Shown here one piece after another: positions 1-64,000 of a DNA stretch of 64,000 bases. The position numbers were made by a program, and so were the translations under genes. Below the pieces are notes generated by a model, which had not been told where the DNA came from, did no database searches, and saw only the letters and a list, made by a program, of their open reading frames with translations. This DNA comes from Bradymonas sediminis (GTDB lineage Bacteria; Myxococcota_A; Bradymonadia; Bradymonadales; Bradymonadaceae). The stretch covers positions 596,001 through 660,000 of the forward strand of contig NZ_CP030032.1 of NCBI RefSeq assembly GCF_003258315.1, in the 5' to 3' direction. Within the stretch, counting starts at the first letter, position 1, and each line of letters opens with the position of its first letter.

Positions 1-2
1 AC

Positions 3-68
3 GGCGTCTTCGACGCCCCCGGATTGCGGGCGCTTGAGCTGTCGGCGATTGCGCCGCTCTGTGATTAA
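3..68 (+). CDS. 3' end of an upstream gene, product unknown
   Basis: One frame is open from the left edge to a TAA at 66-68 and gives a 21-residue tail ending in SAIAPLCD. Most of its codons end in G or C, as in the neighbouring genes, which supports coding. Another frame also runs open to a TGA at 70-72, so the choice is tentative. Too little remains to name the product. Confidence 0.35.
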   Translation, partial: GVFDAPGLRALELSAIAPLCD

Positions 69-94
69 TTGACGTTAATTTTGTTGGAATCAAA

Positions 95-814
95 ATGATC
101 TCTAAGTTGAATAATGCCCATTCACTCCTGGTGTCTGTGGCGCGTTTGGGGCTCGGGCTCACGGTCACTGAGTATTGTCGCGAGAACCCGCCGCGCCCCG
201 AAATGCCGCTTGAGCTGTACCAATACGAGGGCTGCCCCTTTTGCCGAAAAGTGCGGGAGGCGATGAGCCGGCTGGACCTGGCCTATATTTCGCGAAGCAG
301 CGCGAAGGGGGCGGGGGCCAATCGCTATTTCGTGAGCGCCCGCGCCGGAAAGACGCAGTTTCCGTTTCTGGTCGACCCGAATACCGGCGCCGAGCTCTAC
401 GAGTCGGAGGCCATCATTGACTATCTGGCCGAGACTTATGGGGGCGGGCGCAGCGCCCTGGCCAAGGCCGTGGCGCCGCTGAGCACGCTGAACTCGGCCC
501 TGGCCGGCGGGCTGCGCCCGCGCGGGCTGAGCAGCCGGCTCAAGAAGCCGCGCGACGCCCAGCCCGAGCAGCTCCTGGAGCTCTATAATTTTGAGGCATC
601 GCCGTTTTGTCGCAAGGTGCGCGAGGTGCTCGATGAGTTGGAGCTCGACGCGCTGATTCAGAACGTTGCCAAGGGCAGCAAGCGCCGCCCTGAGCTCGTG
701 AAGCGCGGTGGCCAGATGATGGTGCCATTCCTGGTGGACCCGAATACCGGGCGGCAATTATACGAGTCCGACGACATCGTCGCGTACCTTCGGGCGACCT
801 ATAAGGGCGGCTGA
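95..814 (+). CDS. tandem glutathione S-transferase N-terminal / glutaredoxin-like protein
   Basis: The 239-residue protein holds two copies of a thioredoxin-fold GST-N/glutaredoxin unit. Copy one is near residues 38-115 (YEGCPFCRKVREAM, then FPFLVDPNTG and ESEAIIDYL). Copy two is near 158-237 (FEASPFCRKVREVL, then VPFLVDPNTG and ESDDIVAYL). The first copy keeps a CxxC-like CPFC pair; the second has SPFC, so only one Cys and a likely monothiol or non-redox role. The PFLVDPNTG stretch is the cis-Pro region that binds glutathione in this fold. Tandem proteins of this kind occur in bacteria and plastids. A cytosolic thiol role is inferred and the substrate is unknown. The ATG at 95 has only a weak GGAA ahead of it; the Met at residue 37 is an alternative start. 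Confidence 0.85.
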   Translation: MISKLNNAHSLLVSVARLGLGLTVTEYCRENPPRPEMPLELYQYEGCPFCRKVREAMSRLDLAYISRSSAKGAGANRYFVSARAGKTQFPFLVDPNTGAELYESEAIIDYLAETYGGGRSALAKAVAPLSTLNSALAGGLRPRGLSSRLKKPRDAQPEQLLELYNFEASPFCRKVREVLDELELDALIQNVAKGSKRRPELVKRGGQMMVPFLVDPNTGRQLYESDDIVAYLRATYKGG

Positions 815-899
815 CATCGGCGAGCGCTGAAGAGACCCCAAACATGGTGGCTGAGGCCATGTAAACGACCCCTGAGCGCCCTCAAAGGGCAACGATATT

Positions 900-1793
900 A
901 TGAGCGATACGGATTCAAGCGTGTTCGAATCGATTCGCTGGTTGCGCCGTCGCCTGGACGACGCGCTGGTGGGCGGGTTGGACCCGAAGGTCTGGGACAA
1001 TATTTCCTCGATGCGCGCGGGGCAAAATGAGTATGGCTACGACCCGTTCGGGTTTGAGCCGGAGTTCCTCAAATATATCTACCCGGTGGCCGAGCGCCTG
1101 TATCGCCATTATTTTCGGGTCGAGACATTTAATATCGACAATATTCCGGACGACGGCCCGGTGCTTCTGATTGCCAATCACACCGGTCAGATCCCCATCG
1201 ACGGGTTTTTGATCGGCTGCGCGCTGCTCTTTGACCGCCAGCCGGCGCGTATGGTGCGCAGTATGGTGGAGCATTGGGTGGCGACGCTGCCGTTCGCCTC
1301 CTGGTTTATGGCGCGCGCCGGGCAGGTGGTGGGCACGCGGCAGAACGCGCGGATTTTGCTGGGGCGTGGCGGGTGTATTCTGGTGTTTCCGGAGGGCACG
1401 CGCGGGGTCAATAAGACCTACGACCGGGCGTATGAATTGGCGCGATTTGGCAACGGGTTTATGCGCCTGGCGCTGGAGACCAACACGCCGATCATCCCGG
1501 TCGGGGTGGTCGGCGGCGAGGAGCAGTTGCCGACGATCTGGAATTTCGAGTCCTTCGCGCGCCTGCTGGGGCTTCCGGCGTTCCCGATTACGCCGACCTG
1601 GCCGCTGCTGGGACCGCTCGGGGCGCTGCCGCTGCCGGTGAAATACCGCATTCATTTCGGGGAGCTCATGCATTTTGAAGGGGCGAGCGATGATGAAGAC
1701 CGCGTCATCGAGGAGAAGGTCGACCAGGTAAAAGCGGCGATCCGCGGGTTGGTTCAGACAGGGTTGCGCGAGCGCAAAGGGGTGTTCTTTTGA
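900..1793 (+). CDS. 1-acylglycerol-3-phosphate acyltransferase-like (PlsC/LPLAT superfamily)
   Basis: Acyltransferases of this superfamily move a fatty acyl chain onto a lysophospholipid or related acceptor at the inner membrane. The 297-residue protein shows the acceptor blocks in order: LLIANHTGQIPIDG near residue 98, where His and Asp are spaced as in the MGAT/DGAT-like branch rather than the classical HX4D; a Gly-Arg stretch near 160; and VFPEGTRG near 165, the phosphate-binding FPEG block. It has no clear signal peptide. Its stop codon overlaps the TTG start of the next gene, so the two are probably translated together; that partner is an SDR enzyme, which suggests a small lipid or polyketide tailoring unit. 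The exact acceptor cannot be told from sequence. Confidence 0.88.
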   Translation: MSDTDSSVFESIRWLRRRLDDALVGGLDPKVWDNISSMRAGQNEYGYDPFGFEPEFLKYIYPVAERLYRHYFRVETFNIDNIPDDGPVLLIANHTGQIPIDGFLIGCALLFDRQPARMVRSMVEHWVATLPFASWFMARAGQVVGTRQNARILLGRGGCILVFPEGTRGVNKTYDRAYELARFGNGFMRLALETNTPIIPVGVVGGEEQLPTIWNFESFARLLGLPAFPITPTWPLLGPLGALPLPVKYRIHFGELMHFEGASDDEDRVIEEKVDQVKAAIRGLVQTGLRERKGVFF

Positions 1794-2743
1794 GTCGTTC
1801 CAAACGAAGGAGAAAGCAGCGCGTTCTGATCACCGGCATCGCCGGAAATCTGGGACGCGCGGTCGCCCGAAGGCTGCACCGAAGCTATGAGATCGTGGGC
1901 ATCGACCGGCGCCCGGTGCGCTATATGCCCAAGGATATCGAGATTGAGAATGTGGATATCCGCCGGCGGCGTGCCGAGGATGTCTTCCGGCGCGAGCACC
2001 TGGACGCGGTGGTGCACCTCAATATCATGCACGACCCGCGGGCGCGCCAGGAGGAGCATCACGCCTTCAATATCATGGGGACCCAGAAGCTGGTGGAGTT
2101 GGCGGCCGAGCACCGGGTGCCCAAGGTGGTGGTGCTCTCCAGCGCGAATGTCTACGGGCCGGACCCCAAAAACGACCAATTCCTCAACGAAGACGCGCCC
2201 TTAATGGGGGGGCAGAACTTCATGGCGATCCGCGATCTCATCGCGCTCGATATGTTTTGCAACACGTTTTTCTGGCGTCATTCCGAGATTGAGACCGTCA
2301 TTTTGCGCCCGGCGAATATCGTGGGACGGGTCAATAATGCGCCGAGTCGCTATCTGCGCCTGGCGCGCCCGGTGACGGTGATGGGCTTTGACCCGATGGT
2401 TCAGATCATTCACGTCGAGGACGTGGTCACGGCGATCGAGTGCGCGCTGACCCCGGGGGTGCGCGGAGTTTATAATATCGCGGGGCCCTCGCCGGTGCCG
2501 TTGTCGACGCTGATAAAAATGATGGGGAAGGTGCGCCGGCCGGTGCCTGAGCCGGTCGCGCGCGCGGTGCTTAAGGCGGCCTGGTCGCTAAAAATGAGCG
2601 ACTGGCCGGTGCCCGAGCTCGACCATATAAAATACGTTTGCATGGTCGATGATGCGCTGGCGCGCCGGGAGCTTGGGTTCAAACACGCCTTTGAAATCGA
2701 CCGCATACTCAGCGATCTCAGCCAACCATTGATGCCTTTTTGA
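1790..2743 (+). CDS. NAD(P)-dependent epimerase/dehydratase (extended SDR)
   Basis: The 317-residue protein begins with a Rossmann fingerprint, VLITGIAGNLGRAVARRL, followed by an Asp (VGIDRRP) that usually marks NAD rather than NADP preference. VVVLSSANVYGP near residue 115 carries the catalytic Ser region and ILRPANIVGR near 180 is the substrate-loop block of extended SDRs. The usual YxxxK is not obvious; the region around 145-160 reads NFMAIRDLIALDMF, so catalysis may be altered or the protein may be a binding-type SDR. The TTG start overlaps the TGA of the acyltransferase by four bases, which is why this start was chosen. Sugar-nucleotide or lipid-linked substrates are possible. Confidence 0.87.
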   Translation: MSRSKRRRKQRVLITGIAGNLGRAVARRLHRSYEIVGIDRRPVRYMPKDIEIENVDIRRRRAEDVFRREHLDAVVHLNIMHDPRARQEEHHAFNIMGTQKLVELAAEHRVPKVVVLSSANVYGPDPKNDQFLNEDAPLMGGQNFMAIRDLIALDMFCNTFFWRHSEIETVILRPANIVGRVNNAPSRYLRLARPVTVMGFDPMVQIIHVEDVVTAIECALTPGVRGVYNIAGPSPVPLSTLIKMMGKVRRPVPEPVARAVLKAAWSLKMSDWPVPELDHIKYVCMVDDALARRELGFKHAFEIDRILSDLSQPLMPF

Positions 2744-2789
2744 AATTAAATAACTCAGTAATTTTAGTGGGTTATGAGTGGGGGTTTGG

Positions 2790-2815
2790 TTGACGTTATT
2801 AAGTGCGGGTATAGG
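2790..2815 (+). promoter_or_regulatory. possible promoter ahead of the DUF4388 gene
   Basis: TTGACG at 2790-2795 and TATAGG at 2810-2815 are separated by 14 bases, shorter than the usual 17, and lie 126 bases before the ATG at 2942. The rest of the 198-bp gap holds no other signal I can support. Confidence 0.3.
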
Positions 2816-2941
2816 TCATTGCCTTGATCGTGCTCGGTGCGCACCTTAGAATGCACGTGCTGAAAGAGGTGTCTAATTGGAGTGAAAATTACTGCGCGCC
2901 CTATCTCGAGTTGAGCGCCTACCCCTCATTCTGGACGATGC

Positions 2942-4654
2942 ATGTCGAATAATGACGAGGAGACCGTAGAGCAACGCCTGCGCGAGTTGCGCTGGGACGA
3001 CGATGAAGAGACTAAGGTGCTCGAGGAAGATAGTTTGTCGGATCTGCGCAATTTTCGCGCGCCCGGCGTGGAACTCGGCAGCCCGAGCCCGGAGGGTGAG
3101 GCGCATAATCCCTGGGCTCAGCGCAGCGACGCGACCTTAGACTTTGACTCGGCGTCATGGACGGGCATCGACCCGGTCAGCGATGTGGTCCATCCGGCCC
3201 GGCGCGACAACCCGACGACGCTCGAGGTGGAGGTTGGCGAGGAGCAATTAGCGGCCCTGCGCGACGAGCGGCGCGCCCGGCTCAAGCAGCTCGACGCGGG
3301 CGCCCGACGCGCCCCAACGCCCCGCCCGGCGCCCCCCAGTCAGATTACGCCTTCGGTAAAAAAACGAACCATCCGCGAGCAGGCGCCCTCGGTCACGACG
3401 GGCTCCCACGACTTGCTAACCGGCGAGGCCGCGGCATATCGGCACTGGAATCTAAAAGAGACGTCGTTGGCAGGGATCCTATTGTCGCTGGTCGGTGTCA
3501 GTGAGCCGGCGGTGCTGGAACTTCACTCGGGCAAGAGCCGCGCGCAGTTATTGATCAGCGCGGGCCAGCTGCTCGAGGTCCGACTGCTGCCCTGCTCGGC
3601 GCAGCATTCGCTATGCACGAGTCTGGCGAAGAAGGGCCGGGTGACGCCGGCGCAGGCGGCCTCGGTGCGCCAATACGCGATGAAGCATGGAGTCAGCGAG
3701 GCGAGCGCTCTGCTCAAGGCTGGAAATTTACTGCCCGCCACGACGATTCGCGCCGCGGCGCGGGCGCGCCGGCGACATCTCATCAGTCGCCTTCTCCAGG
3801 CCCAATTGGTCGAGGCGAGCGCCTACCATATCGAATCGTTGCCCGAGGGGGCGCATGTCGCCCCGATTCCGTTGGTTGGGATCTTATTCGAGCGCGTCCG
3901 GGCGTATTATGACACCGCGCAGCCCAGCGTGAGAGCGAAGGCTGAGCAGCGATATCTCGGCATGCATCTGAAGCGGAAGCATAATTTCGCCTTCAGCATT
4001 AATCATCTTGAGGTATCGGTGAATGAGCGCCAATTGCTCGACCGGGTGCTCACGCGCGAGCGTCCCTATGACCGCGTGGTGCATAACTCGCCGACCTCAC
4101 GCGACGCGACGCTGTCGATCCTGGCGGGGCTCGACGCGGTGGGCGTGCTCAGGGTGACGACCCCGGGGCTGTCGGAGCACGAGTCCTCGAACTCCGAGGA
4201 AGAGCTTGTCCGCGCGTCGATGCGCATTGACGCGATGGAATCTCGCCTAAAGGCCGAGAATTATTTCGACATACTCGAGGTCCATTGGTCGAGCTATGAC
4301 GCCGAGATTTCGCGGGCCTATCAGGAGTTGAGCGCCTATTTTGAATTGATTAAGCAGCCGCTGGGGTTGGACGCGGCCCAGCGCGCGCGCCTCGGGGCGA
4401 TTCGTGGAAAGTTGGATCGGATCTACGCGGTGCTGCGCGACCCGATTCGTCGGGCCGAATACCGCCGCACGCTGGTCCCGACGGCCAATATTCGCCGCGC
4501 GGCCCGAAAGTTTGATATGTTGGGCGCGGCGGCGTTTCGAAAGAGGCAATTCCACAGCGCGTTGGATTATTATCAGCGGCTCCTATCGCTGGAGCCCAAT
4601 AATAAGAGCATCAGCCGGCTGCTGCCGGTGTTGCTCTCGCGCACCACGACCTAA
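2942..4654 (+). CDS. DUF4388 (PATAN-like) protein with J-domain-like and TPR C-terminus
   Basis: The 570-residue protein has an acidic, low-complexity N-terminus (about 1-150). A DUF4388-type region follows (about 170-300): LAGILLSLVGVSEPAVLELH, then a short beta segment ending GQLLEVRLLP. Near residue 440 a J-domain-like stretch (ENYFDILEVHWSSYDAEISR) lacks the HPD triad, so it is unlikely to stimulate DnaK in the classical way. The C-terminus (about 520-560) is a TPR-like helix pair, ALDYYQRLLSLEPNN. In deltaproteobacteria DUF4388 proteins are thought to act in signalling or gliding-related scaffolds. No signal peptide or membrane segment is visible, so a cytosolic adaptor role is inferred. 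It sits alone between an SDR gene and a convergent nuclease gene. Confidence 0.82.
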   Translation: MSNNDEETVEQRLRELRWDDDEETKVLEEDSLSDLRNFRAPGVELGSPSPEGEAHNPWAQRSDATLDFDSASWTGIDPVSDVVHPARRDNPTTLEVEVGEEQLAALRDERRARLKQLDAGARRAPTPRPAPPSQITPSVKKRTIREQAPSVTTGSHDLLTGEAAAYRHWNLKETSLAGILLSLVGVSEPAVLELHSGKSRAQLLISAGQLLEVRLLPCSAQHSLCTSLAKKGRVTPAQAASVRQYAMKHGVSEASALLKAGNLLPATTIRAAARARRRHLISRLLQAQLVEASAYHIESLPEGAHVAPIPLVGILFERVRAYYDTAQPSVRAKAEQRYLGMHLKRKHNFAFSINHLEVSVNERQLLDRVLTRERPYDRVVHNSPTSRDATLSILAGLDAVGVLRVTTPGLSEHESSNSEEELVRASMRIDAMESRLKAENYFDILEVHWSSYDAEISRAYQELSAYFELIKQPLGLDAAQRARLGAIRGKLDRIYAVLRDPIRRAEYRRTLVPTANIRRAARKFDMLGAAAFRKRQFHSALDYYQRLLSLEPNNKSISRLLPVLLSRTTT

Positions 4655-4678
4655 CGGGGCGCGCGAGCGCGCAGGGGC

Positions 4679-5452
4679 TTAGAAGTCCGAAATACGTTTG
4701 GTCAAACCGGGGTAGTCGACGAAGGGGTTGCGCGAGTTTTGAAGCGCCGAGATCTTTGCGTTGCGCGTCTTTTCGACCGCGTCGGGCGGGTCTTCGCGGT
4801 CCCATTTGCGCAGGATATGCTCCTCGCTCAGGGGGATCTTCAGGTCGTAGACGGTGGCGACGTAGAACATCGCGCGGGCGAAGTCCCCGCGCTTTTCTTT
4901 GCGGACCTCGAAGACGGGTTTGACCCGCGCGCCCGGGCCTGATTTCGACCCGCCGCGCGACCAGACCGGAACTTTTACGCTGCCGTAGTGCAGGTTGAGC
5001 CGGGCGGCGCGCGCTTCTCCGGTGACCGCGAAGCTATGGTGCAGATCGCTGCGCGCGGCGCTGGGGAGCCGGGTCAGCGGCCAGGCGTGCTCGACGGCGC
5101 CGGCGTTGGGGAGCGGTTGCTTAAAATACTCGATGGTCACGCCGGTATAAGCGCCTGCGGCCTTTCGCCCGTCGCCGTCGATCGAGCCCCAGAGGGCCGA
5201 GCGCGCGCCGATATAGGAGAGCGGTTGGTGCGCCGCGGACCAGTCCTTGCGCAGCGCCTCTTTGAGGCGGGCGTCGCGGAGCCGCGGATGGGGCTCCGGG
5301 CTGGGGCGAAAGACGCCGTTGGTGGAACTCAGCGGCGAGACTCCCGAGGCCAGCAAGGCCACGATGCACCCGTAAAAAAGCACCGACGCGACGAGCGCTG
5401 CGGTGATCATCGTGAAGTTTCGAGTCTCTTGATCTGATGGCTGGCGTTTCAT
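4679..5452 (-). CDS. endonuclease I family nuclease, membrane-anchored or secreted
   Basis: Endonuclease I enzymes are Mg2+-dependent, non-specific DNases of the His-Me finger group, usually exported. The 257-residue protein has one hydrophobic segment near residues 15-38 (signal or anchor). The family hallmarks follow in order: VEHAWPLTRLPSAARSDLHH, in which EHxWP and SDLHH supply the metal-binding and general-base His; then GDFARAMFYVATVY; then a tail with DREDPPD, RNAKI and RNPFVDYPGL. These fit PF04231 closely. Length is typical. It is convergent with the DUF4388 gene, 24 bp apart, and divergent from nothing nearby. A role in nutrient DNA digestion or predation is plausible but inferred. 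Confidence 0.87.
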   Translation of the reverse strand: MKRQPSDQETRNFTMITAALVASVLFYGCIVALLASGVSPLSSTNGVFRPSPEPHPRLRDARLKEALRKDWSAAHQPLSYIGARSALWGSIDGDGRKAAGAYTGVTIEYFKQPLPNAGAVEHAWPLTRLPSAARSDLHHSFAVTGEARAARLNLHYGSVKVPVWSRGGSKSGPGARVKPVFEVRKEKRGDFARAMFYVATVYDLKIPLSEEHILRKWDREDPPDAVEKTRNAKISALQNSRNPFVDYPGLTKRISDF

Positions 5453-5540
5453 AATCGCACTCGCGAGAAGAGGGGAGCTCCAATAACGACCTGCTTCTAA
5501 AGATTAGCACAGTCTCTGCGCGCGTCGCGAATAATCGGCA

Positions 5541-5586
5541 TAAAAAAGGAATCGGCCCCGCGCTTGCGAAGAAGCGCGGGGCCGAT
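5541..5586 (-). terminator. rho-independent terminator of the TEP-repeat lipoprotein gene
   Basis: A 15-bp GC-rich stem (5551-5565 paired with 5572-5586, 6-base loop) is followed on the minus strand by a run of six T (5542-5547). It lies 22 bases past the stop of the lipoprotein gene, so it ends that transcript before the nuclease gene. Confidence 0.75.
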
Positions 5587-5607
5587 TTGTCCTTCATTTA
5601 GCCCGCG

Positions 5608-7116
5608 TTAGGGCTGAAGGTCGCGGTAGGAATTCGGGCTGTAGTGGTGGATGGCCACGCCGATCGCCTTGGTATTGGCGTATCCCTGGACGAGGTCATC
5701 GACGCATTGGTTCATGGCGGTATAGCCCTCCTGGAAGAAGGAGGCCGCGTTAGGCGCGATCTGCAAGGGCCCGGTCTCGATGCCAAAGAGCAGCGGAGTT
5801 TGGGTCCACAGGGCCAGGTTCTGCTCGACGCCGCCGGTGAGGTTCGCGCCGTCGTTCTCCCCGTGAAAGAATGACGGATCGCCGTTCACATTGGGGCGGT
5901 TGTCGTAATAGTTCATGATGCCCAGGTAATCGACCGGGCTATTGGGCCCGTTAAAGAACGCGAGGATCGGCTTATTATAGTAGGCATAGTCGGCGCCGAC
6001 GTCGCTCGCCAGGACCAGGCGGTGGCCGGTCTGGGCTTCATAGGCGTCGAAGGTCGCGCGGCAATCGTTCATGATGTCGAACCAACGCTGAGTCCACTCG
6101 GCGTTATAGCCCTGAGGGAGCCGGTTTTCCCACCACTGACCGCCCCAGGGGCCGCTGCGGATGGTGTGCGGCTCGATGTCGAGGTGGACGCCGTCGAAGC
6201 GCTCGGCGAGGTCGTTGGTGCCGAGGTTAAAGGAGACGATGTCGCGGCAGATTTGGCGGGGGGCCTGCGCGTTTGCGTCGGTGGTGACCCAGATGGCCTG
6301 GCCGTCGAGATACTCAACCGCGATCCCCTGGGCGTGGGCGTTTCGCAAAAAGGCGCGCAGATTCCCCTGGTGCGCGGGGTCGGTGATCGGGTCGTAGGTG
6401 ACGGCGCGCAGTTGGGAGAATCGGTCGGTATTCGAGTGCGCGCGGGTCTCAACGAATAGGCGGTTGATCGAGCGCGACGCGTCGCCATGCGGGGCTGCGG
6501 CGAAGTTCAATAACTCAACCTGGGCGTTGCCGGTGTTTTCTAAGATATCCCGCGCGCTGGGCGACTCATCCCAGACCCACATCGCGCGCGTGTCGATGCG
6601 ATTGAGGAAGGCCAGGCCATCTCCCGGGGTAGTGGGGACAGTGGGCTCGGTCGGCTCGGTCGGTTCAGTCGGCTCAGTCGGCTCGGTCGGCTCGGTCGGC
6701 TCGGTGGGCTCGGTGGGCTCGGTCGGCTCGGTCGGCTCGGTCGGCTCGGTCGGCTCGGTCGGCTCGGTCGGCTCGGTTGGCTCGGTTGGCTCAGTTGGCT
6801 CAGTTGGCTCAGTTGGCTCAGTTGGCTCGGTCGGCTCAGTTGGCTCAGTTGGCTCAGTTGGCTCAGTCGGCACGGTGGGCTGCTCTATAATGGTGTCGAC
6901 CTTCGGTCGCATGTCCAGGAGTGCGCTATCTTTATGTCCCTTCGCGAGGGAGACAAGGAGGGGGTCAGAGTCGTCCCCATTATTCTCCTCAGGCTCTTCG
7001 TATTGGGGGAATTCCTTAATCGACTCATCTGTTGAATCGCCGCAGCCTACGGCGGCAATTGAGATGATAATAAGGGCAAGGAAACGACGACGAAACGATA
7101 CTGCTTGTTTCTTCAT
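5608..7116 (-). CDS. lipoprotein with TEP-repeat stalk and glycoside-hydrolase-like barrel
   Basis: The 502-residue protein starts with a basic, hydrophobic leader and a lipobox AAVGC (Cys25), so it is predicted to be an outer-surface lipoprotein. Residues about 83-157 are 25 Thr-Glu-Pro units, an extended acidic Pro-rich spacer that would hold the rest away from the membrane. The C-terminal ~330 residues resemble a TIM-barrel glycosidase-like module: RAMWVWDES, then ERFDGVHLDIEPH (acidic DxxxxDxE at a strand end, as in GH18-type barrels), then LASDVGADY and YLGIMNYYDNRP. I cannot name the family or substrate. Its own terminator follows at 5541-5586. The TEP tract is encoded by nearly pure 9-bp repeats, so length variation between strains is expected. 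Confidence 0.85.
   Translation of the reverse strand: MKKQAVSFRRRFLALIIISIAAVGCGDSTDESIKEFPQYEEPEENNGDDSDPLLVSLAKGHKDSALLDMRPKVDTIIEQPTVPTEPTEPTEPTEPTEPTEPTEPTEPTEPTEPTEPTEPTEPTEPTEPTEPTEPTEPTEPTEPTEPTEPTEPTEPTEPTVPTTPGDGLAFLNRIDTRAMWVWDESPSARDILENTGNAQVELLNFAAAPHGDASRSINRLFVETRAHSNTDRFSQLRAVTYDPITDPAHQGNLRAFLRNAHAQGIAVEYLDGQAIWVTTDANAQAPRQICRDIVSFNLGTNDLAERFDGVHLDIEPHTIRSGPWGGQWWENRLPQGYNAEWTQRWFDIMNDCRATFDAYEAQTGHRLVLASDVGADYAYYNKPILAFFNGPNSPVDYLGIMNYYDNRPNVNGDPSFFHGENDGANLTGGVEQNLALWTQTPLLFGIETGPLQIAPNAASFFQEGYTAMNQCVDDLVQGYANTKAIGVAIHHYSPNSYRDLQP
6644..6868. repeat. 25 tandem 9-bp units encoding Thr-Glu-Pro
   Basis: On the plus strand the unit is GGCTCGGTC with C/T and G/A changes at third codon positions (GGCTCAGTT and similar). 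There are 25 units in exact 9-bp register, flanked by one diverged unit on the right (GGCACGGTG). The changes preserve Thr-Glu-Pro, so selection acts on the peptide. Confidence 0.95.
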
Positions 7117-7580
7117 AAACCTACCGAAATACAGGTGCTACTCGGTGATGCTTTTCATGGTCACCCAAATCCATCCAGGCTCTCAATTCTGGAAGTGATT
7201 GGTTTTGGGTTTTCTGAAAAGCGCTATGAAATCAGACGCTTAGTGGGCGTTTGATTTCTTGCGGTCGATTTATGCTATGAGGTTTTCAAGAAATGAACAA
7301 GCGAGTTTTAACCCGATTGGATAATTCTTTTGGTACTGTAATCGTCGTCGGTTTTTGCATATTTTTTGAGGGGATGGGATCAATAGCCAATTAAATATTA
7401 ATTGGCGTTGATCCCTGTTTCTATATGTAAATTGTGGGGGCTGTGCTTGCGTCGGGAAGGATTGCCGGGCAGGGCGCGCAAGATATTTCTGTCGAGATAT
7501 TTTTTAGGCAGAGCTCTGCCTTCGAGCCCGACTTTTGGGCAGCGACGTGGATGTGGCGGCGCGTGCAAGAGTGACGGCGC
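7117..7580. other. 464-bp intergenic region, AT-richer than its flanks
   Basis: This is the upstream region of the TEP-repeat lipoprotein gene (minus strand) and the region beyond the end of the next minus-strand gene. The stretch 7201-7420 is clearly AT-richer than neighbouring genes. I see no gene with coding character, no tRNA and no clear terminator. Confidence 0.5.
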
Positions 7581-7616
7581 GTGCGCTAGTTAGTGCGCTA
7601 GTTAGTGCGCTAGTTA
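7581..7616. repeat. three perfect copies of a 12-bp unit overlapping a stop codon
   Basis: GTGCGCTAGTTA occurs three times in a row at 7581, 7593 and 7605. The last copy supplies the TAA stop of the minus-strand gene that ends at 7614. Each copy contains in-frame stops on both strands. Confidence 0.95.
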
Positions 7617-8321
7617 GAAGGAGACCTTGAGGTAAGCAGCGGGGCCGCCGTTTCGCCAGGTCGGGGCGATCTCTGCGCGTGCTTCAGTGGGGTCGTTGGA
7701 CTCATCGGTGAGCAGGATGATGCTCTGAGCGATGACGGTGCCGCCGGCTGCGTAGAGGGCGAGCATCAGGTAGCGGGTATCGTCGATCTGACGCTGAACC
7801 TCGCGGTAGCGGTGCGCGCTGACGTGGTCGGGTAGGGCGGCGTAGTCGCGCTGCAGGGCGTTGGACTTCTCGCGATACTCAAGGGCGCCGCCGACCAGCG
7901 ACGCGCCGGCCCCGGCGAGGCCCCAGGCGCTGTGCGAGAGCCAGGAGGTCGTGCTCGGAAGCGGCTTAACCTCAAGCACCGCGGGGGCTTGGAGGCGCAG
8001 GCGTTTGATTTCTCGTCGAGGCCAAAAAGCGGCGCTGGGCTCAGCGGCGCTCACCGACACCATCGCGATATGCCCGTGGGAGGCCATGGTCCGGTCGTTT
8101 CGGTGGTTAAATTCGATCTGCGCGCCGCGGTCAAAGCGGGCCACGAGCGTAGCGTCCGGGGCGATCTCACTAAAGCTGAGCTGTGCGGGGGGCTGGGCCG
8201 CCGACGCGGGGCCTATCGCGAGGACTGTGGAAAAAAATGCGAGCACGCCCATCATCCCAATCAAATCGCTGGGCTCGTGCGCTGCTTTCTTTTTGATATG
8301 CCTGGATAAAATGCTCAACAC
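7614..8321 (-). CDS. exported protein of unknown function with two hydrophobic segments
   Basis: I do not recognise this 235-residue protein. A hydrophobic segment near residues 22-42 ends in PASAAQPP and looks like a signal peptide with an AxA-type cleavage site. A second, Gly/Ala-rich segment lies near 130-146 (WGLAGAGASLVGGALEY) and a third near 185-203 (LMLALYAAGGTVIAQSIILL), so part of it may sit in a membrane. The start is GTG at 8321 because AGGAG lies four bases upstream on that strand. Codon use matches its neighbours. It stands alone between two long intergenic regions. Confidence 0.68.
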   Translation of the reverse strand: MLSILSRHIKKKAAHEPSDLIGMMGVLAFFSTVLAIGPASAAQPPAQLSFSEIAPDATLVARFDRGAQIEFNHRNDRTMASHGHIAMVSVSAAEPSAAFWPRREIKRLRLQAPAVLEVKPLPSTTSWLSHSAWGLAGAGASLVGGALEYREKSNALQRDYAALPDHVSAHRYREVQRQIDDTRYLMLALYAAGGTVIAQSIILLTDESNDPTEARAEIAPTWRNGGPAAYLKVSF

Positions 8322-8733
8322 TCAACTCCTGAGCCGAGATCTCTGCAATATCTAAGATGTGCTGCAATTCGAAAAATAGGGGTCCGTTTTACGAAATATC
8401 TTGAGGCCCGCGACTTTGGGAACCACGATAATAACAGAAGAATTTCGGGATGTCTCGCGTCGTGCGCCAATTGTGGAGTAATCCTTATCCACAGTCGCCG
8501 GCGGACTCTCCTCCGAATCTAAGCGAGAGCACCCGCGGGGCAAGCGTGTCGCTTGTGTTTGCGCGCGGGCTTTTGGTAGAGCAGTGGGTTTGCGTGGGCT
8601 CGAGCTGGCAATCGCCCGCGATTGCGCGATTTGACCGGCGTTTCTGCAACAATATTCGTATGCTAAAAATTAAGTTGAGCTTCTGATCGACTTTTATACT
8701 GCGCCGCGAGGCATAATTTTGGAAATTGGCATC
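8322..8733. other. 412-bp divergent intergenic region
   Basis: This is the shared upstream region of the exported protein (minus) and the Cys-rich lipoprotein (plus). I see no coding frame I can support, no RNA gene and no convincing promoter hexamers. Confidence 0.5.
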
Positions 8734-9129
8734 ATGCATAGCAATCAAAAATCAGGCGTCGCTCCGGAATCTATCCCAACGGTCGGCTCGCGGGTTCGCC
8801 GCGCGGCGCCCTTCGCGCGGGTGCTTCTGATGGTCTTGGCGTTGGTCGCTTTCGCCGGATGCGGCGACGCGGTTGATAAGCCGGAGGATTGCACGAGCGT
8901 CGAGTATTTTAACGACGCCACGAAATTATGCACCGCGTGCCCGGCGGCGGTTGAGCCCAAATGCGAGGCCGGGTGCGGCTTCGAGATCGTGCGCGACGAT
9001 AATAGTTGCCCGGTCGCCCAATGCGCCTCGCAGTGCCGCTGTGAGAGCGGCGAGTTCTTCTCCGACGACACCCTAAGCTGCACGGCCTGCGCCGAGGCGA
9101 CCGTCGAGCTGCTCATCTGCGCCGAGTAA
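8734..9129 (+). CDS. small Cys-rich lipoprotein with an internal duplication
   Basis: The protein of 131 residues has a basic leader and a hydrophobic stretch ending in lipobox AFAGC, so it is predicted to be lipid-anchored. The mature part has 13 Cys including the lipidated one. Two related units are visible: VEYFNDATKLCTACPAAVE and GEFFSDDTLSCTACAEATVE, each with a CTAC pair, separated by a CEAGCGF segment. Disulfide-stabilised surface protein is the likely type; function is unknown. I chose the ATG at 8734 over a TTG at 8719 in the same frame. It is followed 83 bp later by mutY on the same strand. Confidence 0.72.
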   Translation: MHSNQKSGVAPESIPTVGSRVRRAAPFARVLLMVLALVAFAGCGDAVDKPEDCTSVEYFNDATKLCTACPAAVEPKCEAGCGFEIVRDDNSCPVAQCASQCRCESGEFFSDDTLSCTACAEATVELLICAE

Positions 9130-9172
9130 ATCGCCCTGGGCCTGGGGGGCAACTTTCCGAATCATTCTATGA

Positions 9173-9195
9173 TGCGCCCGATTCTCTCGGGCGCA
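9173..9195 (+). terminator. stem-loop between the Cys-rich lipoprotein gene and mutY
   Basis: TGCGCCCGA pairs with TCGGGCGCA across a 5-base loop. No T-run follows, so it may be only a weak terminator or an attenuating structure just ahead of the mutY GTG at 9213. Confidence 0.3.
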
Positions 9196-9212
9196 ACGCC
9201 GAGCCCGCTGAC

Positions 9213-10424
9213 GTGTCGCAGTCAACTTCCCCGACAAAATCTGACCTTCCACAACCACTGGCCGCCGTTGATTTTAGCGACGCCGAGTGCGCCGCGATCC
9301 GCGTCGCCTTGCTCGGCTGGTATCGGCTCTACCGGCGAGAGCTTCCGTGGCGCGACATCCAGGACCCGTATTTGATCTGGGTCTCGGAGATCATGCTCCA
9401 GCAGACGCAAGTGGCGACCGTGGTCGCCTATTATCAGCGCTGGGCGCAACGCTTCCCCACCGTCGAGGCGCTGGCCACGGCGAGCCTCGACGAGGTGCTC
9501 GAGCAGTGGGCGGGGCTTGGGTATTATCGGCGCGCGCGTTTTTTGCATGAGTCGTCGAAGACCGTGCTCGAGGAGATGGGCGGGCGCCTGCCGCGCAGCG
9601 CGGGGCAGCTGCGAAAGCTCAAGGGTGTGGGGCCCTACACCGCCGGGGCGATCGCGTCGATCGCCTTCGGCCAGCCCGAGCCGCTGGTGGATGGCAATGT
9701 CGAGCGTGTCCTCGCCCGGCTGCGGGCGGTGCGCGGGGACGCCAAGAGCGGGGCGTTCCAGAAGCTCTGGTGGCGCCTGGCCGCCCGCGTGCTCGACCCC
9801 GAGGAGCCCGGCGACTTCAATCAGGCGTTGATGGAGTTGGGCGCCACGGTGTGCACCCCGCAGAATCCGAATTGTGAGGACTGTCCGGTGCGCGGGGTTT
9901 GTCACGCGTCGCGCACCGAGTCGCCCACGGACTTCCCGTCGCCCGCCAAGCGCACCCGCCAGCGCCCGGTGCGCGTGCGCAGCCTGGTGGTCGCCCGCGA
10001 GCTGCGCGCGCAGAACGACGGCGCTTTGACGCGCGAGTTTTTGCTCCTAAAGCGTCCGCTCGATGGCATATGGGGTGGGCTGTGGGAGTGTCCGAGCGTC
10101 GAGGTTTCGGCCCGCGCCGCGGATTCGAAGGTCTTTGGCGCGCTTCAGGATTTTCTCGCCAGCGCGGCCGGACTGATGCTCGAAGACCCGACTCAGCTGC
10201 AGCGAATCGGCGAATTCGTCCATCATTTCTCGCATATTAAGATGCAGGTCGAGGCTGATTATTGGGACGCGAGCGGCCAGAAGAATGCCGTCGGCGCGCC
10301 GGCTGCGCGGCTGCATGATGCGAGCGCCCGGCCGTATAAATGGGTGCCAGAAGACGCGCTGGATGCGGTGGCGATGTCGGCCGCGATGCGAAAAATCCTG
10401 GCGCTCTATCGCGCCAGGGATTAA
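9213..10424 (+). CDS. mutY: A/G-specific adenine DNA glycosylase MutY
   Basis: MutY removes adenine mispaired with 8-oxoguanine and so prevents G:C to T:A changes. The 403-residue protein has the HhH-GPD core with SEIMLQQTQVATVVAYY near residue 65 (catalytic Glu in SEIMLQQT), a helix-hairpin-helix LKGVGPYTAGAIASIAFG with the following VDGNVERVLARL that carries the catalytic Asp, and a 4Fe-4S loop with spacing CX6CX2CX5C (CTPQNPNCEDCPVRGVC). The C-terminal part (about 245-400) is the NUDIX-like 8-oxoG-reading domain (LLLKRPLDGIWGGLWECPS). The start used is GTG at 9213; it has no strong ribosome-binding site. Its stop overlaps that of the convergent lipoprotein gene by four bases (TTAA). Confidence 0.95.
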   Translation: MSQSTSPTKSDLPQPLAAVDFSDAECAAIRVALLGWYRLYRRELPWRDIQDPYLIWVSEIMLQQTQVATVVAYYQRWAQRFPTVEALATASLDEVLEQWAGLGYYRRARFLHESSKTVLEEMGGRLPRSAGQLRKLKGVGPYTAGAIASIAFGQPEPLVDGNVERVLARLRAVRGDAKSGAFQKLWWRLAARVLDPEEPGDFNQALMELGATVCTPQNPNCEDCPVRGVCHASRTESPTDFPSPAKRTRQRPVRVRSLVVARELRAQNDGALTREFLLLKRPLDGIWGGLWECPSVEVSARAADSKVFGALQDFLASAAGLMLEDPTQLQRIGEFVHHFSHIKMQVEADYWDASGQKNAVGAPAARLHDASARPYKWVPEDALDAVAMSAAMRKILALYRARD

Positions 10425-13228
10425 TCACCGGCGCGCATGACCCGCGTCTTGGAGCCGCGGCTTTCGAGCGTATCGAGCTCCTCGAAGGCTACAAATGCTG
10501 CGCCATTATTCGAAGTAACGCTGGGGAAATACCCACCGGCGCCGGTGTCATTGGCGACCGTATCGGTGATGAGTTGAGTGGCGGTGGTGCGCTCAATGCG
10601 CGTGCGCTTGATGGAGCGCCTGGCGCCGCTTAACGCCTCGTAATAGACCGAAAAGTAGAGGGTTTCGGGGATGATCACCGGGCGCCAATGCCAATCGGTT
10701 TGCCCGGTGCTGGCCTCGAGGTCGTCGTGCTGGCCGGGGGCGCCGAGCAGACCTGCGTCGAGCAGGGTGGCGGGCCGCGGCATGTGGATCTGGCCGTCGC
10801 TGGTGACCGTGAGCATCGCGGCGGCGACGCGGGTGTTCGGGCGGGTGGCGCGCGCGTCGGTCCAGGCGAGCGCGAAGCTGCGCCGGCTAATCGCGGCGAT
10901 GGTCGGCGATGCGTTAAACGCCTGGACACCCTGGGGGACCGCGTCCACGCGGATCGCCCGGGACCAACTCAGGCCACCGTCGACGCTCGCCGAGGCCAGG
11001 ATCTCCCAATTCGAGTCGCGATAATTCATCCAGGTGACCGCGATTGCCCCCTGGGTCACGGCCAGGCGCGCGTCCCATTGGCTCGCCGGCGCCTGGCCGT
11101 TCGCGCCCTGCATATTGCCCGGCAAGGCCATGGTTTCGTCGGCGCGGCGGTCGATCTCGGTGCGCACCGACAGGCTCTCAAAGGGGGCGTTGAGGTTGGT
11201 CTGCGCGAAGACCGCTCGGTTCACGCCGTTGATCTCTTGGACCCAGGTCATGTTGAGGACGTCGCCGCTGATCTTGAGGTCCGGGTGATATGCGCGCGGG
11301 CCGACAAATTGGGCGTCGATAATCTTGGGCTCACCGACGAATCGGTTCTGCTCGCGATCAAAGTTGAGATAGACCAGGCGGTTTTCATCGTCCCCGATCA
11401 GTTCAGCGACGATGTGCAGGTGGTCCTCCTTGGCGGCCATCGTGGGGCGAATGAGGTCATAGTCGGGCACCGAGATGCTGAGGTCGGCCAGCGGGGTCGG
11501 CGCGCTCTCGTCGGTGCTCCACGCGTCGCTATTGGAATGGAGGACCTGCATGCGAAGGCCGCGCTCGCCGATGCGCCCCTGGCTCGCCGCGACATATATG
11601 CGGTCGGCGACCGCCACAATAGCCGGGTGTGTCTCAACCGCCGGGGCGGTGTCGGGTGGCGCGGGTAGATCATTGGCCCAGACGCCCTCAACGCCGCTAA
11701 TATCGAGCGGGTCGCTTGCGCCGGGGGCGAGCCGTTCGCCGGTCGCGCGAAGCGCCGCGCGCCGCTCTTCGGTCGACCACTCGGGGTGCGCAACGGCTGG
11801 ATCTTCGACGACCCAGGGGCCGACGAAGAAGTTGCCCGCGGCGGCGCTGTCCTGGCCGATAAACGCCGCGCCCTGTGGGCTGTGGTGAGCGTCGCCGACC
11901 ATCTGGACCTGTCCGTCGAAGTAGAGCTCGAAGAAGTCGCCGGTGATCTGTGGGACATACCCGCGGGTCATCCGAGGGCTGCGCTGCACCAAATTATAGG
12001 CGCCGAGCATAAAGCGGTCGGGCTGCCAGATCGGGGCGAGAGCGTCGTCCGCGTCGTTGGTGGTCGAGGGGGCGCCGGCCCAACTTCCGCGCTGGGCGTT
12101 GGGCTGCAGGAGCACGCGCGCGCCCAGGTCATCGAGGCGGTCCTGGATATCGGGCATCAACGCCGCGTCCGAAATTGCGACCGCGCTGGCACCCCAGGGG
12201 CTCTCGAAGGTGTGCAGCGAGCCCACCCGGGCGTCGCTCAGGCCGAGCTGCTGGCGCCCCATCGGGTTGACGTAGCTTTTAAGCGTCTCGTCGAGGAGTT
12301 CGCCGTCGGGGCTAAAGATAAGTTGTCGGGTGTAAATCTCGGCCGACTCCGCCTCATAGGCGTAGAGCGGCTCGACGATATCCGGGTCGGCCAGGCGCGG
12401 GACCCGCTCGGGGTCCTCGACGCGTTTGAAGGCCGGCAGCGTGACCGTCACCGAAATATAGAGCTGATAGTGGGCGGCGAGCTGGCCGAATGTGTCGTAG
12501 GTCGCGCGCACCAAGGGGTCGGTCATGGCGAGGGCGAAGCGCGCGTTGGTCGAGGTGTCGGGGTATTTCTCGCCGTAAAAAGCATAGGCGTTGGGCACTG
12601 CGGCGATCATCGAGCTCAGCGCGCGGCTGGCGTCGTCCATCTGCCGGGCGGCTGCGGCTTTTGGGCCGATCAGGAGCATCGGCAGGCTCATCGCCTCGGG
12701 GAAGACGACCAGCGAGGCGGCCTCTTCGGGGGTGCAGGGCAGGACTTCGTCGCGGATGAGTTGGTGGATGTGGGCGCGAAAGCTCTGGTGGGAGCTCAGC
12801 GCGCTGAGGTCGAGGCGGTAGCTGGGGACGAAGACGCGCGCGCCGAGTCGTCCGTTGGCCTGAGGGCCCACGGGCTCGGTGCGGCACTCCGGCAGGGGGC
12901 CGGCGACCGGGTCAAGGTCCGGGTTATAGCCGGGCGCGCCCTCGGTGGGGCCCGACGCGTCGTCGTAAGCGCCCGCGTCGAAATCATAGCTCGCGTCGAA
13001 TTCCTGGCTCGTGTCGTAGCTGCCGCCGGTCGACGCGTCGTCGTAGGTCCCCGCGTCCTCTTGCCTCTCGACCTCCACATTATTGAAATCCGAGTCTTCT
13101 TTGCTCATATTTGCGGCGGGCTGCGCGCCGCAGCCGACCAGCAACGCGAGCAGCGCGAGCAGTAGCGCGACGCGTCCTCGGTTGAGGCGCGTAAATAGAG
13201 CGGAGGGATTTGGGTGCAAATGCTGCAT
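10421..13228 (-). CDS. lipoprotein: nitrilase-like domain lacking the Cys, joined to BNR/sialidase-like repeats
   Basis: The 935-residue protein has a lipobox LLVGC after a hydrophobic leader, then an Asp/Tyr/Gly-rich linker (about 45-105). Residues about 120-380 resemble a carbon-nitrogen hydrolase: Glu in VVFPEAMSLP (near 176), Lys in DETLKSYVNP (near 314), and a third block AVAISDAALMPD followed by LGARVLLQPNAQ. In active nitrilases this third block reads ICYE or similar; here the nucleophile position is Ser. The second half (about 520-900) looks like a beta-propeller, with an Asp-box SVDGGLSWSRAIR and repeated strand patterns. Apolipoprotein N-acyltransferase and biotinidase-type relatives use the same nitrilase fold. 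Whether this one is catalytic is doubtful. It ends in a four-base overlap with mutY. Confidence 0.82.
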   Translation of the reverse strand: MQHLHPNPSALFTRLNRGRVALLLALLALLVGCGAQPAANMSKEDSDFNNVEVERQEDAGTYDDASTGGSYDTSQEFDASYDFDAGAYDDASGPTEGAPGYNPDLDPVAGPLPECRTEPVGPQANGRLGARVFVPSYRLDLSALSSHQSFRAHIHQLIRDEVLPCTPEEAASLVVFPEAMSLPMLLIGPKAAAARQMDDASRALSSMIAAVPNAYAFYGEKYPDTSTNARFALAMTDPLVRATYDTFGQLAAHYQLYISVTVTLPAFKRVEDPERVPRLADPDIVEPLYAYEAESAEIYTRQLIFSPDGELLDETLKSYVNPMGRQQLGLSDARVGSLHTFESPWGASAVAISDAALMPDIQDRLDDLGARVLLQPNAQRGSWAGAPSTTNDADDALAPIWQPDRFMLGAYNLVQRSPRMTRGYVPQITGDFFELYFDGQVQMVGDAHHSPQGAAFIGQDSAAAGNFFVGPWVVEDPAVAHPEWSTEERRAALRATGERLAPGASDPLDISGVEGVWANDLPAPPDTAPAVETHPAIVAVADRIYVAASQGRIGERGLRMQVLHSNSDAWSTDESAPTPLADLSISVPDYDLIRPTMAAKEDHLHIVAELIGDDENRLVYLNFDREQNRFVGEPKIIDAQFVGPRAYHPDLKISGDVLNMTWVQEINGVNRAVFAQTNLNAPFESLSVRTEIDRRADETMALPGNMQGANGQAPASQWDARLAVTQGAIAVTWMNYRDSNWEILASASVDGGLSWSRAIRVDAVPQGVQAFNASPTIAAISRRSFALAWTDARATRPNTRVAAAMLTVTSDGQIHMPRPATLLDAGLLGAPGQHDDLEASTGQTDWHWRPVIIPETLYFSVYYEALSGARRSIKRTRIERTTATQLITDTVANDTGAGGYFPSVTSNNGAAFVAFEELDTLESRGSKTRVMRAGD

Positions 13229-13666
13229 GGTTACTCGGGTGATGAAGAACAGGGCGAAAATCAGCGTCGCCCGGAAGCTATGTACCTATATTGTGAAGCA
13301 AAACGGCATCGCACTACAAGAAAATGCCATAAAAACTTCGAAAGCTGCCATTGTGGCGGGCGAATCGCTTGTAAAGCTGTCGATCACGCGTATTTTGGTC
13401 GTGCGACTCGATATTGCTCGAGATACGCGCGCCTTGGCGAGCTTATGGCGCTGTGAGGGCCGCGTCGCGCAGCAATATCGAAGCGCCATAAGGGGCGTGC
13501 CCGAGGGGTGTTTTCTATCCCGGCTGGGCGTCTCGTATTTGGCGATCGACGTTCAGGGTGATACGCGTCGGGCAGCAATTGCCGTCCGATTCGGCCCTGT
13601 GATAATGGATTATGTCGCTGAAGTGATGCTTTCGACGGCCATGAGTGCCCAACCCACGTCGCGCCT
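13229..13666. other. 438-bp divergent intergenic region
   Basis: This lies between the nitrilase-like lipoprotein gene (minus) and the HD-GYP gene (plus). A frame spanning it can be opened on the plus strand, but it runs deep into the lipoprotein gene and lacks coding character. I see no RNA gene or firm promoter. Confidence 0.5.
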
Positions 13667-15799
13667 ATGACAAATACACGCTCAGAAATCAATGAATATC
13701 AACGGGTGAAGCTGACAGTGATCAGCGGCCCGGATGTTGGATTGATGCGTCGGTTCGTCGCGCGGCAATGTCTTGGCGTGGGGCGAGGGGCGCGAAACGA
13801 CCTGATTTTGAGCGACGGCTATGTCTCCAATACCCACGGGGAGCTGTGTTTCGAAGACGGTGGGTTGGTCTATCGGGACCTGCGCAGCCGTCACGGAACC
13901 CTGGTGCGGGTGGGCGAGGAGTCGGTTCAGCTCAAAGATGCGTCGGCGGCGCAGCATATTTTTGTGAACGACGGCGCCGAGATTCAGGTCGGTCGCACGC
14001 TGATGCGCGTGGAGTTCGAGAAGATTCACGTGCGCGACAGCGGCGATATGTTGGGCGGCGGGGGGCCGCCCATCTCCAGGCCAAATCGCGGCGCGGATAT
14101 CGACGACTATGTCGATGACACCAGCGAGGTGAAGATCAAGGAGTGGGCCGAAACCAGCCCGAGCGTCTCCACCGAGATGGCCAAAAATTTCGGGGGCGGC
14201 GCGCGGGTGGGCGGACCGCGGCTGGGTTCTTCCAACGCGCGCCCGGTCGCGCGCGGGCCGCGCGAGACGATGATCACCACGGCGATGCCCGGGGTCCAGA
14301 CGATCCCGCAGAACCTGGCGCGCAATGACGACAGCCTGGCGATTCTTTTCCGGCTGGCCGGCGAGCTAAATAGTCAGACCCAATTGGATGATATTCTTCG
14401 GCTGATCGTGGACGCGATCTTCGACGCCTTTGACGCGGCCAACTTCTTCGCGATCACCCTGGCCGACGAGCCCGAGGATATCGCCGCCGCCGAGCCCTTT
14501 TTGACCCGGGTGCGCGGAAAATTGCCGGGCAAAAAGGATAAGGAGCAGGGCCCGCTGTTGAGCAAGAGCATCTTGCGCCAGGTGGTCGAGAGCCGCGAGA
14601 GCGTGCTCTTTGTGCGCGATTCGCTGGGCGACAATATCAGTCAATCCATCCTCGACGCCCAGATCACAGCGTGTCTATGCGCGCCGCTGCAGGGCCAGCA
14701 TTCGCTGTTGGGCATCATGCAGGTCGATACCCGCGGCATGGGCGGGCTGTTCTCAAAGGCCGACCTCGACCTGTTTAGCGTCTTCGCCTCCAACGTGGCC
14801 TTCGCCCTGGAGCGCGCGCAACTGTCGGACAATATCGTCGAGATATTTGAGAGCTTCGTGGCCGCCAGCGTCAACGCGATCGAGGCGCGTGACCCGACCA
14901 CCGCCGGTCATAGCCAGCGGGTCGCCGATTATACCGTGGAGTTCGCCGAGACGGTCAACGAGGTTCAGGCCGGCGTGCTCGCCGAGGTTCATATGGACCG
15001 CCGGGAGCTTAAGGAACTGCGCTACGCGGCGCTGCTGCATGATTTCGGCAAGATCGCGGTCCCCGAGAGCGTCCTGGGCAAAGAAAAGCGGCTGGCCCCC
15101 GACCACCTGGTGCTGCTCGCCCAGCGCTTCGAGACGGTCAAGACCCTTCACTATCAGCGCCTGATCCGCGGGCATTTCGGCAAGCAGCAAGATGCCTTGA
15201 GCGCCGCGCATTTTCAGGAGCTCGAGGCGCGCTACGCCCGTGACTGCGCCAAGATCGACCAGGACCTGGCCTTCATCATGCGGGTCGCCGAAGCCCCGTT
15301 TTTGGAGGACGCCCAGATCGAGCGGATCAAGCAAATCGGCGCGCGTCATTATATCGGGGTCGACGGCAAGCGCTGCCCGCTGCTGACCCCCTTTGAGGTC
15401 GAAAATCTCTGCATTCGCCGCGGCACGCTGAACCCGGAGCAATGGGAGAGCATGCGCTCCCATGCGCGCCGAAGTGAGCAATATCTTGAGCAGATCCCGT
15501 GGGGTAAAGAGCTCAAGAAAGTGCCGTGCATCGCCGGCGCCCACCACGAAAAGCTCGACGGCAGCGGTTATCCCAACGGGCTGGTCGGCCCGGATATTTT
15601 GCCCCAGGTTCGCATGTTGACCATCGCCGATATCTTCGACGCCCTCACCGCGGCCGACCGCCCCTACCGAAAGGCCGCGACCGCCGACGGCGCGGTGCGC
15701 GTGCTGCGCATGGAGGCCGAGGATAATAAGCTGGATAAAGATCTGGTGGAGGTGTTCGCGCTTCGCGTGGTCCCGAAATTGAATCTCTCGGGGCGCTGA
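13667..15799 (+). CDS. FHA-GAF-HD-GYP signalling protein (putative cyclic-di-GMP phosphodiesterase)
   Basis: The 710-residue cytosolic protein joins three modules. FHA (about 10-110): LGVGRGARNDLILSDGYVSN and YRDLRSRHGTLV, the phosphothreonine-binding Gly-Arg, Ser and His-Gly residues. GAF (about 225-385), a small-ligand or partner sensor. HD-GYP (about 395-700): AGHSQRV, LLHDFGKIAVPES near 456 and HHEKLDGSGYPNGL near 625. The HD and GYP motifs are about 169 residues apart because of a ~100-residue insert (about 470-580) that a sub-branch of HD-GYP proteins shares. All metal ligands appear present, so hydrolysis of cyclic-di-GMP is likely. The FHA module implies control by Ser/Thr phosphorylation; the convergent kinase gene next door is a natural candidate partner. 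Confidence 0.93.
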   Translation: MTNTRSEINEYQRVKLTVISGPDVGLMRRFVARQCLGVGRGARNDLILSDGYVSNTHGELCFEDGGLVYRDLRSRHGTLVRVGEESVQLKDASAAQHIFVNDGAEIQVGRTLMRVEFEKIHVRDSGDMLGGGGPPISRPNRGADIDDYVDDTSEVKIKEWAETSPSVSTEMAKNFGGGARVGGPRLGSSNARPVARGPRETMITTAMPGVQTIPQNLARNDDSLAILFRLAGELNSQTQLDDILRLIVDAIFDAFDAANFFAITLADEPEDIAAAEPFLTRVRGKLPGKKDKEQGPLLSKSILRQVVESRESVLFVRDSLGDNISQSILDAQITACLCAPLQGQHSLLGIMQVDTRGMGGLFSKADLDLFSVFASNVAFALERAQLSDNIVEIFESFVAASVNAIEARDPTTAGHSQRVADYTVEFAETVNEVQAGVLAEVHMDRRELKELRYAALLHDFGKIAVPESVLGKEKRLAPDHLVLLAQRFETVKTLHYQRLIRGHFGKQQDALSAAHFQELEARYARDCAKIDQDLAFIMRVAEAPFLEDAQIERIKQIGARHYIGVDGKRCPLLTPFEVENLCIRRGTLNPEQWESMRSHARRSEQYLEQIPWGKELKKVPCIAGAHHEKLDGSGYPNGLVGPDILPQVRMLTIADIFDALTAADRPYRKAATADGAVRVLRMEAEDNKLDKDLVEVFALRVVPKLNLSGR

Positions 15800-15816
15800 G
15801 TTTTTTGCCTTATCGT

Positions 15817-15832
15817 CCGCCGCTAGCGGCGG
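15817..15832. terminator. 16-bp perfect palindrome between convergent genes
   Basis: CCGCCGCTAGCGGCGG fills most of the 36-bp gap between the HD-GYP and kinase stop codons. It can fold as a GC-rich hairpin on either strand, but T-runs are poor, so terminator function is only suggested. Confidence 0.4.
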
Positions 15833-15835
15833 CGC

Positions 15836-18289
15836 TCAGGGCTTGGTCCCCGCCTTCTTAGCGGCTTCGTCGTAATATTTGAGCGACTTTCGAAGGTCTT
15901 CGAAATCGTCGTCCGACCCCTCGGAAAACCCACTGATTCGAAGCACTTCGCCAATTTCGGGCACGCCGTATTCCTTCTGGGGGTCGAAGGCCAGAAGGGC
16001 GTCGCGCAGTTGATTCGCGACCGAAGCCGGGAGCATCGGGCTGGCGGCGACGGTGTCCTGGGGGACGTGTCCGGCGACCTGGATGATGCGGATGCGCGTG
16101 ATGGGCACGCCAAAGGTGTCGGCGCTGAGGTATGAGCCCGAATAGGTCGCCGCGACGTCGCATTTCCCGTCCAAGAGGTCGCGCAGGACCTGGATATGGT
16201 CGCCGCTCCACACGATCTCTTTGATGAAGGTCTCCGGGTCATATCCGTTGCGGCGCAGCAGCGCGCGCGGCAGGAAATAGCCGGTGGTTGAGCCGCGGTC
16301 GGTGAAGCAGAAGACCTTATTCTCGAGGTCTTTGAGGGCGCGCATGCTCGAGTCCATGCGGGTGACCAGCAGGGAGTCGCTGGAGGTCGCGCCCCCGAAT
16401 TGGCGCAGCGCCAGGAATTGGATCTTGGGCTCGGCCGCCTGGGTCTGGACATAGAGCAGCGGCGGGAGCATCGCGATATCGTATTTGCCGCTGCGCAAGC
16501 CCTCCGACAGGGCCTCGTAGCTCGGCGTGATCTCGGCCGAGATTGGGCGCTGCAGGGTCTTCTCAAGATAGGGCGTGAGCAGCGAGACCTCGGGGAATAA
16601 GAGGTCGTGCGGGGCGATGGGCGCCCAGCCAATGCGCAGCGTCTCGCCGAGCAAGACCGGCGCCTGCTTCGAGGCGTGCTCGGCGCTTGTCGAGGTCTCC
16701 TCGCCCGGGGTGAATGGGTTGACGATAAAGAGCGCCAGGGCGGCCAGCACCAGAACAAGCACGCCTGCGCCGAACCAGATGGTCCGCTGCTGGCTGGGCG
16801 CGGCGGGCGGGTTGGCCGGCCCGCCGCCCTGGCTCGCCGCTGGGGCGTTGGCCTGGGCGTGTTGTTGGGTATCTTCGCGCAAGTCGTCGCGGCGCGCCGA
16901 CGAGGGCGTCGGGGCCGAAGGGTGCGGCGCCGATTGCGCGCGGCTCACTGGCGACGGGGTCGGCTGAGGCGAGGCCGGGCGCGACGGGCTTGGCTGTGAC
17001 AGGTCTGAGCGCAGCAGCGCGCGTCGGTTTTGGGAGAAGCCCGAGCGGCTGCGGGTCGGCGAGGGCGGAGTCGCGTCCTCACCGGTGAGGATATTCGGGT
17101 GATAGGGCTGCGGCAGGGCCGCGCGCCGGGCGCCGGCGACCACGGTCGCCGCCCCGTGCTCATCCAACGGGCGCTCCATATTCGAGCGCGACCCCGACCC
17201 GGTGCGGTGCAACAAGCCGCGCTGCTCGTTCGATGTGAGCGAGCGCTCCAGGGCATCCTGCAGGGTCGCCTGACGGTTCTTCAGCTCCACGCCGGCGAGC
17301 TCTTCGAGGTATTTGGCCAGGATATCTTCGCCGTAGCGAATGCGCTGGTCGCGACAGGCCTGCATCAACTCGCTGCGAAACGCCTCGGCGGTCTGGTAGC
17401 GCTGCTCGCGGTCTTTGTGCAGCGCGCGCAGCACCACGCGGTCAACCTCGGCCGGCACCCGCGCGTTATAATCACTGGGTGCGGGGCTCGGCTCCTGAAC
17501 CACCGCGCGCATCATATCGAGGTCTTTCTCGCGCTTGAAAAGCCGTTTTCCGGTCAGCGACTCCCAGATGACGATGCCCAGCGCGAAGACATCCGCCCTG
17601 CGGTCGAGCTTATGCCCCTGGCATTGCTCCGGCGACATATAGGCGAATTTGCCCTTGAGGTGCCCCGAGTGGGTCGCCTCAACGCCGCGAGACGCCTTGG
17701 CGACGCCAAAGTCCAGGACTTTGACGAAGCCCTCGGTGGTGCACATCAGGTTATGCGGGGAGATGTCGCGGTGAATCAGCCCCAGGGGGTTGCCGTCCAG
17801 GCCGCGCAGCTCGTGGGCGGCGTGCAGGCCGCGCGCCGCCTGGTCGAGCACCGAGCAGGTCACCTCGACCGGCAGCACCGAGCCGGCCTTCTCGGCCAGT
17901 ACCTGCATCTCGCGCACGGTGCTGCCGTGGATATATTCCATGGCGATATAATAATTGCCGTTCTCTTCGCCGAGCTCAAAAATCTGGATGACGTTCGGGT
18001 GGCTCAGCCGCGCGATGATGCGCGCCTCGCGCAGGAACATATCGACGAAGGACGCGTCGCCCGCCAGCTTCGGCAGGATGCGCTTGATGACGACCAGCCG
18101 CTCCAGGCCGGCCAGGCCGCGCTCGCGGGCAAGAAATATCTCGGCCATGCCCCCGGTCGCCAGGTGGGCGACCAATTCATAGCGGCCAAACATATGTTTT
18201 TGCGACGAAGGCTGAGACACCAATTGTCCAGAGTACGGCGAAGGTTGATGGGCGCGAGCACGCACGCGCTTAGCATATGAGGCGAGCAC
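15836..18289 (-). CDS. Ser/Thr protein kinase fused to a PhnD-like periplasmic binding domain
   Basis: The 817-residue protein is a one-pass receptor-like kinase. The kinase (about 34-310) shows LATGGMAEIFLARE (Gly loop), VVIKRILP (Lys), GLIHRDISPHNLM (catalytic loop), KVLDFGVAKAS (DFG) and AYMSPEQCQG. A Pro/Ser-rich linker (about 370-495) follows, then a membrane segment near 501-524 (GVLVLVLAALALFIVNPF). The C-terminal ~260 residues match PhnD/phosphonate-type ABC solute-binding proteins: LRIGWAPIAPHDLLFPEVSL, GKYDIAMLPPLLYV, TDRGSTTGYFLPRALL and DGKCDVAATYSGSYL. The binding domain would face the periplasm and the kinase the cytosol, so a phosphonate, phosphate or similar anion could gate phosphorylation. 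That gating is inferred. The start at 18289 is an assumption; Met33 (MFGRYELV) is an alternative. Confidence 0.94.
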   Translation of the reverse strand: MLASYAKRVRARAHQPSPYSGQLVSQPSSQKHMFGRYELVAHLATGGMAEIFLARERGLAGLERLVVIKRILPKLAGDASFVDMFLREARIIARLSHPNVIQIFELGEENGNYYIAMEYIHGSTVREMQVLAEKAGSVLPVEVTCSVLDQAARGLHAAHELRGLDGNPLGLIHRDISPHNLMCTTEGFVKVLDFGVAKASRGVEATHSGHLKGKFAYMSPEQCQGHKLDRRADVFALGIVIWESLTGKRLFKREKDLDMMRAVVQEPSPAPSDYNARVPAEVDRVVLRALHKDREQRYQTAEAFRSELMQACRDQRIRYGEDILAKYLEELAGVELKNRQATLQDALERSLTSNEQRGLLHRTGSGSRSNMERPLDEHGAATVVAGARRAALPQPYHPNILTGEDATPPSPTRSRSGFSQNRRALLRSDLSQPSPSRPASPQPTPSPVSRAQSAPHPSAPTPSSARRDDLREDTQQHAQANAPAASQGGGPANPPAAPSQQRTIWFGAGVLVLVLAALALFIVNPFTPGEETSTSAEHASKQAPVLLGETLRIGWAPIAPHDLLFPEVSLLTPYLEKTLQRPISAEITPSYEALSEGLRSGKYDIAMLPPLLYVQTQAAEPKIQFLALRQFGGATSSDSLLVTRMDSSMRALKDLENKVFCFTDRGSTTGYFLPRALLRRNGYDPETFIKEIVWSGDHIQVLRDLLDGKCDVAATYSGSYLSADTFGVPITRIRIIQVAGHVPQDTVAASPMLPASVANQLRDALLAFDPQKEYGVPEIGEVLRISGFSEGSDDDFEDLRKSLKYYDEAAKKAGTKP

Positions 18290-18366
18290 CTCAGAGCTAA
18301 AAGATATTCGGCAGATCGTTAGGCTTGCAGTCTATAGTAAATGCATCGTAATCAAAACTCTGTCCG

Positions 18367-18381
18367 CTGACAAAGTGTCAG
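18367..18381. promoter_or_regulatory. inverted repeat in the kinase/lipoprotein divergent region
   Basis: CTGACA-AAG-TGTCAG lies 25 bases before the ATG at 18406. Its core GACAAAGTGTC recurs at the CRISPR leader-repeat junction (46938-46948). It may be an operator. Confidence 0.4.
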
Positions 18382-18405
18382 ATTGATCCCGAAAACGAGA
18401 TTATT

Positions 18406-18693
18406 ATGAGCTATAACACGCGTCGTGCCAAAAGGATTTCATCCTCACTCCTGCTTTTCTTCGGCCTGCTTTTAGGCGCCGCCTGGTTGAGCGGATGTCA
18501 GGCGCCCGAGTGCGAGCAAATGACCCGCTGCTGCGCGGCGATCCAGGACTTCGAGGGCGTGGGCAAAGCCTGCGGAGAGATGACCGCCGGGATCAGTGAC
18601 CCGGACACCTGCCGCTCCGTGGTCAGCGCCGCCCAGGCGATGCTCGAAACCCGCGAGGGCGACATCCCCGAGGCCTGTGTGCTGGCCGAGTAG
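18406..18693 (+). CDS. small Cys-rich lipoprotein
   Basis: The 95-residue protein has a strong hydrophobic leader (SSLLLFFGLLLGAAWLSGC) ending in a lipobox, followed by a short mature domain with seven Cys in all (CEQM, RCC, KACGEM, DTCRS, EACV). I do not recognise the family. The CEQMTRCC pattern with evenly spaced later Cys resembles small disulfide-rich helical proteins common among myxobacterial lipoproteins. Its stop abuts the stop of moeA directly (18693/18694), so the two are convergent with no gap. Confidence 0.75.
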   Translation: MSYNTRRAKRISSSLLLFFGLLLGAAWLSGCQAPECEQMTRCCAAIQDFEGVGKACGEMTAGISDPDTCRSVVSAAQAMLETREGDIPEACVLAE

Positions 18694-19956
18694 TCAGAGC
18701 TTCTCGACGCGAATCTCATCGCCGGCGTTTAACTCGGAGACCCCTTCGTCGACGATGCCAAAGGCCGTGGCCTGGCAGAAGAGGCGAAGGTTGCCCGAGT
18801 TCTGGTTGGGCGTGGGGTAAAAGATCGGCCGCGCGCCGGTGGCGTCCGGGCCCGGCTCCTCGAGCCGACCGCTTAAATAGACGCGGCGGCGCGGGGTTGT
18901 CTTGACCGCCGTGGCCAGGGTGGCCGGGATGGACGCAAGCGGCGCGCCCGGGTCGGCCGCCACCTGCGCGCCGTCACCGCTGAGCAAGTCGAGCGCGGGG
19001 CGCACGAATTGGTGAAAGCCGACGAAGCAGGCGTTGGGGTTACCCGGCAGCCCGAGCAGCGGCGTCGGCGCCGTGTCGGCCCTGGCGACGCCGAAGGCGA
19101 GCGGCTTTCCGGGCTTGATGCGGATCTTCCAAAAATGCATGCCGCCGGTGAGCTCGTCGACGATCGGGCGGGTCAGGTCGAACTCGCCGACCGACATCCC
19201 GCCGCTGCTCAACACCAGGTCCGCCCCGGCGATGGCCGCGTCGAAGGCCTGGCGAATCGCGTCTTCGTCGTCGGGCGCGATGGGCAGGATCTGGGCGACG
19301 CCGCCGTATTCCTCAACCAGCGCGGCGAGCAGGTAGGCGTTGGAGTTGACGATCTGGGCGGGGCCGGGCGGGGTGCCCGGGTCGACCAGCTCGTCGCCGG
19401 TGCTCACGATGGCGACCCGCGGCTTGCGCGTGACGTTTACCATCGGGCGGCCAAAGCCGGCGAGCAGGCCGACATCGGCCGCGCCCAGGCGCACGCCCGG
19501 CTCGAGGATGACTTCGCCTGCGGCCATATCTTCGCCCACCTGGCGCACCCATTGCGCCATTTTTACGGCTTCGGGGGCGTCGAGGGTGAGCAGGTTGGCG
19601 GCGGCGTCGACGCTGCAATATTCGAGCATCACGACGGTGTCCGCGCCGCCGGGCAGCGGCGCGCCGGTGGTGATGCGCGCGGCCTGGCCCGGGCCGACTT
19701 CGCGCTCGCTGGGGGCCCCGGCGGCCGATGAACCCACGAGCTCAAGCGCGCCCGTTTCGCCCTGAATATCTTGGAATCGAAGCGCAAAACCGTCGCGCGA
19801 GGAGTGGGCAAAGCGCGGGGTGTCCGCCGGGGCTGCGATGGGTTCGGCGAGGATGCGACCGGCGGCCTGAGCCAGGAAAACGCGCTCGGCGCCCAGGGGG
19901 GTTAGGCGCGCCAGGATACGTTCGCGCGCCTCTTCGACGCTGATAAAGTGTTGCAT
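18694..19956 (-). CDS. moeA: molybdopterin molybdenumtransferase MoeA
   Basis: MoeA inserts molybdate into adenylated molybdopterin in the last step of molybdenum cofactor synthesis. The 420-residue length is typical. Motifs in order: SVEEARERIL at the N-terminus; PRFAHSSRDGFAL, the region with the conserved Asp-Gly; ARITTGAPLPGGADTVVM; VAIVSTGDELVDPG; LVLSSGGMSVGEFD, the MPT-binding loop; and LLGLPGNPNACFVGFHQF near the C-terminus. In most MoeA proteins the SRDGFA motif reads S(A/R)MDG(Y/F)A. No other molybdenum cofactor genes are in the window. A small lipoprotein gene lies 32 bp beyond its start on the same strand and may share its transcript. Confidence 0.95.
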   Translation of the reverse strand: MQHFISVEEARERILARLTPLGAERVFLAQAAGRILAEPIAAPADTPRFAHSSRDGFALRFQDIQGETGALELVGSSAAGAPSEREVGPGQAARITTGAPLPGGADTVVMLEYCSVDAAANLLTLDAPEAVKMAQWVRQVGEDMAAGEVILEPGVRLGAADVGLLAGFGRPMVNVTRKPRVAIVSTGDELVDPGTPPGPAQIVNSNAYLLAALVEEYGGVAQILPIAPDDEDAIRQAFDAAIAGADLVLSSGGMSVGEFDLTRPIVDELTGGMHFWKIRIKPGKPLAFGVARADTAPTPLLGLPGNPNACFVGFHQFVRPALDLLSGDGAQVAADPGAPLASIPATLATAVKTTPRRRVYLSGRLEEPGPDATGARPIFYPTPNQNSGNLRLFCQATAFGIVDEGVSELNAGDEIRVEKL

Positions 19957-19988
19957 GCCTTATTCTCTATAAATGCGGGAGCGGGTGC

Positions 19989-20342
19989 TCAGGTGCAGGG
20001 GGCGGCCTGCGCGAACACCGACGCGCTTTGCGCGTCCGGGGCCATGGAGTTGCTTGTCTGGGGCGCCGGCTCTTCGGCCGCCGGCGTCGTCGGTGACTCC
20101 TTGTCGGGCTCGGCTGATTTGATCTCTGCGCCCTCGGGAAGTTGCGCCCAGTCGGGGTTGCCGCAGGGGGTGTTGGCCAACTCTTCTGCGCTCAGCTTCT
20201 TCACCTGATAGGGCGTCGCGATGCTCGTTTTTTTCCGCGCCCGATCATCTTTGGCGTCCGGCGCGCTCGAGCAGGCGCCAAGGCCCAGTGTGAGCGCGGA
20301 GAGGCAAAGAGCCGCGATGATTGATGACGTTTTTCGAATCAT
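19989..20342 (-). CDS. small lipoprotein of unknown function
   Basis: Starting at the ATG at 20342 gives 117 residues: a basic leader MIRKTSS, a hydrophobic run, and lipobox LGLGAC. A longer reading from 20375 exists but would bury the signal peptide, so I chose the shorter one. The mature part is polar, with AEELANTPCGNPDWAQLPEG in its middle and a Pro/Glu/Ala-rich tail ending in CT. There are three Cys in all. The gene lies between two minus-strand genes (moeA downstream, an Ig-like lipoprotein upstream) and could be co-transcribed with both. Confidence 0.7.
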   Translation of the reverse strand: MIRKTSSIIAALCLSALTLGLGACSSAPDAKDDRARKKTSIATPYQVKKLSAEELANTPCGNPDWAQLPEGAEIKSAEPDKESPTTPAAEEPAPQTSNSMAPDAQSASVFAQAAPCT

Positions 20343-20385
20343 AAAAGATGCCTGCGCTAAGCTGAAAATCAACAAGATGATACGA

Positions 20386-22176
20386 TCAATCCTGGCAGCC
20401 CGGGTGTGCGCTGCTGGCGCGATTGTCGATATTTAAGAAGAAATTATAGCAATAGTCGGCCGACGGGCTTGCGCCGAGGACGTAGCGGTTCTCCACGATA
20501 TAGACCGGGTCGAGCAGCCATTGGCCCTGGTTTCGCTTCCCCGGGGTCGCCAGCCAGCTAAATGGCAGCCGCCCGTTGGCGTCGGTGGCGTTGCTCTGCA
20601 GGTTCTTCGGCAGCATCAGGACTTCGTCGGGGCCCACGCCGGTCGGGCGATCCGTGCCCTCGGGGCGATAGGAAAACGGCAGCTCAAAGAGCCCGTCGGT
20701 GTCGTAATTGCCGCGCAGCGTCCACAGGCTACTGGGGATGGGGAGCAGCTCGTAGCGCATCTCCCAAAACCCGGTGTCTGCATTTTTAGTGGCCTGCTCA
20801 AAGGTCTGGCCGGTGTCGCCCGGGCGAAGGACGACGCCGCTGGTGGGGCGCGCCGCGCCGGGCGCTGCGCCGGTCGACGGTCCCGGGAATTGCGCGCTGG
20901 CGTGCAGGCAGAATCCGTCTCGCCCGGTCTGGTACCAATGGCAGGCCTCGTGGCTGCCGGCCGGCACATAGAGCGGGAAGTGCGTGCCGTCTTCGAGCTG
21001 GCTGAGCGGGAAGGTGCTCATGCTTCGGTCCCCGAGGTCGCCGCCGGGCACCCGCGCCGGGCTGCCCTCGGGCTTAAATCCATTGGTCAACTCACGCGCC
21101 GCGGCCAGCGAGACGTTCTCGGTCATCAGCATCTTGTCGGTGGCCTTGTCGACCACCACCAGCAGCCCCGCGAAGTCGTGCTCCGCCCGGGTGTCGACCC
21201 CGTAGCGCGACGGATAATAGAGGAAATAATGCAGGAAATAATAGCTGGTGGACTCGGTCACGCTATAATAGATCGAGGCGTTGATGGGCGTCGCGGCGCG
21301 CATCGAATTGCTCTGATTGTCCACCGCCGAGCGGTTCCCATCGAAGTCAATGCGGGTCGGGATGTCGGCGTCCGGGCGCGTCGGGTTGACGATATTATCG
21401 CCCTGCTCGTTCGGGGTGACGCCCTCGTTTAGGTCGATGCCCTGGTAGATAAGCGGGGCCCAGGTGCGGGCGAGGGTGGCGTGCTTGGCCGGCTCCTCAT
21501 ATGCGGTCGAGAAGGCCACGGTCACCTTCGGGTTCACCCCGACCATTCCCATATTGCGCACCCCCGAGCGAATCTCGAGGGTATAGCCCTCGGCCGGCTT
21601 GAGCGGCTCAATCGGGGAGAGCGTGGTGGTGTAGGTCTCGGCGTCGTATTCTATGTCGGCGTCGAGGCTCATATTATTGGCGTCTCGAAATACCAACGAA
21701 TAGAAATTCATCGAAACCGGGTCCATCGGCTCGTTGAACTTAATCGTGAGTTGGGTGTCCAGCGCGACGTCGCTGTCGCCGTTGGCCGGGCTGGTCGAGA
21801 TAACGCGCGGCGCGTCGCCCGGCGTCGTGTCCGGCAGAGTATTATTGCCCGTGGTATCCGAGCTGTTATTCGGGTTGGTCCCCGCGTCGGGCGTCGGCAG
21901 CTTGCAGGTCTGGTCGATGCAGCGATAATCGCCCCCCGGACAATCCGAGTCGTAGGTGCATTGGCTTATCTCGCGCGCGATGCACACCCCCTGCAGGCAA
22001 CTCTGAGTCTCAGGGCAGGGATTGTCGATGGAGCATTGCGCGCCGTCGTCGGCGGTGGCGTCGTCGTCGGCGCAGGCGCTCGTGAGGAGCGATAGGGCGA
22101 GGAAAACACCCGCGTAGCGCGTGATTTTTGTGGACCAGCGAGGACGGCGGGCTCGGGACAGGTGGGGGGCGTGCAT
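20386..22176 (-). CDS. lipoprotein with Cys-rich and bacterial Ig-like (Big_5-type) domains
   Basis: The 596-residue protein has a leader ending LLTSAC, then a Cys-rich region (about 45-95: CSIDNPCPETQSCLQGVC and CTYDSDCPGGDYRCIDQTC) of the Dickkopf-like type seen in many myxobacterial lipoproteins. An Ig-like domain of the Big_5 kind follows (about 125-225): STSPANGDSDVALDTQLTIK and FNEPMDP. The last ~370 residues include a SYYFLHYFLYYPSRYG stretch and an EHDFAGLLVVVDK strand, loosely like Vps62-type domains; I would not rest a function on this. The ATG at 22176 has GGAGA upstream. A surface-exposed adhesive or binding role is plausible. Confidence 0.83.
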   Translation of the reverse strand: MHAPHLSRARRPRWSTKITRYAGVFLALSLLTSACADDDATADDGAQCSIDNPCPETQSCLQGVCIAREISQCTYDSDCPGGDYRCIDQTCKLPTPDAGTNPNNSSDTTGNNTLPDTTPGDAPRVISTSPANGDSDVALDTQLTIKFNEPMDPVSMNFYSLVFRDANNMSLDADIEYDAETYTTTLSPIEPLKPAEGYTLEIRSGVRNMGMVGVNPKVTVAFSTAYEEPAKHATLARTWAPLIYQGIDLNEGVTPNEQGDNIVNPTRPDADIPTRIDFDGNRSAVDNQSNSMRAATPINASIYYSVTESTSYYFLHYFLYYPSRYGVDTRAEHDFAGLLVVVDKATDKMLMTENVSLAAARELTNGFKPEGSPARVPGGDLGDRSMSTFPLSQLEDGTHFPLYVPAGSHEACHWYQTGRDGFCLHASAQFPGPSTGAAPGAARPTSGVVLRPGDTGQTFEQATKNADTGFWEMRYELLPIPSSLWTLRGNYDTDGLFELPFSYRPEGTDRPTGVGPDEVLMLPKNLQSNATDANGRLPFSWLATPGKRNQGQWLLDPVYIVENRYVLGASPSADYCYNFFLNIDNRASSAHPGCQD

Positions 22177-22408
22177 AATCTCTCCATATATACTGCAAAT
22201 GCGCAGCCAAAACGTGGCTGGAGCTTAACAAAAGACCTGCGCAACGGCCAATATCAATATCACACACTAAGATAGATTGCGCCGGGGTTTTTGCCCAATA
22301 TTTGCCGCGTTGGCTTCCGAGATCTCTATGGTCTCTGCGCGGGCTCAGTGCTATGTGCCAGAGCCGTGTACTCGTATGAATCCCATGTAGTTGAAGACGG
22401 AAAATATC

Positions 22409-22990
22409 ATGAAATACCCCGGGCTCATTCTCCTGACCGTCGCGATTTCCCTGGTCGCGTGCAAACCCCGCGATGTGGCGCCCACCGCCGAGGAGCACGC
22501 CGCGATTCTCAAAGACGCCCCGGAGCTCTTCGTCCCCGAAGCCGGCGAGCGCGGCCCGGGCCTGGTCGGGATCGGTAATATTTATCTAGGCCAGGAAAAA
22601 GACGCCGCCCTCGCCGAGCTCGCCAAAATCTGCCCGAAGACGATGGAATACCGGGCCGGCGACGCCGGTGAGAACGCCTGGTTCCGTGGGTGCGTGCTGC
22701 GCAAAAGTAAGGACGGCATCTTGTCGGTGCGCGTCGGTTTTTGGCCCCGGATTGGCGACCGCGTTTCGACCCTGGATATCAAGCGCGACGATATCACCCT
22801 TGAGCAGGCGCGCGAGCGCTTTCGGGCGCTGGTCCCGGAGGTTACCGGCGAATACCCCCACCCCGGGGTCATCGAGATGCGCGCCGAGAAATACCAGATG
22901 CTCGCCGATATCGACGAGGGCGTCGACGGGCCGACGCATGTCGCCGTCGGCTATAGCAAGCCGTTTGCCCGCACGCTCGAGAGTCAATAA
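22409..22990 (+). CDS. lipoprotein of unknown function
   Basis: From the ATG at 22409 the protein has 193 residues, with leader MKYPGLILLTVAISLVAC and a clear lipobox. A TTG in frame at 22391 is less likely. The mature part is acidic and has two Cys (KICPKTMEY and FRGCVLRKS) about 30 residues apart, which could form a disulfide, and repeated beta-strand patterns such as ILSVRVGFWPRIGDRVSTLDI. I do not recognise the family. The gene is divergent from the Ig-like lipoprotein gene and 82 bp ahead of another lipoprotein gene on the same strand. Confidence 0.75.
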   Translation: MKYPGLILLTVAISLVACKPRDVAPTAEEHAAILKDAPELFVPEAGERGPGLVGIGNIYLGQEKDAALAELAKICPKTMEYRAGDAGENAWFRGCVLRKSKDGILSVRVGFWPRIGDRVSTLDIKRDDITLEQARERFRALVPEVTGEYPHPGVIEMRAEKYQMLADIDEGVDGPTHVAVGYSKPFARTLESQ

Positions 22991-23072
22991 GTCGACGCCG
23001 GCCAGGCCCGGATGCTCGCGCGTAGGCGCGCGATTCGGGTGAGAACAATGTGGATTGCCCACCTGAGTTGAG

Positions 23073-23870
23073 ATGATGAGCGTACACGGCCCAAACCGCT
23101 ATATCTTGCTGCTCGCCGCGCTTCTGTGGGCGGGCGTGGTCGCCTCGGGATGCTCCGATGACGGCGCGCGCGCCTGCTCAACGCAGGAGGATTGTTTCCT
23201 CGGCGAGGAGTGCATCGCGCAGCGCTGCGTGTCGGCGGACGCGGTCGTTCCCGGGCACGATATTTCTGGCGAGGATGTGTCGAAAGACGCTGACGCGGCG
23301 ACCGACTCGGGCGCGCCTGACTCGGCCGGGGCGGACGCGACAGACGGCGAAGACGCCGGCCCCCAGGTCAACCGTTGCGAGATGCCCGGCGCCGAGGCGA
23401 CCTGCAGCGCAGACCCCCTGGAGATGGGTGATTCGTATACCTCGCCGATTTTGCTTGGCCCCAATTCTGTCTTCGGGCCGGGTAAGGGCTGGTGCGACGG
23501 GTTTTTGGGCTCCTCCCACGCCTATGATACACAATTATGCGGGTACGAGCGCGATATTTACCGCATCTTTGTGGATAATCGCTCGCCAAATACCTGCATC
23601 GCAGGGGCGGCGAAGATCACCGCGACGGTCACGCTCGGGGCGGGGTGTGACCGGGAGTTCTTCGATATTTTTCCGTATTGGAATTCTGGCGTGAGCATCT
23701 GTGACTCCGACCCCAGCGTCGAATGCCAATGGTCCGGCGATAATCGAGAGTTTCAGATCGTCTGGAGCCGGCCGGCGGAGCAGACATTCGACGCGCTGTT
23801 TAGCGTGGAGTCGTCGACCGCCGACATTAAGCTGGACTATCAGGTCAAGGTGAAGGTCGAGGCCTACTAA
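23073..23870 (+). CDS. Cys-rich lipoprotein
   Basis: The 265-residue protein starts with a hydrophobic leader and lipobox VASGC. A short EF-like Cys motif follows (CSTQEDCFLGEECIAQRC), then an Asp/Ala/Gly-rich linker (about 55-95), then a C-terminal domain with eight more Cys (for example CEMPGAEATC and CIAGAAKITATVTLGAGC) that reads as a beta-sandwich, perhaps a pre-peptidase-like or calcium-binding type. Function is unknown. A second Met directly follows the first (23076), so the start is uncertain by one codon. A bidirectional terminator follows 20 bp past the stop. Confidence 0.8.
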   Translation: MMSVHGPNRYILLLAALLWAGVVASGCSDDGARACSTQEDCFLGEECIAQRCVSADAVVPGHDISGEDVSKDADAATDSGAPDSAGADATDGEDAGPQVNRCEMPGAEATCSADPLEMGDSYTSPILLGPNSVFGPGKGWCDGFLGSSHAYDTQLCGYERDIYRIFVDNRSPNTCIAGAAKITATVTLGAGCDREFFDIFPYWNSGVSICDSDPSVECQWSGDNREFQIVWSRPAEQTFDALFSVESSTADIKLDYQVKVKVEAY

Positions 23871-23890
23871 GCGCGCGTGTGCATGACCGC

Positions 23891-23930
23891 AAAAAACGCC
23901 GCCCCGCAGTGATGCGGGGCGGCGTTTTTT
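23891..23930. terminator. strong bidirectional rho-independent terminator
   Basis: An 18-bp stem (23891-23908 with 23913-23930) closes a 4-base loop GTGA. It is bounded by A6 on the left and T6 on the right, so it can end transcripts from the lipoprotein gene (plus) and the XPB gene (minus). Confidence 0.92.
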
Positions 23931-23969
23931 AGTGCCGATTTTTAGGCCGGCGGACGAACCCGAATCGAA

Positions 23970-25643
23970 TCAGGTGATCGTCTCGATATGATAGCGATAG
24001 CCCTGCTCGGTCAGGAAGAGCTGGCGCTTATTGGAATAGTCCTGCTCGGTGGTGTCGCGGGTGACCACGCTATAGAAATGCGCGGTGTTATTGTCGGCTT
24101 TGGGCCGAAGCACTCGCCCGAGGCGCTGGGCTTCTTCCTGGCGGCTGCCGAAGGTGCCCGAGACCTGGATGGCGACGCTGGCGTCGGGCAGGTCGACCGC
24201 GAAGTTTGCGACCTTACTGACGACGAGCACCGGGACTTCGCCGCTGCGGAACTTCTTATAGAGCACGTCGCGCTCGGGCTGCGGCACGCGCCCGGTGATG
24301 ATCGGGGCGCCGGTCAATTCTTTGATCTGGTCGAGCTGGTCCAGGTATTGGCCGATGACCAGGATCTGCTCGCCTTTGTGCTTCTCGAGCAGCATCTCGA
24401 CGACCTCGAGCTTGGCCGGGTTGGTCGCGGCGAGCTTGTATTTCTCGCGCGGCTCGGACATCGCGTAGCTCAGGCGAAGCTCATTGTCGCGGAAGGGCAC
24501 GCGCATCTCGATGCACTGAGCGGTGGCGATAAAGCCTTTCTTCTCGAGCACGCGCCACGGGACGTCGTATTTCTTGGGGCCGATGAGGCTAAAGACCTCA
24601 TCTTCCTTGCCGTCCTCTCGCACCAGGGTGGCGGTGAGGCCAAGGCGCCGGCGGCTCTGCAGGTTGGCCACGGCGCGGAAGACCGGAGCCGGCAGAAGGT
24701 GAACCTCATCATAGACGATCAGGCCCCAATTCGCCTCGTTGAACAGGCCGAAATGCTTGAACTCGTCCTCTTTGCTGCGCCGGTACGTCAGGATCTGGTA
24801 GGTGGTCAGGGTGATCGGTTTGATCTCCTTATTCTCACCCGAGTACTCGCCGACCAGGTCGGGGTCGATATCGGTCTTGTCGATGATCTCGTTTCGCCAC
24901 TGGCGAAGCGCGGTAATATTGGTGGTCAGGATGAGCGTCATCTCTTTGACGACGTCCATCGTGCCGATGGCCACAACCGTCTTGCCGGCGCCGCAGGGCA
25001 GCACGATGGCGCCGCTGCCGCCGCGCTCGGTGCCGCCAGCCCAGAAGGCGTCGACGGCTTCTTTTTGGTACCCGCGCAGGCCGAATTCTTTGCCTGCCAG
25101 GGTGGGCGAGCGTAGGTTGATGTCGATCGGGTCACCCTCGACATAGCCGGCGAGGTCCTCGATGGGGTAGCCGACCTGGATGAGGGCGTGCTTGACGAAA
25201 CCGCGCTGATCCTTGGTCACGCGCACCCGGCCGTTCTTGACTTCGCCTTCGATAAAGGGCTCGACCTTCTTCTGGCGCACCACCTCGGCTAGCAGAAGGT
25301 GGTCCTCACTGATAAGCCAATGCTCGTCATCTTCGGCGATCAATTTGATGCGCCCGTAGCGGGACATAAAATCGTCGATGTCGAAGAGCAGGCTGTCGGG
25401 GACGTCATATTTGCTATATTCGGCGAGCTTTTCTTTGACCTGAGATGGGCTATAACCAAGGGCGGACGCGTTCCACAACGAGAGCGCGGACACCCGGTAG
25501 GTATGAATATGCTCGGGAGATTTCACGAGCTCCGCGAAGATCGAAAGAGCATCGCGTGCCTCTTCAAATTTTTCGTTGGCCGTCTCTAAGAGGACGGTTC
25601 GGTCCGACTGGACGATGAGCGGATTTGTGGGGTTATAGGACAT
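23970..25643 (-). CDS. XPB/Rad25-type DNA repair helicase (bacterial XPB)
   Basis: XPB-type helicases are 3'-to-5' DNA translocases of superfamily 2. The 557-residue protein has an N-terminal helicase C-like region (about 1-170), then ATPase motifs: LPCGAGKTVVAIGTMD (Walker A, near 214), LTTNITALRQWRNEI, LIVYDEVHLLPAPVFR (DEVH box, near 310) and RRLGLTATLVREDG (motif III). Lobe two has ILVIGQYLDQLDQIKEL, VLVVSKVANFAVDLPDASV and GSRQEEAQRLGRVLRPK (motif VI Arg fingers). It lacks the metal-binding extensions of eukaryotic XPB. Scattered bacteria carry one; the role is probably nucleotide excision repair or transcription-linked repair. The start has no strong ribosome-binding site. Confidence 0.95.
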   Translation of the reverse strand: MSYNPTNPLIVQSDRTVLLETANEKFEEARDALSIFAELVKSPEHIHTYRVSALSLWNASALGYSPSQVKEKLAEYSKYDVPDSLLFDIDDFMSRYGRIKLIAEDDEHWLISEDHLLLAEVVRQKKVEPFIEGEVKNGRVRVTKDQRGFVKHALIQVGYPIEDLAGYVEGDPIDINLRSPTLAGKEFGLRGYQKEAVDAFWAGGTERGGSGAIVLPCGAGKTVVAIGTMDVVKEMTLILTTNITALRQWRNEIIDKTDIDPDLVGEYSGENKEIKPITLTTYQILTYRRSKEDEFKHFGLFNEANWGLIVYDEVHLLPAPVFRAVANLQSRRRLGLTATLVREDGKEDEVFSLIGPKKYDVPWRVLEKKGFIATAQCIEMRVPFRDNELRLSYAMSEPREKYKLAATNPAKLEVVEMLLEKHKGEQILVIGQYLDQLDQIKELTGAPIITGRVPQPERDVLYKKFRSGEVPVLVVSKVANFAVDLPDASVAIQVSGTFGSRQEEAQRLGRVLRPKADNNTAHFYSVVTRDTTEQDYSNKRQLFLTEQGYRYHIETIT

Positions 25644-25766
25644 CTATAAGAACCTTGTGAGCGTTTGGAGAGCAGATACTCTGGGTTGCAGGCCCAAAAT
25701 GGGCACGTTTTACACGACAGTTTTTGTATTCATAATTTGACGGTGCGCGTTATTTAACAGCATCCA

Positions 25767-26615
25767 ATGGCCCGCTCGAGTTCCAGCGGGCCGCACAAGC
25801 TAGGACGGTCTGTCCCGATGATCAACCCTCTCAAAGAAGTTGAAGTAAATCGTTTCGTGCTGCGCCACCCCAAGGTGCCCGAGGGGCTGCGGGGGCTGAC
25901 GATCGCCCAGATTACCGATGTCCATTTGGGACGCTGGGTCAAGGCGCGTCATATGGCGCGGGTGGTCGACTATGTCAACGCGTCGGGCGCCGATTTGGTG
26001 GCCCTCACGGGCGATTATATCGGCTATCGAGCCGCGGATATTGACCCCTGTATTGAGACCTTAAGTCAGCTGAGCGCGCCCACCTACGCCGTGCTGGGAA
26101 ATCACGACCATTGGGCGGATACTGAACGCTGCCTCAACGCGTTCGAGCGCTATAAGATTCCACTTCTAAATAATAGGAGTGTGGTCTTCGATTGGAAGGG
26201 CACCCCGATGACCATCGTCGGGGTGGACGACCACGTCACGCGCCACTCGGACGTCGACGCGGCGTTTGAGGACTATGAGGACGATAAATTCTGCCTCACC
26301 CTGAACCACGTGCCGGCCATCGCCGCGCCGTGCGCCGAGATGGGCGGCGACCTGATCCTGAGCGGGCATACCCACGGCTTTCAATTCAATATCGTCGGGG
26401 TCACCCATCGAATCGCAGAACGCATGGGGACCAAATATTATGCCGGCCCCTACCGCCTGGGCGACAGCTACCTCTATATTAGCCGCGGGCTGGGGTCGGC
26501 CTCCTGGCCCTGGCGGGTGCGCGCCGAGCCGGAGTTGACCTTCTTCGAGCTGATGCCCAGCCCCAAGGTCCACCTGGAGCTGGTGTCCAGCGAGCCCTTC
26601 CGCATGGAGCTCTGA
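25767..26615 (+). CDS. metallophosphoesterase (calcineurin-like)
   Basis: The 282-residue protein has all five motifs of the calcineurin-like fold: AQITDVHLGRW (DxH), VALTGDYIGY (GDxx), YAVLGNHDHWADTER (GNHD), LTLNHVPAIA (H) and LILSGHTHGFQFN (GHTH). These bind two metal ions. YaeI-type UDP-sugar or phospholipid-linked enzymes share this arrangement, but the substrate is not shown by sequence. No signal peptide is apparent. The first ATG (25767) lacks a ribosome-binding site; the ATG at 25818 has AGGAC 11 bases upstream and may be the true start, which would remove an unconserved, Ser-rich leader. Convergent with the IPT/TIG lipoprotein gene, 22 bp apart. Confidence 0.9.
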   Translation: MARSSSSGPHKLGRSVPMINPLKEVEVNRFVLRHPKVPEGLRGLTIAQITDVHLGRWVKARHMARVVDYVNASGADLVALTGDYIGYRAADIDPCIETLSQLSAPTYAVLGNHDHWADTERCLNAFERYKIPLLNNRSVVFDWKGTPMTIVGVDDHVTRHSDVDAAFEDYEDDKFCLTLNHVPAIAAPCAEMGGDLILSGHTHGFQFNIVGVTHRIAERMGTKYYAGPYRLGDSYLYISRGLGSASWPWRVRAEPELTFFELMPSPKVHLELVSSEPFRMEL

Positions 26616-26637
26616 CGCGAATTTTCGCGCCGCGTCC

Positions 26638-29600
26638 TCAGGGTAGCGGCGGCAAAAAGCTCCAGCGCGTCAGCGAATACGCCCTCCAGCGCTCCGAGCG
26701 CAGGTCGCGGTAGGTGAACTCCTCGAAGACAAAGTCCGGGGCCGAGCGCACGCCGATCATGGTCATGTAGATGCGGCTCGTATTCCAGGGGTTGGGGCGT
26801 TGCTCCTCGGGCAAGAACGAGAAGTCGGGGAAGTCGGGCAGCCGGATCGTATGTTGGTCGCCCGGGATGACCAACTCCCAGAAGGGCAGCCCGTCGTCGT
26901 TGACGAATTGCACCGAATAGAAGTCGGCGTAGTGCGGGCCGTCGACCTGAAAGACCACCGTATTATTGACGATATTTCCGCCCACCACCGGTGACACCGG
27001 CTCGGGCACGTCGAGCAGCGGGGGCATGACGATGATATGTTCCAGGGTGCTCACGCCGTCGAGCATGGACTGAGTCGACGGCGAGTATTGCCCGGTGAAG
27101 CTGCCGCCGACCAGGCTATAGCGCAAATCCTGGAGCACGCCGGTCGCCTCGGGTTGGGCGGGCACCTCGACGATATCCGCGAAGCCGCGGCCCATAATCG
27201 GGGCGGTGAAGACCCCGTCGATGCCGAAATCCCAGTGGATCTGGACGAGGTTCGTGTCGGGGCCCTGGGGCGAGTAGACCGGGTTGACCAGCTTGACCCG
27301 CGCGACCTGGTCGAGCGGGATATCGCAGACAAGATCGACCTCGTAGGTCTCCTGATCGTTGACGACCATATAGCGCTCGATCCCCATAAATTGCGGGGTG
27401 AAGACGTCGGTCGTCTCATTATAAACGCCGCAGAGCGCGACGGTCGCCAGGTCACCGGTGCGCGACACAATATCGTAGCGCCCCGAGCCCATCACGGTCG
27501 CGCCCGGGCCGGGGTTGAGCCGGCCGCCGCCGCGCGCGCTGCGCGTGGTGCCGACCACGGCCATATCGTAGGTGTGTTGGTCGTCGGGGTTGGCGAGTTT
27601 TCCCTGAATGAGGACTTCGCCGCGGATGCGCGCCGAGGGAATGGGCGGGCCGGGGGTGCCGCCGCCGCCTTCACCGTCCGGGTCGAGCACCAGATAGGTC
27701 AAAAAGAGGGTGATATTCTCCGCGTCGATGGCGTGAATCGTGGCGCTGGAGAAGTCACGCGCCGTGGCGGTGACCGTCTGCGGGCCCAGCACATGCGGAC
27801 CCGACAGGGTCAACTGACCGTTGGCGTCGGTGAACCCCTGGTATTGGGTGTCGCCGCGGGTCGACAGCATCACAAAGGCGTTGGGGATCGGGGTGCCGCC
27901 ATCGGCGTAGACCGAGACGTTGACCGAGCCGGCGACTTCCTCGCCCGACGCGCCGCCGAAGCGATTTGCGGGGTTATAGAACTCGAAGGGGTAGGGGCCC
28001 GTGGCGCTGCGGATCGTCTCCTGGGAGTCGCCCGGGGCCGTAGAGCGCGCCTCGATGCGCAGTTCGGCCTCACCGGCGTCGTGCGGCGGTGTGTAGAGGC
28101 GCAGATTATTGCGGTCCACGCGCTGCACATCGGTGGCCTCGATATCGTCGAAATAGGCCCGGAGCTCGCCGTAGAATCCCTGGCCGCGCACCTCGACATA
28201 GGTATTGCCGGCGATGGCGCCGCGGATCGGGGTGAACCCCCAGATTTCGAGGGCCTGGGTATAATTAAAGGCGTCTTCGGCCACGCTGGCCACGCCCCCG
28301 CGCGATACACGCACGTCCACCAGGCCCGCGCCGTGCGCAGGCGATTGGGCGGTGATTTGGGTGTCGGAGTCAACCGTGAATGGGGCAGCGATGCCGCCAA
28401 ACTCGACGCGCTCGGCGCCCGTAAATCCGCTCCCCAGAATCGTCACCGAAGTGCCGCCGGCTACCGGTCCCTCGCTCGGGCTCAGCGACGCGATCTCAAG
28501 GGCCTGCTGATACTCAAAGGCGTCGGTGAGCCGGCCGATTTCGCCGCCGGCGTTGCGCATCGTCACGTCGACGCGCCCCGCCGGAGCCGCGGGCGTTCGC
28601 ACCCGCGCCCAACTATCGTCGCGGGCAATCACGGTGGCTTGATTCGCGCCGAAGTCAAACGCGACGCCCGCGCCGTTTAGCCCCACGCCGATAATCTCAA
28701 CGTCGGTACCGCCCGAAGTCGGTCCGACGCTCGGGCGAATCGCGGCGATCTGCGCGGTGGCGTTGGCGGTGTAAAGATAGGCGTTCGTCGAGATCGCGTT
28801 GTCGTTGCTGGTCTGCGCGCTGACCGACACCAGGCCGGCGGCGTGCGCCGGCGTGCGCACGGTGGCGCTGCCGTTTCGGGCGTCGACCGACAACACCTGG
28901 GCGGACTCGCCGCCGAATAAAAAGCGCATGCCGGATTCAAAGCCGCTGCCTTTGAGGGTCACTGTCTGCCCGCCCCCGACGGGGCCGCTGGCCGGGCGAA
29001 CCTCCGTAATGGCGAGCTCTTCATAATACTCGATGGCGTTGGCGGCGCGGGCCGATTCGGAGCGCGTCGTGAGCTGTAGATCCGCTTGGCCGGCGGGGCG
29101 CGGTGGGGTGAGCACGCGCAAAAGGCCCGAGTCAATATAGGTGATGCGACGGGCCGGGGTGCCCGAGAAGTTGACCGCCATATCGGGCGAGAACCCGCTG
29201 CCGCGCACCTCGACTTCGACACCGCCACGGGTCGGGATGCGCCGCGGCGTCACCCGCTCGACCGTGAGCCCCTCAACATATTCGTAGGCGTCGGGGAGCG
29301 CGCGGACTTCGCCGTCCGGCCCAATCGCCTTGACCGTGACGACGCGCGGCGAGTTGCTCGCGGGCACCCGCCCGAGCATCTGCGTGCGCGTCACCTCAAC
29401 GGTCATCTCATGCTCGCCGAAAAACACGCGCGTCCCCGGCTCAAAGCCTGTGCCGACCACGCGCACCCGGTTGCCGCCCTGCATCGGGCCGGACGCCGGG
29501 AGCACCCGCTCAAGCGCGAATGGCTCCTCTTCGACGTCGCCGCCCAGGTCCCAATCCCAGCCCGGATCGGTGTCGCGGGGCTGGCGAGTGTCGCGCTCCT

Positions 29601-29790
29601 CGCGCACATCACTCGGGTCGTTGTTGGTGCGGGCATCCTCGCCCGCGTCCGCGCCCCGGGTGTCCGCCGGGGTCACGTCAGAATAGGTATCGCCGCCGTC
29701 GGTATTCTGGTCGTCCGAGCACGCGCCCAATGCCAAAAGGCAGAGCAAGAATAAGCTGATGAACGCACGTCGTTTTGACAGGTGAATCAT
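26638..29790 (-). CDS. large lipoprotein with six IPT/TIG domains
   Basis: From the ATG at 29790 (GGAGA six to seven bases upstream) the protein has 1050 residues: leader with lipobox LALGAC, then an Asp/Thr-rich linker (about 28-85). Six IPT/TIG immunoglobulin-like domains follow (about 90-620), each opening with a P-S/A-x-G-P-x-x-G-G pattern (PASGPMQGGN, PRRIPTRGGV, PASGPVGGGQ, PSVGPTSGGT, PSEGPVAGGT, PIRGAIAGNT). A carboxypeptidase-regulatory-like sandwich (about 640-720; TPIPNAFVMLSTRGDTQ) comes next, then a ~330-residue C-terminal domain I do not recognise. IPT/TIG domains are often found in adhesins and surface receptors. An in-frame start seven residues earlier exists at 29811. Confidence 0.9.
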   Translation of the reverse strand: MIHLSKRRAFISLFLLCLLALGACSDDQNTDGGDTYSDVTPADTRGADAGEDARTNNDPSDVREERDTRQPRDTDPGWDWDLGGDVEEEPFALERVLPASGPMQGGNRVRVVGTGFEPGTRVFFGEHEMTVEVTRTQMLGRVPASNSPRVVTVKAIGPDGEVRALPDAYEYVEGLTVERVTPRRIPTRGGVEVEVRGSGFSPDMAVNFSGTPARRITYIDSGLLRVLTPPRPAGQADLQLTTRSESARAANAIEYYEELAITEVRPASGPVGGGQTVTLKGSGFESGMRFLFGGESAQVLSVDARNGSATVRTPAHAAGLVSVSAQTSNDNAISTNAYLYTANATAQIAAIRPSVGPTSGGTDVEIIGVGLNGAGVAFDFGANQATVIARDDSWARVRTPAAPAGRVDVTMRNAGGEIGRLTDAFEYQQALEIASLSPSEGPVAGGTSVTILGSGFTGAERVEFGGIAAPFTVDSDTQITAQSPAHGAGLVDVRVSRGGVASVAEDAFNYTQALEIWGFTPIRGAIAGNTYVEVRGQGFYGELRAYFDDIEATDVQRVDRNNLRLYTPPHDAGEAELRIEARSTAPGDSQETIRSATGPYPFEFYNPANRFGGASGEEVAGSVNVSVYADGGTPIPNAFVMLSTRGDTQYQGFTDANGQLTLSGPHVLGPQTVTATARDFSSATIHAIDAENITLFLTYLVLDPDGEGGGGTPGPPIPSARIRGEVLIQGKLANPDDQHTYDMAVVGTTRSARGGGRLNPGPGATVMGSGRYDIVSRTGDLATVALCGVYNETTDVFTPQFMGIERYMVVNDQETYEVDLVCDIPLDQVARVKLVNPVYSPQGPDTNLVQIHWDFGIDGVFTAPIMGRGFADIVEVPAQPEATGVLQDLRYSLVGGSFTGQYSPSTQSMLDGVSTLEHIIVMPPLLDVPEPVSPVVGGNIVNNTVVFQVDGPHYADFYSVQFVNDDGLPFWELVIPGDQHTIRLPDFPDFSFLPEEQRPNPWNTSRIYMTMIGVRSAPDFVFEEFTYRDLRSERWRAYSLTRWSFLPPLP

Positions 29791-29811
29791 TCGGCGTCTC
29801 CATTGCGTCAA

Positions 29812-29827
29812 TCGGACCCAGGTCCGA
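29812..29827. promoter_or_regulatory. inverted repeat upstream of the IPT/TIG lipoprotein gene
   Basis: TCGGACC-CA-GGTCCGA is a perfect 7-bp inverted repeat lying 21 bp before the ATG at 29790 on the minus strand. It may be an operator or leader structure. The rest of 29828-30243 (divergent upstream region of the pilin gene) is AT-richer in its right half; I see no gene in it. Confidence 0.4.
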
Positions 29828-30243
29828 AGTTGTTCAAAAGCCAGTCACTTGGACGGGGGGCCGGGCGTCCCAAAGTGTCGTGAGCTGCGCGCGTCGATAC
29901 GAACAAAATAGCGGCGCTTGGTAACCTGAGCATACTAAGGGCGCGGTCACCATACAACAACCAGCGATGAGCGCCGGACCTTTCGGCGCTCTAAACCGAG
30001 GACATCATGGCCTCCGTTTGGGCGATAATTAAAAAGCGACTCCAATTGACGTGTTCGCCAAATATTCATATATTTCTAATATGATGAGAGTGTTCGTCAG
30101 GGTTGTCTGTGGCAACTTTAGTCGGCTGCCAAAGCCCAGGGGACCTCTTTTAATCACTTGGATGATGCGCTGTATCGCTTGAGCTGGGGTTTTACCGAAG
30201 CGGTCCGGTTCTCTTACTGCCTCTATTTATCGATGAATCGCTT

Positions 30244-30435
30244 ATGACCAGCCAAATAAAAAACAGTTTAGCTCGCTGGCACCGCGACGAAGTCGGCGCG
30301 ACATCCACAGAATATATCATTCTGTTGATCCTCATCGCCTGCTTCGTCATCGCGATTGTCAAGGTTTATGGCTCAACCGTGTCGGGCAAATTTAAGGTTG
30401 CGACCGACGGGGTAGATAAAGAGGTTACGTTCTGA
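30244..30435 (+). CDS. Flp-family type IVb pilin-like protein
   Basis: The 63-residue protein has the compact form of a Flp/Fap pilin: a short basic leader, a prepilin site G18|A19 in DEVGATSTEYIILLIL, Glu at +5 of the mature protein (E23), and a ~20-residue hydrophobic helix (YIILLILIACFVIAIVKVY). Prepilin peptidase should cut after G18. Flp pilins form the Tad adhesion pilus, but no tad assembly genes (cpaA-F, rcpA, tadZ) are in the window, so assembly must come from elsewhere, or this is an orphan pilin. A large lipoprotein gene starts 71 bp downstream on the same strand. No clear ribosome-binding site precedes the ATG. Confidence 0.87.
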   Translation: MTSQIKNSLARWHRDEVGATSTEYIILLILIACFVIAIVKVYGSTVSGKFKVATDGVDKEVTF

Positions 30436-30506
30436 TTCTGCGCCGCATTGGCCGCAAAATTTTCTACAAATCTTCTGATAATTAATGCAGCAATAAGGGA
30501 CCCAAA

Positions 30507-32777
30507 ATGCTTCGGAAAACAAACCGACCCTCCTGGCTCATCATTTCAAGCGCTTTATTGCTTCTTAGTATGCCGCTGGCAGGTTGCGGCGAATCGGCTA
30601 AGATCGTGAACTCCAACTCGGCCTCCGAGTCTTCGGATACGCCGCCGGACGCGCTTAAAAACCTGGGCGATGAATATGTGGAGCGCGAGCAGAATATCGT
30701 GATGCCCTGGACGCATCAGGTCAGCGAAGAGTTGCTCGCCGAGCTCATCGTTGAGCCCGGCCGCATCATCGCGCCGCTTAGCCTGGACGCCGCTCAATTC
30801 GAGCACGGCGACGTGTTGGCGTCGGTGGTCGAGGACCAGGCGTTTTTGCGCAAGATCACCGGCGTTGAATACGCCGGCGATCAGGTCATTTATCAAACCC
30901 GCCAGGCTGCGATCACCGAAGCGGTCTATAAAGGCTCACTATCGTCGAGCCCGAGCTCCGATACGATGGGCGCAGACGGCGCGCTTGGCTCGCGCCAGCA
31001 AGGGCTGAGCAGTCAGGTCCCCGAGTATAATATCCAGGGCAGCAAGACGTTTAGCGAGTCGGTCAGCAAGACCTTCGGCGGCGTCACGATGGAAGCCGAG
31101 CCGAGCATCAATGTCAGCGCGCAGTTCTATTTTGACATGGAGATCGACGCGGATAACGACGTTCGCCGCACCGAATTCCAGGGCACCCAGACCTGTTCGG
31201 CCACCGCGGACTGCTTCCCCAACGCCGCGCGCGGCGCCAACCGCGCGGCCACCTGCAATCGCAGCAGTGGTCGCTGCGAATTCACCACGACCCGGTCCAC
31301 CGGCTGGGGCTGGTTCTCCTCGGAAGGCGCCTCCTGCAACGACATCATCGCATCGCTTGATTTCGCCAATAACAATGCCGAGTGTCGCGCGCTCTACGAC
31401 CAATATTACGCCGGAAATATCACCCTCGATGACCTGCTCGAAGACGGCAGCTCCTGGCACGATTGGGTCGTCGATGGGCGTACCTGCGAAGGGCACCTTC
31501 CGCCCCATCCGGTTCAGGTCGACTGGGCCAAAGACCATTGTAGCGGCACGCTTAAGCGCCTGGTCGTCGACGGCGAGGGCACGGTCGAGCCGAGCACCGG
31601 CGAGCTCAAGATTGGCGTCGAGCGCGGCTTTGATGAGACCTTCAACCTCTGGGACAAAAAGAAGCAGGTCGCCAGCAAGATGTTCTTCATCGGCTGGCTG
31701 CCCGTGCTGATCACCTCGAATGTCAGCGCCAAGCTTGACCTGACGCTCAAAGCGCGGGTCGACGCCCACGCGACCCTGGCGCCCATCTCGATCCAGGGCC
31801 TGCGCTTTGGCTCCGGGTTCCACTATTTCGCCAGCGCCGCGCACGACAATGGGCTGGGCGTCGAGCTGAGCAACGGTCAGTTCCGCGCGTTCTCCTCGCA
31901 TCACCCCGAGGGCGCCAAATACGACGCGTTCCAGCCCAACCCCGAGCGCAACCCGAACCCCTCAATCGCCGGGTTGGACTTCACCGAGCAGACCTTCACC
32001 GCCTCGGCGCGTGGGACCGCGAGCGCGTCGATTAAGCTGGCGCCGCGCATCGACCTGATGCTCTACGGCGTGGCCGGACCTTATCTGGAGCCGTTCACTC
32101 CCTACGCCGAGATCAAGTTTGACGCCGGCGGACTCTGGTCGACCAACGGCACCAGCGAAACCTACGGCACCTGCACCGAGAGCGACACGGTTCGCAACCT
32201 CTGCGGTCGCATCGGCGCCCAGGGCAAGATGGGGCTCGACGCCACCACGATTTGCAGCAATTGCGATTGGGATATGGACCTCTATGACACCTGCTCCGAC
32301 TATTGCCCGGAGAACCCCGAGACCATGTGCGCCAAGACCTGTCTGGGAGACGAACCCGAGACGCCTGGCCCGCTGAGCATCAAAGTCCTGTGGGCTGACG
32401 GCACCTCCGACCTCGACCTGTCGCTTTCGGCGCCGGTCTCGGTCAATTACCGCGCCTTTAGCGGACCGGTTCAGGGTTATCAGCACAGCGGTGATATCTG
32501 CCCGCGTGAGTCCAACCCCGACAACGCGCGCTGCACCGACGAGCCGGACGCCGATTTCGGCGCCTATCGCGAAGAGATCTTCGTCGAGGACGCCGCCGAC
32601 GTGCTGCGAGGCGCTGGCAACGAGTATTCCATCAACGTCAAGACCTACACCGCAGGTTCGGGCTCGGCGACCTTTGACCTCATCGTCGAAGCCGACGGCG
32701 AGGAAGTCACCTCCTGGTCCAGTGAGTCGATGGCGGCCGACGGTCAATCGCGTAACTTCACCTTCGTGCTTCCCTAA
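30507..32777 (+). CDS. large lipoprotein of unknown function
   Basis: The 756-residue protein has a textbook leader with lipobox PLAGC (Cys27). The mature part opens with a Ser/Asn-rich stretch; the rest is a long, mostly beta-pattern region. Cys-rich spots are visible near residues 230-260 (TCSATADCFPNAAR, RCEFTT) and near 590-620 (CSNCDWDMDLYDTCSDYCPE). The last ~130 residues (ADGTSDLDLSLSAPVSVNYR) look like a separate beta domain. I do not recognise the family. Position after a Flp-type pilin gene suggests a surface partner, but that is inference. A strong terminator follows 64 bp past the stop. Confidence 0.82.
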   Translation: MLRKTNRPSWLIISSALLLLSMPLAGCGESAKIVNSNSASESSDTPPDALKNLGDEYVEREQNIVMPWTHQVSEELLAELIVEPGRIIAPLSLDAAQFEHGDVLASVVEDQAFLRKITGVEYAGDQVIYQTRQAAITEAVYKGSLSSSPSSDTMGADGALGSRQQGLSSQVPEYNIQGSKTFSESVSKTFGGVTMEAEPSINVSAQFYFDMEIDADNDVRRTEFQGTQTCSATADCFPNAARGANRAATCNRSSGRCEFTTTRSTGWGWFSSEGASCNDIIASLDFANNNAECRALYDQYYAGNITLDDLLEDGSSWHDWVVDGRTCEGHLPPHPVQVDWAKDHCSGTLKRLVVDGEGTVEPSTGELKIGVERGFDETFNLWDKKKQVASKMFFIGWLPVLITSNVSAKLDLTLKARVDAHATLAPISIQGLRFGSGFHYFASAAHDNGLGVELSNGQFRAFSSHHPEGAKYDAFQPNPERNPNPSIAGLDFTEQTFTASARGTASASIKLAPRIDLMLYGVAGPYLEPFTPYAEIKFDAGGLWSTNGTSETYGTCTESDTVRNLCGRIGAQGKMGLDATTICSNCDWDMDLYDTCSDYCPENPETMCAKTCLGDEPETPGPLSIKVLWADGTSDLDLSLSAPVSVNYRAFSGPVQGYQHSGDICPRESNPDNARCTDEPDADFGAYREEIFVEDAADVLRGAGNEYSINVKTYTAGSGSATFDLIVEADGEEVTSWSSESMAADGQSRNFTFVLP

Positions 32778-32841
32778 CGCATTCCACCGGCGCGGCGCTC
32801 GCCGCGCCGCTTTAGAGCCCTCTTAATCGGGCGCTCTCAGG

Positions 32842-32889
32842 ACACAAAAAAGCGCCCCTCGAATCCATCCGAGGGGCGCTTTTTTGTGT
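32842..32889. terminator. strong bidirectional rho-independent terminator
   Basis: A 20-bp stem (32842-32861 with 32870-32889) with an 8-base loop has A-rich and T-rich ends, so it can end both the plus-strand lipoprotein transcript and the convergent minus-strand one (gene ending at 32917). Confidence 0.92.
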
Positions 32890-32916
32890 GGGCGCGTTGC
32901 CGGTCAGGCGAGGCGA

Positions 32917-34182
32917 TTATTTCGCGCGATCGTCGAGCTCCTCCAACGTCGCGAGCTCGCAGGCACCGCTTGAGGAGCAGGTGGCGTACCAGATGCACGC
33001 GCCGGGTTCGCAGGACTCACCGGGCAGGCGGGCGACCGCGCACTCATTGCTGCCATTACACACAAGACCTGCGGCGCAATCATCACTAAACTCACAGCTC
33101 GCCCCAACCCCTGGCTCGCCGACACAAATCGAGCCATTCGCATCGCGTTGGCAGGTCAGACCCTGGGCGCAGTAGAGGTCCGAGCAGTCTCCTCCCTCGC
33201 CGGGGAGCGGGGCGCAGGTGTCATTGGAATAGTCGCAGGCCAGGCCCGGCTTGCAATCTTCGTCCAGGAAGCACTCTGCCCCGGCATCACCGAGCGGCAG
33301 ACAGGTTTGGTCGCAGAAGTATCCCTCCTCACACACCCGGCTGCAGGCCTCTCCGGCCCCTGGAATGGGCGCGCATTCGCCCGATTGCATATCGCAATAC
33401 AGGCCTTCGGCGCAGGCAAAAGCGCCGCTGCAAAAGCTGCCGTTGGTGCCCAGGCTCGTGCACTCGCCCAAGGTCTGGTCGGTCGAGGTGTAGGCTGCCC
33501 CGTCGCAAAAGACGTCTTGTCCCGCGCAGTCATCCGGCGTCAGGCATTCCTGCGTGAGCGCCTGGCCCGGCGTCAGCACGCCCGAGCAGGCCGCGGTCTG
33601 CAAGACCCTGTCAAAGCGGTAGTCCTGCAGCGCCCCCGCCAGGTCCTGGCAGCTGCTGGTGGCGAGCGCGTCCACACACGCCGCGGCCTGCGTGTCCGAA
33701 TAGGTCAACCGGCCAGCTTCGGCGCCCATCATCGCGCGGCGAGATGCCTCGAAGAGGCGATACGAGAGCTTCTCCTGGCACCCGAAGACATCCGAAAAGG
33801 CGAAGTCCATTTCGAGTTGGGCGCGGACCGAGTCGACCTCTGCGCCGCACTCATAGAGCTTGGCGCACACCGCATTGGACGCGTCGAAGCTATACTCGAC
33901 CAGCGAGACGCTCTCTGTCGGGGTGACCGAGGTGTCTTCTTGCACGTCGGGGGGAGACAGCGTGTCTTCTTCTTCCTGCACATCGGGCGATGCCGTGTCC
34001 TGCGGGCTGAAGGTGTCCGCGTCGGGGCCGGTGGTGTCCGGCACCGGGTCGACCTTCGTCGTGCCCGTATCCCGGGTAGACCCGAGCAGCTTTGAGTTGT
34101 CACCACCACAGCCGGTCGGGAGCGCTAAAAAGCTCAGCGCAACAAGCCCCGCTGTATATCGCAAACTGTTGACAATCTTCAT
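32917..34182 (-). CDS. Cys-rich (Dickkopf-like) lipoprotein
   Basis: The ATG at 34182 gives 421 residues; a TTG at 34197 in the same frame is less likely. The leader ends in lipobox LPTGC. A Thr/Pro/Asp-rich linker (about 30-95) follows, then a helical region with spaced Cys (VCAKLYECGAE, ACVDALATSSC). The C-terminal ~230 residues hold many Cys in repeated CxxGxxCxxxxxC-like units (ACAEGLYCDMQSGEC, DCKPGLACDYSNDTC, DCAAGLVCNGSNEC). This repeating pattern is common in myxobacterial lipoproteins of unknown role. Binding or structural function at the cell surface is likely. It is convergent with the 756-residue lipoprotein gene. Confidence 0.85.
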   Translation of the reverse strand: MKIVNSLRYTAGLVALSFLALPTGCGGDNSKLLGSTRDTGTTKVDPVPDTTGPDADTFSPQDTASPDVQEEEDTLSPPDVQEDTSVTPTESVSLVEYSFDASNAVCAKLYECGAEVDSVRAQLEMDFAFSDVFGCQEKLSYRLFEASRRAMMGAEAGRLTYSDTQAAACVDALATSSCQDLAGALQDYRFDRVLQTAACSGVLTPGQALTQECLTPDDCAGQDVFCDGAAYTSTDQTLGECTSLGTNGSFCSGAFACAEGLYCDMQSGECAPIPGAGEACSRVCEEGYFCDQTCLPLGDAGAECFLDEDCKPGLACDYSNDTCAPLPGEGGDCSDLYCAQGLTCQRDANGSICVGEPGVGASCEFSDDCAAGLVCNGSNECAVARLPGESCEPGACIWYATCSSSGACELATLEELDDRAK

Positions 34183-34297
34183 TTTACAAAGGTCCAATGT
34201 GGGTTAAAGGTAGCGAAAGCTCGTCATGAACTTATGTGATTATTCTGATTGAACTTGGCTTGACGATCAAGTCTCCGAGGCGCCCCCGAAAACGACC

Positions 34298-35479
34298 TCA
34301 GGCCCCGCGGCGGTCCAAAAACGACTTCTCGGGATGACGCAGGAAATAGTCCACGAGCGTCTGGATATAGGACGCCAAATGCGGGCAATAGATGCCGGTT
34401 TGGCCAAGCGCCGCCTGGGCCTGGCGGGAGTCATAGCGCGCCCCGTGGTTGAAATACGCCAGGGTCTCACGCGGCACCCCGGCGAGTTTTTCGACGTTGC
34501 GCCGGCTCAGCGCGGCGTCGACAAGCTCGTGGGGGACCGTGGCGACCGCGGGCGCGCGTCCCATGGCGGCGAGGATCGCCGCGATGACGTCGCGCGCCTG
34601 CATCGGATGGGCGTCGGCGATATGAAAGGTCTGCCCCGTGAGGCCGGCTTTAAGGCCCAGGTAGGCCATCGCGTCGGTCGCGAAATCGATCGGGATCAGG
34701 TTCACCAACGCCTCGCCGCGCCCCACATTGGGCATCGGGAGCCACTCGGGCATGCGGTGGAGCAGCTTAATCAGAAAATACGGGCCGTCGTATTTGTCGG
34801 TCTCACCGGTGCGCGAATCTCCCACGATGATGCCCGGGCGCAGGATGACCGTCGGGATCTGCTCCGCTCGCCGGCGCACCTCAACCTCGGCCCAGAACTT
34901 CGTGGTCTCATAGTGATTCTGGTGGCGCTGCCCCGCGTCGAGCTCGTCCTCATAGACCGTCCCTTCGCGCTCCCCCGACACATAGCAGGTCGACACATAA
35001 TTGAGGCGTTTAAGCCCGCTTGCGCGCTCGCAGAAGTCCAGAATCTTCATCGTCCCGCCCACGTTGACCTGATAGGCCACGCGCTCGGGCACGGCGAGGT
35101 CGTAGATCGCGGCCAGGTGCCACACGCTGGTGACCGTGTCGAGCAGCGCCCGATGCTTCGCCTCGGCCATGCCCAGGTTCACCGCGGTGATGTCGCCTTC
35201 CACCAGCTCCCAACGCCCCTCAAACTCCGGGAGCATCTCCTCAAGCTCCGCCAGCGACCGCTCGGCCACCCCGCGCAGATGCCCCTGAATCAGCAGATAA
35301 AACCGCGCCCGGGGCTGCAGCAAAATAAGCCGGCGAAGCAGCTGCTTGGCCACAAACCCCGGGAACCCGGTGACCAGCACATTTCCATCCACGAGGTTCG
35401 GGTCGAGCGCGTCCACCGCGCCGTCGATCTTCTCCAGAATATCCGATTGAGCCACGTCTATATTCATATCTGCAACCAT
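34298..35479 (-). CDS. NAD(P)-binding acyl reductase-like SDR (thioester reductase/FAR type)
   Basis: The protein of about 393 residues has a Rossmann start VLVTGFPGFVAKQLLRRL near residue 35, the long extended-SDR layout of thioester reductase and fatty acyl-CoA reductase domains, HLAAIYDLAVPE, NYVSTCYVSG, and the catalytic-type YETTKFWAEVEVRR (YxxxK). ILRPGIIVGDSRTGE is the substrate-loop block, and NLIPIDFATDAMAYL is typical of this group. Those enzymes reduce acyl thioesters to aldehydes or alcohols. No adenylation or carrier domain is fused here. I used the ATG at 35479; a TTG at 35494 and an ATG at 35467 share the frame. Divergent from the CRISPR-Cas operon. Confidence 0.88.
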   Translation of the reverse strand: MVADMNIDVAQSDILEKIDGAVDALDPNLVDGNVLVTGFPGFVAKQLLRRLILLQPRARFYLLIQGHLRGVAERSLAELEEMLPEFEGRWELVEGDITAVNLGMAEAKHRALLDTVTSVWHLAAIYDLAVPERVAYQVNVGGTMKILDFCERASGLKRLNYVSTCYVSGEREGTVYEDELDAGQRHQNHYETTKFWAEVEVRRRAEQIPTVILRPGIIVGDSRTGETDKYDGPYFLIKLLHRMPEWLPMPNVGRGEALVNLIPIDFATDAMAYLGLKAGLTGQTFHIADAHPMQARDVIAAILAAMGRAPAVATVPHELVDAALSRRNVEKLAGVPRETLAYFNHGARYDSRQAQAALGQTGIYCPHLASYIQTLVDYFLRHPEKSFLDRRGA

Positions 35480-35703
35480 TGGGTGCCGCCGCAAAAGTAG
35501 TGTTCACGCGGCGGCCCGAGGCCGGTAGCCCCGGGCCGCGCGGGCGCAACGTATTTTACATGGTGGGGTGGGTCAATATGGGAGGTGGGTGGGGGCGGGG
35601 CGAGCCGGTCATTGGAGCAAGAGCATCCTGCTCTTGTCGCCGCGACGCGGCGAAACCGAGGCAGCGGTGACTCCCAAATATTCATCGTGCGTTTCCATTC
35701 CTA

Positions 35704-35728
35704 AACGATCATTTAACGATAATTTAAC
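35704..35728. repeat. tandem 11-bp repeat upstream of the cas operon
   Basis: AACGATCATTT and AACGATAATTT lie head to tail (35704-35725), followed by AAC (35726-35728), the start of a third unit. They sit about 12 bp before the candidate -35 box, where an operator would be expected. Confidence 0.6.
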
Positions 35729-35739
35729 ACGAACCGACC

Positions 35740-35766
35740 TTGCGACGCCGAACGCGTGGGTATAGC
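35740..35766 (+). promoter_or_regulatory. candidate promoter of the cas operon
   Basis: TTGCGA (35740-35745) and TATAGC (35761-35766) are 15 bases apart. A similar TTGAC/TATAG pair with short spacing lies upstream of rpoB and of the gene at 2942, which is weak mutual support. Confidence 0.35.
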
Positions 35767-35858
35767 CTTCGTTTTGAAGTCAATCGCGCCTGCGGGGTGC
35801 CACTAGGTTTTTTGTGTGTTTTTTGATCGTCGATGCGATCGGGAGCGTTTGTGTGGCT

Positions 35859-36482
35859 ATGGAGCAAAGAAATCATGTCTCACCCCGAAATGCACCAAGA
35901 AGAACTCGATCGTTACGGGAAAACGTGACCGCTATTCACCGTCCAGCCTTTAAGGCGAAAACCCCGATCCGCCCCACCGACCTCATCTCCCAAGCGCCGC
36001 TGGCCGGCTTCGATACCGAGACCGACGGCCTCTATATCGAGCGCGGCGCGCGGATTCGGGAGTTCGCCCTGGTGGACCAAGGCGGGCTTCGGCTGGGCTG
36101 GAGCGGCTTGGGGGATGCAAACGCAACGCTTACCTCCGAGCTGCTTGGACGGCTAATGAACAGCTTCGAGGGAACCATTCTCGTTGGGCATAATTTAAGC
36201 TTTGACCTGAAGTTCTTAGCCGCCGAGGCCGACCGGCTCGGGCAGTTCTGCCCACCCCTCTATTGCATCGATACACTCGGACTTAGTCGCAAATACCTGG
36301 CTAATATGCTCGACAATTTCGAGCTGGCTCGGGTCGCCAGGCATCTGCAGCTCGCGTTGCCCGACGCGCTCCACCGTGCCGAGCCCGACGCTCGACTAAG
36401 CCTGTCGGTATTCGAGAGTTTGTCGGAGCGTTTCGCACTCAAAACATTGGCCGATGCTAAGATGCGGCGATTCGCGCTTTAA
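35859..36482 (+). CDS. DnaQ-like DEDDh 3'-5' exonuclease at the head of the cas operon
   Basis: Enzymes of this group remove nucleotides from 3' ends using two metals. The core starts LAGFDTETDGLY (DxE), then TILVGHNLSFDLKFLAAEA (NxxxD), then a C-terminal helix with His and Asp five residues apart (LPDALHRAEPDARLS), which is the DEDDh form. The gene is 21 bp ahead of cas3 on the same strand, so co-transcription is likely. In type I-E systems DnaQ or ExoT trims prespacers, and some cas2 genes carry a fused DEDDh domain; a free-standing copy in the operon fits that job by inference. Starts are uncertain: ATG 35859, GTG 35814 or GTG 35925 are in frame, and a short ORF (35875-35928) overlaps the last. 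Confidence 0.8.
   Translation: MEQRNHVSPRNAPRRTRSLRENVTAIHRPAFKAKTPIRPTDLISQAPLAGFDTETDGLYIERGARIREFALVDQGGLRLGWSGLGDANATLTSELLGRLMNSFEGTILVGHNLSFDLKFLAAEADRLGQFCPPLYCIDTLGLSRKYLANMLDNFELARVARHLQLALPDALHRAEPDARLSLSVFESLSERFALKTLADAKMRRFAL
35875..35928 (+). CDS. possible leader ORF overlapping the exonuclease start region
   Basis: A 17-codon ORF, MSHPEMHQEELDRYGKT, begins with an ATG that has GGAG nine bases upstream. Its TGA overlaps a GTG (35925) in the exonuclease frame, so the two could be translationally coupled. It may be chance, or the 5' end of the exonuclease in a shifted frame. Confidence 0.25.
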   Translation: MSHPEMHQEELDRYGKT

Positions 36483-36503
36483 TTCTTTCATAGGAGATGA
36501 CCC

Positions 36504-39134
36504 TTGAAGCTTCCTATAAACACATTTTGGGCGAAGACCGCGCGCGACGAAGATGGCCGCCTTGTTGGCTGGCACCCGCTTATGGCGCATTCGGCCGACG
36601 TGGCGGCGATGCTCGAGGCGTTGCTTGAGCACACAATATTGGGGCGTCGACTCGGGCATTTGCTTGGCCAAGAGCACCTCAGCCCGGCACAGACTGCTCG
36701 TCTTTGCGTGCTCGCTGCGCTTCATGATGTCGGCAAGGTCAATCACGGGTTTCAGGCGCGTGCGCTCGACAAAAAGGCCCCGCCTATCGGGCATGTCGCC
36801 CCGTTGATCAACTTTCTTCGGACCGATGACGCGATTCAGGGTGAGCTCGTTGAGGCGTTGGGGGTTCGAGAGATCGCCGGATGGTTTGGCGGCGAACAGG
36901 AGGTAATCGCGTTCCTGCTGGCCACCTGGGGGCACCACGGTCGCCCCGTTGAGCCGCAGCCGGGCTTTCGGGCGCATTTATGGCGTAAAAAGGATGCACA
37001 AAGCCCTGTTCAGGGCATCGAGGACCTGCGCCGAGCCACAGAGGCGTGGTTTCCGCAGGCTTTTGACGACGCTCCGGCGTTTCGCATGTCCTCCGAATTC
37101 TTGCACGCCTACAACGGCGTGCTGACCCTGGCCGACTGGATGGGCTCGGACGAGCAGGTTTTCTGTTGGCGCGACGACGAGTCTAATCGCATTGAATTCG
37201 CGCGCGAGCAGGCCCGCCAGGCGCTGCAAAAGATGGGGCTTAATCCAGCACGTGCCCGCGCGTCGCTCGGCGAGAAAACGCCTGAATTCGCGGCGGTCAG
37301 TCCATTTCCACCCTACGAGATTCAACGGGTTTGCGCCGAGTTGCCCATTCACCAAAACGGTAGCCTGACGGTGCTCGAGTCCGACACCGGTTCGGGTAAA
37401 ACTGAGGCCGCGATCGCCCGCTTTATCCGGCTCTTTCACGCCGGCGAGGTCGACGGCATGTATTTCGCGTTGCCGACGCGTACGGCGGCGACTCAGCTTT
37501 ATCGGCGTGTGGTCGAGACCCTTGAGCGCGCGTTTCCAGACCCAGAGATACGCCCGCCCGCGGTGTTGGCGGTGCCGGGATATTTGGAGGTCGACGGCAC
37601 CCAGGCGGTGCAACGGCTGCCGCATTTTCGGGTCCTATGGCCTGATCAGAGCCGTCACAGATGGCGCGGCTGGGCGGCCGAGCAGCCCAAACGCTATCTG
37701 GCGGGGGCGGTCGCAGTGGGGACCATCGACCAGGCGCTCTTATCGGGGCTTAAGGTTGGCCACGCGCACCTGCGCGCCTCGGCGCTTCTGCGCCACCTCT
37801 TGGTGGTCGATGAGGTCCACGCCTCCGATACCTATATGACCCGACTGCTCGAAACGGTGCTCGATCATCATCTGAACGCCGGCGGCCACGCGCTGTTGAT
37901 GTCGGCTACGCTGGGAAGCGCCACGCGTACTCGGCTCGTGACGCGGGGGCGCCAACAGCCGCCTGGGTTAGAGGAGGCCGCCCAGGAGCCTTATCCGCTC
38001 CTGACTCACGTCGACGGCCGGCGGCGTGAGCCGGTCCAACTCCACGCGCCTTCCTCGGATTATTCCAAGACGGTTCAAATCGACGGCCAGCAGCTCGCCG
38101 AGCACCCCGCCGAGATTGCCCGCGTCGCCGTGGCGGCGGCTAAAAAAGGTGCGCGGGTGCTCATTATCCGCAATACCGTCGCGACCTGTCGGCAGGTGCA
38201 GTTGGCCCTGGAGGATGAGGTCGGCTCGGCGCGCGAACTACTTTTCGATGTGGGCGGCGTCCCCGCTCCCCATCATTCCCGCTTCGCGGGCGTCGATCGC
38301 GTCGCGCTCGACCAGGCCATTGAGGCCAATTTTGGAAAGGACACCGCGCGCGCCGGATGTGTGGCCGTCGCTACCCAGACCGTCGAGCAGAGCCTTGATA
38401 TCGACGCGGACCTTCTGCTCAGCGATTTATGCCCGGTCGACGTGCTCCTGCAACGAATCGGTCGGCTGCACCGCCACGACAGGCGCGCGCGTCCGGGCGG
38501 TTTTAGCGCGCCAAAATTGGTCGTGCTTCTCCCCGATGAGCGCGACCTCGGCGCGTTTATTCAGGAGTCCGGGCAGGGGCGCGGCCCCTGCGGGCTGGGC
38601 ACCGTCTACAGTGATATGCGCATGCTCGAGGCGACCTGGCGGTTGATTGAGCAAAAATCCACCTGGACTATCCCAGCGATGAATCGCGAGTTGGTCGAGC
38701 GCGCTACGCACCCGGAGGGGCTGGCTGAAATAGTTTCAGATTTGGGTGGCGCTTGGGTTTCTCATGCGATATGTATGGGCGGAACAGAATTCGCAGACAG
38801 GGCCCTGGCCGACCTAAACCTAATTGATCGCACGATTCTTTATGGTGATTCGGACTCTTTATTCTCGAGCGATCTCGACGAGCGCATCAAGACGCGTCTG
38901 GGCGAGGGCGATCGGCGAGTGCGCATTGAAGATGCGGTGATTGGGCCTTTTGGCGAGGCGACCCGAGAGCTTACGCTGCCGGCTTTTATGGCCAATCATG
39001 CGGCTGATGACTCCAATGAACAACCGGAGGAATTCGCCACCGAGATTCGCGTCGAGGACGACGCCTTGTATTTTGACTTCGCCGGCCAAAGCTATCGCTA
39101 CGACCGGTTGGGCATCCAACTTCATCAACAATAA
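36504..39134 (+). CDS. cas3: CRISPR-associated nuclease-helicase Cas3 (type I-E)
   Basis: Cas3 is recruited by Cascade to the displaced strand, which it nicks and then degrades processively. The 876-residue protein has an N-terminal HD nuclease: HPLMAHSADVAAML near residue 24 and LAALHDVGKVNHGFQ near 71. Then SF2 helicase motifs: LESDTGSGKTEAAIARFI (Walker A, near 294), ALPTRTAATQLYRR, LVVDEVHASDTYMTRLLE (DEVH, near 432), ALLMSATLGS, and TQTVEQSLDIDADLLLSD with QRIGRLHRH (motifs V-VI). The start is TTG at 36504, supported by AGGAG seven bases upstream; no better ATG is in frame. Length is usual for Cas3. It is followed by cas8e after 24 bp. Confidence 0.96.
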   Translation: MKLPINTFWAKTARDEDGRLVGWHPLMAHSADVAAMLEALLEHTILGRRLGHLLGQEHLSPAQTARLCVLAALHDVGKVNHGFQARALDKKAPPIGHVAPLINFLRTDDAIQGELVEALGVREIAGWFGGEQEVIAFLLATWGHHGRPVEPQPGFRAHLWRKKDAQSPVQGIEDLRRATEAWFPQAFDDAPAFRMSSEFLHAYNGVLTLADWMGSDEQVFCWRDDESNRIEFAREQARQALQKMGLNPARARASLGEKTPEFAAVSPFPPYEIQRVCAELPIHQNGSLTVLESDTGSGKTEAAIARFIRLFHAGEVDGMYFALPTRTAATQLYRRVVETLERAFPDPEIRPPAVLAVPGYLEVDGTQAVQRLPHFRVLWPDQSRHRWRGWAAEQPKRYLAGAVAVGTIDQALLSGLKVGHAHLRASALLRHLLVVDEVHASDTYMTRLLETVLDHHLNAGGHALLMSATLGSATRTRLVTRGRQQPPGLEEAAQEPYPLLTHVDGRRREPVQLHAPSSDYSKTVQIDGQQLAEHPAEIARVAVAAAKKGARVLIIRNTVATCRQVQLALEDEVGSARELLFDVGGVPAPHHSRFAGVDRVALDQAIEANFGKDTARAGCVAVATQTVEQSLDIDADLLLSDLCPVDVLLQRIGRLHRHDRRARPGGFSAPKLVVLLPDERDLGAFIQESGQGRGPCGLGTVYSDMRMLEATWRLIEQKSTWTIPAMNRELVERATHPEGLAEIVSDLGGAWVSHAICMGGTEFADRALADLNLIDRTILYGDSDSLFSSDLDERIKTRLGEGDRRVRIEDAVIGPFGEATRELTLPAFMANHAADDSNEQPEEFATEIRVEDDALYFDFAGQSYRYDRLGIQLHQQ

Positions 39135-39158
39135 CGACGCATGGCGGGGAATTAACCC

Positions 39159-40733
39159 ATGGCTGATACACGCTATAATCTGCTCGATGACGCCTTATTG
39201 AGCGTGCGCAGGACCGACGCAACGCGACTCCAATACACGCTCCCTCAGGTGCTCGCCGCGCTGGCGGACGACGCGATCGAATCCTTCGACGCGCTTCAGA
39301 TTCACCAGCGCCAACCCTGGCATAGCTTTTTGGTCCAGATCGCCGCGATGGCGATGGCCCGACACGGACTCACCGAACCGCCCACCGACTCTGAGCAGTG
39401 GAACTCCCTATTGCTCGAACTCGCCGATGGCGAACCCAGCGCGTGGTGCTTGGTTGTCGAGGATGTGAGCAAGCCGGCGTTTTTGCAGCCGCCGGTGCCC
39501 GAAGGGACGCTCAAAAAGGCCAAATATAAGCTGGATATTGAATCGCCCGACGATCTTGACATTCTTATCACGGCAAAAAACCACGATATTAAGCGGTTCC
39601 GACTTGTTCATCCAACCGTCGAGCACTGGCTCTATGCGCTGCTGACATTGCAGACCATGGAGGGTTTCTTGGGGCGAGGCAATTACGGTATTGCGCGAAT
39701 GAACGGTGGTTTTGGCAATCGTCCGCTTCTGGGCATGACGCCTGGCATAGGCTGGGGCGCGCGGTTTGTGCGCGACGTGGCGGTGCTGGCAAAGGCTCGG
39801 CCGAAACTGACCGATGACCGGTACGACGAGAACGGCGTTGCGCTGGCATGGACGCTGCCTTGGGATGGATCGAAAAAGGACGCGCTTCCCCTCCAAGATT
39901 GCGACCCCTACTTTATTGAGCTTTGCCGGCGGCTGCGCTTTCTCGAAACCGCCCACGGACTGGAGTGCTGGCGCAGTAACACCAACGACTACCGCGTGGC
40001 GGGCGTCAAGGAACTCAACGGACTCACCGGTGACCCCTGGACGCCGGTAGTGCGCGACAAAAAGGAAGCCAAATCTCTCACGGTCAGCGAGAACGGCTTC
40101 GACTATCAGATGCTCAATAAAATCCTATTTAGTGGGGACTACGAGAAGCCCGCGACCTTCAACGTCGAAGGGATCGATGGGGGCGTCTTTTTAGTCGCAA
40201 CCACCTTGGTGCGCGGGCAGGGGAAGACCGACGGCTTCCATCACCGAATCGTGCCAATGCCGCCCAAAATTAACCGCCTATGGTCGAAGCCCTCTGCCCG
40301 CGAAAAGCTCGGCCAGCGCGCCGAGGAGCGCGTGCAAATCGCCGCCACCATGCGCAAGCAGATTCTCTATCCATCTCTATGTGCGCTCCTGCAGGCGGGC
40401 GGCTCGGCCCAGATTGACTACGCCGACGTCGCGACCTGGATGAACGCCTACGAGGCCGAGGTCGACGACGTCTTCTTCGACGCGCTGTGGGAATCGGTCG
40501 ATCTGGAGCCCGAGGTCGCCCAATTCAATTGGGAGGAGACGATTTACACGATTGGCCGTGCTCGCCTTGAGGCCGCAATCGAGTCCTGCCCGCTGCCTTC
40601 AATTCGACGGTGGCGCGCTATCAGCAACGCCGAGGGGCGTTTCGAGGGGGCAGCCCGCAAATTTCTAAGCACTTTATTTCAGCCCAAAGACATCACTAAG
40701 GAGGAGAGCCATGAGCAACTCGCAGGGGCCTGA
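39159..40733 (+). CDS. cas8e: Cascade large subunit Cas8e (Cse1/CasA)
   Basis: Cas8e is the large Cascade subunit that reads the PAM and helps recruit Cas3. The 524-residue length fits. The N-terminus carries LLDDALLSVRR, a common family opening (YNLLD...W). Later family features include LVVEDVSKPAFLQPPVPEG, FGNRPLLGMTPGIGWGARF and ECWRSNTNDYRVAGVKELNG. Identification rests on these and on the position between cas3 and cse2. The ATG has GGGG eight to eleven bases upstream. The 3' end overlaps cse2 by 23 bp, typical of tightly coupled Cascade genes. Confidence 0.92.
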   Translation: MADTRYNLLDDALLSVRRTDATRLQYTLPQVLAALADDAIESFDALQIHQRQPWHSFLVQIAAMAMARHGLTEPPTDSEQWNSLLLELADGEPSAWCLVVEDVSKPAFLQPPVPEGTLKKAKYKLDIESPDDLDILITAKNHDIKRFRLVHPTVEHWLYALLTLQTMEGFLGRGNYGIARMNGGFGNRPLLGMTPGIGWGARFVRDVAVLAKARPKLTDDRYDENGVALAWTLPWDGSKKDALPLQDCDPYFIELCRRLRFLETAHGLECWRSNTNDYRVAGVKELNGLTGDPWTPVVRDKKEAKSLTVSENGFDYQMLNKILFSGDYEKPATFNVEGIDGGVFLVATTLVRGQGKTDGFHHRIVPMPPKINRLWSKPSAREKLGQRAEERVQIAATMRKQILYPSLCALLQAGGSAQIDYADVATWMNAYEAEVDDVFFDALWESVDLEPEVAQFNWEETIYTIGRARLEAAIESCPLPSIRRWRAISNAEGRFEGAARKFLSTLFQPKDITKEESHEQLAGA

Positions 40734-41286
40734 AGCCCTCGAAATTTCCGAAACGCCCGACGGCGAGAAGACGCTTCGCAGCGTGCTCGGCGCGATCGCT
40801 GCGGCGTTTGAGCGCAACGCCCAGGGCCAGCGCGGCGGCCTGTCCAACGGGGATATGGCCGAGCTACGCCGCATCTCGCCTGACAAACCCTATACGCCTG
40901 CGTTGTGGAGGATCTTGCTCGATTTCGTGCCCGACGGATGGGTCGCCGGGCCCGATCGCGACCAAAAGGAGCGCCAGTGGGCGACGCTTTTGATGGCGAT
41001 GGCCATCTGCGCCGGCCAGCACGACCCCTATAAGCGCCTGGGCAGCGCGTTGGCCGAGGCGGGCTGGTCGGAGCTTCGGTTTGTGCGCCTTTTGCGCGCC
41101 CGCGACGCGCGCCTGGAGGCCGAAGTGCGCCGGCTCTCCCAATATCTGTCGAGCAAGGGCACCCCGGCGAATTTTGGGGACCTGGCTCAACTGCTCTTTC
41201 ATCAAGATGGGGAGCTGGCCGAGAACCGCCGCCGCCAGATCGCGCGCAGCTATTATCGCGCGTTGCATTCGCTTGAATCTAAATAA
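40711..41286 (+). CDS. cse2: Cascade small subunit Cse2 (CasB/Cas11e)
   Basis: Cse2 forms a dimer in the belly of Cascade and stabilises the R-loop. The 191-residue, mostly helical protein has the family-like LWRILLDFVPDGW, ATLLMAMAICAGQHDP and the basic C-terminal WSELRFVRLLRARDARLEAEVRR region, in which Arg residues would contact nucleic acid. AAGGAGGAG (40698-40706) is a very strong ribosome-binding site, and the start lies inside the end of cas8e. A 63-bp gap, unusually long for this operon and AT-rich, precedes cas7. Confidence 0.93.
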   Translation: MSNSQGPEALEISETPDGEKTLRSVLGAIAAAFERNAQGQRGGLSNGDMAELRRISPDKPYTPALWRILLDFVPDGWVAGPDRDQKERQWATLLMAMAICAGQHDPYKRLGSALAEAGWSELRFVRLLRARDARLEAEVRRLSQYLSSKGTPANFGDLAQLLFHQDGELAENRRRQIARSYYRALHSLESK

Positions 41287-41349
41287 TTTATTGCTCCGAA
41301 TTCCCTAGAATAGACCTTTTGACACAGATTGATGTGAAGGATTAAGACC

Positions 41350-42633
41350 ATGACCGACGCCAAATTCTTGCAGATCCACACCCTTACCTCGTACCCCGGC
41401 ACGCTCCTAAACCGCGACGACGCTGGCTTCGCCAAGCGCATGCCCTTCGGCGGGGCGACCCGCACGCGGGTGTCCTCGCAATGCCTGAAATATCATTGGC
41501 GAAATTTCGACGGCGAGGGCGCGCTCTATAAAATGGAGTTCGAGGAGCCGGTGCGCTCAATCCGCTCGCGCACGACCTTCCGTGACCTGGTCGCCAAGCC
41601 CATGATCGAGCGTGGCCTGCCGGAGCGCCTGGTCGTGGCGACCGTCGAGACCTTCGTGCAGCGGCTCATGTCGGACGATGCGCCCTCGGCGGCTGATTAT
41701 AAAGCCTCCCTTATGTCCGCCAGTAGCCCGGAAGAACCACTGATCGACCGTCTTAAGACCAACCAGGTCACGATCTTCGGTGAGCCGGAGCTGCGCTATA
41801 TTATCAAGGCGTCGGCCGAGCTGATCGCCGAGATGAAGCCTGAGCTTGGCGAGCTGTGGGAGAACCCGGCGATGAAGCTGAGCAAGGAGCAGGTCAAGGT
41901 GGTCACGGACACCCTGGGGAAGCTGAAAAAGGGTGACCTTAAAAAGAATATTAAGGGGATGAAGCTGGCCTCCGGGCTCGACGCGGCGCTTTTCGGGCGC
42001 ATGGTCACCAGCGATGTGTTGAGCCGCGGGGATGCCGCGATTCACGTCGCCCACGCGTTCACGGTGCACGAGGAGGCCAGCGAGAGCGATTATTTCGCCG
42101 CCATCGACGAGCTTCGTCGCGACAGCGGTGAGTTGGGCGGCGGACATATCAATAGCTCGGAGCTCACCAGCGGGTTGTATTACGGTTATACCGTCATCGA
42201 CGTGCCCCTTTTGATCTCGAACCTGGAGGGCTGCGCGCGCGAGGATTGGAAGAGCGCTGACCGTACGCTGGCCGCCCAGGTCGTCGAGCGATTCGTCAAG
42301 CTTCAGGCGACGGTGTCGCCGGGGGCAAAGCTCGGCTCGACCGCGCCCTATGCCTGGGCCGAATGTGTGTTGGTCGAGGCCGGCTCCGCCCAGCCGCGCA
42401 CGCTGGCTAACGCGTTCCGTCGCCCGGTGCGCGAGCAGCCCGACGTGCTTGAGAACGCCTACCAGGCCCTCGGCAGCTATGTCCACGGCATCGACCAGAT
42501 GTACGGGCACAGCGGCGAGCGTCGTCTGTCGGTGAGCTCCGATGCCGCCGGTCTGGCGGACGCGCTCGGCGTCGAGGCGCCGGTGTCGCTTCCCAATAGC
42601 GCGCAGTGGGCCGCCGAAATGGTCAAGGGGTGA
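41350..42633 (+). CDS. cas7e: Cascade backbone subunit Cas7e (Cse4/CasC)
   Basis: Six copies of Cas7 build the crRNA-holding backbone. The 427-residue protein opens with FLQIHTLTSYPGTLLNRDD and FGGATRTRVSSQCLKYHWR, which are hallmark Cas7e blocks (RAMP fold; Arg/Ser contacts to crRNA). HINSSELTSGLYYGYTVIDV near residue 262 is the conserved thumb-proximal region. E. coli Cas7e has about 363 residues, so this copy is somewhat long; an insertion around residues 95-200 (LIAEMKPELGELW and following) accounts for it. AAGGA precedes the ATG. Confidence 0.95.
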   Translation: MTDAKFLQIHTLTSYPGTLLNRDDAGFAKRMPFGGATRTRVSSQCLKYHWRNFDGEGALYKMEFEEPVRSIRSRTTFRDLVAKPMIERGLPERLVVATVETFVQRLMSDDAPSAADYKASLMSASSPEEPLIDRLKTNQVTIFGEPELRYIIKASAELIAEMKPELGELWENPAMKLSKEQVKVVTDTLGKLKKGDLKKNIKGMKLASGLDAALFGRMVTSDVLSRGDAAIHVAHAFTVHEEASESDYFAAIDELRRDSGELGGGHINSSELTSGLYYGYTVIDVPLLISNLEGCAREDWKSADRTLAAQVVERFVKLQATVSPGAKLGSTAPYAWAECVLVEAGSAQPRTLANAFRRPVREQPDVLENAYQALGSYVHGIDQMYGHSGERRLSVSSDAAGLADALGVEAPVSLPNSAQWAAEMVKG

Positions 42634-42636
42634 GGT

Positions 42637-43368
42637 ATGGATATTCTATTGATGCGGCTGCAAGCGCCGCTGTTAAGCTTTGGCGCGCCGATCATTGACA
42701 GGCACGGCGTTATTCAAGCCTATCCCGCCCAGTCGATGATCTGCGGGCTTCTGGCCAACGCGCTGGGCTATCACCACCGCGACGCCGAGCTCCTGCAGCG
42801 TTTGCAGGAGCGAATCGTCTACGCCTCGCGCCAGGACCGAAAGGGCGAGCGCGTGCGGGATTATCAGACGGTGGCGATGGGGCAGGATTTTATGCTCGAT
42901 GAGCGCGCCTGGACGACCCGCGGCCAATTGGAGGAGCGCGGCGGGGGCAATAAAACCGGCACGCATATCCGGCTGCGTGACTATTGGGCCGACGCGGCGC
43001 ATACGGTGGCCGTCACGCTCACGCCCGCAGACGAGGCGCCCACGATTGAAGCGCTGGCCGAGGCGCTGCAACGCCCGGCGCGCCCGTTATTTATTGGGCG
43101 AAAGACCTGCGCGCCCTCGGAGCCGATTTATCTGGGCCGCACTCAGGCCGAGAGCCTGCTCGACGCGCTCAAGGCGGCCCCGCTGGCCCGCGGGGTGTCG
43201 ACGCCGGCGCGGTGTGAGGCCTGGTGGCCCAGCTCGGCCAGCGCCGACGAGGCGCCCGGCATCTTTCGCCAACCCGTCACCGACCAGCGCGACTGGGCCA
43301 ACCAGATTCACGTCGGCCAGCGCTGGGTGGCGCGCGGACACCTTATGATTGGACATTCCAAGGAGTAG
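42637..43368 (+). CDS. cas5e: Cascade subunit Cas5e (CasD)
   Basis: Cas5 caps the 5' handle of the crRNA and joins the backbone to Cas8e. The 243-residue protein begins MDILLMRLQAPLLSFGAP, the RAMP strand with the typical Cas5 N-terminus, then QSMICGLLANALGYHHRD, and later GGGNKTGTHIRLRDYW with the glycine-rich loop. PARPLFIGRKTCAPSEPIYL is the C-terminal conserved region. The start is three bases after the cas7 stop and the ATG is preceded by GGGGTGAGG. Confidence 0.95.
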   Translation: MDILLMRLQAPLLSFGAPIIDRHGVIQAYPAQSMICGLLANALGYHHRDAELLQRLQERIVYASRQDRKGERVRDYQTVAMGQDFMLDERAWTTRGQLEERGGGNKTGTHIRLRDYWADAAHTVAVTLTPADEAPTIEALAEALQRPARPLFIGRKTCAPSEPIYLGRTQAESLLDALKAAPLARGVSTPARCEAWWPSSASADEAPGIFRQPVTDQRDWANQIHVGQRWVARGHLMIGHSKE

Positions 43369-43371
43369 AGC

Positions 43372-44178
43372 ATGACGGATTCTAAAACACTCGGCGCGCC
43401 GCTTTATATGGTGCAATTCTGGTTCAGCACGCGCCGACTCGCCGAGCTGGCGCGCGCGCTGCGGTTGCCGCTGCGCCACGCCGATACCTCATATATGGTG
43501 CATTGTGCGCTTGGCGAGCTTTTCGGCACGAACGCGCCGGGCTTGTATTATGTCGACGTGCAGCATGGGCCCAAGAAGGTCGATGACGGGCGTGATGTGC
43601 GTGTGTTGGCCTACTCGGAGCTTCCTGGCGATGCCCTGATGGAGTTGGCGCGCGGTTTTGCCAGTCCGATGGTCTACGCGACCTGCGATTTTGAGCGCAT
43701 GGCCGCCAAGCCCATGCCCTCGCATTTCGCCCCGGGCATGCGCCTGGGGTTTGAGCTGCGCGCCTGTCCTGTCATTCGCAAAGCGTCGGCCGGAGAGTCC
43801 CCATCGGGGCGCAGAAAGTGGCGGCGCGGCCAGGAGCTCGACGCGTTTGTCGCCCGCTCCTGGGAGCTCGATGACCCCGAGGTCGACCTCGAGCGCGAGG
43901 CGGTTTACCGTGAATGGTTAACCGGGCATTTTGAGCGCAGCGGGGCGGTGCGGACGCGGCGGATTTCGCTGGAGCGCTTCTCGCTGGACCGGTTTTTGCG
44001 CCGCCACGGGCCCCAGGCCTCGGGCAAGCGCAAGGCCAGCACCATCACCCGGCCGGCCGCCACATTCAGCGGCGAACTCGAGGTGCTTGACGCGGCTCAA
44101 TTTGGCGAGTTGCTGCGCCGCGGCATTGGCCGGCATAAGAGCTTTGGCTTTGGGATGCTTAAGATTCGGCGGGCCTGA
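43372..44178 (+). CDS. cas6e: crRNA-processing endoribonuclease Cas6e (Cse3/CasE)
   Basis: Cas6e cuts the pre-crRNA at the base of the repeat hairpin and stays bound to the product. The 268-residue protein is a little longer than usual (about 200-220). Tyr41 and His44 in DTSYMVHCALGELF have the spacing of the catalytic Tyr/His pair in characterised Cas6e. GIGRHKSFGFGMLKIRR at the C-terminus is the Gly-rich loop of RAMP proteins. The extra length is mainly a basic stretch near 142-150 (SGRRKWRRG) and one near 212-220. AAGGAG overlaps the end of cas5. The repeat hairpin it should recognise has a 6-bp stem and an AGAC loop. Confidence 0.93.
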   Translation: MTDSKTLGAPLYMVQFWFSTRRLAELARALRLPLRHADTSYMVHCALGELFGTNAPGLYYVDVQHGPKKVDDGRDVRVLAYSELPGDALMELARGFASPMVYATCDFERMAAKPMPSHFAPGMRLGFELRACPVIRKASAGESPSGRRKWRRGQELDAFVARSWELDDPEVDLEREAVYREWLTGHFERSGAVRTRRISLERFSLDRFLRRHGPQASGKRKASTITRPAATFSGELEVLDAAQFGELLRRGIGRHKSFGFGMLKIRRA

Positions 44179-44219
44179 GCGTGGCGTTGTTAATGGACAT
44201 ATCAAAGAGGGGGTAGGGG

Positions 44220-45101
44220 ATGCTGAAGGGGCGACTCGGGCTTGAAACCGCGCGCGTGCCGCACGTCGACCGCCACGGTCTATTATGGCTGGGGCGGGGA
44301 AAGTTGACGGTTCAAAATGGCAATCTGGTCTTTTCGACCGCGGGCACCGACGCGCTCGCCCGCGGCGTGTATGACCTGCCGTTTCAGACCATCTCCAATA
44401 TTCTTCTCGGCCCAGGCTGTCTGGTTAGCCATGATGCCCTGCGGCTGCTCGCTCGCCATCAAACGGGCCTTTTGGCGGTGGGCACCAACGGGGTTCGCGT
44501 CTATGCGACGAGCATGCCGCCGGGGCCCGACCACTCGCGCCTGGCCCGCGAGCACGCGCGGGTGTGGGCCGACCCGGAGGCGCGCATCCAGATCACCCGC
44601 AGGATGTACGCCATGCGCCTGGGCGAGTATTTGCCGCATCGCGACCTGAATGCGCTGCGGGGGGTCGAAGGCCACCGCATGAAGCAGGTCTATAAAAACC
44701 TCGCCGAGCAATTTGGGGTGAAGTGGTCTGGGCGAAGTTTCGACCGAAATAACCCCGAAAATGACAACGATATCAACACCGCCATCAATCACGCGGCGAC
44801 CGCGATGTACGCCTCGGCGCGCATCGCGGTGGCGTTGACCGGGACGATTCCGCAGTTGGGGTTTATCCACGAGGCCAGCGGCCACGCATTTGCGCTGGAT
44901 ATCGCGGACCTTTTTAGGGCCAATACGACGTTGCCCATCGCGTTTGGGGCCGTCAAACAATTCCAGCGGCGCGAGGGCGACAAGCTCGAGCGCATCACTC
45001 GCACGCGCGCCGGGCGCACGCTGCAGCAGAAGAAGGTCATCGCCAAGATGATCGACGCGATAAAGGAGCTCATTGAAGAGTCGGAGAGCCCCGAGGGCTG
45101 A
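44220..45101 (+). CDS. cas1: CRISPR integrase Cas1 (type I-E)
   Basis: Cas1 integrates prespacers as a Cas1-Cas2 complex. The 293-residue protein carries the metal-binding triad in expected places: Glu150 in LRGVEGHRMK, and His217 with Asp227 and Asp230 in GFIHEASGHAFALDIADLF. The RHQTGLLAVGTNGVRVYAT region and PFQTISNILLGPGCLVS are type I-E Cas1 features. The gene is 41 bp after cas6 and 54 bp before cas2. Confidence 0.96.
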   Translation: MLKGRLGLETARVPHVDRHGLLWLGRGKLTVQNGNLVFSTAGTDALARGVYDLPFQTISNILLGPGCLVSHDALRLLARHQTGLLAVGTNGVRVYATSMPPGPDHSRLAREHARVWADPEARIQITRRMYAMRLGEYLPHRDLNALRGVEGHRMKQVYKNLAEQFGVKWSGRSFDRNNPENDNDINTAINHAATAMYASARIAVALTGTIPQLGFIHEASGHAFALDIADLFRANTTLPIAFGAVKQFQRREGDKLERITRTRAGRTLQQKKVIAKMIDAIKELIEESESPEG

Positions 45102-45155
45102 GGCGGCGCGGGGGCAAATGCTGATATCTCGTTGAAATTATATGGAGCGAATCTT

Positions 45156-45509
45156 ATGGCCATGACCGTCGCCGTGACGCGAAATCTACCGGAGCGATTC
45201 CATGGGTTTTTAGCCTCCTGCATGCTCGAGGTCGCCCCGGGGGTGTATGTCGCGCCCTCGATGCGCAAGGCGATTCGAGAGCGCCTGTGGGATGTGATGT
45301 TGGGGTGGGCCACGCTGGTGCCCGCCGACGGGGGCATCGCTTTGTTCTGGAAGAGCAAGACCGCACCATCGGGGCTGGGCCTGCGCATGATTGGCTGGCC
45401 CAAAAAGGAGCTCGTCGAGCACGAGGGCGTTTGGCTCACGATGCGCGCGCTGACCCAGGCGCACGACCACGACGAGTTGGAAGGATTGTTGGAGGGCGCT
45501 GAGGACTAG
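45156..45509 (+). CDS. cas2: CRISPR-associated Cas2 (type I-E)
   Basis: Cas2 forms the dimeric core of the integration complex. The 117-residue protein has the I-E form: VAVTRNLPERFHGFLASCML, then EVAPGVYVAPSMRKAIRERL and a C-terminal GLGLRMIGWPKKELVEHEG. There is no DEDDh fusion, so trimming activity must come from another protein; the exonuclease at the head of the operon is the obvious candidate. The ATG at 45156 has GGAG nine bases upstream; a TTG at 45132 in frame is less likely. Confidence 0.95.
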   Translation: MAMTVAVTRNLPERFHGFLASCMLEVAPGVYVAPSMRKAIRERLWDVMLGWATLVPADGGIALFWKSKTAPSGLGLRMIGWPKKELVEHEGVWLTMRALTQAHDHDELEGLLEGAED

Positions 45510-45517
45510 CGAGCGCG

Positions 45518-45850
45518 TTTGAGGGGGATGCCCTCAAGGGACGGCCCTGGGGGGCGTCTCGGGAGGTGCGAGGGCGTTAAAAATGGAAGTGGGAGCGTGA
45601 ATTCGTCGGGCGTGGGCCTCAAAAAATGGCTTGAGCGGCTGATTTTTGGGGGCCAGGGCCTCAAATCGGAGCGGTGATGGGCCATTTGGGGGGGCTGAAG
45701 GCCTCAAAAATGGGCGATGAGGCTCGTTTTTGAGGGGGCGGGGCCTCAAAACTGAGCTAAGGGTTACGTTTTTTGAGGGCTGAGGGCGTGTCTGGCGTCG
45801 AAGCAGTGGTGACGGGGGAGGGCGGGGGGCTCAAGCGCCGGCCTGCAGGG
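45518..45850. repeat. copy A of a diverged ~330-bp element with ~42-bp periodic hairpins
   Basis: Starting with TTTGAGGG and GTCTCGGGAGG, this stretch holds GGCCTCAAA motifs at 45616, 45658, 45701 and 45743, spaced 42-43 bp. Each can pair with a TTTGAGG downstream; the clearest hairpin is CCTCAAAAA (45703-45711) with TTTTTGAGG (45728-45736). It ends near GCCGGCCTGCAGGG. A related copy in the same orientation lies at 51248-51570. No coding frame is supported. Confidence 0.8.
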
Positions 45851-45881
45851 TGAGGTCGCGGGCCGGCGCGTCGACTGGGGA

Positions 45882-46673
45882 TCAGGGGGCGTCGCCGAGC
45901 AGCGGCAACGGCTCGGCGCGCTCAACGGGCGTCTCGGGCGTCTCTCCGGTTTGAGGGTCGACGGTGGGGATTGATTTATAGCGTTTAAAATACTCCGCGA
46001 CGCGTTTTTGCTGAATATAAAGCGGTTTGAGCCGCTGCGCGAGGATGTCGGGCTGGTCGACCAGCTCGCCGATCAGGGCGAGCAGGAATTTGTGGAAGAG
46101 CTGGTCAGCCTGTTCGCGCAGCGTCGAGACCTTCTCGAAGCTAATGCGCTCAACACCCCGGCTGAGCGCCTCGCCGTATTCCGTGTTGATCACCTCGAGC
46201 TGGTCGACCAACGCGCTCACGCCGACGGCGGCCAATTCGGCGGTGTATTCGGCGCGCAGCGTGGCGATAAGCGCGCGGACCTGGTTATGCTCTTCGTTGA
46301 AGCTCAGGGTGGTGTAGGGGGCCACGCCGCGCGCAAAAAGCGCGTCGATCACGGTGCGGGCCTGGGTGGACGCGGGGCCGCCGGCGGGCATCTCAGCGTA
46401 GGTTTTCAGGATGGTATGCAGGCTTCCGAGCTGGCGGTCGAGTTCGTGGTCGATGCTACGCGCGTCGCTGCGCGCGGTCTCGTTGAGCTCCTTTTGGTTG
46501 AGCCAGCGCAGGTTCGCCTCGTTTGCGCGCTCGTTGGCCGCGAGAGCGTCGGCGTGCAGGCCGTCGAGGCGGGGCAGGCCGAGCGCGGCGAGGTCCGCAC
46601 TCATTTGGTCGAGCACGTGGCGTTGGCTGCCGTTGTCCATCGTGCGCAAATTAAGCATCTTGCTGAAATCCAT
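45882..46673 (-). CDS. unknown helical protein between cas2 and the CRISPR leader
   Basis: I do not recognise this protein. From the ATG at 46673 it has 263 residues (GGAAGG eight bases upstream, which is why I prefer it over 46751). It is rich in Leu, Glu, Gln and Arg and mostly helical, with heptad-like stretches (LRWLNQKELNETARSDARS and LIATLRAEYTAELAAVGVSA). It has no signal peptide. The tail is Pro/Glu-rich (PQTGETPETPVERAEP). It loosely recalls DUF6261-like proteins, which I cannot confirm. It is transcribed away from the array, towards cas2, and lies within the two flanking repeat copies. A role in CRISPR is not shown. Confidence 0.7.
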   Translation of the reverse strand: MDFSKMLNLRTMDNGSQRHVLDQMSADLAALGLPRLDGLHADALAANERANEANLRWLNQKELNETARSDARSIDHELDRQLGSLHTILKTYAEMPAGGPASTQARTVIDALFARGVAPYTTLSFNEEHNQVRALIATLRAEYTAELAAVGVSALVDQLEVINTEYGEALSRGVERISFEKVSTLREQADQLFHKFLLALIGELVDQPDILAQRLKPLYIQQKRVAEYFKRYKSIPTVDPQTGETPETPVERAEPLPLLGDAP

Positions 46674-46953
46674 GATCTTGCCTTCCTTGCCCGGGGCGAC
46701 CCGGGCCGAATTGTTTGATCCAGGCCCACGCGGGCCGAATATTGGCGCCACTCAACGTCTATCGAGTCCGTGTCGAGCGCGCGGCGTCTCAGGCGTAGAT
46801 ACTGCTCACACCCCTGCTGATTTTTGCTGCTGAGGAAAAATCTAGCATAGAACCCAAAGCGTTGAGAAGGAGGGGGAGTTGTGCCGAAAAGTTGCTCGCA
46901 TTTATTTGGTATTCGTGTAATTATCGAGGTGCTCCGCGACAAAGTGTCGCAGA
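46674..46953 (+). promoter_or_regulatory. CRISPR leader
   Basis: The 280 bp between the unknown gene and repeat 1 is AT-richer in its last 100 bases (46880-46930), as leaders are. It is on the side of the non-degenerate end of the array, which marks the integration end. An inverted repeat GCGACA-AAG-TGTCGC (46936-46950) ends three bases before repeat 1. I cannot place the promoter or an IHF site with confidence. Confidence 0.75.
46936..46950. promoter_or_regulatory. inverted repeat at the leader-repeat junction
   Basis: GCGACA-AAG-TGTCGC is a perfect 6-bp inverted repeat ending three bases before the first repeat. Its GACAAAGTGTC core also occurs at 18369-18379. It may guide leader-end integration or bind a regulator. 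Confidence 0.5.
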
Positions 46954-49900
46954 GGTTCCCCCGCAGACGCGGGGATAGTCCTCATTGTGAAGGCGTCCAG
47001 GTCGTCGTTGATGAGGTTCCCCCGCAGACGCGGGGATAGTCCCTCTACCATGTGAGGGTCTTGGCGGCCTTGCCAGGTTCCCCCGCAGACGCGGGGATAG
47101 TCCTTTTGTCTAGCGCCCCGAACGCCGCTTTTTTCTGGTTCCCCCGCAGACGCGGGGATAGTCCCTTTTCGCTCTTTATCGCAGGCGAGGCGTCTGAGGT
47201 TCCCCCGCAGACGCGGGGATAGTCCTTCGGTTACAGATCAACAGATTCAGCATCCAGGGGTTCCCCCGCAGACGCGGGGATAGTCCCTCACACACGCATC
47301 TGGATTTAATAGCGTGCATGGTTCCCCCGCAGACGCGGGGATAGTCCCTGAAGGCCGCCACCCGCCGTCGTTGTTTCGACGGTTCCCCCGCAGACGCGGG
47401 GATAGTCCCTAGATATGCGGAGTCGCGGCGCGCTCTTCGGAGGTTCCCCCGCAGACGCGGGGATAGTCCTCATGGTGAAGGCGTCGAGGTCATCGTTGAT
47501 GAGGTTCCCCCGCAGACGCGGGGATAGTCCTCGTTCCGATGGCCGTTAAACCAGACTCTTCTAGGTTCCCCCGCAGACGCGGGGATAGTCCGGCGCGACC
47601 TTGCCATTCGCCGGCGATTTTGCGGGTTCCCCCGCAGACGCGGGGATAGTCCCTTGATAAAGGTCAAAAAGCCTCGGATCTGAAAGGTTCCCCCGCAGAC
47701 GCGGGGATAGTCCCCAGCGCGGGGCGCGTCGGGTTTTGGAGGTCGTGGTTCCCCCGCAGACGCGGGGATAGTCCTGGTCTCGGATAAGCGCCGAAAGGAT
47801 TAGATCAGGTTCCCCCGCAGACGCGGGGATAGTCCTGATAAAATCCCGCGACCCAGCCGACTGGTCGCGGTTCCCCCGCAGACGCGGGGATAGTCCCGTG
47901 CACCCCGCGACGCAGCTTGTGTACCGGGTGGTTCCCCCGCAGACGCGGGGATAGTCCCTCCGGACCCGAGGGCGACCCCGACAACGCGCGGGTTCCCCCG
48001 CAGACGCGGGGATAGTCCCCACGCACCATGGGATGCCACCGATATCGCGCTGGTTCCCCCGCAGACGCGGGGATAGTCCCTGGTGGAGGTGTCGAAATGA
48101 GCACTCGAGGAGGGTTCCCCCGCAGACGCGGGGATAGTCCTACATGCTGGAAATACAGCGCACCTGGCAGACCGGTTCCCCCGCAGACGCGGGGATAGTC
48201 CTGAACCTACTAGGCGTTCTGGATCTGCCAGATCGGTTCCCCCGCAGACGCGGGGATAGTCCCGCCCATCTTTATGAGCTCGTCGTAGCGCACGCGGTTC
48301 CCCCGCAGACGCGGGGATAGTCCTTGCATCGAGCAGAACTCAAACGGCCCGGTGTGGGTTCCCCCGCAGACGCGGGGATAGTCCCATCTACACTGGCCTT
48401 CCGCTCGCTGAGATCGCGGTTCCCCCGCAGACGCGGGGATAGTCCTATCCGGTCGTGGTGCTGGTGATAACCGGCGCCGGTTCCCCCGCAGACGCGGGGA
48501 TAGTCCCAACGCACGCGCCCCATCAGAATGATAAAATCCGGTTCCCCCGCAGACGCGGGGATAGTCCTTTGTCGGACTTCGGCTTTCTCTTTGCGGGCTT
48601 GGTTCCCCCGCAGACGCGGGGATAGTCCCGTCGATGAAGCGATGCGGCTTCGCGGCGATGAGGTTCCCCCGCAGACGCGGGGATAGTCCCCTTGGCCCGA
48701 ATCCCGTCTAGCGCCCCGAACGGGTTCCCCCGCAGACGCGGGGATAGTCCTCATCATCGGATGCCTGAGCATCGCCGCGCTGCGGTTCCCCCGCAGACGC
48801 GGGGATAGTCCCGCTTCGCGATGATGGGACTTTGCCGCGCTATAGGTTCCCCCGCAGACGCGGGGATAGTCCCGCCGGGGGGAGAGGGTGCGCGCTATGC
48901 GGGCTGGTTCCCCCGCAGACGCGGGGATAGTCCTGGGAAAAATGCGATCTGAGTCCTAGCAAGCGCGGTTCCCCCGCAGACGCGGGGATAGTCCCTTTGC
49001 CGCGCTATACTTCCCACGGCGCATACCGGTTCCCCCGCAGACGCGGGGATAGTCCTTTCGCCGCGCGCCCACGGGTTGATCGTGTATTGGTTCCCCCGCA
49101 GACGCGGGGATAGTCCCGGTGACGCCAAGAAGATATTTATCGGAGACGGGGTTCCCCCGCAGACGCGGGGATAGTCCTTGGCGCGATTCCATCGCGATGA
49201 TGTCGACGTGGGTTCCCCCGCAGACGCGGGGATAGTCCCTTTGCCGCGCTATACTTCCCACGGCGCATACCGGTTCCCCCGCAGACGCGGGGATAGTCCT
49301 CCGCATAGAAATTCGGGCTGTTATGAGCCAAGGGTTCCCCCGCAGACGCGGGGATAGTCCTTGGGGGAAGAAGTCGGGGTTAAGGTCGGCGATGGTTCCC
49401 CCGCAGACGCGGGGATAGTCCCGCGGGGGTGCAGAAGGGGGACATCAAGGCGATGGTTCCCCCGCAGACGCGGGGATAGTCCTTGGGGGAAGAAGTCGGG
49501 GTTAAGGTCGGCGATGGTTCCCCCGCAGACGCGGGGATAGTCCCGCGGGGGTGCAGAAGGGGGACATCAAGGCGATGGTTCCCCCGCAGACGCGGGGATA
49601 GTCCTAGGAGCTGGAAATTGGCTTGCTCGGCATAGTAGGTTCCCCCGCAGACGCGGGGATAGTCCTCCTTGCGCTGTTTCGACGCCACCCGTTGCGCTGG
49701 TTCCCCCGCAGACGCGGGGATAGTCCCGGAACGGGGTCGTTGGATGTCTCAACGTCCTGGGTTCCCCCGCAGACGCGGGGATAGTCCTAACCCGAGCGGA
49801 GAGCGCGTATGAGCAATGAAGGTTCCCCCGCAGACGCGGGGATAGTCCTGACGGCGCTACACGCACTCCTAGCACGCGCCCGGTTCCCCCGCAGACGCGG

Positions 49901-51068
49901 GGATAGTCCTTAGTCGCATATCTCCACCGTCTAGGTCGAGACGGTTCCCCCGCAGACGCGGGGATAGTCCTATGTTCGTGATCAGCGGCAAGGTCAGCAT
50001 GTCGGTTCCCCCGCAGACGCGGGGATAGTCCTCCGCCCTGGTCTGATTCAGCCCGGTTCGTGCGGGTTCCCCCGCAGACGCGGGGATAGTCCTATGCTTT
50101 GATACTCGTCAGACATAACGATGCGGGTTCCCCCGCAGACGCGGGGATAGTCCCACATGACAAGCAACGACAAAAGCCTGATCGAAGGTTCCCCCGCAGA
50201 CGCGGGGATAGTCCATGTCCGCGCGTCAGTTCGCCAGTTGGGTCGCAGGTTCCCCCGCAGACGCGGGGATAGTCCCTTCGGGGACACCATGCACCTGGAG
50301 ACGATATCGGTTCCCCCGCAGACGCGGGGATAGTCCCGCGCAGATCGATTGCCTTCTCAACCTGCCTATGGTTCCCCCGCAGACGCGGGGATAGTCCCAC
50401 GGTCGGCGAGAACCGCAACGTCTATATGCCGGTTCCCCCGCAGACGCGGGGATAGTCCCATATCTCGGCCAGACTTGTCCGACTGGCTGCCGGTTCCCCC
50501 GCAGACGCGGGGATAGTCCTGCCGCTTGGTACCTAAGAAGAATATAGGAACCGGTTCCCCCGCAGACGCGGGGATAGTCCTTATTCGGTATAAGCCGCGA
50601 AGCCATCATCAACGGTTCCCCCGCAGACGCGGGGATAGTCCTCAAGAACGCCCGCATTAAGGCGGGTATCAGCCGGTTCCCCCGCAGACGCGGGGATAGT
50701 CCCCTGTACGGGGCGAACCTGATCGGGGCGGATCTGGTTCCCCCGCAGACGCGGGGATAGTCCTTACAATCAAACAACTCACCAACATCCACGCGTGGTT
50801 CCCCCGCAGACGCGGGGATAGTCCTCCCGATACGGACATCGTACGGGATGAGTGGCTGGTTCCCCCGCAGACGCGGGGATAGTCCCGGCTCGCTGATCTC
50901 GCCACGGAGCTGCGCGACGGTTCCCCCGCAGACGCGGGGATAGTCCCGAGCGAGACGCCCTGATGCGCCGCATTGCGCTGGTTCCCCCGCAGACGCGGGG
51001 ATAGTCCCCCTTCATCGACCACATCGGCACCAGACCTTTGGGTTCCCCCGCAGACGCAGGGATACTCT
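46954..51068 (+). CRISPR. type I-E CRISPR array, 68 repeats and 67 spacers
   Basis: The repeat is 28 nt, opening GGTTCCCCCGCAG and ending GGGGATAGTCC. A 6-bp stem (CCCCGC/GCGGGG) closes an AGAC loop. All 68 repeats start at 46954 plus a multiple of 61, so every spacer is 33 nt with no exception. Repeats 1-67 read as identical; repeat 68 (51041-51068) has three changes and marks the distal end. The leader is on the left, so transcription is rightward, which also places the ATAGTCC handle correctly 5' of each spacer. 33 spacers start with C, 32 with T, one with G (spacer 11) and one with A (spacer 54). Spacers 38, 42 and 43 repeat spacers 34, 40 and 41 exactly. If the first base is PAM-derived, guides are 32 nt. 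Confidence 0.99.
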
Positions 51069-51247
51069 CCACCCAATCGCGTGTCTTGCCGAACCGCTGC
51101 GAACCGGAACGCCCTGCCCGACCGCCGCCAACCTTCTGACGCGCTGCGCTCGCCATCTTCCCCCAAGGGGATGAGCTGCTATTGGGTGCCTGGGCGCTTC
51201 GCGTGGGTGGTGGATTGGGCCGGGGGGGGATCCATCGCGAGCCCATA
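51069..51247. other. CRISPR trailer region
   Basis: 179 bp between the last, degenerate repeat and copy B of the flanking element. GC-rich, with no repeat-like or coding structure I can support. Confidence 0.5.
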
Positions 51248-51570
51248 TTTGAGGGGTTGTCCCCAACCCCCGGCCCTTACGCGCCTCTCGGGAGGGGCGA
51301 GGGCGTCCAAGGTGGAACCGTTGGCGCGGCTTTGTCGGGCGCGGGCCTCGATTATACGGCGTGCGAGCGCGAATTTGAGGGCCAAGGCCTCAAATCTGGG
51401 CATCGACGGGCAGTTTCGCGGGCCCGGGACCCCTCAAAGTTGAGCTAGGAGGCTCGTTTTTGCGGGGGAGGGCCCAAAAAATGGGCCGAGGGTTGTGTTT
51501 TGTGAGGGCCCAGGGCGTGTCAGGCGGCGAAGGGGCGGCGAGCCAGTAGGGGAGCGGCCTGCGGGGGGCG
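51248..51570. repeat. copy B of the diverged hairpin-rich element
   Basis: In direct orientation relative to copy A: TTTGAGGGG, CTCTCGGGAGGGGCGAGGGCGT, and later GGGCGTGTCAGGC. GGCCTC-type motifs recur at about 51343, 51386, 51430 and 51471 (41-44 bp apart). It is clearly diverged from copy A. It ends just before a relic CRISPR repeat at 51571. Confidence 0.75.
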
Positions 51571-51598
51571 GGTTCCCCCGCACTCGCGCGGCTAAACC
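51571..51598 (+). repeat. solitary relic CRISPR repeat
   Basis: The first 12 bases match the array repeat (GGTTCCCCCGCA); over 28 bases there are six mismatches. It ends GGCTAAACC, closer to the TAAACC ending of many I-E repeats than to the TAGTCC of this array. It is 530 bp from repeat 68, not a multiple of 61. Confidence 0.6.
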
Positions 51599-51803
51599 GC
51601 ATAAATCACGCCTGCTTTGGGAGCAGGACGCCTTGGCTTCCCGCTAACCCCAAAAACATCCCCGCCGCACTCGTTGCCAATGGCGGTTAATCCACCGCAT
51701 TACGACAAAACAACCGCCCCGCCCACCTGAAATCCCCGCCCCTTTGCGCTAAGCTAACCCCGTCGGTCCGGCGAGTTAAACCCACCCAGACGAGGGGATG
51801 CAG

Positions 51804-52010
51804 ATGAAGGAAGAGAAGGTCGTGAGCTTGAGCGCGCATACGCGGGCGAAGGGGCTGCCGTTTTATACCCGGGAGCTCTTCGCGCATGTGGCGGAGCTCT
51901 CGAAAGAGGAGCAGATGCAGGCGTTTCGAAGCCTGCTGGTGGGGGCGGATTTCGGGGCGATCGGAGCGCGGCTCAGGGGGCGCGGCGGGCTGGTCTGTTG
52001 GGATGAGTGA
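51804..52010 (+). CDS. small protein of unknown function
   Basis: Starting at the ATG at 51804, which has GAGGGG six bases upstream, this gives 68 residues (MKEEKVVSLSAHTRAKGLPF and on), helical and charged, ending in GGLVCWDE. The ATG at 51798 is an alternative start but leaves no room for a ribosome-binding site. I see no family signature. The 200 bp before it (51599-51797) holds nothing else. It begins a run of small genes on the plus strand. Confidence 0.55.
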   Translation: MKEEKVVSLSAHTRAKGLPFYTRELFAHVAELSKEEQMQAFRSLLVGADFGAIGARLRGRGGLVCWDE

Positions 52011-52171
52011 GCCCTTGGGATGCTTGACCCGAAGCTCGGCGCACCGCCGGGCTTTTATGCGCTCGACGCCTGGCGGAGATTTTGCGCGGGGCGGGCGTCG
52101 ATGCTAAAGCACTCCTCGCCGATTCGGCCCAGGACTAATGAAGGCGATTGCGCTATCGAAGAGGGACAAAA

Positions 52172-52537
52172 ATGAAGACGACGCCCGAGCATAATGAGCG
52201 GATGCGGACGATGACGTTCGCCCAAGTCTACCCGCACTATATCACCAAGGTCGAGAAGAAGGGCCGGACTCAGGCTGAGCTGCTTGAGGTCATCGAGTGG
52301 CTCACCGGCTTCGACGCGGCGCGGTTGCAGGCGCTAATCGAGGAGGAGGCGACCTTCGAGGAATTCTTCGCGCGGGCGGACTTAAACCCGAACGCCGAGC
52401 TGATTACGGGCTCGATTTGCGGCTACCGCGTCGAGGAGATTCTCAACCCCGTCACCCGCCAAGTCCGGTATCTGGACAAGCTCGTCGACGAGCTTGCCAA
52501 GGGGAAGAAAATGGACAAGATTCTTCGCGCGGGCTGA
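52172..52537 (+). CDS. DUF2200 domain protein
   Basis: The 121-residue protein matches DUF2200 over its whole length: [52 protein letters not shown] and a tail [20 protein letters not shown]. The family is small, cytosolic and uncharacterised, often found with DUF1801 neighbours in bacterial genomes. GAGGGA lies five bases before the ATG at 52172, which is why I used it over 52148. A DUF1801 gene follows 38 bp later, so they may share a transcript. Confidence 0.85.
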
Positions 52538-52575
52538 GCGAGAAATAATCATCAATAATGCGCTAAGAGGTTGAG

Positions 52576-53013
52576 ATGGCGAAGAAAAATAAGACGACCC
52601 AGACCGACGTCGATGTCTTTGAGTTCATCGAGTCCTATGTCGACAAAGAGCAGAAAAAAGAGGACAGCCACGAGCTGATTCGGCTGATGACGCAGTGGTC
52701 CGGCTTCGAGCCGAAGATGTGGGGGCCGACGATTATCGGCTTTGGCAGCTACCATTATAAATACGCCAGCGGGCACGAGGGGGACGCGGCGATGCTCGGC
52801 TTCTCGCCGCGCAAAGCCCAGTTCTCGCTCTATGTCTACTCGGACACCGAGAAGAGCCAGCGCCTCCTGGAGGACCTGGGAAAATTCAAAATGGGCAAGG
52901 CGTGCATCTATATAAAAAAGCTCTCAGACATCAATGTCGAGGTCTTAAAAGAGCTGTGCATAAAGACCATCGCCTACCTCAACGAGCATCACGAATGCGC
53001 CTGCCATACATAA
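52576..53013 (+). CDS. DUF1801 (YdhG-like) protein
   Basis: The 145-residue protein fits the DUF1801/YdhG family: VDVFEFIESYVDKEQKKED at the N-terminus, GFEPKMWGPTIIGFGSYHYK, GFSPRKAQFSLYVY and LLEDLGKFKMGKACIYIKKL. These proteins adopt an alpha-beta fold; a role in stress or metal sensing has been suggested in some relatives but none is established here. CACHT at the end adds two Cys and a His not typical of the family. GAGG precedes the ATG. It follows the DUF2200 gene by 38 bp. Confidence 0.87.
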   Translation: MAKKNKTTQTDVDVFEFIESYVDKEQKKEDSHELIRLMTQWSGFEPKMWGPTIIGFGSYHYKYASGHEGDAAMLGFSPRKAQFSLYVYSDTEKSQRLLEDLGKFKMGKACIYIKKLSDINVEVLKELCIKTIAYLNEHHECACHT

Positions 53014-53033
53014 GGTTGGCCCGGGCGCCCGCG

Positions 53034-53744
53034 CTACTGAATAAACATCGCGTCCCCCAGATAATCGATCTCGGCGGGGTCCAAAACGCCCAGGGTCTCG
53101 GGCTGTAAGGCCGCGCGAAGCGCCGCCATGGCGACCTTCTCCAGGCGCACGCCCGGGGTTTGCAGGAGCCAATTTTGCAGGGCGCTGACCTCGCCGGTTT
53201 CCAGCAAATCTTCGGTGCTCTGGGTCGGCATGGCGGCCAGCGCGCCGAAGAGGCCGAGGGTGCCGTCGTGGATAAACGACGGGCGCAAGATCGCCGTTGG
53301 GATCGCCACGCCTTGCAGGTCCGACTCGGCGTCGAGCTTGGTCTGCAGATAGCCCTGGGGCAGGCCGGGCGGGAGTTGATCCGCCGAGATAAACACGAAT
53401 TTTCCCACCCCCATCTCGGCCGCTTTGCGCGCCGCCAGCGCGACCGACTCGCGGTGCAGGCGCGCGAAGCTCTGCCCGCTCGCCGGGTCTTCTTCGCCGA
53501 TGCCCACCGCGTGGATCAGCGCGTCACAGCCGGCCAGGGCGCTGCCCCAATCACCCAGCTCGCCATCGGCGCCCAGAATATTAGATTGCACCCATTCGAC
53601 GCCCTCCACCCACGGCTCCTCGATCGCCGGGCGCCCGCCACGCGATACCGACACCGGCTCATGCCCCATCGCAACGACCAATCGACAGATTTCTCTGCCC
53701 AAAAAACCGCTGCCTCCGAGTATATAAATTTTCCGACGACGCAT
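53034..53744 (-). CDS. NAD(P)-binding atypical SDR
   Basis: The 236-residue protein starts MRRRKIYILGGSGFLGREIC, an atypical-SDR nucleotide loop (GGSGFLGRE), followed by VSVSRGGRP where Arg would favour NADP. CDALIHAVGIGEEDP and VGKFVFISADQL continue the Rossmann pattern. The catalytic Tyr of classical SDRs is not at the usual place, though GYLQTKLDAESDLQ near residue 128 has the Tyr-Lys spacing (YLQTK). NDUFA9-like and NmrA-like proteins share this layout. It is convergent with the DUF1801 gene. Function is open. Confidence 0.85.
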   Translation of the reverse strand: MRRRKIYILGGSGFLGREICRLVVAMGHEPVSVSRGGRPAIEEPWVEGVEWVQSNILGADGELGDWGSALAGCDALIHAVGIGEEDPASGQSFARLHRESVALAARKAAEMGVGKFVFISADQLPPGLPQGYLQTKLDAESDLQGVAIPTAILRPSFIHDGTLGLFGALAAMPTQSTEDLLETGEVSALQNWLLQTPGVRLEKVAMAALRAALQPETLGVLDPAEIDYLGDAMFIQ

Positions 53745-53946
53745 AATAAACCCCGTATTACGGTGAAATGATTGAGGCGTGGTTAGTTTTTTTCATTGAC
53801 GCAACCAACTCATATTAGGCAAGGTGGAGCTGGATTGAAAATACCCTTCGAACCTTAAAAATGCTGCACTTTCCTTCGTTTCTTGGTTGTTCCCTGCGCG
53901 ACCAAGATATCGGAGTATAGTCGCGTGTTCGCGATGAGAAAAATCT

Positions 53947-55338
53947 ATGGCTAAATATATACCCATTGGCGAGCCGATGAATGAATCGGAGCGCGAAGGC
54001 ATTCGCCAACTGCGCGACGAATTGCCCGATCACTATACCGTGATCGGCAATTTTGATCTGCAATTGCCGCGGCGCAGCAATACCTTTGAGTATGACGCGG
54101 TCGTGGTCGGTGAGTGGGGGATTTACGCGGTAGAGATTCGCGGTTGGGATGGCCCAATCTATGGCGATATTCGGCGCTGGGAGCTTGATTGGGGCAGGGT
54201 GCAAAACCCGTTCATCCGTATTGAGGCCAAGGCCAAAGCTCTGCGCGATGTTTTAGTGCGCTCGGTGCGGGACTTCCCCGACGAGCTCTTCTGCGAAGCG
54301 GTCGTCTTCTTGACCGGAACCGAGACCGAGATACACGTCAAAGACCCTCGAAATCGGCGCCTGCTGTGCCCGGGGGAGCTCTATGATTTCTTCGTGGACC
54401 ACGACCGAATCTACGAATTGGGCCCGGGACCGCTGCTTGACCAGCGCAAGCGTGAAGCGCTGGTCGACGCGCTCATTCCGCTGGCCAGGAAGCGCTCTTT
54501 GCTGCCGGTGATTCGAAACTTCGACGTGCTCGGCGAGCTGGTCAATGAGGAGCGGACGCCCTATCGCGAGTTCGTCGGGCGCCATCGCCTGCTCAAGTCG
54601 CGCGGCAAGGTGCGCATTAAGGCGTACGCGATGGACCCGTTGATGGCGCCAGAGCAGCAGGAGCACGAGTATAATCGCGCGCTGCGCGATATGGAGGCGC
54701 TGATCGCGCTGGAGGATAACCCGTATGTCGCGCGCCCCTACGAGATGTTGCTCGACCGCGAAGATGAGCTCACCGTCTATCTGGTCAGCGAGTGGGTCGG
54801 AAAGCGCACGCTCGCCGACTATATCCAGGCCCTGGACTATACGGCGATCACCGAGCGCCAACACGGCGAGATGAAGCAATTCGCGCATCATCTATTGTCC
54901 GCGATTTCCTATATGCACGCGCGCGGGATCATTCACCGCAACCTGCACCCGCAGGTCATCTATCTGCGCCACCCGAGCACCGGTGTGTCGCTGAAGATCG
55001 CCGATTTTGACTACGCGCGAGTCGCGAACCTGAAGTCCATCGCCTGCGACGCCGGCGAGTTCGGCACCCACGGCTATATCGCCCCCGAGCTGTGGATGAC
55101 CGATGACTACGACCACCGGGTCGATATCTTCTCGGCCGCCGCGATGATCTACGAGTTATTCACTGGCCGAAAGCTCTACAATAGCCTCTCGGAGATGCTC
55201 AAACACGACGCGATCTGGCAGGAGCGCCGCGAGTCGGTCGCGTGTGAGGTGCTGCGCGAGATTCTCTCGATGATGATCGCCACCGAGCCCGAAGGACGCC
55301 AGGCCGGGCTCGAGCGCGCGTTGATCTATTTTGCCTGA
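53947..55338 (+). CDS. NERD domain fused to a degenerate protein kinase
   Basis: The 463-residue protein opens with a NERD (nuclease-related) region (about 10-125): GEPMNESEREGIRQLRDEL, then NTFEYDAVVVGEWGIYAVEI. The Asp and Glu of the nuclease core are kept (YDAVVV, VEI), but the usual Lys of the ExK pair is Arg (EIRGWDG). A kinase-like domain follows (about 210-460): VRIKAYAM for the Lys, IIHRNLHPQVIYL for the catalytic loop (HRN, not HRD), IADFDYARV in place of DFG, and THGYIAPELW. With Asp missing from HRD and Gly from DFG, it is probably a pseudokinase. NERD-kinase proteins occur in defence contexts such as PglW of the Pgl/BREX systems. This smaller form near a CRISPR locus may be a sensor or nuclease; that is inferred. 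Confidence 0.88.
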   Translation: MAKYIPIGEPMNESEREGIRQLRDELPDHYTVIGNFDLQLPRRSNTFEYDAVVVGEWGIYAVEIRGWDGPIYGDIRRWELDWGRVQNPFIRIEAKAKALRDVLVRSVRDFPDELFCEAVVFLTGTETEIHVKDPRNRRLLCPGELYDFFVDHDRIYELGPGPLLDQRKREALVDALIPLARKRSLLPVIRNFDVLGELVNEERTPYREFVGRHRLLKSRGKVRIKAYAMDPLMAPEQQEHEYNRALRDMEALIALEDNPYVARPYEMLLDREDELTVYLVSEWVGKRTLADYIQALDYTAITERQHGEMKQFAHHLLSAISYMHARGIIHRNLHPQVIYLRHPSTGVSLKIADFDYARVANLKSIACDAGEFGTHGYIAPELWMTDDYDHRVDIFSAAAMIYELFTGRKLYNSLSEMLKHDAIWQERRESVACEVLREILSMMIATEPEGRQAGLERALIYFA

Positions 55339-55370
55339 GCCCTACCCGACGAAAAAGTTCATAAACCCAT

Positions 55371-55397
55371 TTGACTTCCACCCCCCGGGGCTATAGT
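55371..55397 (+). promoter_or_regulatory. candidate rpoBC promoter
   Basis: TTGACT (55371-55376) and TATAGT (55392-55397) are 15 bases apart. If used, the rpoB leader would be about 650 nt long. Confidence 0.35.
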
Positions 55398-55435
55398 TTG
55401 GCTCGCCTTGATTCGGGTGAGAACTCTCCTGCCGC

Positions 55436-55509
55436 TTAAAACCGCGCGGCGGGCGCGTTCGAGGAAGACCCCAAGGATGGCCAAAATAGGAAGTAAATCG
55501 CGGTTTTAA
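55436..55509. promoter_or_regulatory. long-range inverted repeat in the rpoB leader
   Basis: TTAAAACCGCG (55436-55446) pairs with CGCGGTTTTAA (55499-55509), closing a 52-nt loop just downstream of the candidate promoter. It could form a leader RNA structure. Confidence 0.4.
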
Positions 55510-56053
55510 ATGGATCGGCGCCGGGTATATTGATCTCCCGCGCGTCCCGATCACAGAAAGTAGACGCAGATTAAGTTGCCCTCTCCGTAACGAACGGTTG
55601 AGTTGCGACTTGTCAAGCGTCTCTTAATATGTTCAAAGGTGGCGCTGTCAAAGGTAGTCGCTTTTTGTGTGTTGTTGCATTCATAGCTGCTGGGGCAATA
55701 CGTGCTCGCCCAATTTATGGGACGGGTTTGTCTGGCGTGACCCCAAAAGCTAACGATTTAAAAGATATAAGATATGTCCGAATCGAAATCGATGCAGAAC
55801 CCAGTGTTTTGTTGCGCGCCTTCTGGCGTTGGCAGTCGGATTATTGAGTTGAGGCGTATCATCACGTCTGCGACGTAAATCAGCACCCGTTATACCGCCA
55901 GGCCCGCAGGGCCAACCCGACGGGCATCCGCTGATAGCGTGCCCCGGTAATAATAAAGTTGAGATTCAAGTCCGTAAGATGGCCGCGCTACCAGATATGC
56001 CGGTCAGTTTACCGTCACTGAATTCCGCTCAATCGAGCTCCAAGGAGAGATGA

Positions 56054-59000
56054 ATGGGTAAGACGATCAAAGAGAACTTCCGAATCCGTAAGGACTACGG
56101 AACCATCAAAAAGGTCGCTGAGATACCCAACCTCATCGACGTTCAGCGTCGATCGTATCTAGAGTTTTTGCAGACCGACGTCGCGCCCGAAGAGCGCGAG
56201 GACATCGGTTTGCAAGGCGTTTTCAAAAGCGTCTTCCCGATCGAGGATTATCATAAGACCTCGACCCTGGAATTTCTCAGCTACGAGTTGGGCAAACCCA
56301 AATACGATATCGAAGAATGTGGCGCGCGTGGCATGACCTACGCGGCGCCCATCAAGGTCGCCATTCGCCTGGCCATCTGGGATGTCGACGAAGACACCGG
56401 CACGCGCACGATGTGTGACGCGAAGCAAAACGAGGTCTTCTTCGGCGAGATTCCGCTGATGACCGAGAGCGGTACCTTCATTATCAACGGCACCGAACGC
56501 GTTATCGTCAGCCAGCTGCATCGCTCGCCGGGCGCCTTCTTCAACCACGATAGTGGTAAGAAGCACTCGTCGGGTAAGTTGCTTTATTCGGCGCGCGTGA
56601 TCCCGTATCGCGGCTCCTGGCTCGATCTTGAGTTCGGCTCCAAGGACATCATGCACGTGCGGATCGACCGCAAGCGCAAGATGCCGGCGACCGTGCTTCT
56701 GCGCGCTCTCGGCTACTCCGCCGAAGAGCTGCTCACCTATTATTACGACAAAGAGACCATCGTCTTTGAGAACGGTGAGTACCTCAAAGACGTCAACCTC
56801 GACGTCCTTCGCGGCCAGGTCGCGTCGGTCGACGTGGTCGACTCCGAGGGCAACGTGATCGTGAAGTCGGGTAAGAAATTTACCCGCAGCGCGATCCGTA
56901 AGCTCGCCAAGGCCGAGATCACGCGCATCCCGATCTCCTTCGAAGAGCTGATGGGCAAGATCGCCGCCGAGGACATCTTCGATGCCTCCACCGGTGAAGT
57001 CCTGGTCGAGGTCAACGAGGAGTTGACCGAGAAGTCGATCAAGGAGCTTGAGGCGCGCGAGATTGAGCAGATTGACGTGCTCTTTATCGATAACGTTAAC
57101 GCCGGCTCCTACCTGCGCGACACGCTCGAAGCCGACTCGATCTCGACGCCCGAAGAGGCGATCCTCGAGATCTATCAGCGCCTTCGCCCGGGCGACCCGC
57201 CCACCACCGAGCAGGCGCAGAACCTGTTCGACAACCTCTTCTTCAACCCCGAGCGCTACGACCTCTCCAAGGTCGGTCGCTTGAAGTTGAACTATAAATT
57301 CCACCGCAAGACGGTCGAGCCGCTCGAAGAACGTGAGCGCGAGCTCGAGCAGGCCTATGAAGAGGCCACCTCGGACGATGAGCGTCTCAAGATCGAAGCC
57401 GAGCTCGAGAAAGCCCGCGAGGCGCTTGATCCGTGGCGCATCCAGACCCTTCGCGAGGAAGATATCCTCGAGACGGTGCGCTACCTCATCGATCTTCGCA
57501 CCGGTAAAGGCTCCATCGACGATATCGACCACCTCGGTAACCGTCGTGTCCGTACCGTCGGCGAGCTCCTTGAGAATCAGTACCGCATCGGTCTGGTCCG
57601 CATGGAGCGTGGCATCCAGGAGCGCATGACGCTGTCTCAAGAGATTGAGACGCTGATGCCCGACGACCTGATCAACGCCAAGCCGGTCAGCGCGGTCATT
57701 AAAGAGTATTTTGGCTCCAGCCAGCTCTCGCAGTTTATGGACCAGAATAACCCCTTGAGTGAGGTCGCGCATAAGCGTCGTCTCTCAGCGCTTGGGCCGG
57801 GTGGTTTGACCCGCGACCGCGCAGGCTTCGAAGTACGTGACGTCCACGTGACTCACTACGGTCGTATCTGCCCGATTGAGACGCCCGAGGGGCCGAATAT
57901 TGGTCTGATTACCTCGCTGGCGACCTACGGCCGCATCAACGATTACGGTTTTATTGAGACCCCGTATCGTAGCGCCGCCGACGGTAAAGCGAGCACCAAC
58001 GTGCGCTATTATTCGGCGCTCGAAGAAGAGAATAACGTCATCGCCCAGGCGAACTCGGAGCTTGATGACGAAGGGAACTTCACCAGCGAGTTGGTCGCCG
58101 CGCGTATCAACGGCGAGACCACGATGGTGGCGCCCGAAGAAGTCACGCTGATGGACGTGAGTCCGAAGCAGCTTGTCAGCGTCGGCGCTGGCCTGATTCC
58201 GTTCCTCGAGAACGATGACGCCAACCGTGCTTTGATGGGTTCCAACATGCAGCGTCAGGCGGTGCCGCTTATCGCCACCGACGCCCCGTTCGTGGGCACC
58301 GGTATCGAGAGCGCCATCGCGCGTGACTCCGGCGTGCTTATCGTCGCCGACCACGCGGGTGTTGTTGAGAGCGTCGACGCCCAGCGCATCGTCGTTCGCC
58401 CGGACGCCGGCGTCGACGATGAATTCGTCAAGCCGGACATCTATAACCTGGTTAAATTTACGCGTTCCAACCAGGGAACGTGTATCAACCAGAAGCCGAT
58501 CGTGTCGGTGGGTGACCGGGTTAAGAAGGGCGAGATCATCGCCGACGGCCCGTCCACCGAGCGTGGCGAGTTGGCCCTGGGTCGCAATATCACCGTCGCT
58601 TTCATGCCGTGGAACGGCTACAACTTTGAGGACTCCATCCTCATTAGTGAGCGTCTGGTCAAAGACGACGTGTTCACCTCGATGCATATCGAGGAGTACG
58701 AGTGCACCGCGCGTGACACCAAGCTCGGCGAAGAAGAGATCACCCGCGATATCCCGAACGTCGGCGAAGAAGCGCTTAAAGACCTCGACGAGGCAGGCGT
58801 TGTTCGCGTCGGTGCCGAAGTCGGCACCGATGATATCCTGGTCGGCAAGATCACCCCGAAGGGCGAAACGCAGCTGTCGCCCGAAGAGAAACTCCTTCGC
58901 GCCATCTTCGGCGAGAAGGCCGGTGATGTCCGTGACACCTCGCTTCGCATGAGCCCGGGCGCACGCGGTACGGTTATTGGCGCGAAAGTTTTCTACCGCG

Positions 59001-60277
59001 CCGACACCGAGAAGGACTCGCGCACCCAGGAGATCGAGGACGCCGAGGAAGCGCGTCTGCTCAAAGACCAGAACGACGAGATTCGTATTCTGCGTGACGC
59101 AGCCTATCGCAAAATGGGCGATATCCTGCGCGGCAAGACCGTCTCGGCGAACCTGGTCGACGAGTCGGCCAACGTGCTCATCGAGAAGGGCGCCAAGGTC
59201 AGCGACGCGTTGCTCGAAGGTGTGTCGCGCCGCTACTGGCCCGACATCTTCGTCGACGACACCACGACCGACAAATTGATGTCGATCCTCGGCGACGTGG
59301 AGGACCAGATCCTCGTCATCCGTATGAACTACGGTGAGAAGATCGAGAAGCTGCGCAAGGGCGATGAGTTGCCCCCGGGCGTGATCAAGATGGTCAAGGT
59401 CTATGTCGCCGTGAAGCGCAAGCTTCAGGTCGGCGATAAGATGGCCGGTCGCCACGGTAACAAAGGTGTCGTCAGCCGCATCGTCTCCCAGGAAGACCTT
59501 CCGTTCCTCGAGGACGGAACCCCGGTCGACATGGTGCTCAATCCGCTCGGCGTACCGAGTCGTATGAATATCGGACAGATCCTTGAGACTCACCTCGGGT
59601 GGGCCGCCAAGGGGCTGGGGCTGCGATTGCGCGAGATGATCGAGACGATCCAATCGCCCGACAGCATCCGAGAATTCCTCAAGCAGATTTACCATAACGA
59701 GGAGACCCACGCGCTCATCGACGAGCTCGATGATGAGGGTGTCCTGGACATGGCGGACGCGGTCAGTAAGACCGAGGGGATTCATATCGCGACGCCGGTT
59801 TTCGACGGCGCCCCCGAGCCGAAGATTCGCCAATTGTTGGAGCTCGCCGGCTTCCCCGAATCGGGTCAGATGACCTTGTTCAACGGCCACACCGGTGAGG
59901 CCTTCGACAACGACGTGACCGTCGGCATCATGTATCTGCTCAAATTGCACCATCTTGTTGATGATAAGATCCACGCGCGTTCAATCGGACCGTATAGTCT
60001 GGTTACGCAGCAACCGCTCGGCGGTAAGGCCCAATTTGGTGGCCAGCGTCTCGGTGAGATGGAAGTCTGGGCGATTGAAGCCTACGGCGCCGCCCATACT
60101 CTCCAAGAGTTCTTGACGGTGAAATCCGACGATGTGCAGGGACGTACGCGCATCTATGAGTCCATCGTTAAGGGCAATTTCCGCCTTGATCCCGGTCTGC
60201 CCGAGAGCTTCAACGTTCTTATCAAAGAGCTGCACTCATTGTGCCTGAACGTCGAATTGCTCGAGGACGTCGGTTAA
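56054..60277 (+). CDS. rpoB: RNA polymerase beta subunit RpoB
   Basis: RpoB forms much of the catalytic cleft of RNA polymerase. The 1407-residue protein carries the expected core: rifampicin-binding cluster [20 protein letters not shown] with [11 protein letters not shown] (about 556-586), in which the Asp, His, Arg and Ser linked to rifampicin susceptibility in E. coli are all present; [16 protein letters not shown]; then GHRNxG-equivalent regions and the C-terminal [20 protein letters not shown]. Predicted rifampicin-sensitive on these residues. AAGGAGAG lies four bases before the ATG at 56054. rpoC begins 97 bp past its stop. Confidence 0.99.
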
Positions 60278-60374
60278 AGACGCCATCGCATCCAACGGTC
60301 GGACCCCTTAAGCGGGTCCGGCCAAGTCGCGGCTACACATTTCAGCCTTTCCACAGCCGTCAAGGGAGCCTGCT

Positions 60375-64000
<3,626 letters not shown>

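Follow-up and report, generated by a model that had tools for sequence, protein, structure and literature searches.

We found that two spacers in the CRISPR array of Bradymonas sediminis, spacers 1 and 9, are highly likely to be separate canonical type I-E acquisitions from the same PAM site of a capsid gene, each made from a different variant of one phage lineage. The sampled site would be the RQ[A/T][L/I]INDDLDAF segment of a PF25209 major capsid gene. The comparisons described below give good support to their independent acquisition from variant phages.

A complete type I-E locus with one array

We examined a window of 64,000 nucleotides of the B. sediminis genome (contig NZ_CP030032.1, positions 596,001 to 660,000). 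The complete type I-E gene set lies in one operon on the plus strand (36504-45509), comprising cas3 (36504-39134), cse1, cse2, cas7, cas5, cas6e and cas1e (39159-45101), and cas2e (45132-45509). The cas3 product scores above the cut-offs for the core and HD domains and below the cut-off for the full-length Cas3 equivalog. Directly upstream of cas3 is a gene for a DEDDh (DnaQ-like) exonuclease (35814-36482); exonucleases of this kind trim prespacers in other systems. A DUF6261-family gene occupies the minus strand between cas2 and the leader (45882-46751).

The array (46954-51068, plus strand) consists of 68 repeats, GGTTCCCCCGCAGACGCGGGGATAGTCC, and 67 spacers, and no other array in the 5.05-Mb genome has this repeat. 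Repeats are 28 nt and all 67 spacers exactly 33 nt, giving the ~61-bp period of type I-E arrays, and the arrangement is that of a ~29-nt repeat and a 32-nt spacer once the PAM-derived base is counted with the repeat. All but one of the repeats are identical (67/68), the exception being the last (51041), which is decayed. Since an AT-rich leader and the cas genes adjoin the spacer 1 end and the decayed repeat is at the opposite end, spacer 1 is the newest, in agreement with the original prediction. Exact duplications are also present within the array: spacer 34 (48995-49027) equals spacer 38 (49239-49271), and the block of spacers 40-41 (49361-49454) recurs as spacers 42-43 (49483-49576).

Spacers 1 and 9 differ at three synonymous positions

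Spacer 1 (46982-47014) and spacer 9 (47470-47502), both given on the plus strand, are identical in register at 30/33 bases. The mismatches, at positions 5, 17 and 23, are all in one codon phase. In the frame that starts at base 3 of the reverse complement (minus strand), both spacers encode INDDLDAFTM, and all three differences are synonymous. These properties had been read from the sequence in the original prediction, and our re-computation confirmed each of them. In an alternative frame on the plus strand, two of the three changes are silent (IVKASRSSLM / MVKASRSSLM).

No other non-identical pair in the array matches in register. In 20 trials with shuffled spacers, no pair reached 22/33 in register, so the identity of spacers 1 and 9 is not due to chance, and we ruled out chance similarity on this basis. 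For the codon pattern, we calculated that three random substitutions fall in one phase in 9.1% of cases, and that in 6.9-7.0% there is an open frame in which all three are synonymous. At a chance level of ~7%, the codon argument is by itself too weak to carry the claim, and the synonymous pattern alone is mildly informative.

The predicted target is a PF25209 major capsid gene

The original prediction proposed a comparison of INDDLDAFTM with phage proteins. When this was done, the peptide was located in frame in a PF25209 major capsid protein of two metagenomic phage contigs, which were the only matches to a degenerate INDDLDAFTM pattern among 2.9 million IMG/VR contigs. In both contigs it lies within a 679-aa protease-capsid fusion, in the context ISRQALINDDLDAFTMAPRRMG. 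This protein has a prohead protease domain at its N-terminus, matches Phage_capsid_4 (PF25209, E 7e-58) and also matches PHROG 4523, 'major head and protease protein'. Using blastn of spacer 1 against annotated phages, we obtained as top matches the capsid genes of Bordetella, Rhodobacter and Stenotrophomonas phages, along with a Streptomyces phage gene annotated only as hypothetical. All top matches are on the same strand, and the frame, read out for one of each phage group, is the predicted one. Their E-values range from 0.03 to 1, and we find such matches persuasive solely through their agreement on gene, strand and frame.

We compared 77 family sequences with spacer 1 over INDDLDAF. Of the differences, 275 fall on third codon positions, 101 on first and 63 on second. 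Four residues of the motif, R, N, D and D, are invariant in 77/77 sequences, partly by construction because the locating pattern fixes these residues, and they are also invariant in a four-protein alignment. The site of spacers 1 and 9 is among the best conserved in the PF25209 family. The methionine that follows INDDLDAFT in both spacers is found in 1 of 47 distinct contexts, and because both carry this rare residue they probably derive from the same branch.

Exact protospacers of spacers 1 and 9 were found neither in IMG/VR, GTDB genomes and INPHARED phages nor in the 5.05-Mb genome of B. sediminis itself. For this reason the target gene is assigned by homology, and self-targeting and a prophage of the host's own were rejected as sources. 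A search of 57 class-level relatives, run without a positive control, returned no prophage with a PF25209-type capsid. PF25209 head-protease fusions such as gp10 of Rhodobacter phage RcBaka belong to the same gene family as the predicted target, whereas the phages that actually infect this host are absent from the collections, and the best identity at the site is 30/33, as seen between spacer 9 and locus L067 despite a K instead of M after INDDLDAFT. The source phages would have carried a PF25209 capsid gene. The claim that two variants of one coding gene were sampled at the same site is supported by the in-frame PF25209 matches, with the qualification that no collection searched contained the exact protospacers.

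A PAM-fixed register would account for the shared 33-base site

The first base is C or T in 65/67 spacers, and therefore the first of the 33 bases behaves as the PAM-derived base. In E. coli type I-E this base is counted as repeat base 29, whereas here it is base 1 of 33. Among three pairs of spacers that overlap on the same strand (described below), AA stands upstream of T in two (before spacers 15 and 3) and GA upstream of C in one. Relatives of the target mostly have xAT or xAC at the spacer 1/9 site, which comes from a conserved Ile or Val codon, and 21% have AAY. The PAM of the type I-E system here is probably AAY. The V. cholerae type I-E system has 28-bp repeats, 33-nt spacers, a 5' pyrimidine and an RTT/AAY PAM established by experiment (PMC7677007). 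It has in common with the B. sediminis system the 28-nt repeat, the 33-nt spacers, the PAM-derived pyrimidine in first place and the I-E cas genes (PMC7677007); unlike V. cholerae, B. sediminis is another host with another repeat, and its PAM is predicted from two overlapping spacers and the context in relatives.

Spacers 1 and 9 cover the same 33-base site because type I-E acquisition takes a fixed length from the PAM, so that a re-sampled PAM repeats the register. Specifically, Cas1-Cas2 would capture 33 bp fixed to an AAY motif, with Y as the first base, and sampling the same PAM again in a variant phage would yield an identical 33-base register. The variants would differ only at third codon positions because the capsid protein is under strong purifying selection there. 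The original prediction emphasized that both spacers come from exactly the same place. The shared register agrees with this, with the qualification that a PAM-fixed register suffices and no special mechanism is needed.

Other spacers point to the same phage pool

Spacer 60 (50581-50613, plus strand), which the original prediction overlooked, hits the capsid motif of spacers 1 and 9 in the opposite orientation. LFGISREAIIN, encoded by its sense strand, immediately precedes INDD in the same capsid family, and its protospacer shares 8 nt with that of spacers 1 and 9, read from the opposite strand. Identity of spacer 60 to capsid genes reaches 27/33 bases (L055), against a maximum of 24 for shuffled spacers. 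The peptide agrees with locus L087 at 10/11 residues, and the SREAIIN variant is present in a capsid of the same family (L224). The best peptide score of spacer 60 equals the shuffled background, and therefore its assignment depends on the DNA match together with the shared register. From these, spacer 60 is very probably a third independent sample of the same conserved capsid stretch.

The sense strand of spacer 25 (48446-48478, plus strand) encodes YPVVVLVITGA, which matches FPGGVLVMTGANS of the GpA-type terminase large subunit. The DNA is identical at 26/33 bases to four loci (L115, L157, L177 and L190), and the match is to PF05876, the ATPase domain of GpA-type terminase. In a peptide-level scan of all spacers against phage loci, none other than spacers 1 and 9 rose above the shuffled background. 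A match of spacer 62 to Skermania phage SPI1, which reads like pentapeptide-repeat code, was rejected as being at chance level (E ~1).

Three further pairs, all on the plus strand of the array, overlap in the same orientation, with a null mean well under one. The first 11 nt of spacer 15 (47836-47868) are the last 11 nt of spacer 26 (48507-48539; 11/11), and spacer 26, the older of the two, contains the putative PAM of spacer 15, AAT. Spacer 3 (47104-47136) overlaps the target of spacer 29 (48690-48722) by 21 nt with three mismatches (18/21), and its putative PAM, also AAT, is contained in spacer 29. Spacer 31 (48812-48844), with the upstream context GA-C, overlaps the identical spacers 34 and 38 by 15 nt (15/15). 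Overlaps between spacers 24 and 65 and between spacers 28 and 30 were at the null level and were set aside. Assuming uniform sampling and ignoring diverged overlaps, we estimated from the four same-strand overlaps, among 64 different spacers, a pool of ~13 kb (95% range 5-47 kb); this size amounts to a single phage lineage or a small number of favoured regions. The overlaps indicate that the array samples a small phage pool again and again. Within the pair 29/3, we also observed a CCC to TTT difference in the first bases after the PAM.

Alternative explanations for the pair

Spacer 1 may have been added because a variant phage mismatched spacer 9, possibly via priming. Under priming, which is a special case of independent acquisition, a seed-mismatched variant would be poorly cut by spacer 9 and would trigger Cascade/Cas3-coupled re-acquisition of the site; we consider this a real possibility whose chances fall somewhat short of even. 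The original prediction reasonably placed mismatch position 5 in the seed and proposed that spacer 1 may restore matching to a variant that spacer 9 tolerates poorly. Position 5 of the 33-mer corresponds to position 4 of the crRNA spacer, which belongs to the I-E seed, and partial escape with reduced cutting and priming is therefore plausible. The other two mismatches are at crRNA positions 16 and 22, which are not among the bases that E. coli Cascade flips out at every sixth position. Mismatched targets are an established trigger of priming in type I-E systems, with new spacers taken from the strand on which the priming protospacer lies (PMC10011333), and the four same-strand pairs (26/15, 29/3, 31/34 and 9/1) fit such acquisition, whereas spacer 60 is an opposite-strand case. 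E. coli primed adaptation (PMC10011333) involves the same cas gene set, and a seed mismatch is expected to weaken cutting and stimulate acquisition; unlike in E. coli, priming here is something that we infer. Seven other spacers separate spacer 9 from spacer 1, and any spacer against the same phage lineage could have primed. Moreover, there are ~50 AAY sites per kb, or ~2100 in a 40-kb phage, and naive sampling without priming already gives exact re-sampling of one site ~0.1-1 times, depending on the number of spacers from that lineage.

It is unlikely that spacers 1 and 9 come from distantly related phages that are alike through deep conservation of the motif. Distinct family members encoding INDDLDAFT differ on average at 3.9 of 26 bases, and 17% of distinct family pairs differ by at most two over this 26-base core, as spacers 1 and 9 do, so the source phages need not be close relatives. 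The closeness of the K-bearing locus L067 to spacer 9 is in line with this. However, spacers 1 and 9 both have the rare M after T, and both have T as the first base.

We likewise think it doubtful that the array is being steered onto a capsid segment in which the phage has little freedom to change. By this account, retention or repeated priming would have led spacers 60, 9 and 1, which are of different ages, to tile a 58-bp highly conserved motif on both strands in several synonymous alleles; mainly silent changes would be open to the phage, and each would be answered by a new allele. The clustering is less striking than it seems because the true phages are absent from the collections, which limits recognition to spacers whose targets are very conserved motifs.

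Duplication of spacer 9 via repeat recombination, followed by three mutations in one copy, is very improbable: duplications do occur in the array (34=38 and 40-41=42-43), but the three duplicated spacers are identical at 99/99 bases and the repeats in 67/68 cases, the spacer 1 copy occupies the newest position, the changes are silent in a frame that separate evidence shows to be that of a capsid gene, and the probability of at least three changes in 33 bases is 0.07 from the duplicated spacers alone or ~2e-5 with the pooled divergence bound, a figure that overstates the strength because repeats are re-copied at each acquisition.

Related arrays and what the pair records

In other bacteria, two arrays built on a related repeat each contain a near-identical spacer pair that differs only by silent changes when read in an open frame: 37/73 in Chelativorans (L231) and 24/66 in a Dehalococcoidia MAG (L230). 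The silent pattern has a chance of 72% and 25% in these two pairs and is uninformative in each alone; the two pairs suggest that same-site silent pairs are ordinary. Phage contigs also gave matches of 29/33 bases to two Chelativorans spacers, outside the capsid motif, and the second of these reads like terminase sequence. The capsid motif was not found among the 610 spacers of other arrays with a related repeat, and the 104 spacers of the relative G009 include none in common with B. sediminis and none with the same target. The literature searched contained no earlier reports of same-array spacer pairs with one protospacer and silent differences, a search that says little.

The first spacer base is used differently among these arrays. 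In the G009 array (L024, L025), which has almost the same repeat, it is C in 103/104 spacers, compared with roughly equal use of C and T in the window. The Dehalococcoidia MAG arrays (among L230, L237 and L240) often have G. Such differing use with nearly one repeat suggests different PAM specificities.

As two acquisitions from variant phages, spacers 1 and 9 reflect a memory that is refreshed in ordinary CRISPR fashion, with no new mechanism. The array alone shows that its host encountered one phage lineage in successive variants and took up a single coding site repeatedly. Since only silent positions separate the stored alleles, pairs of this kind can help to identify the gene, the frame and the PAM of spacers without a database match.
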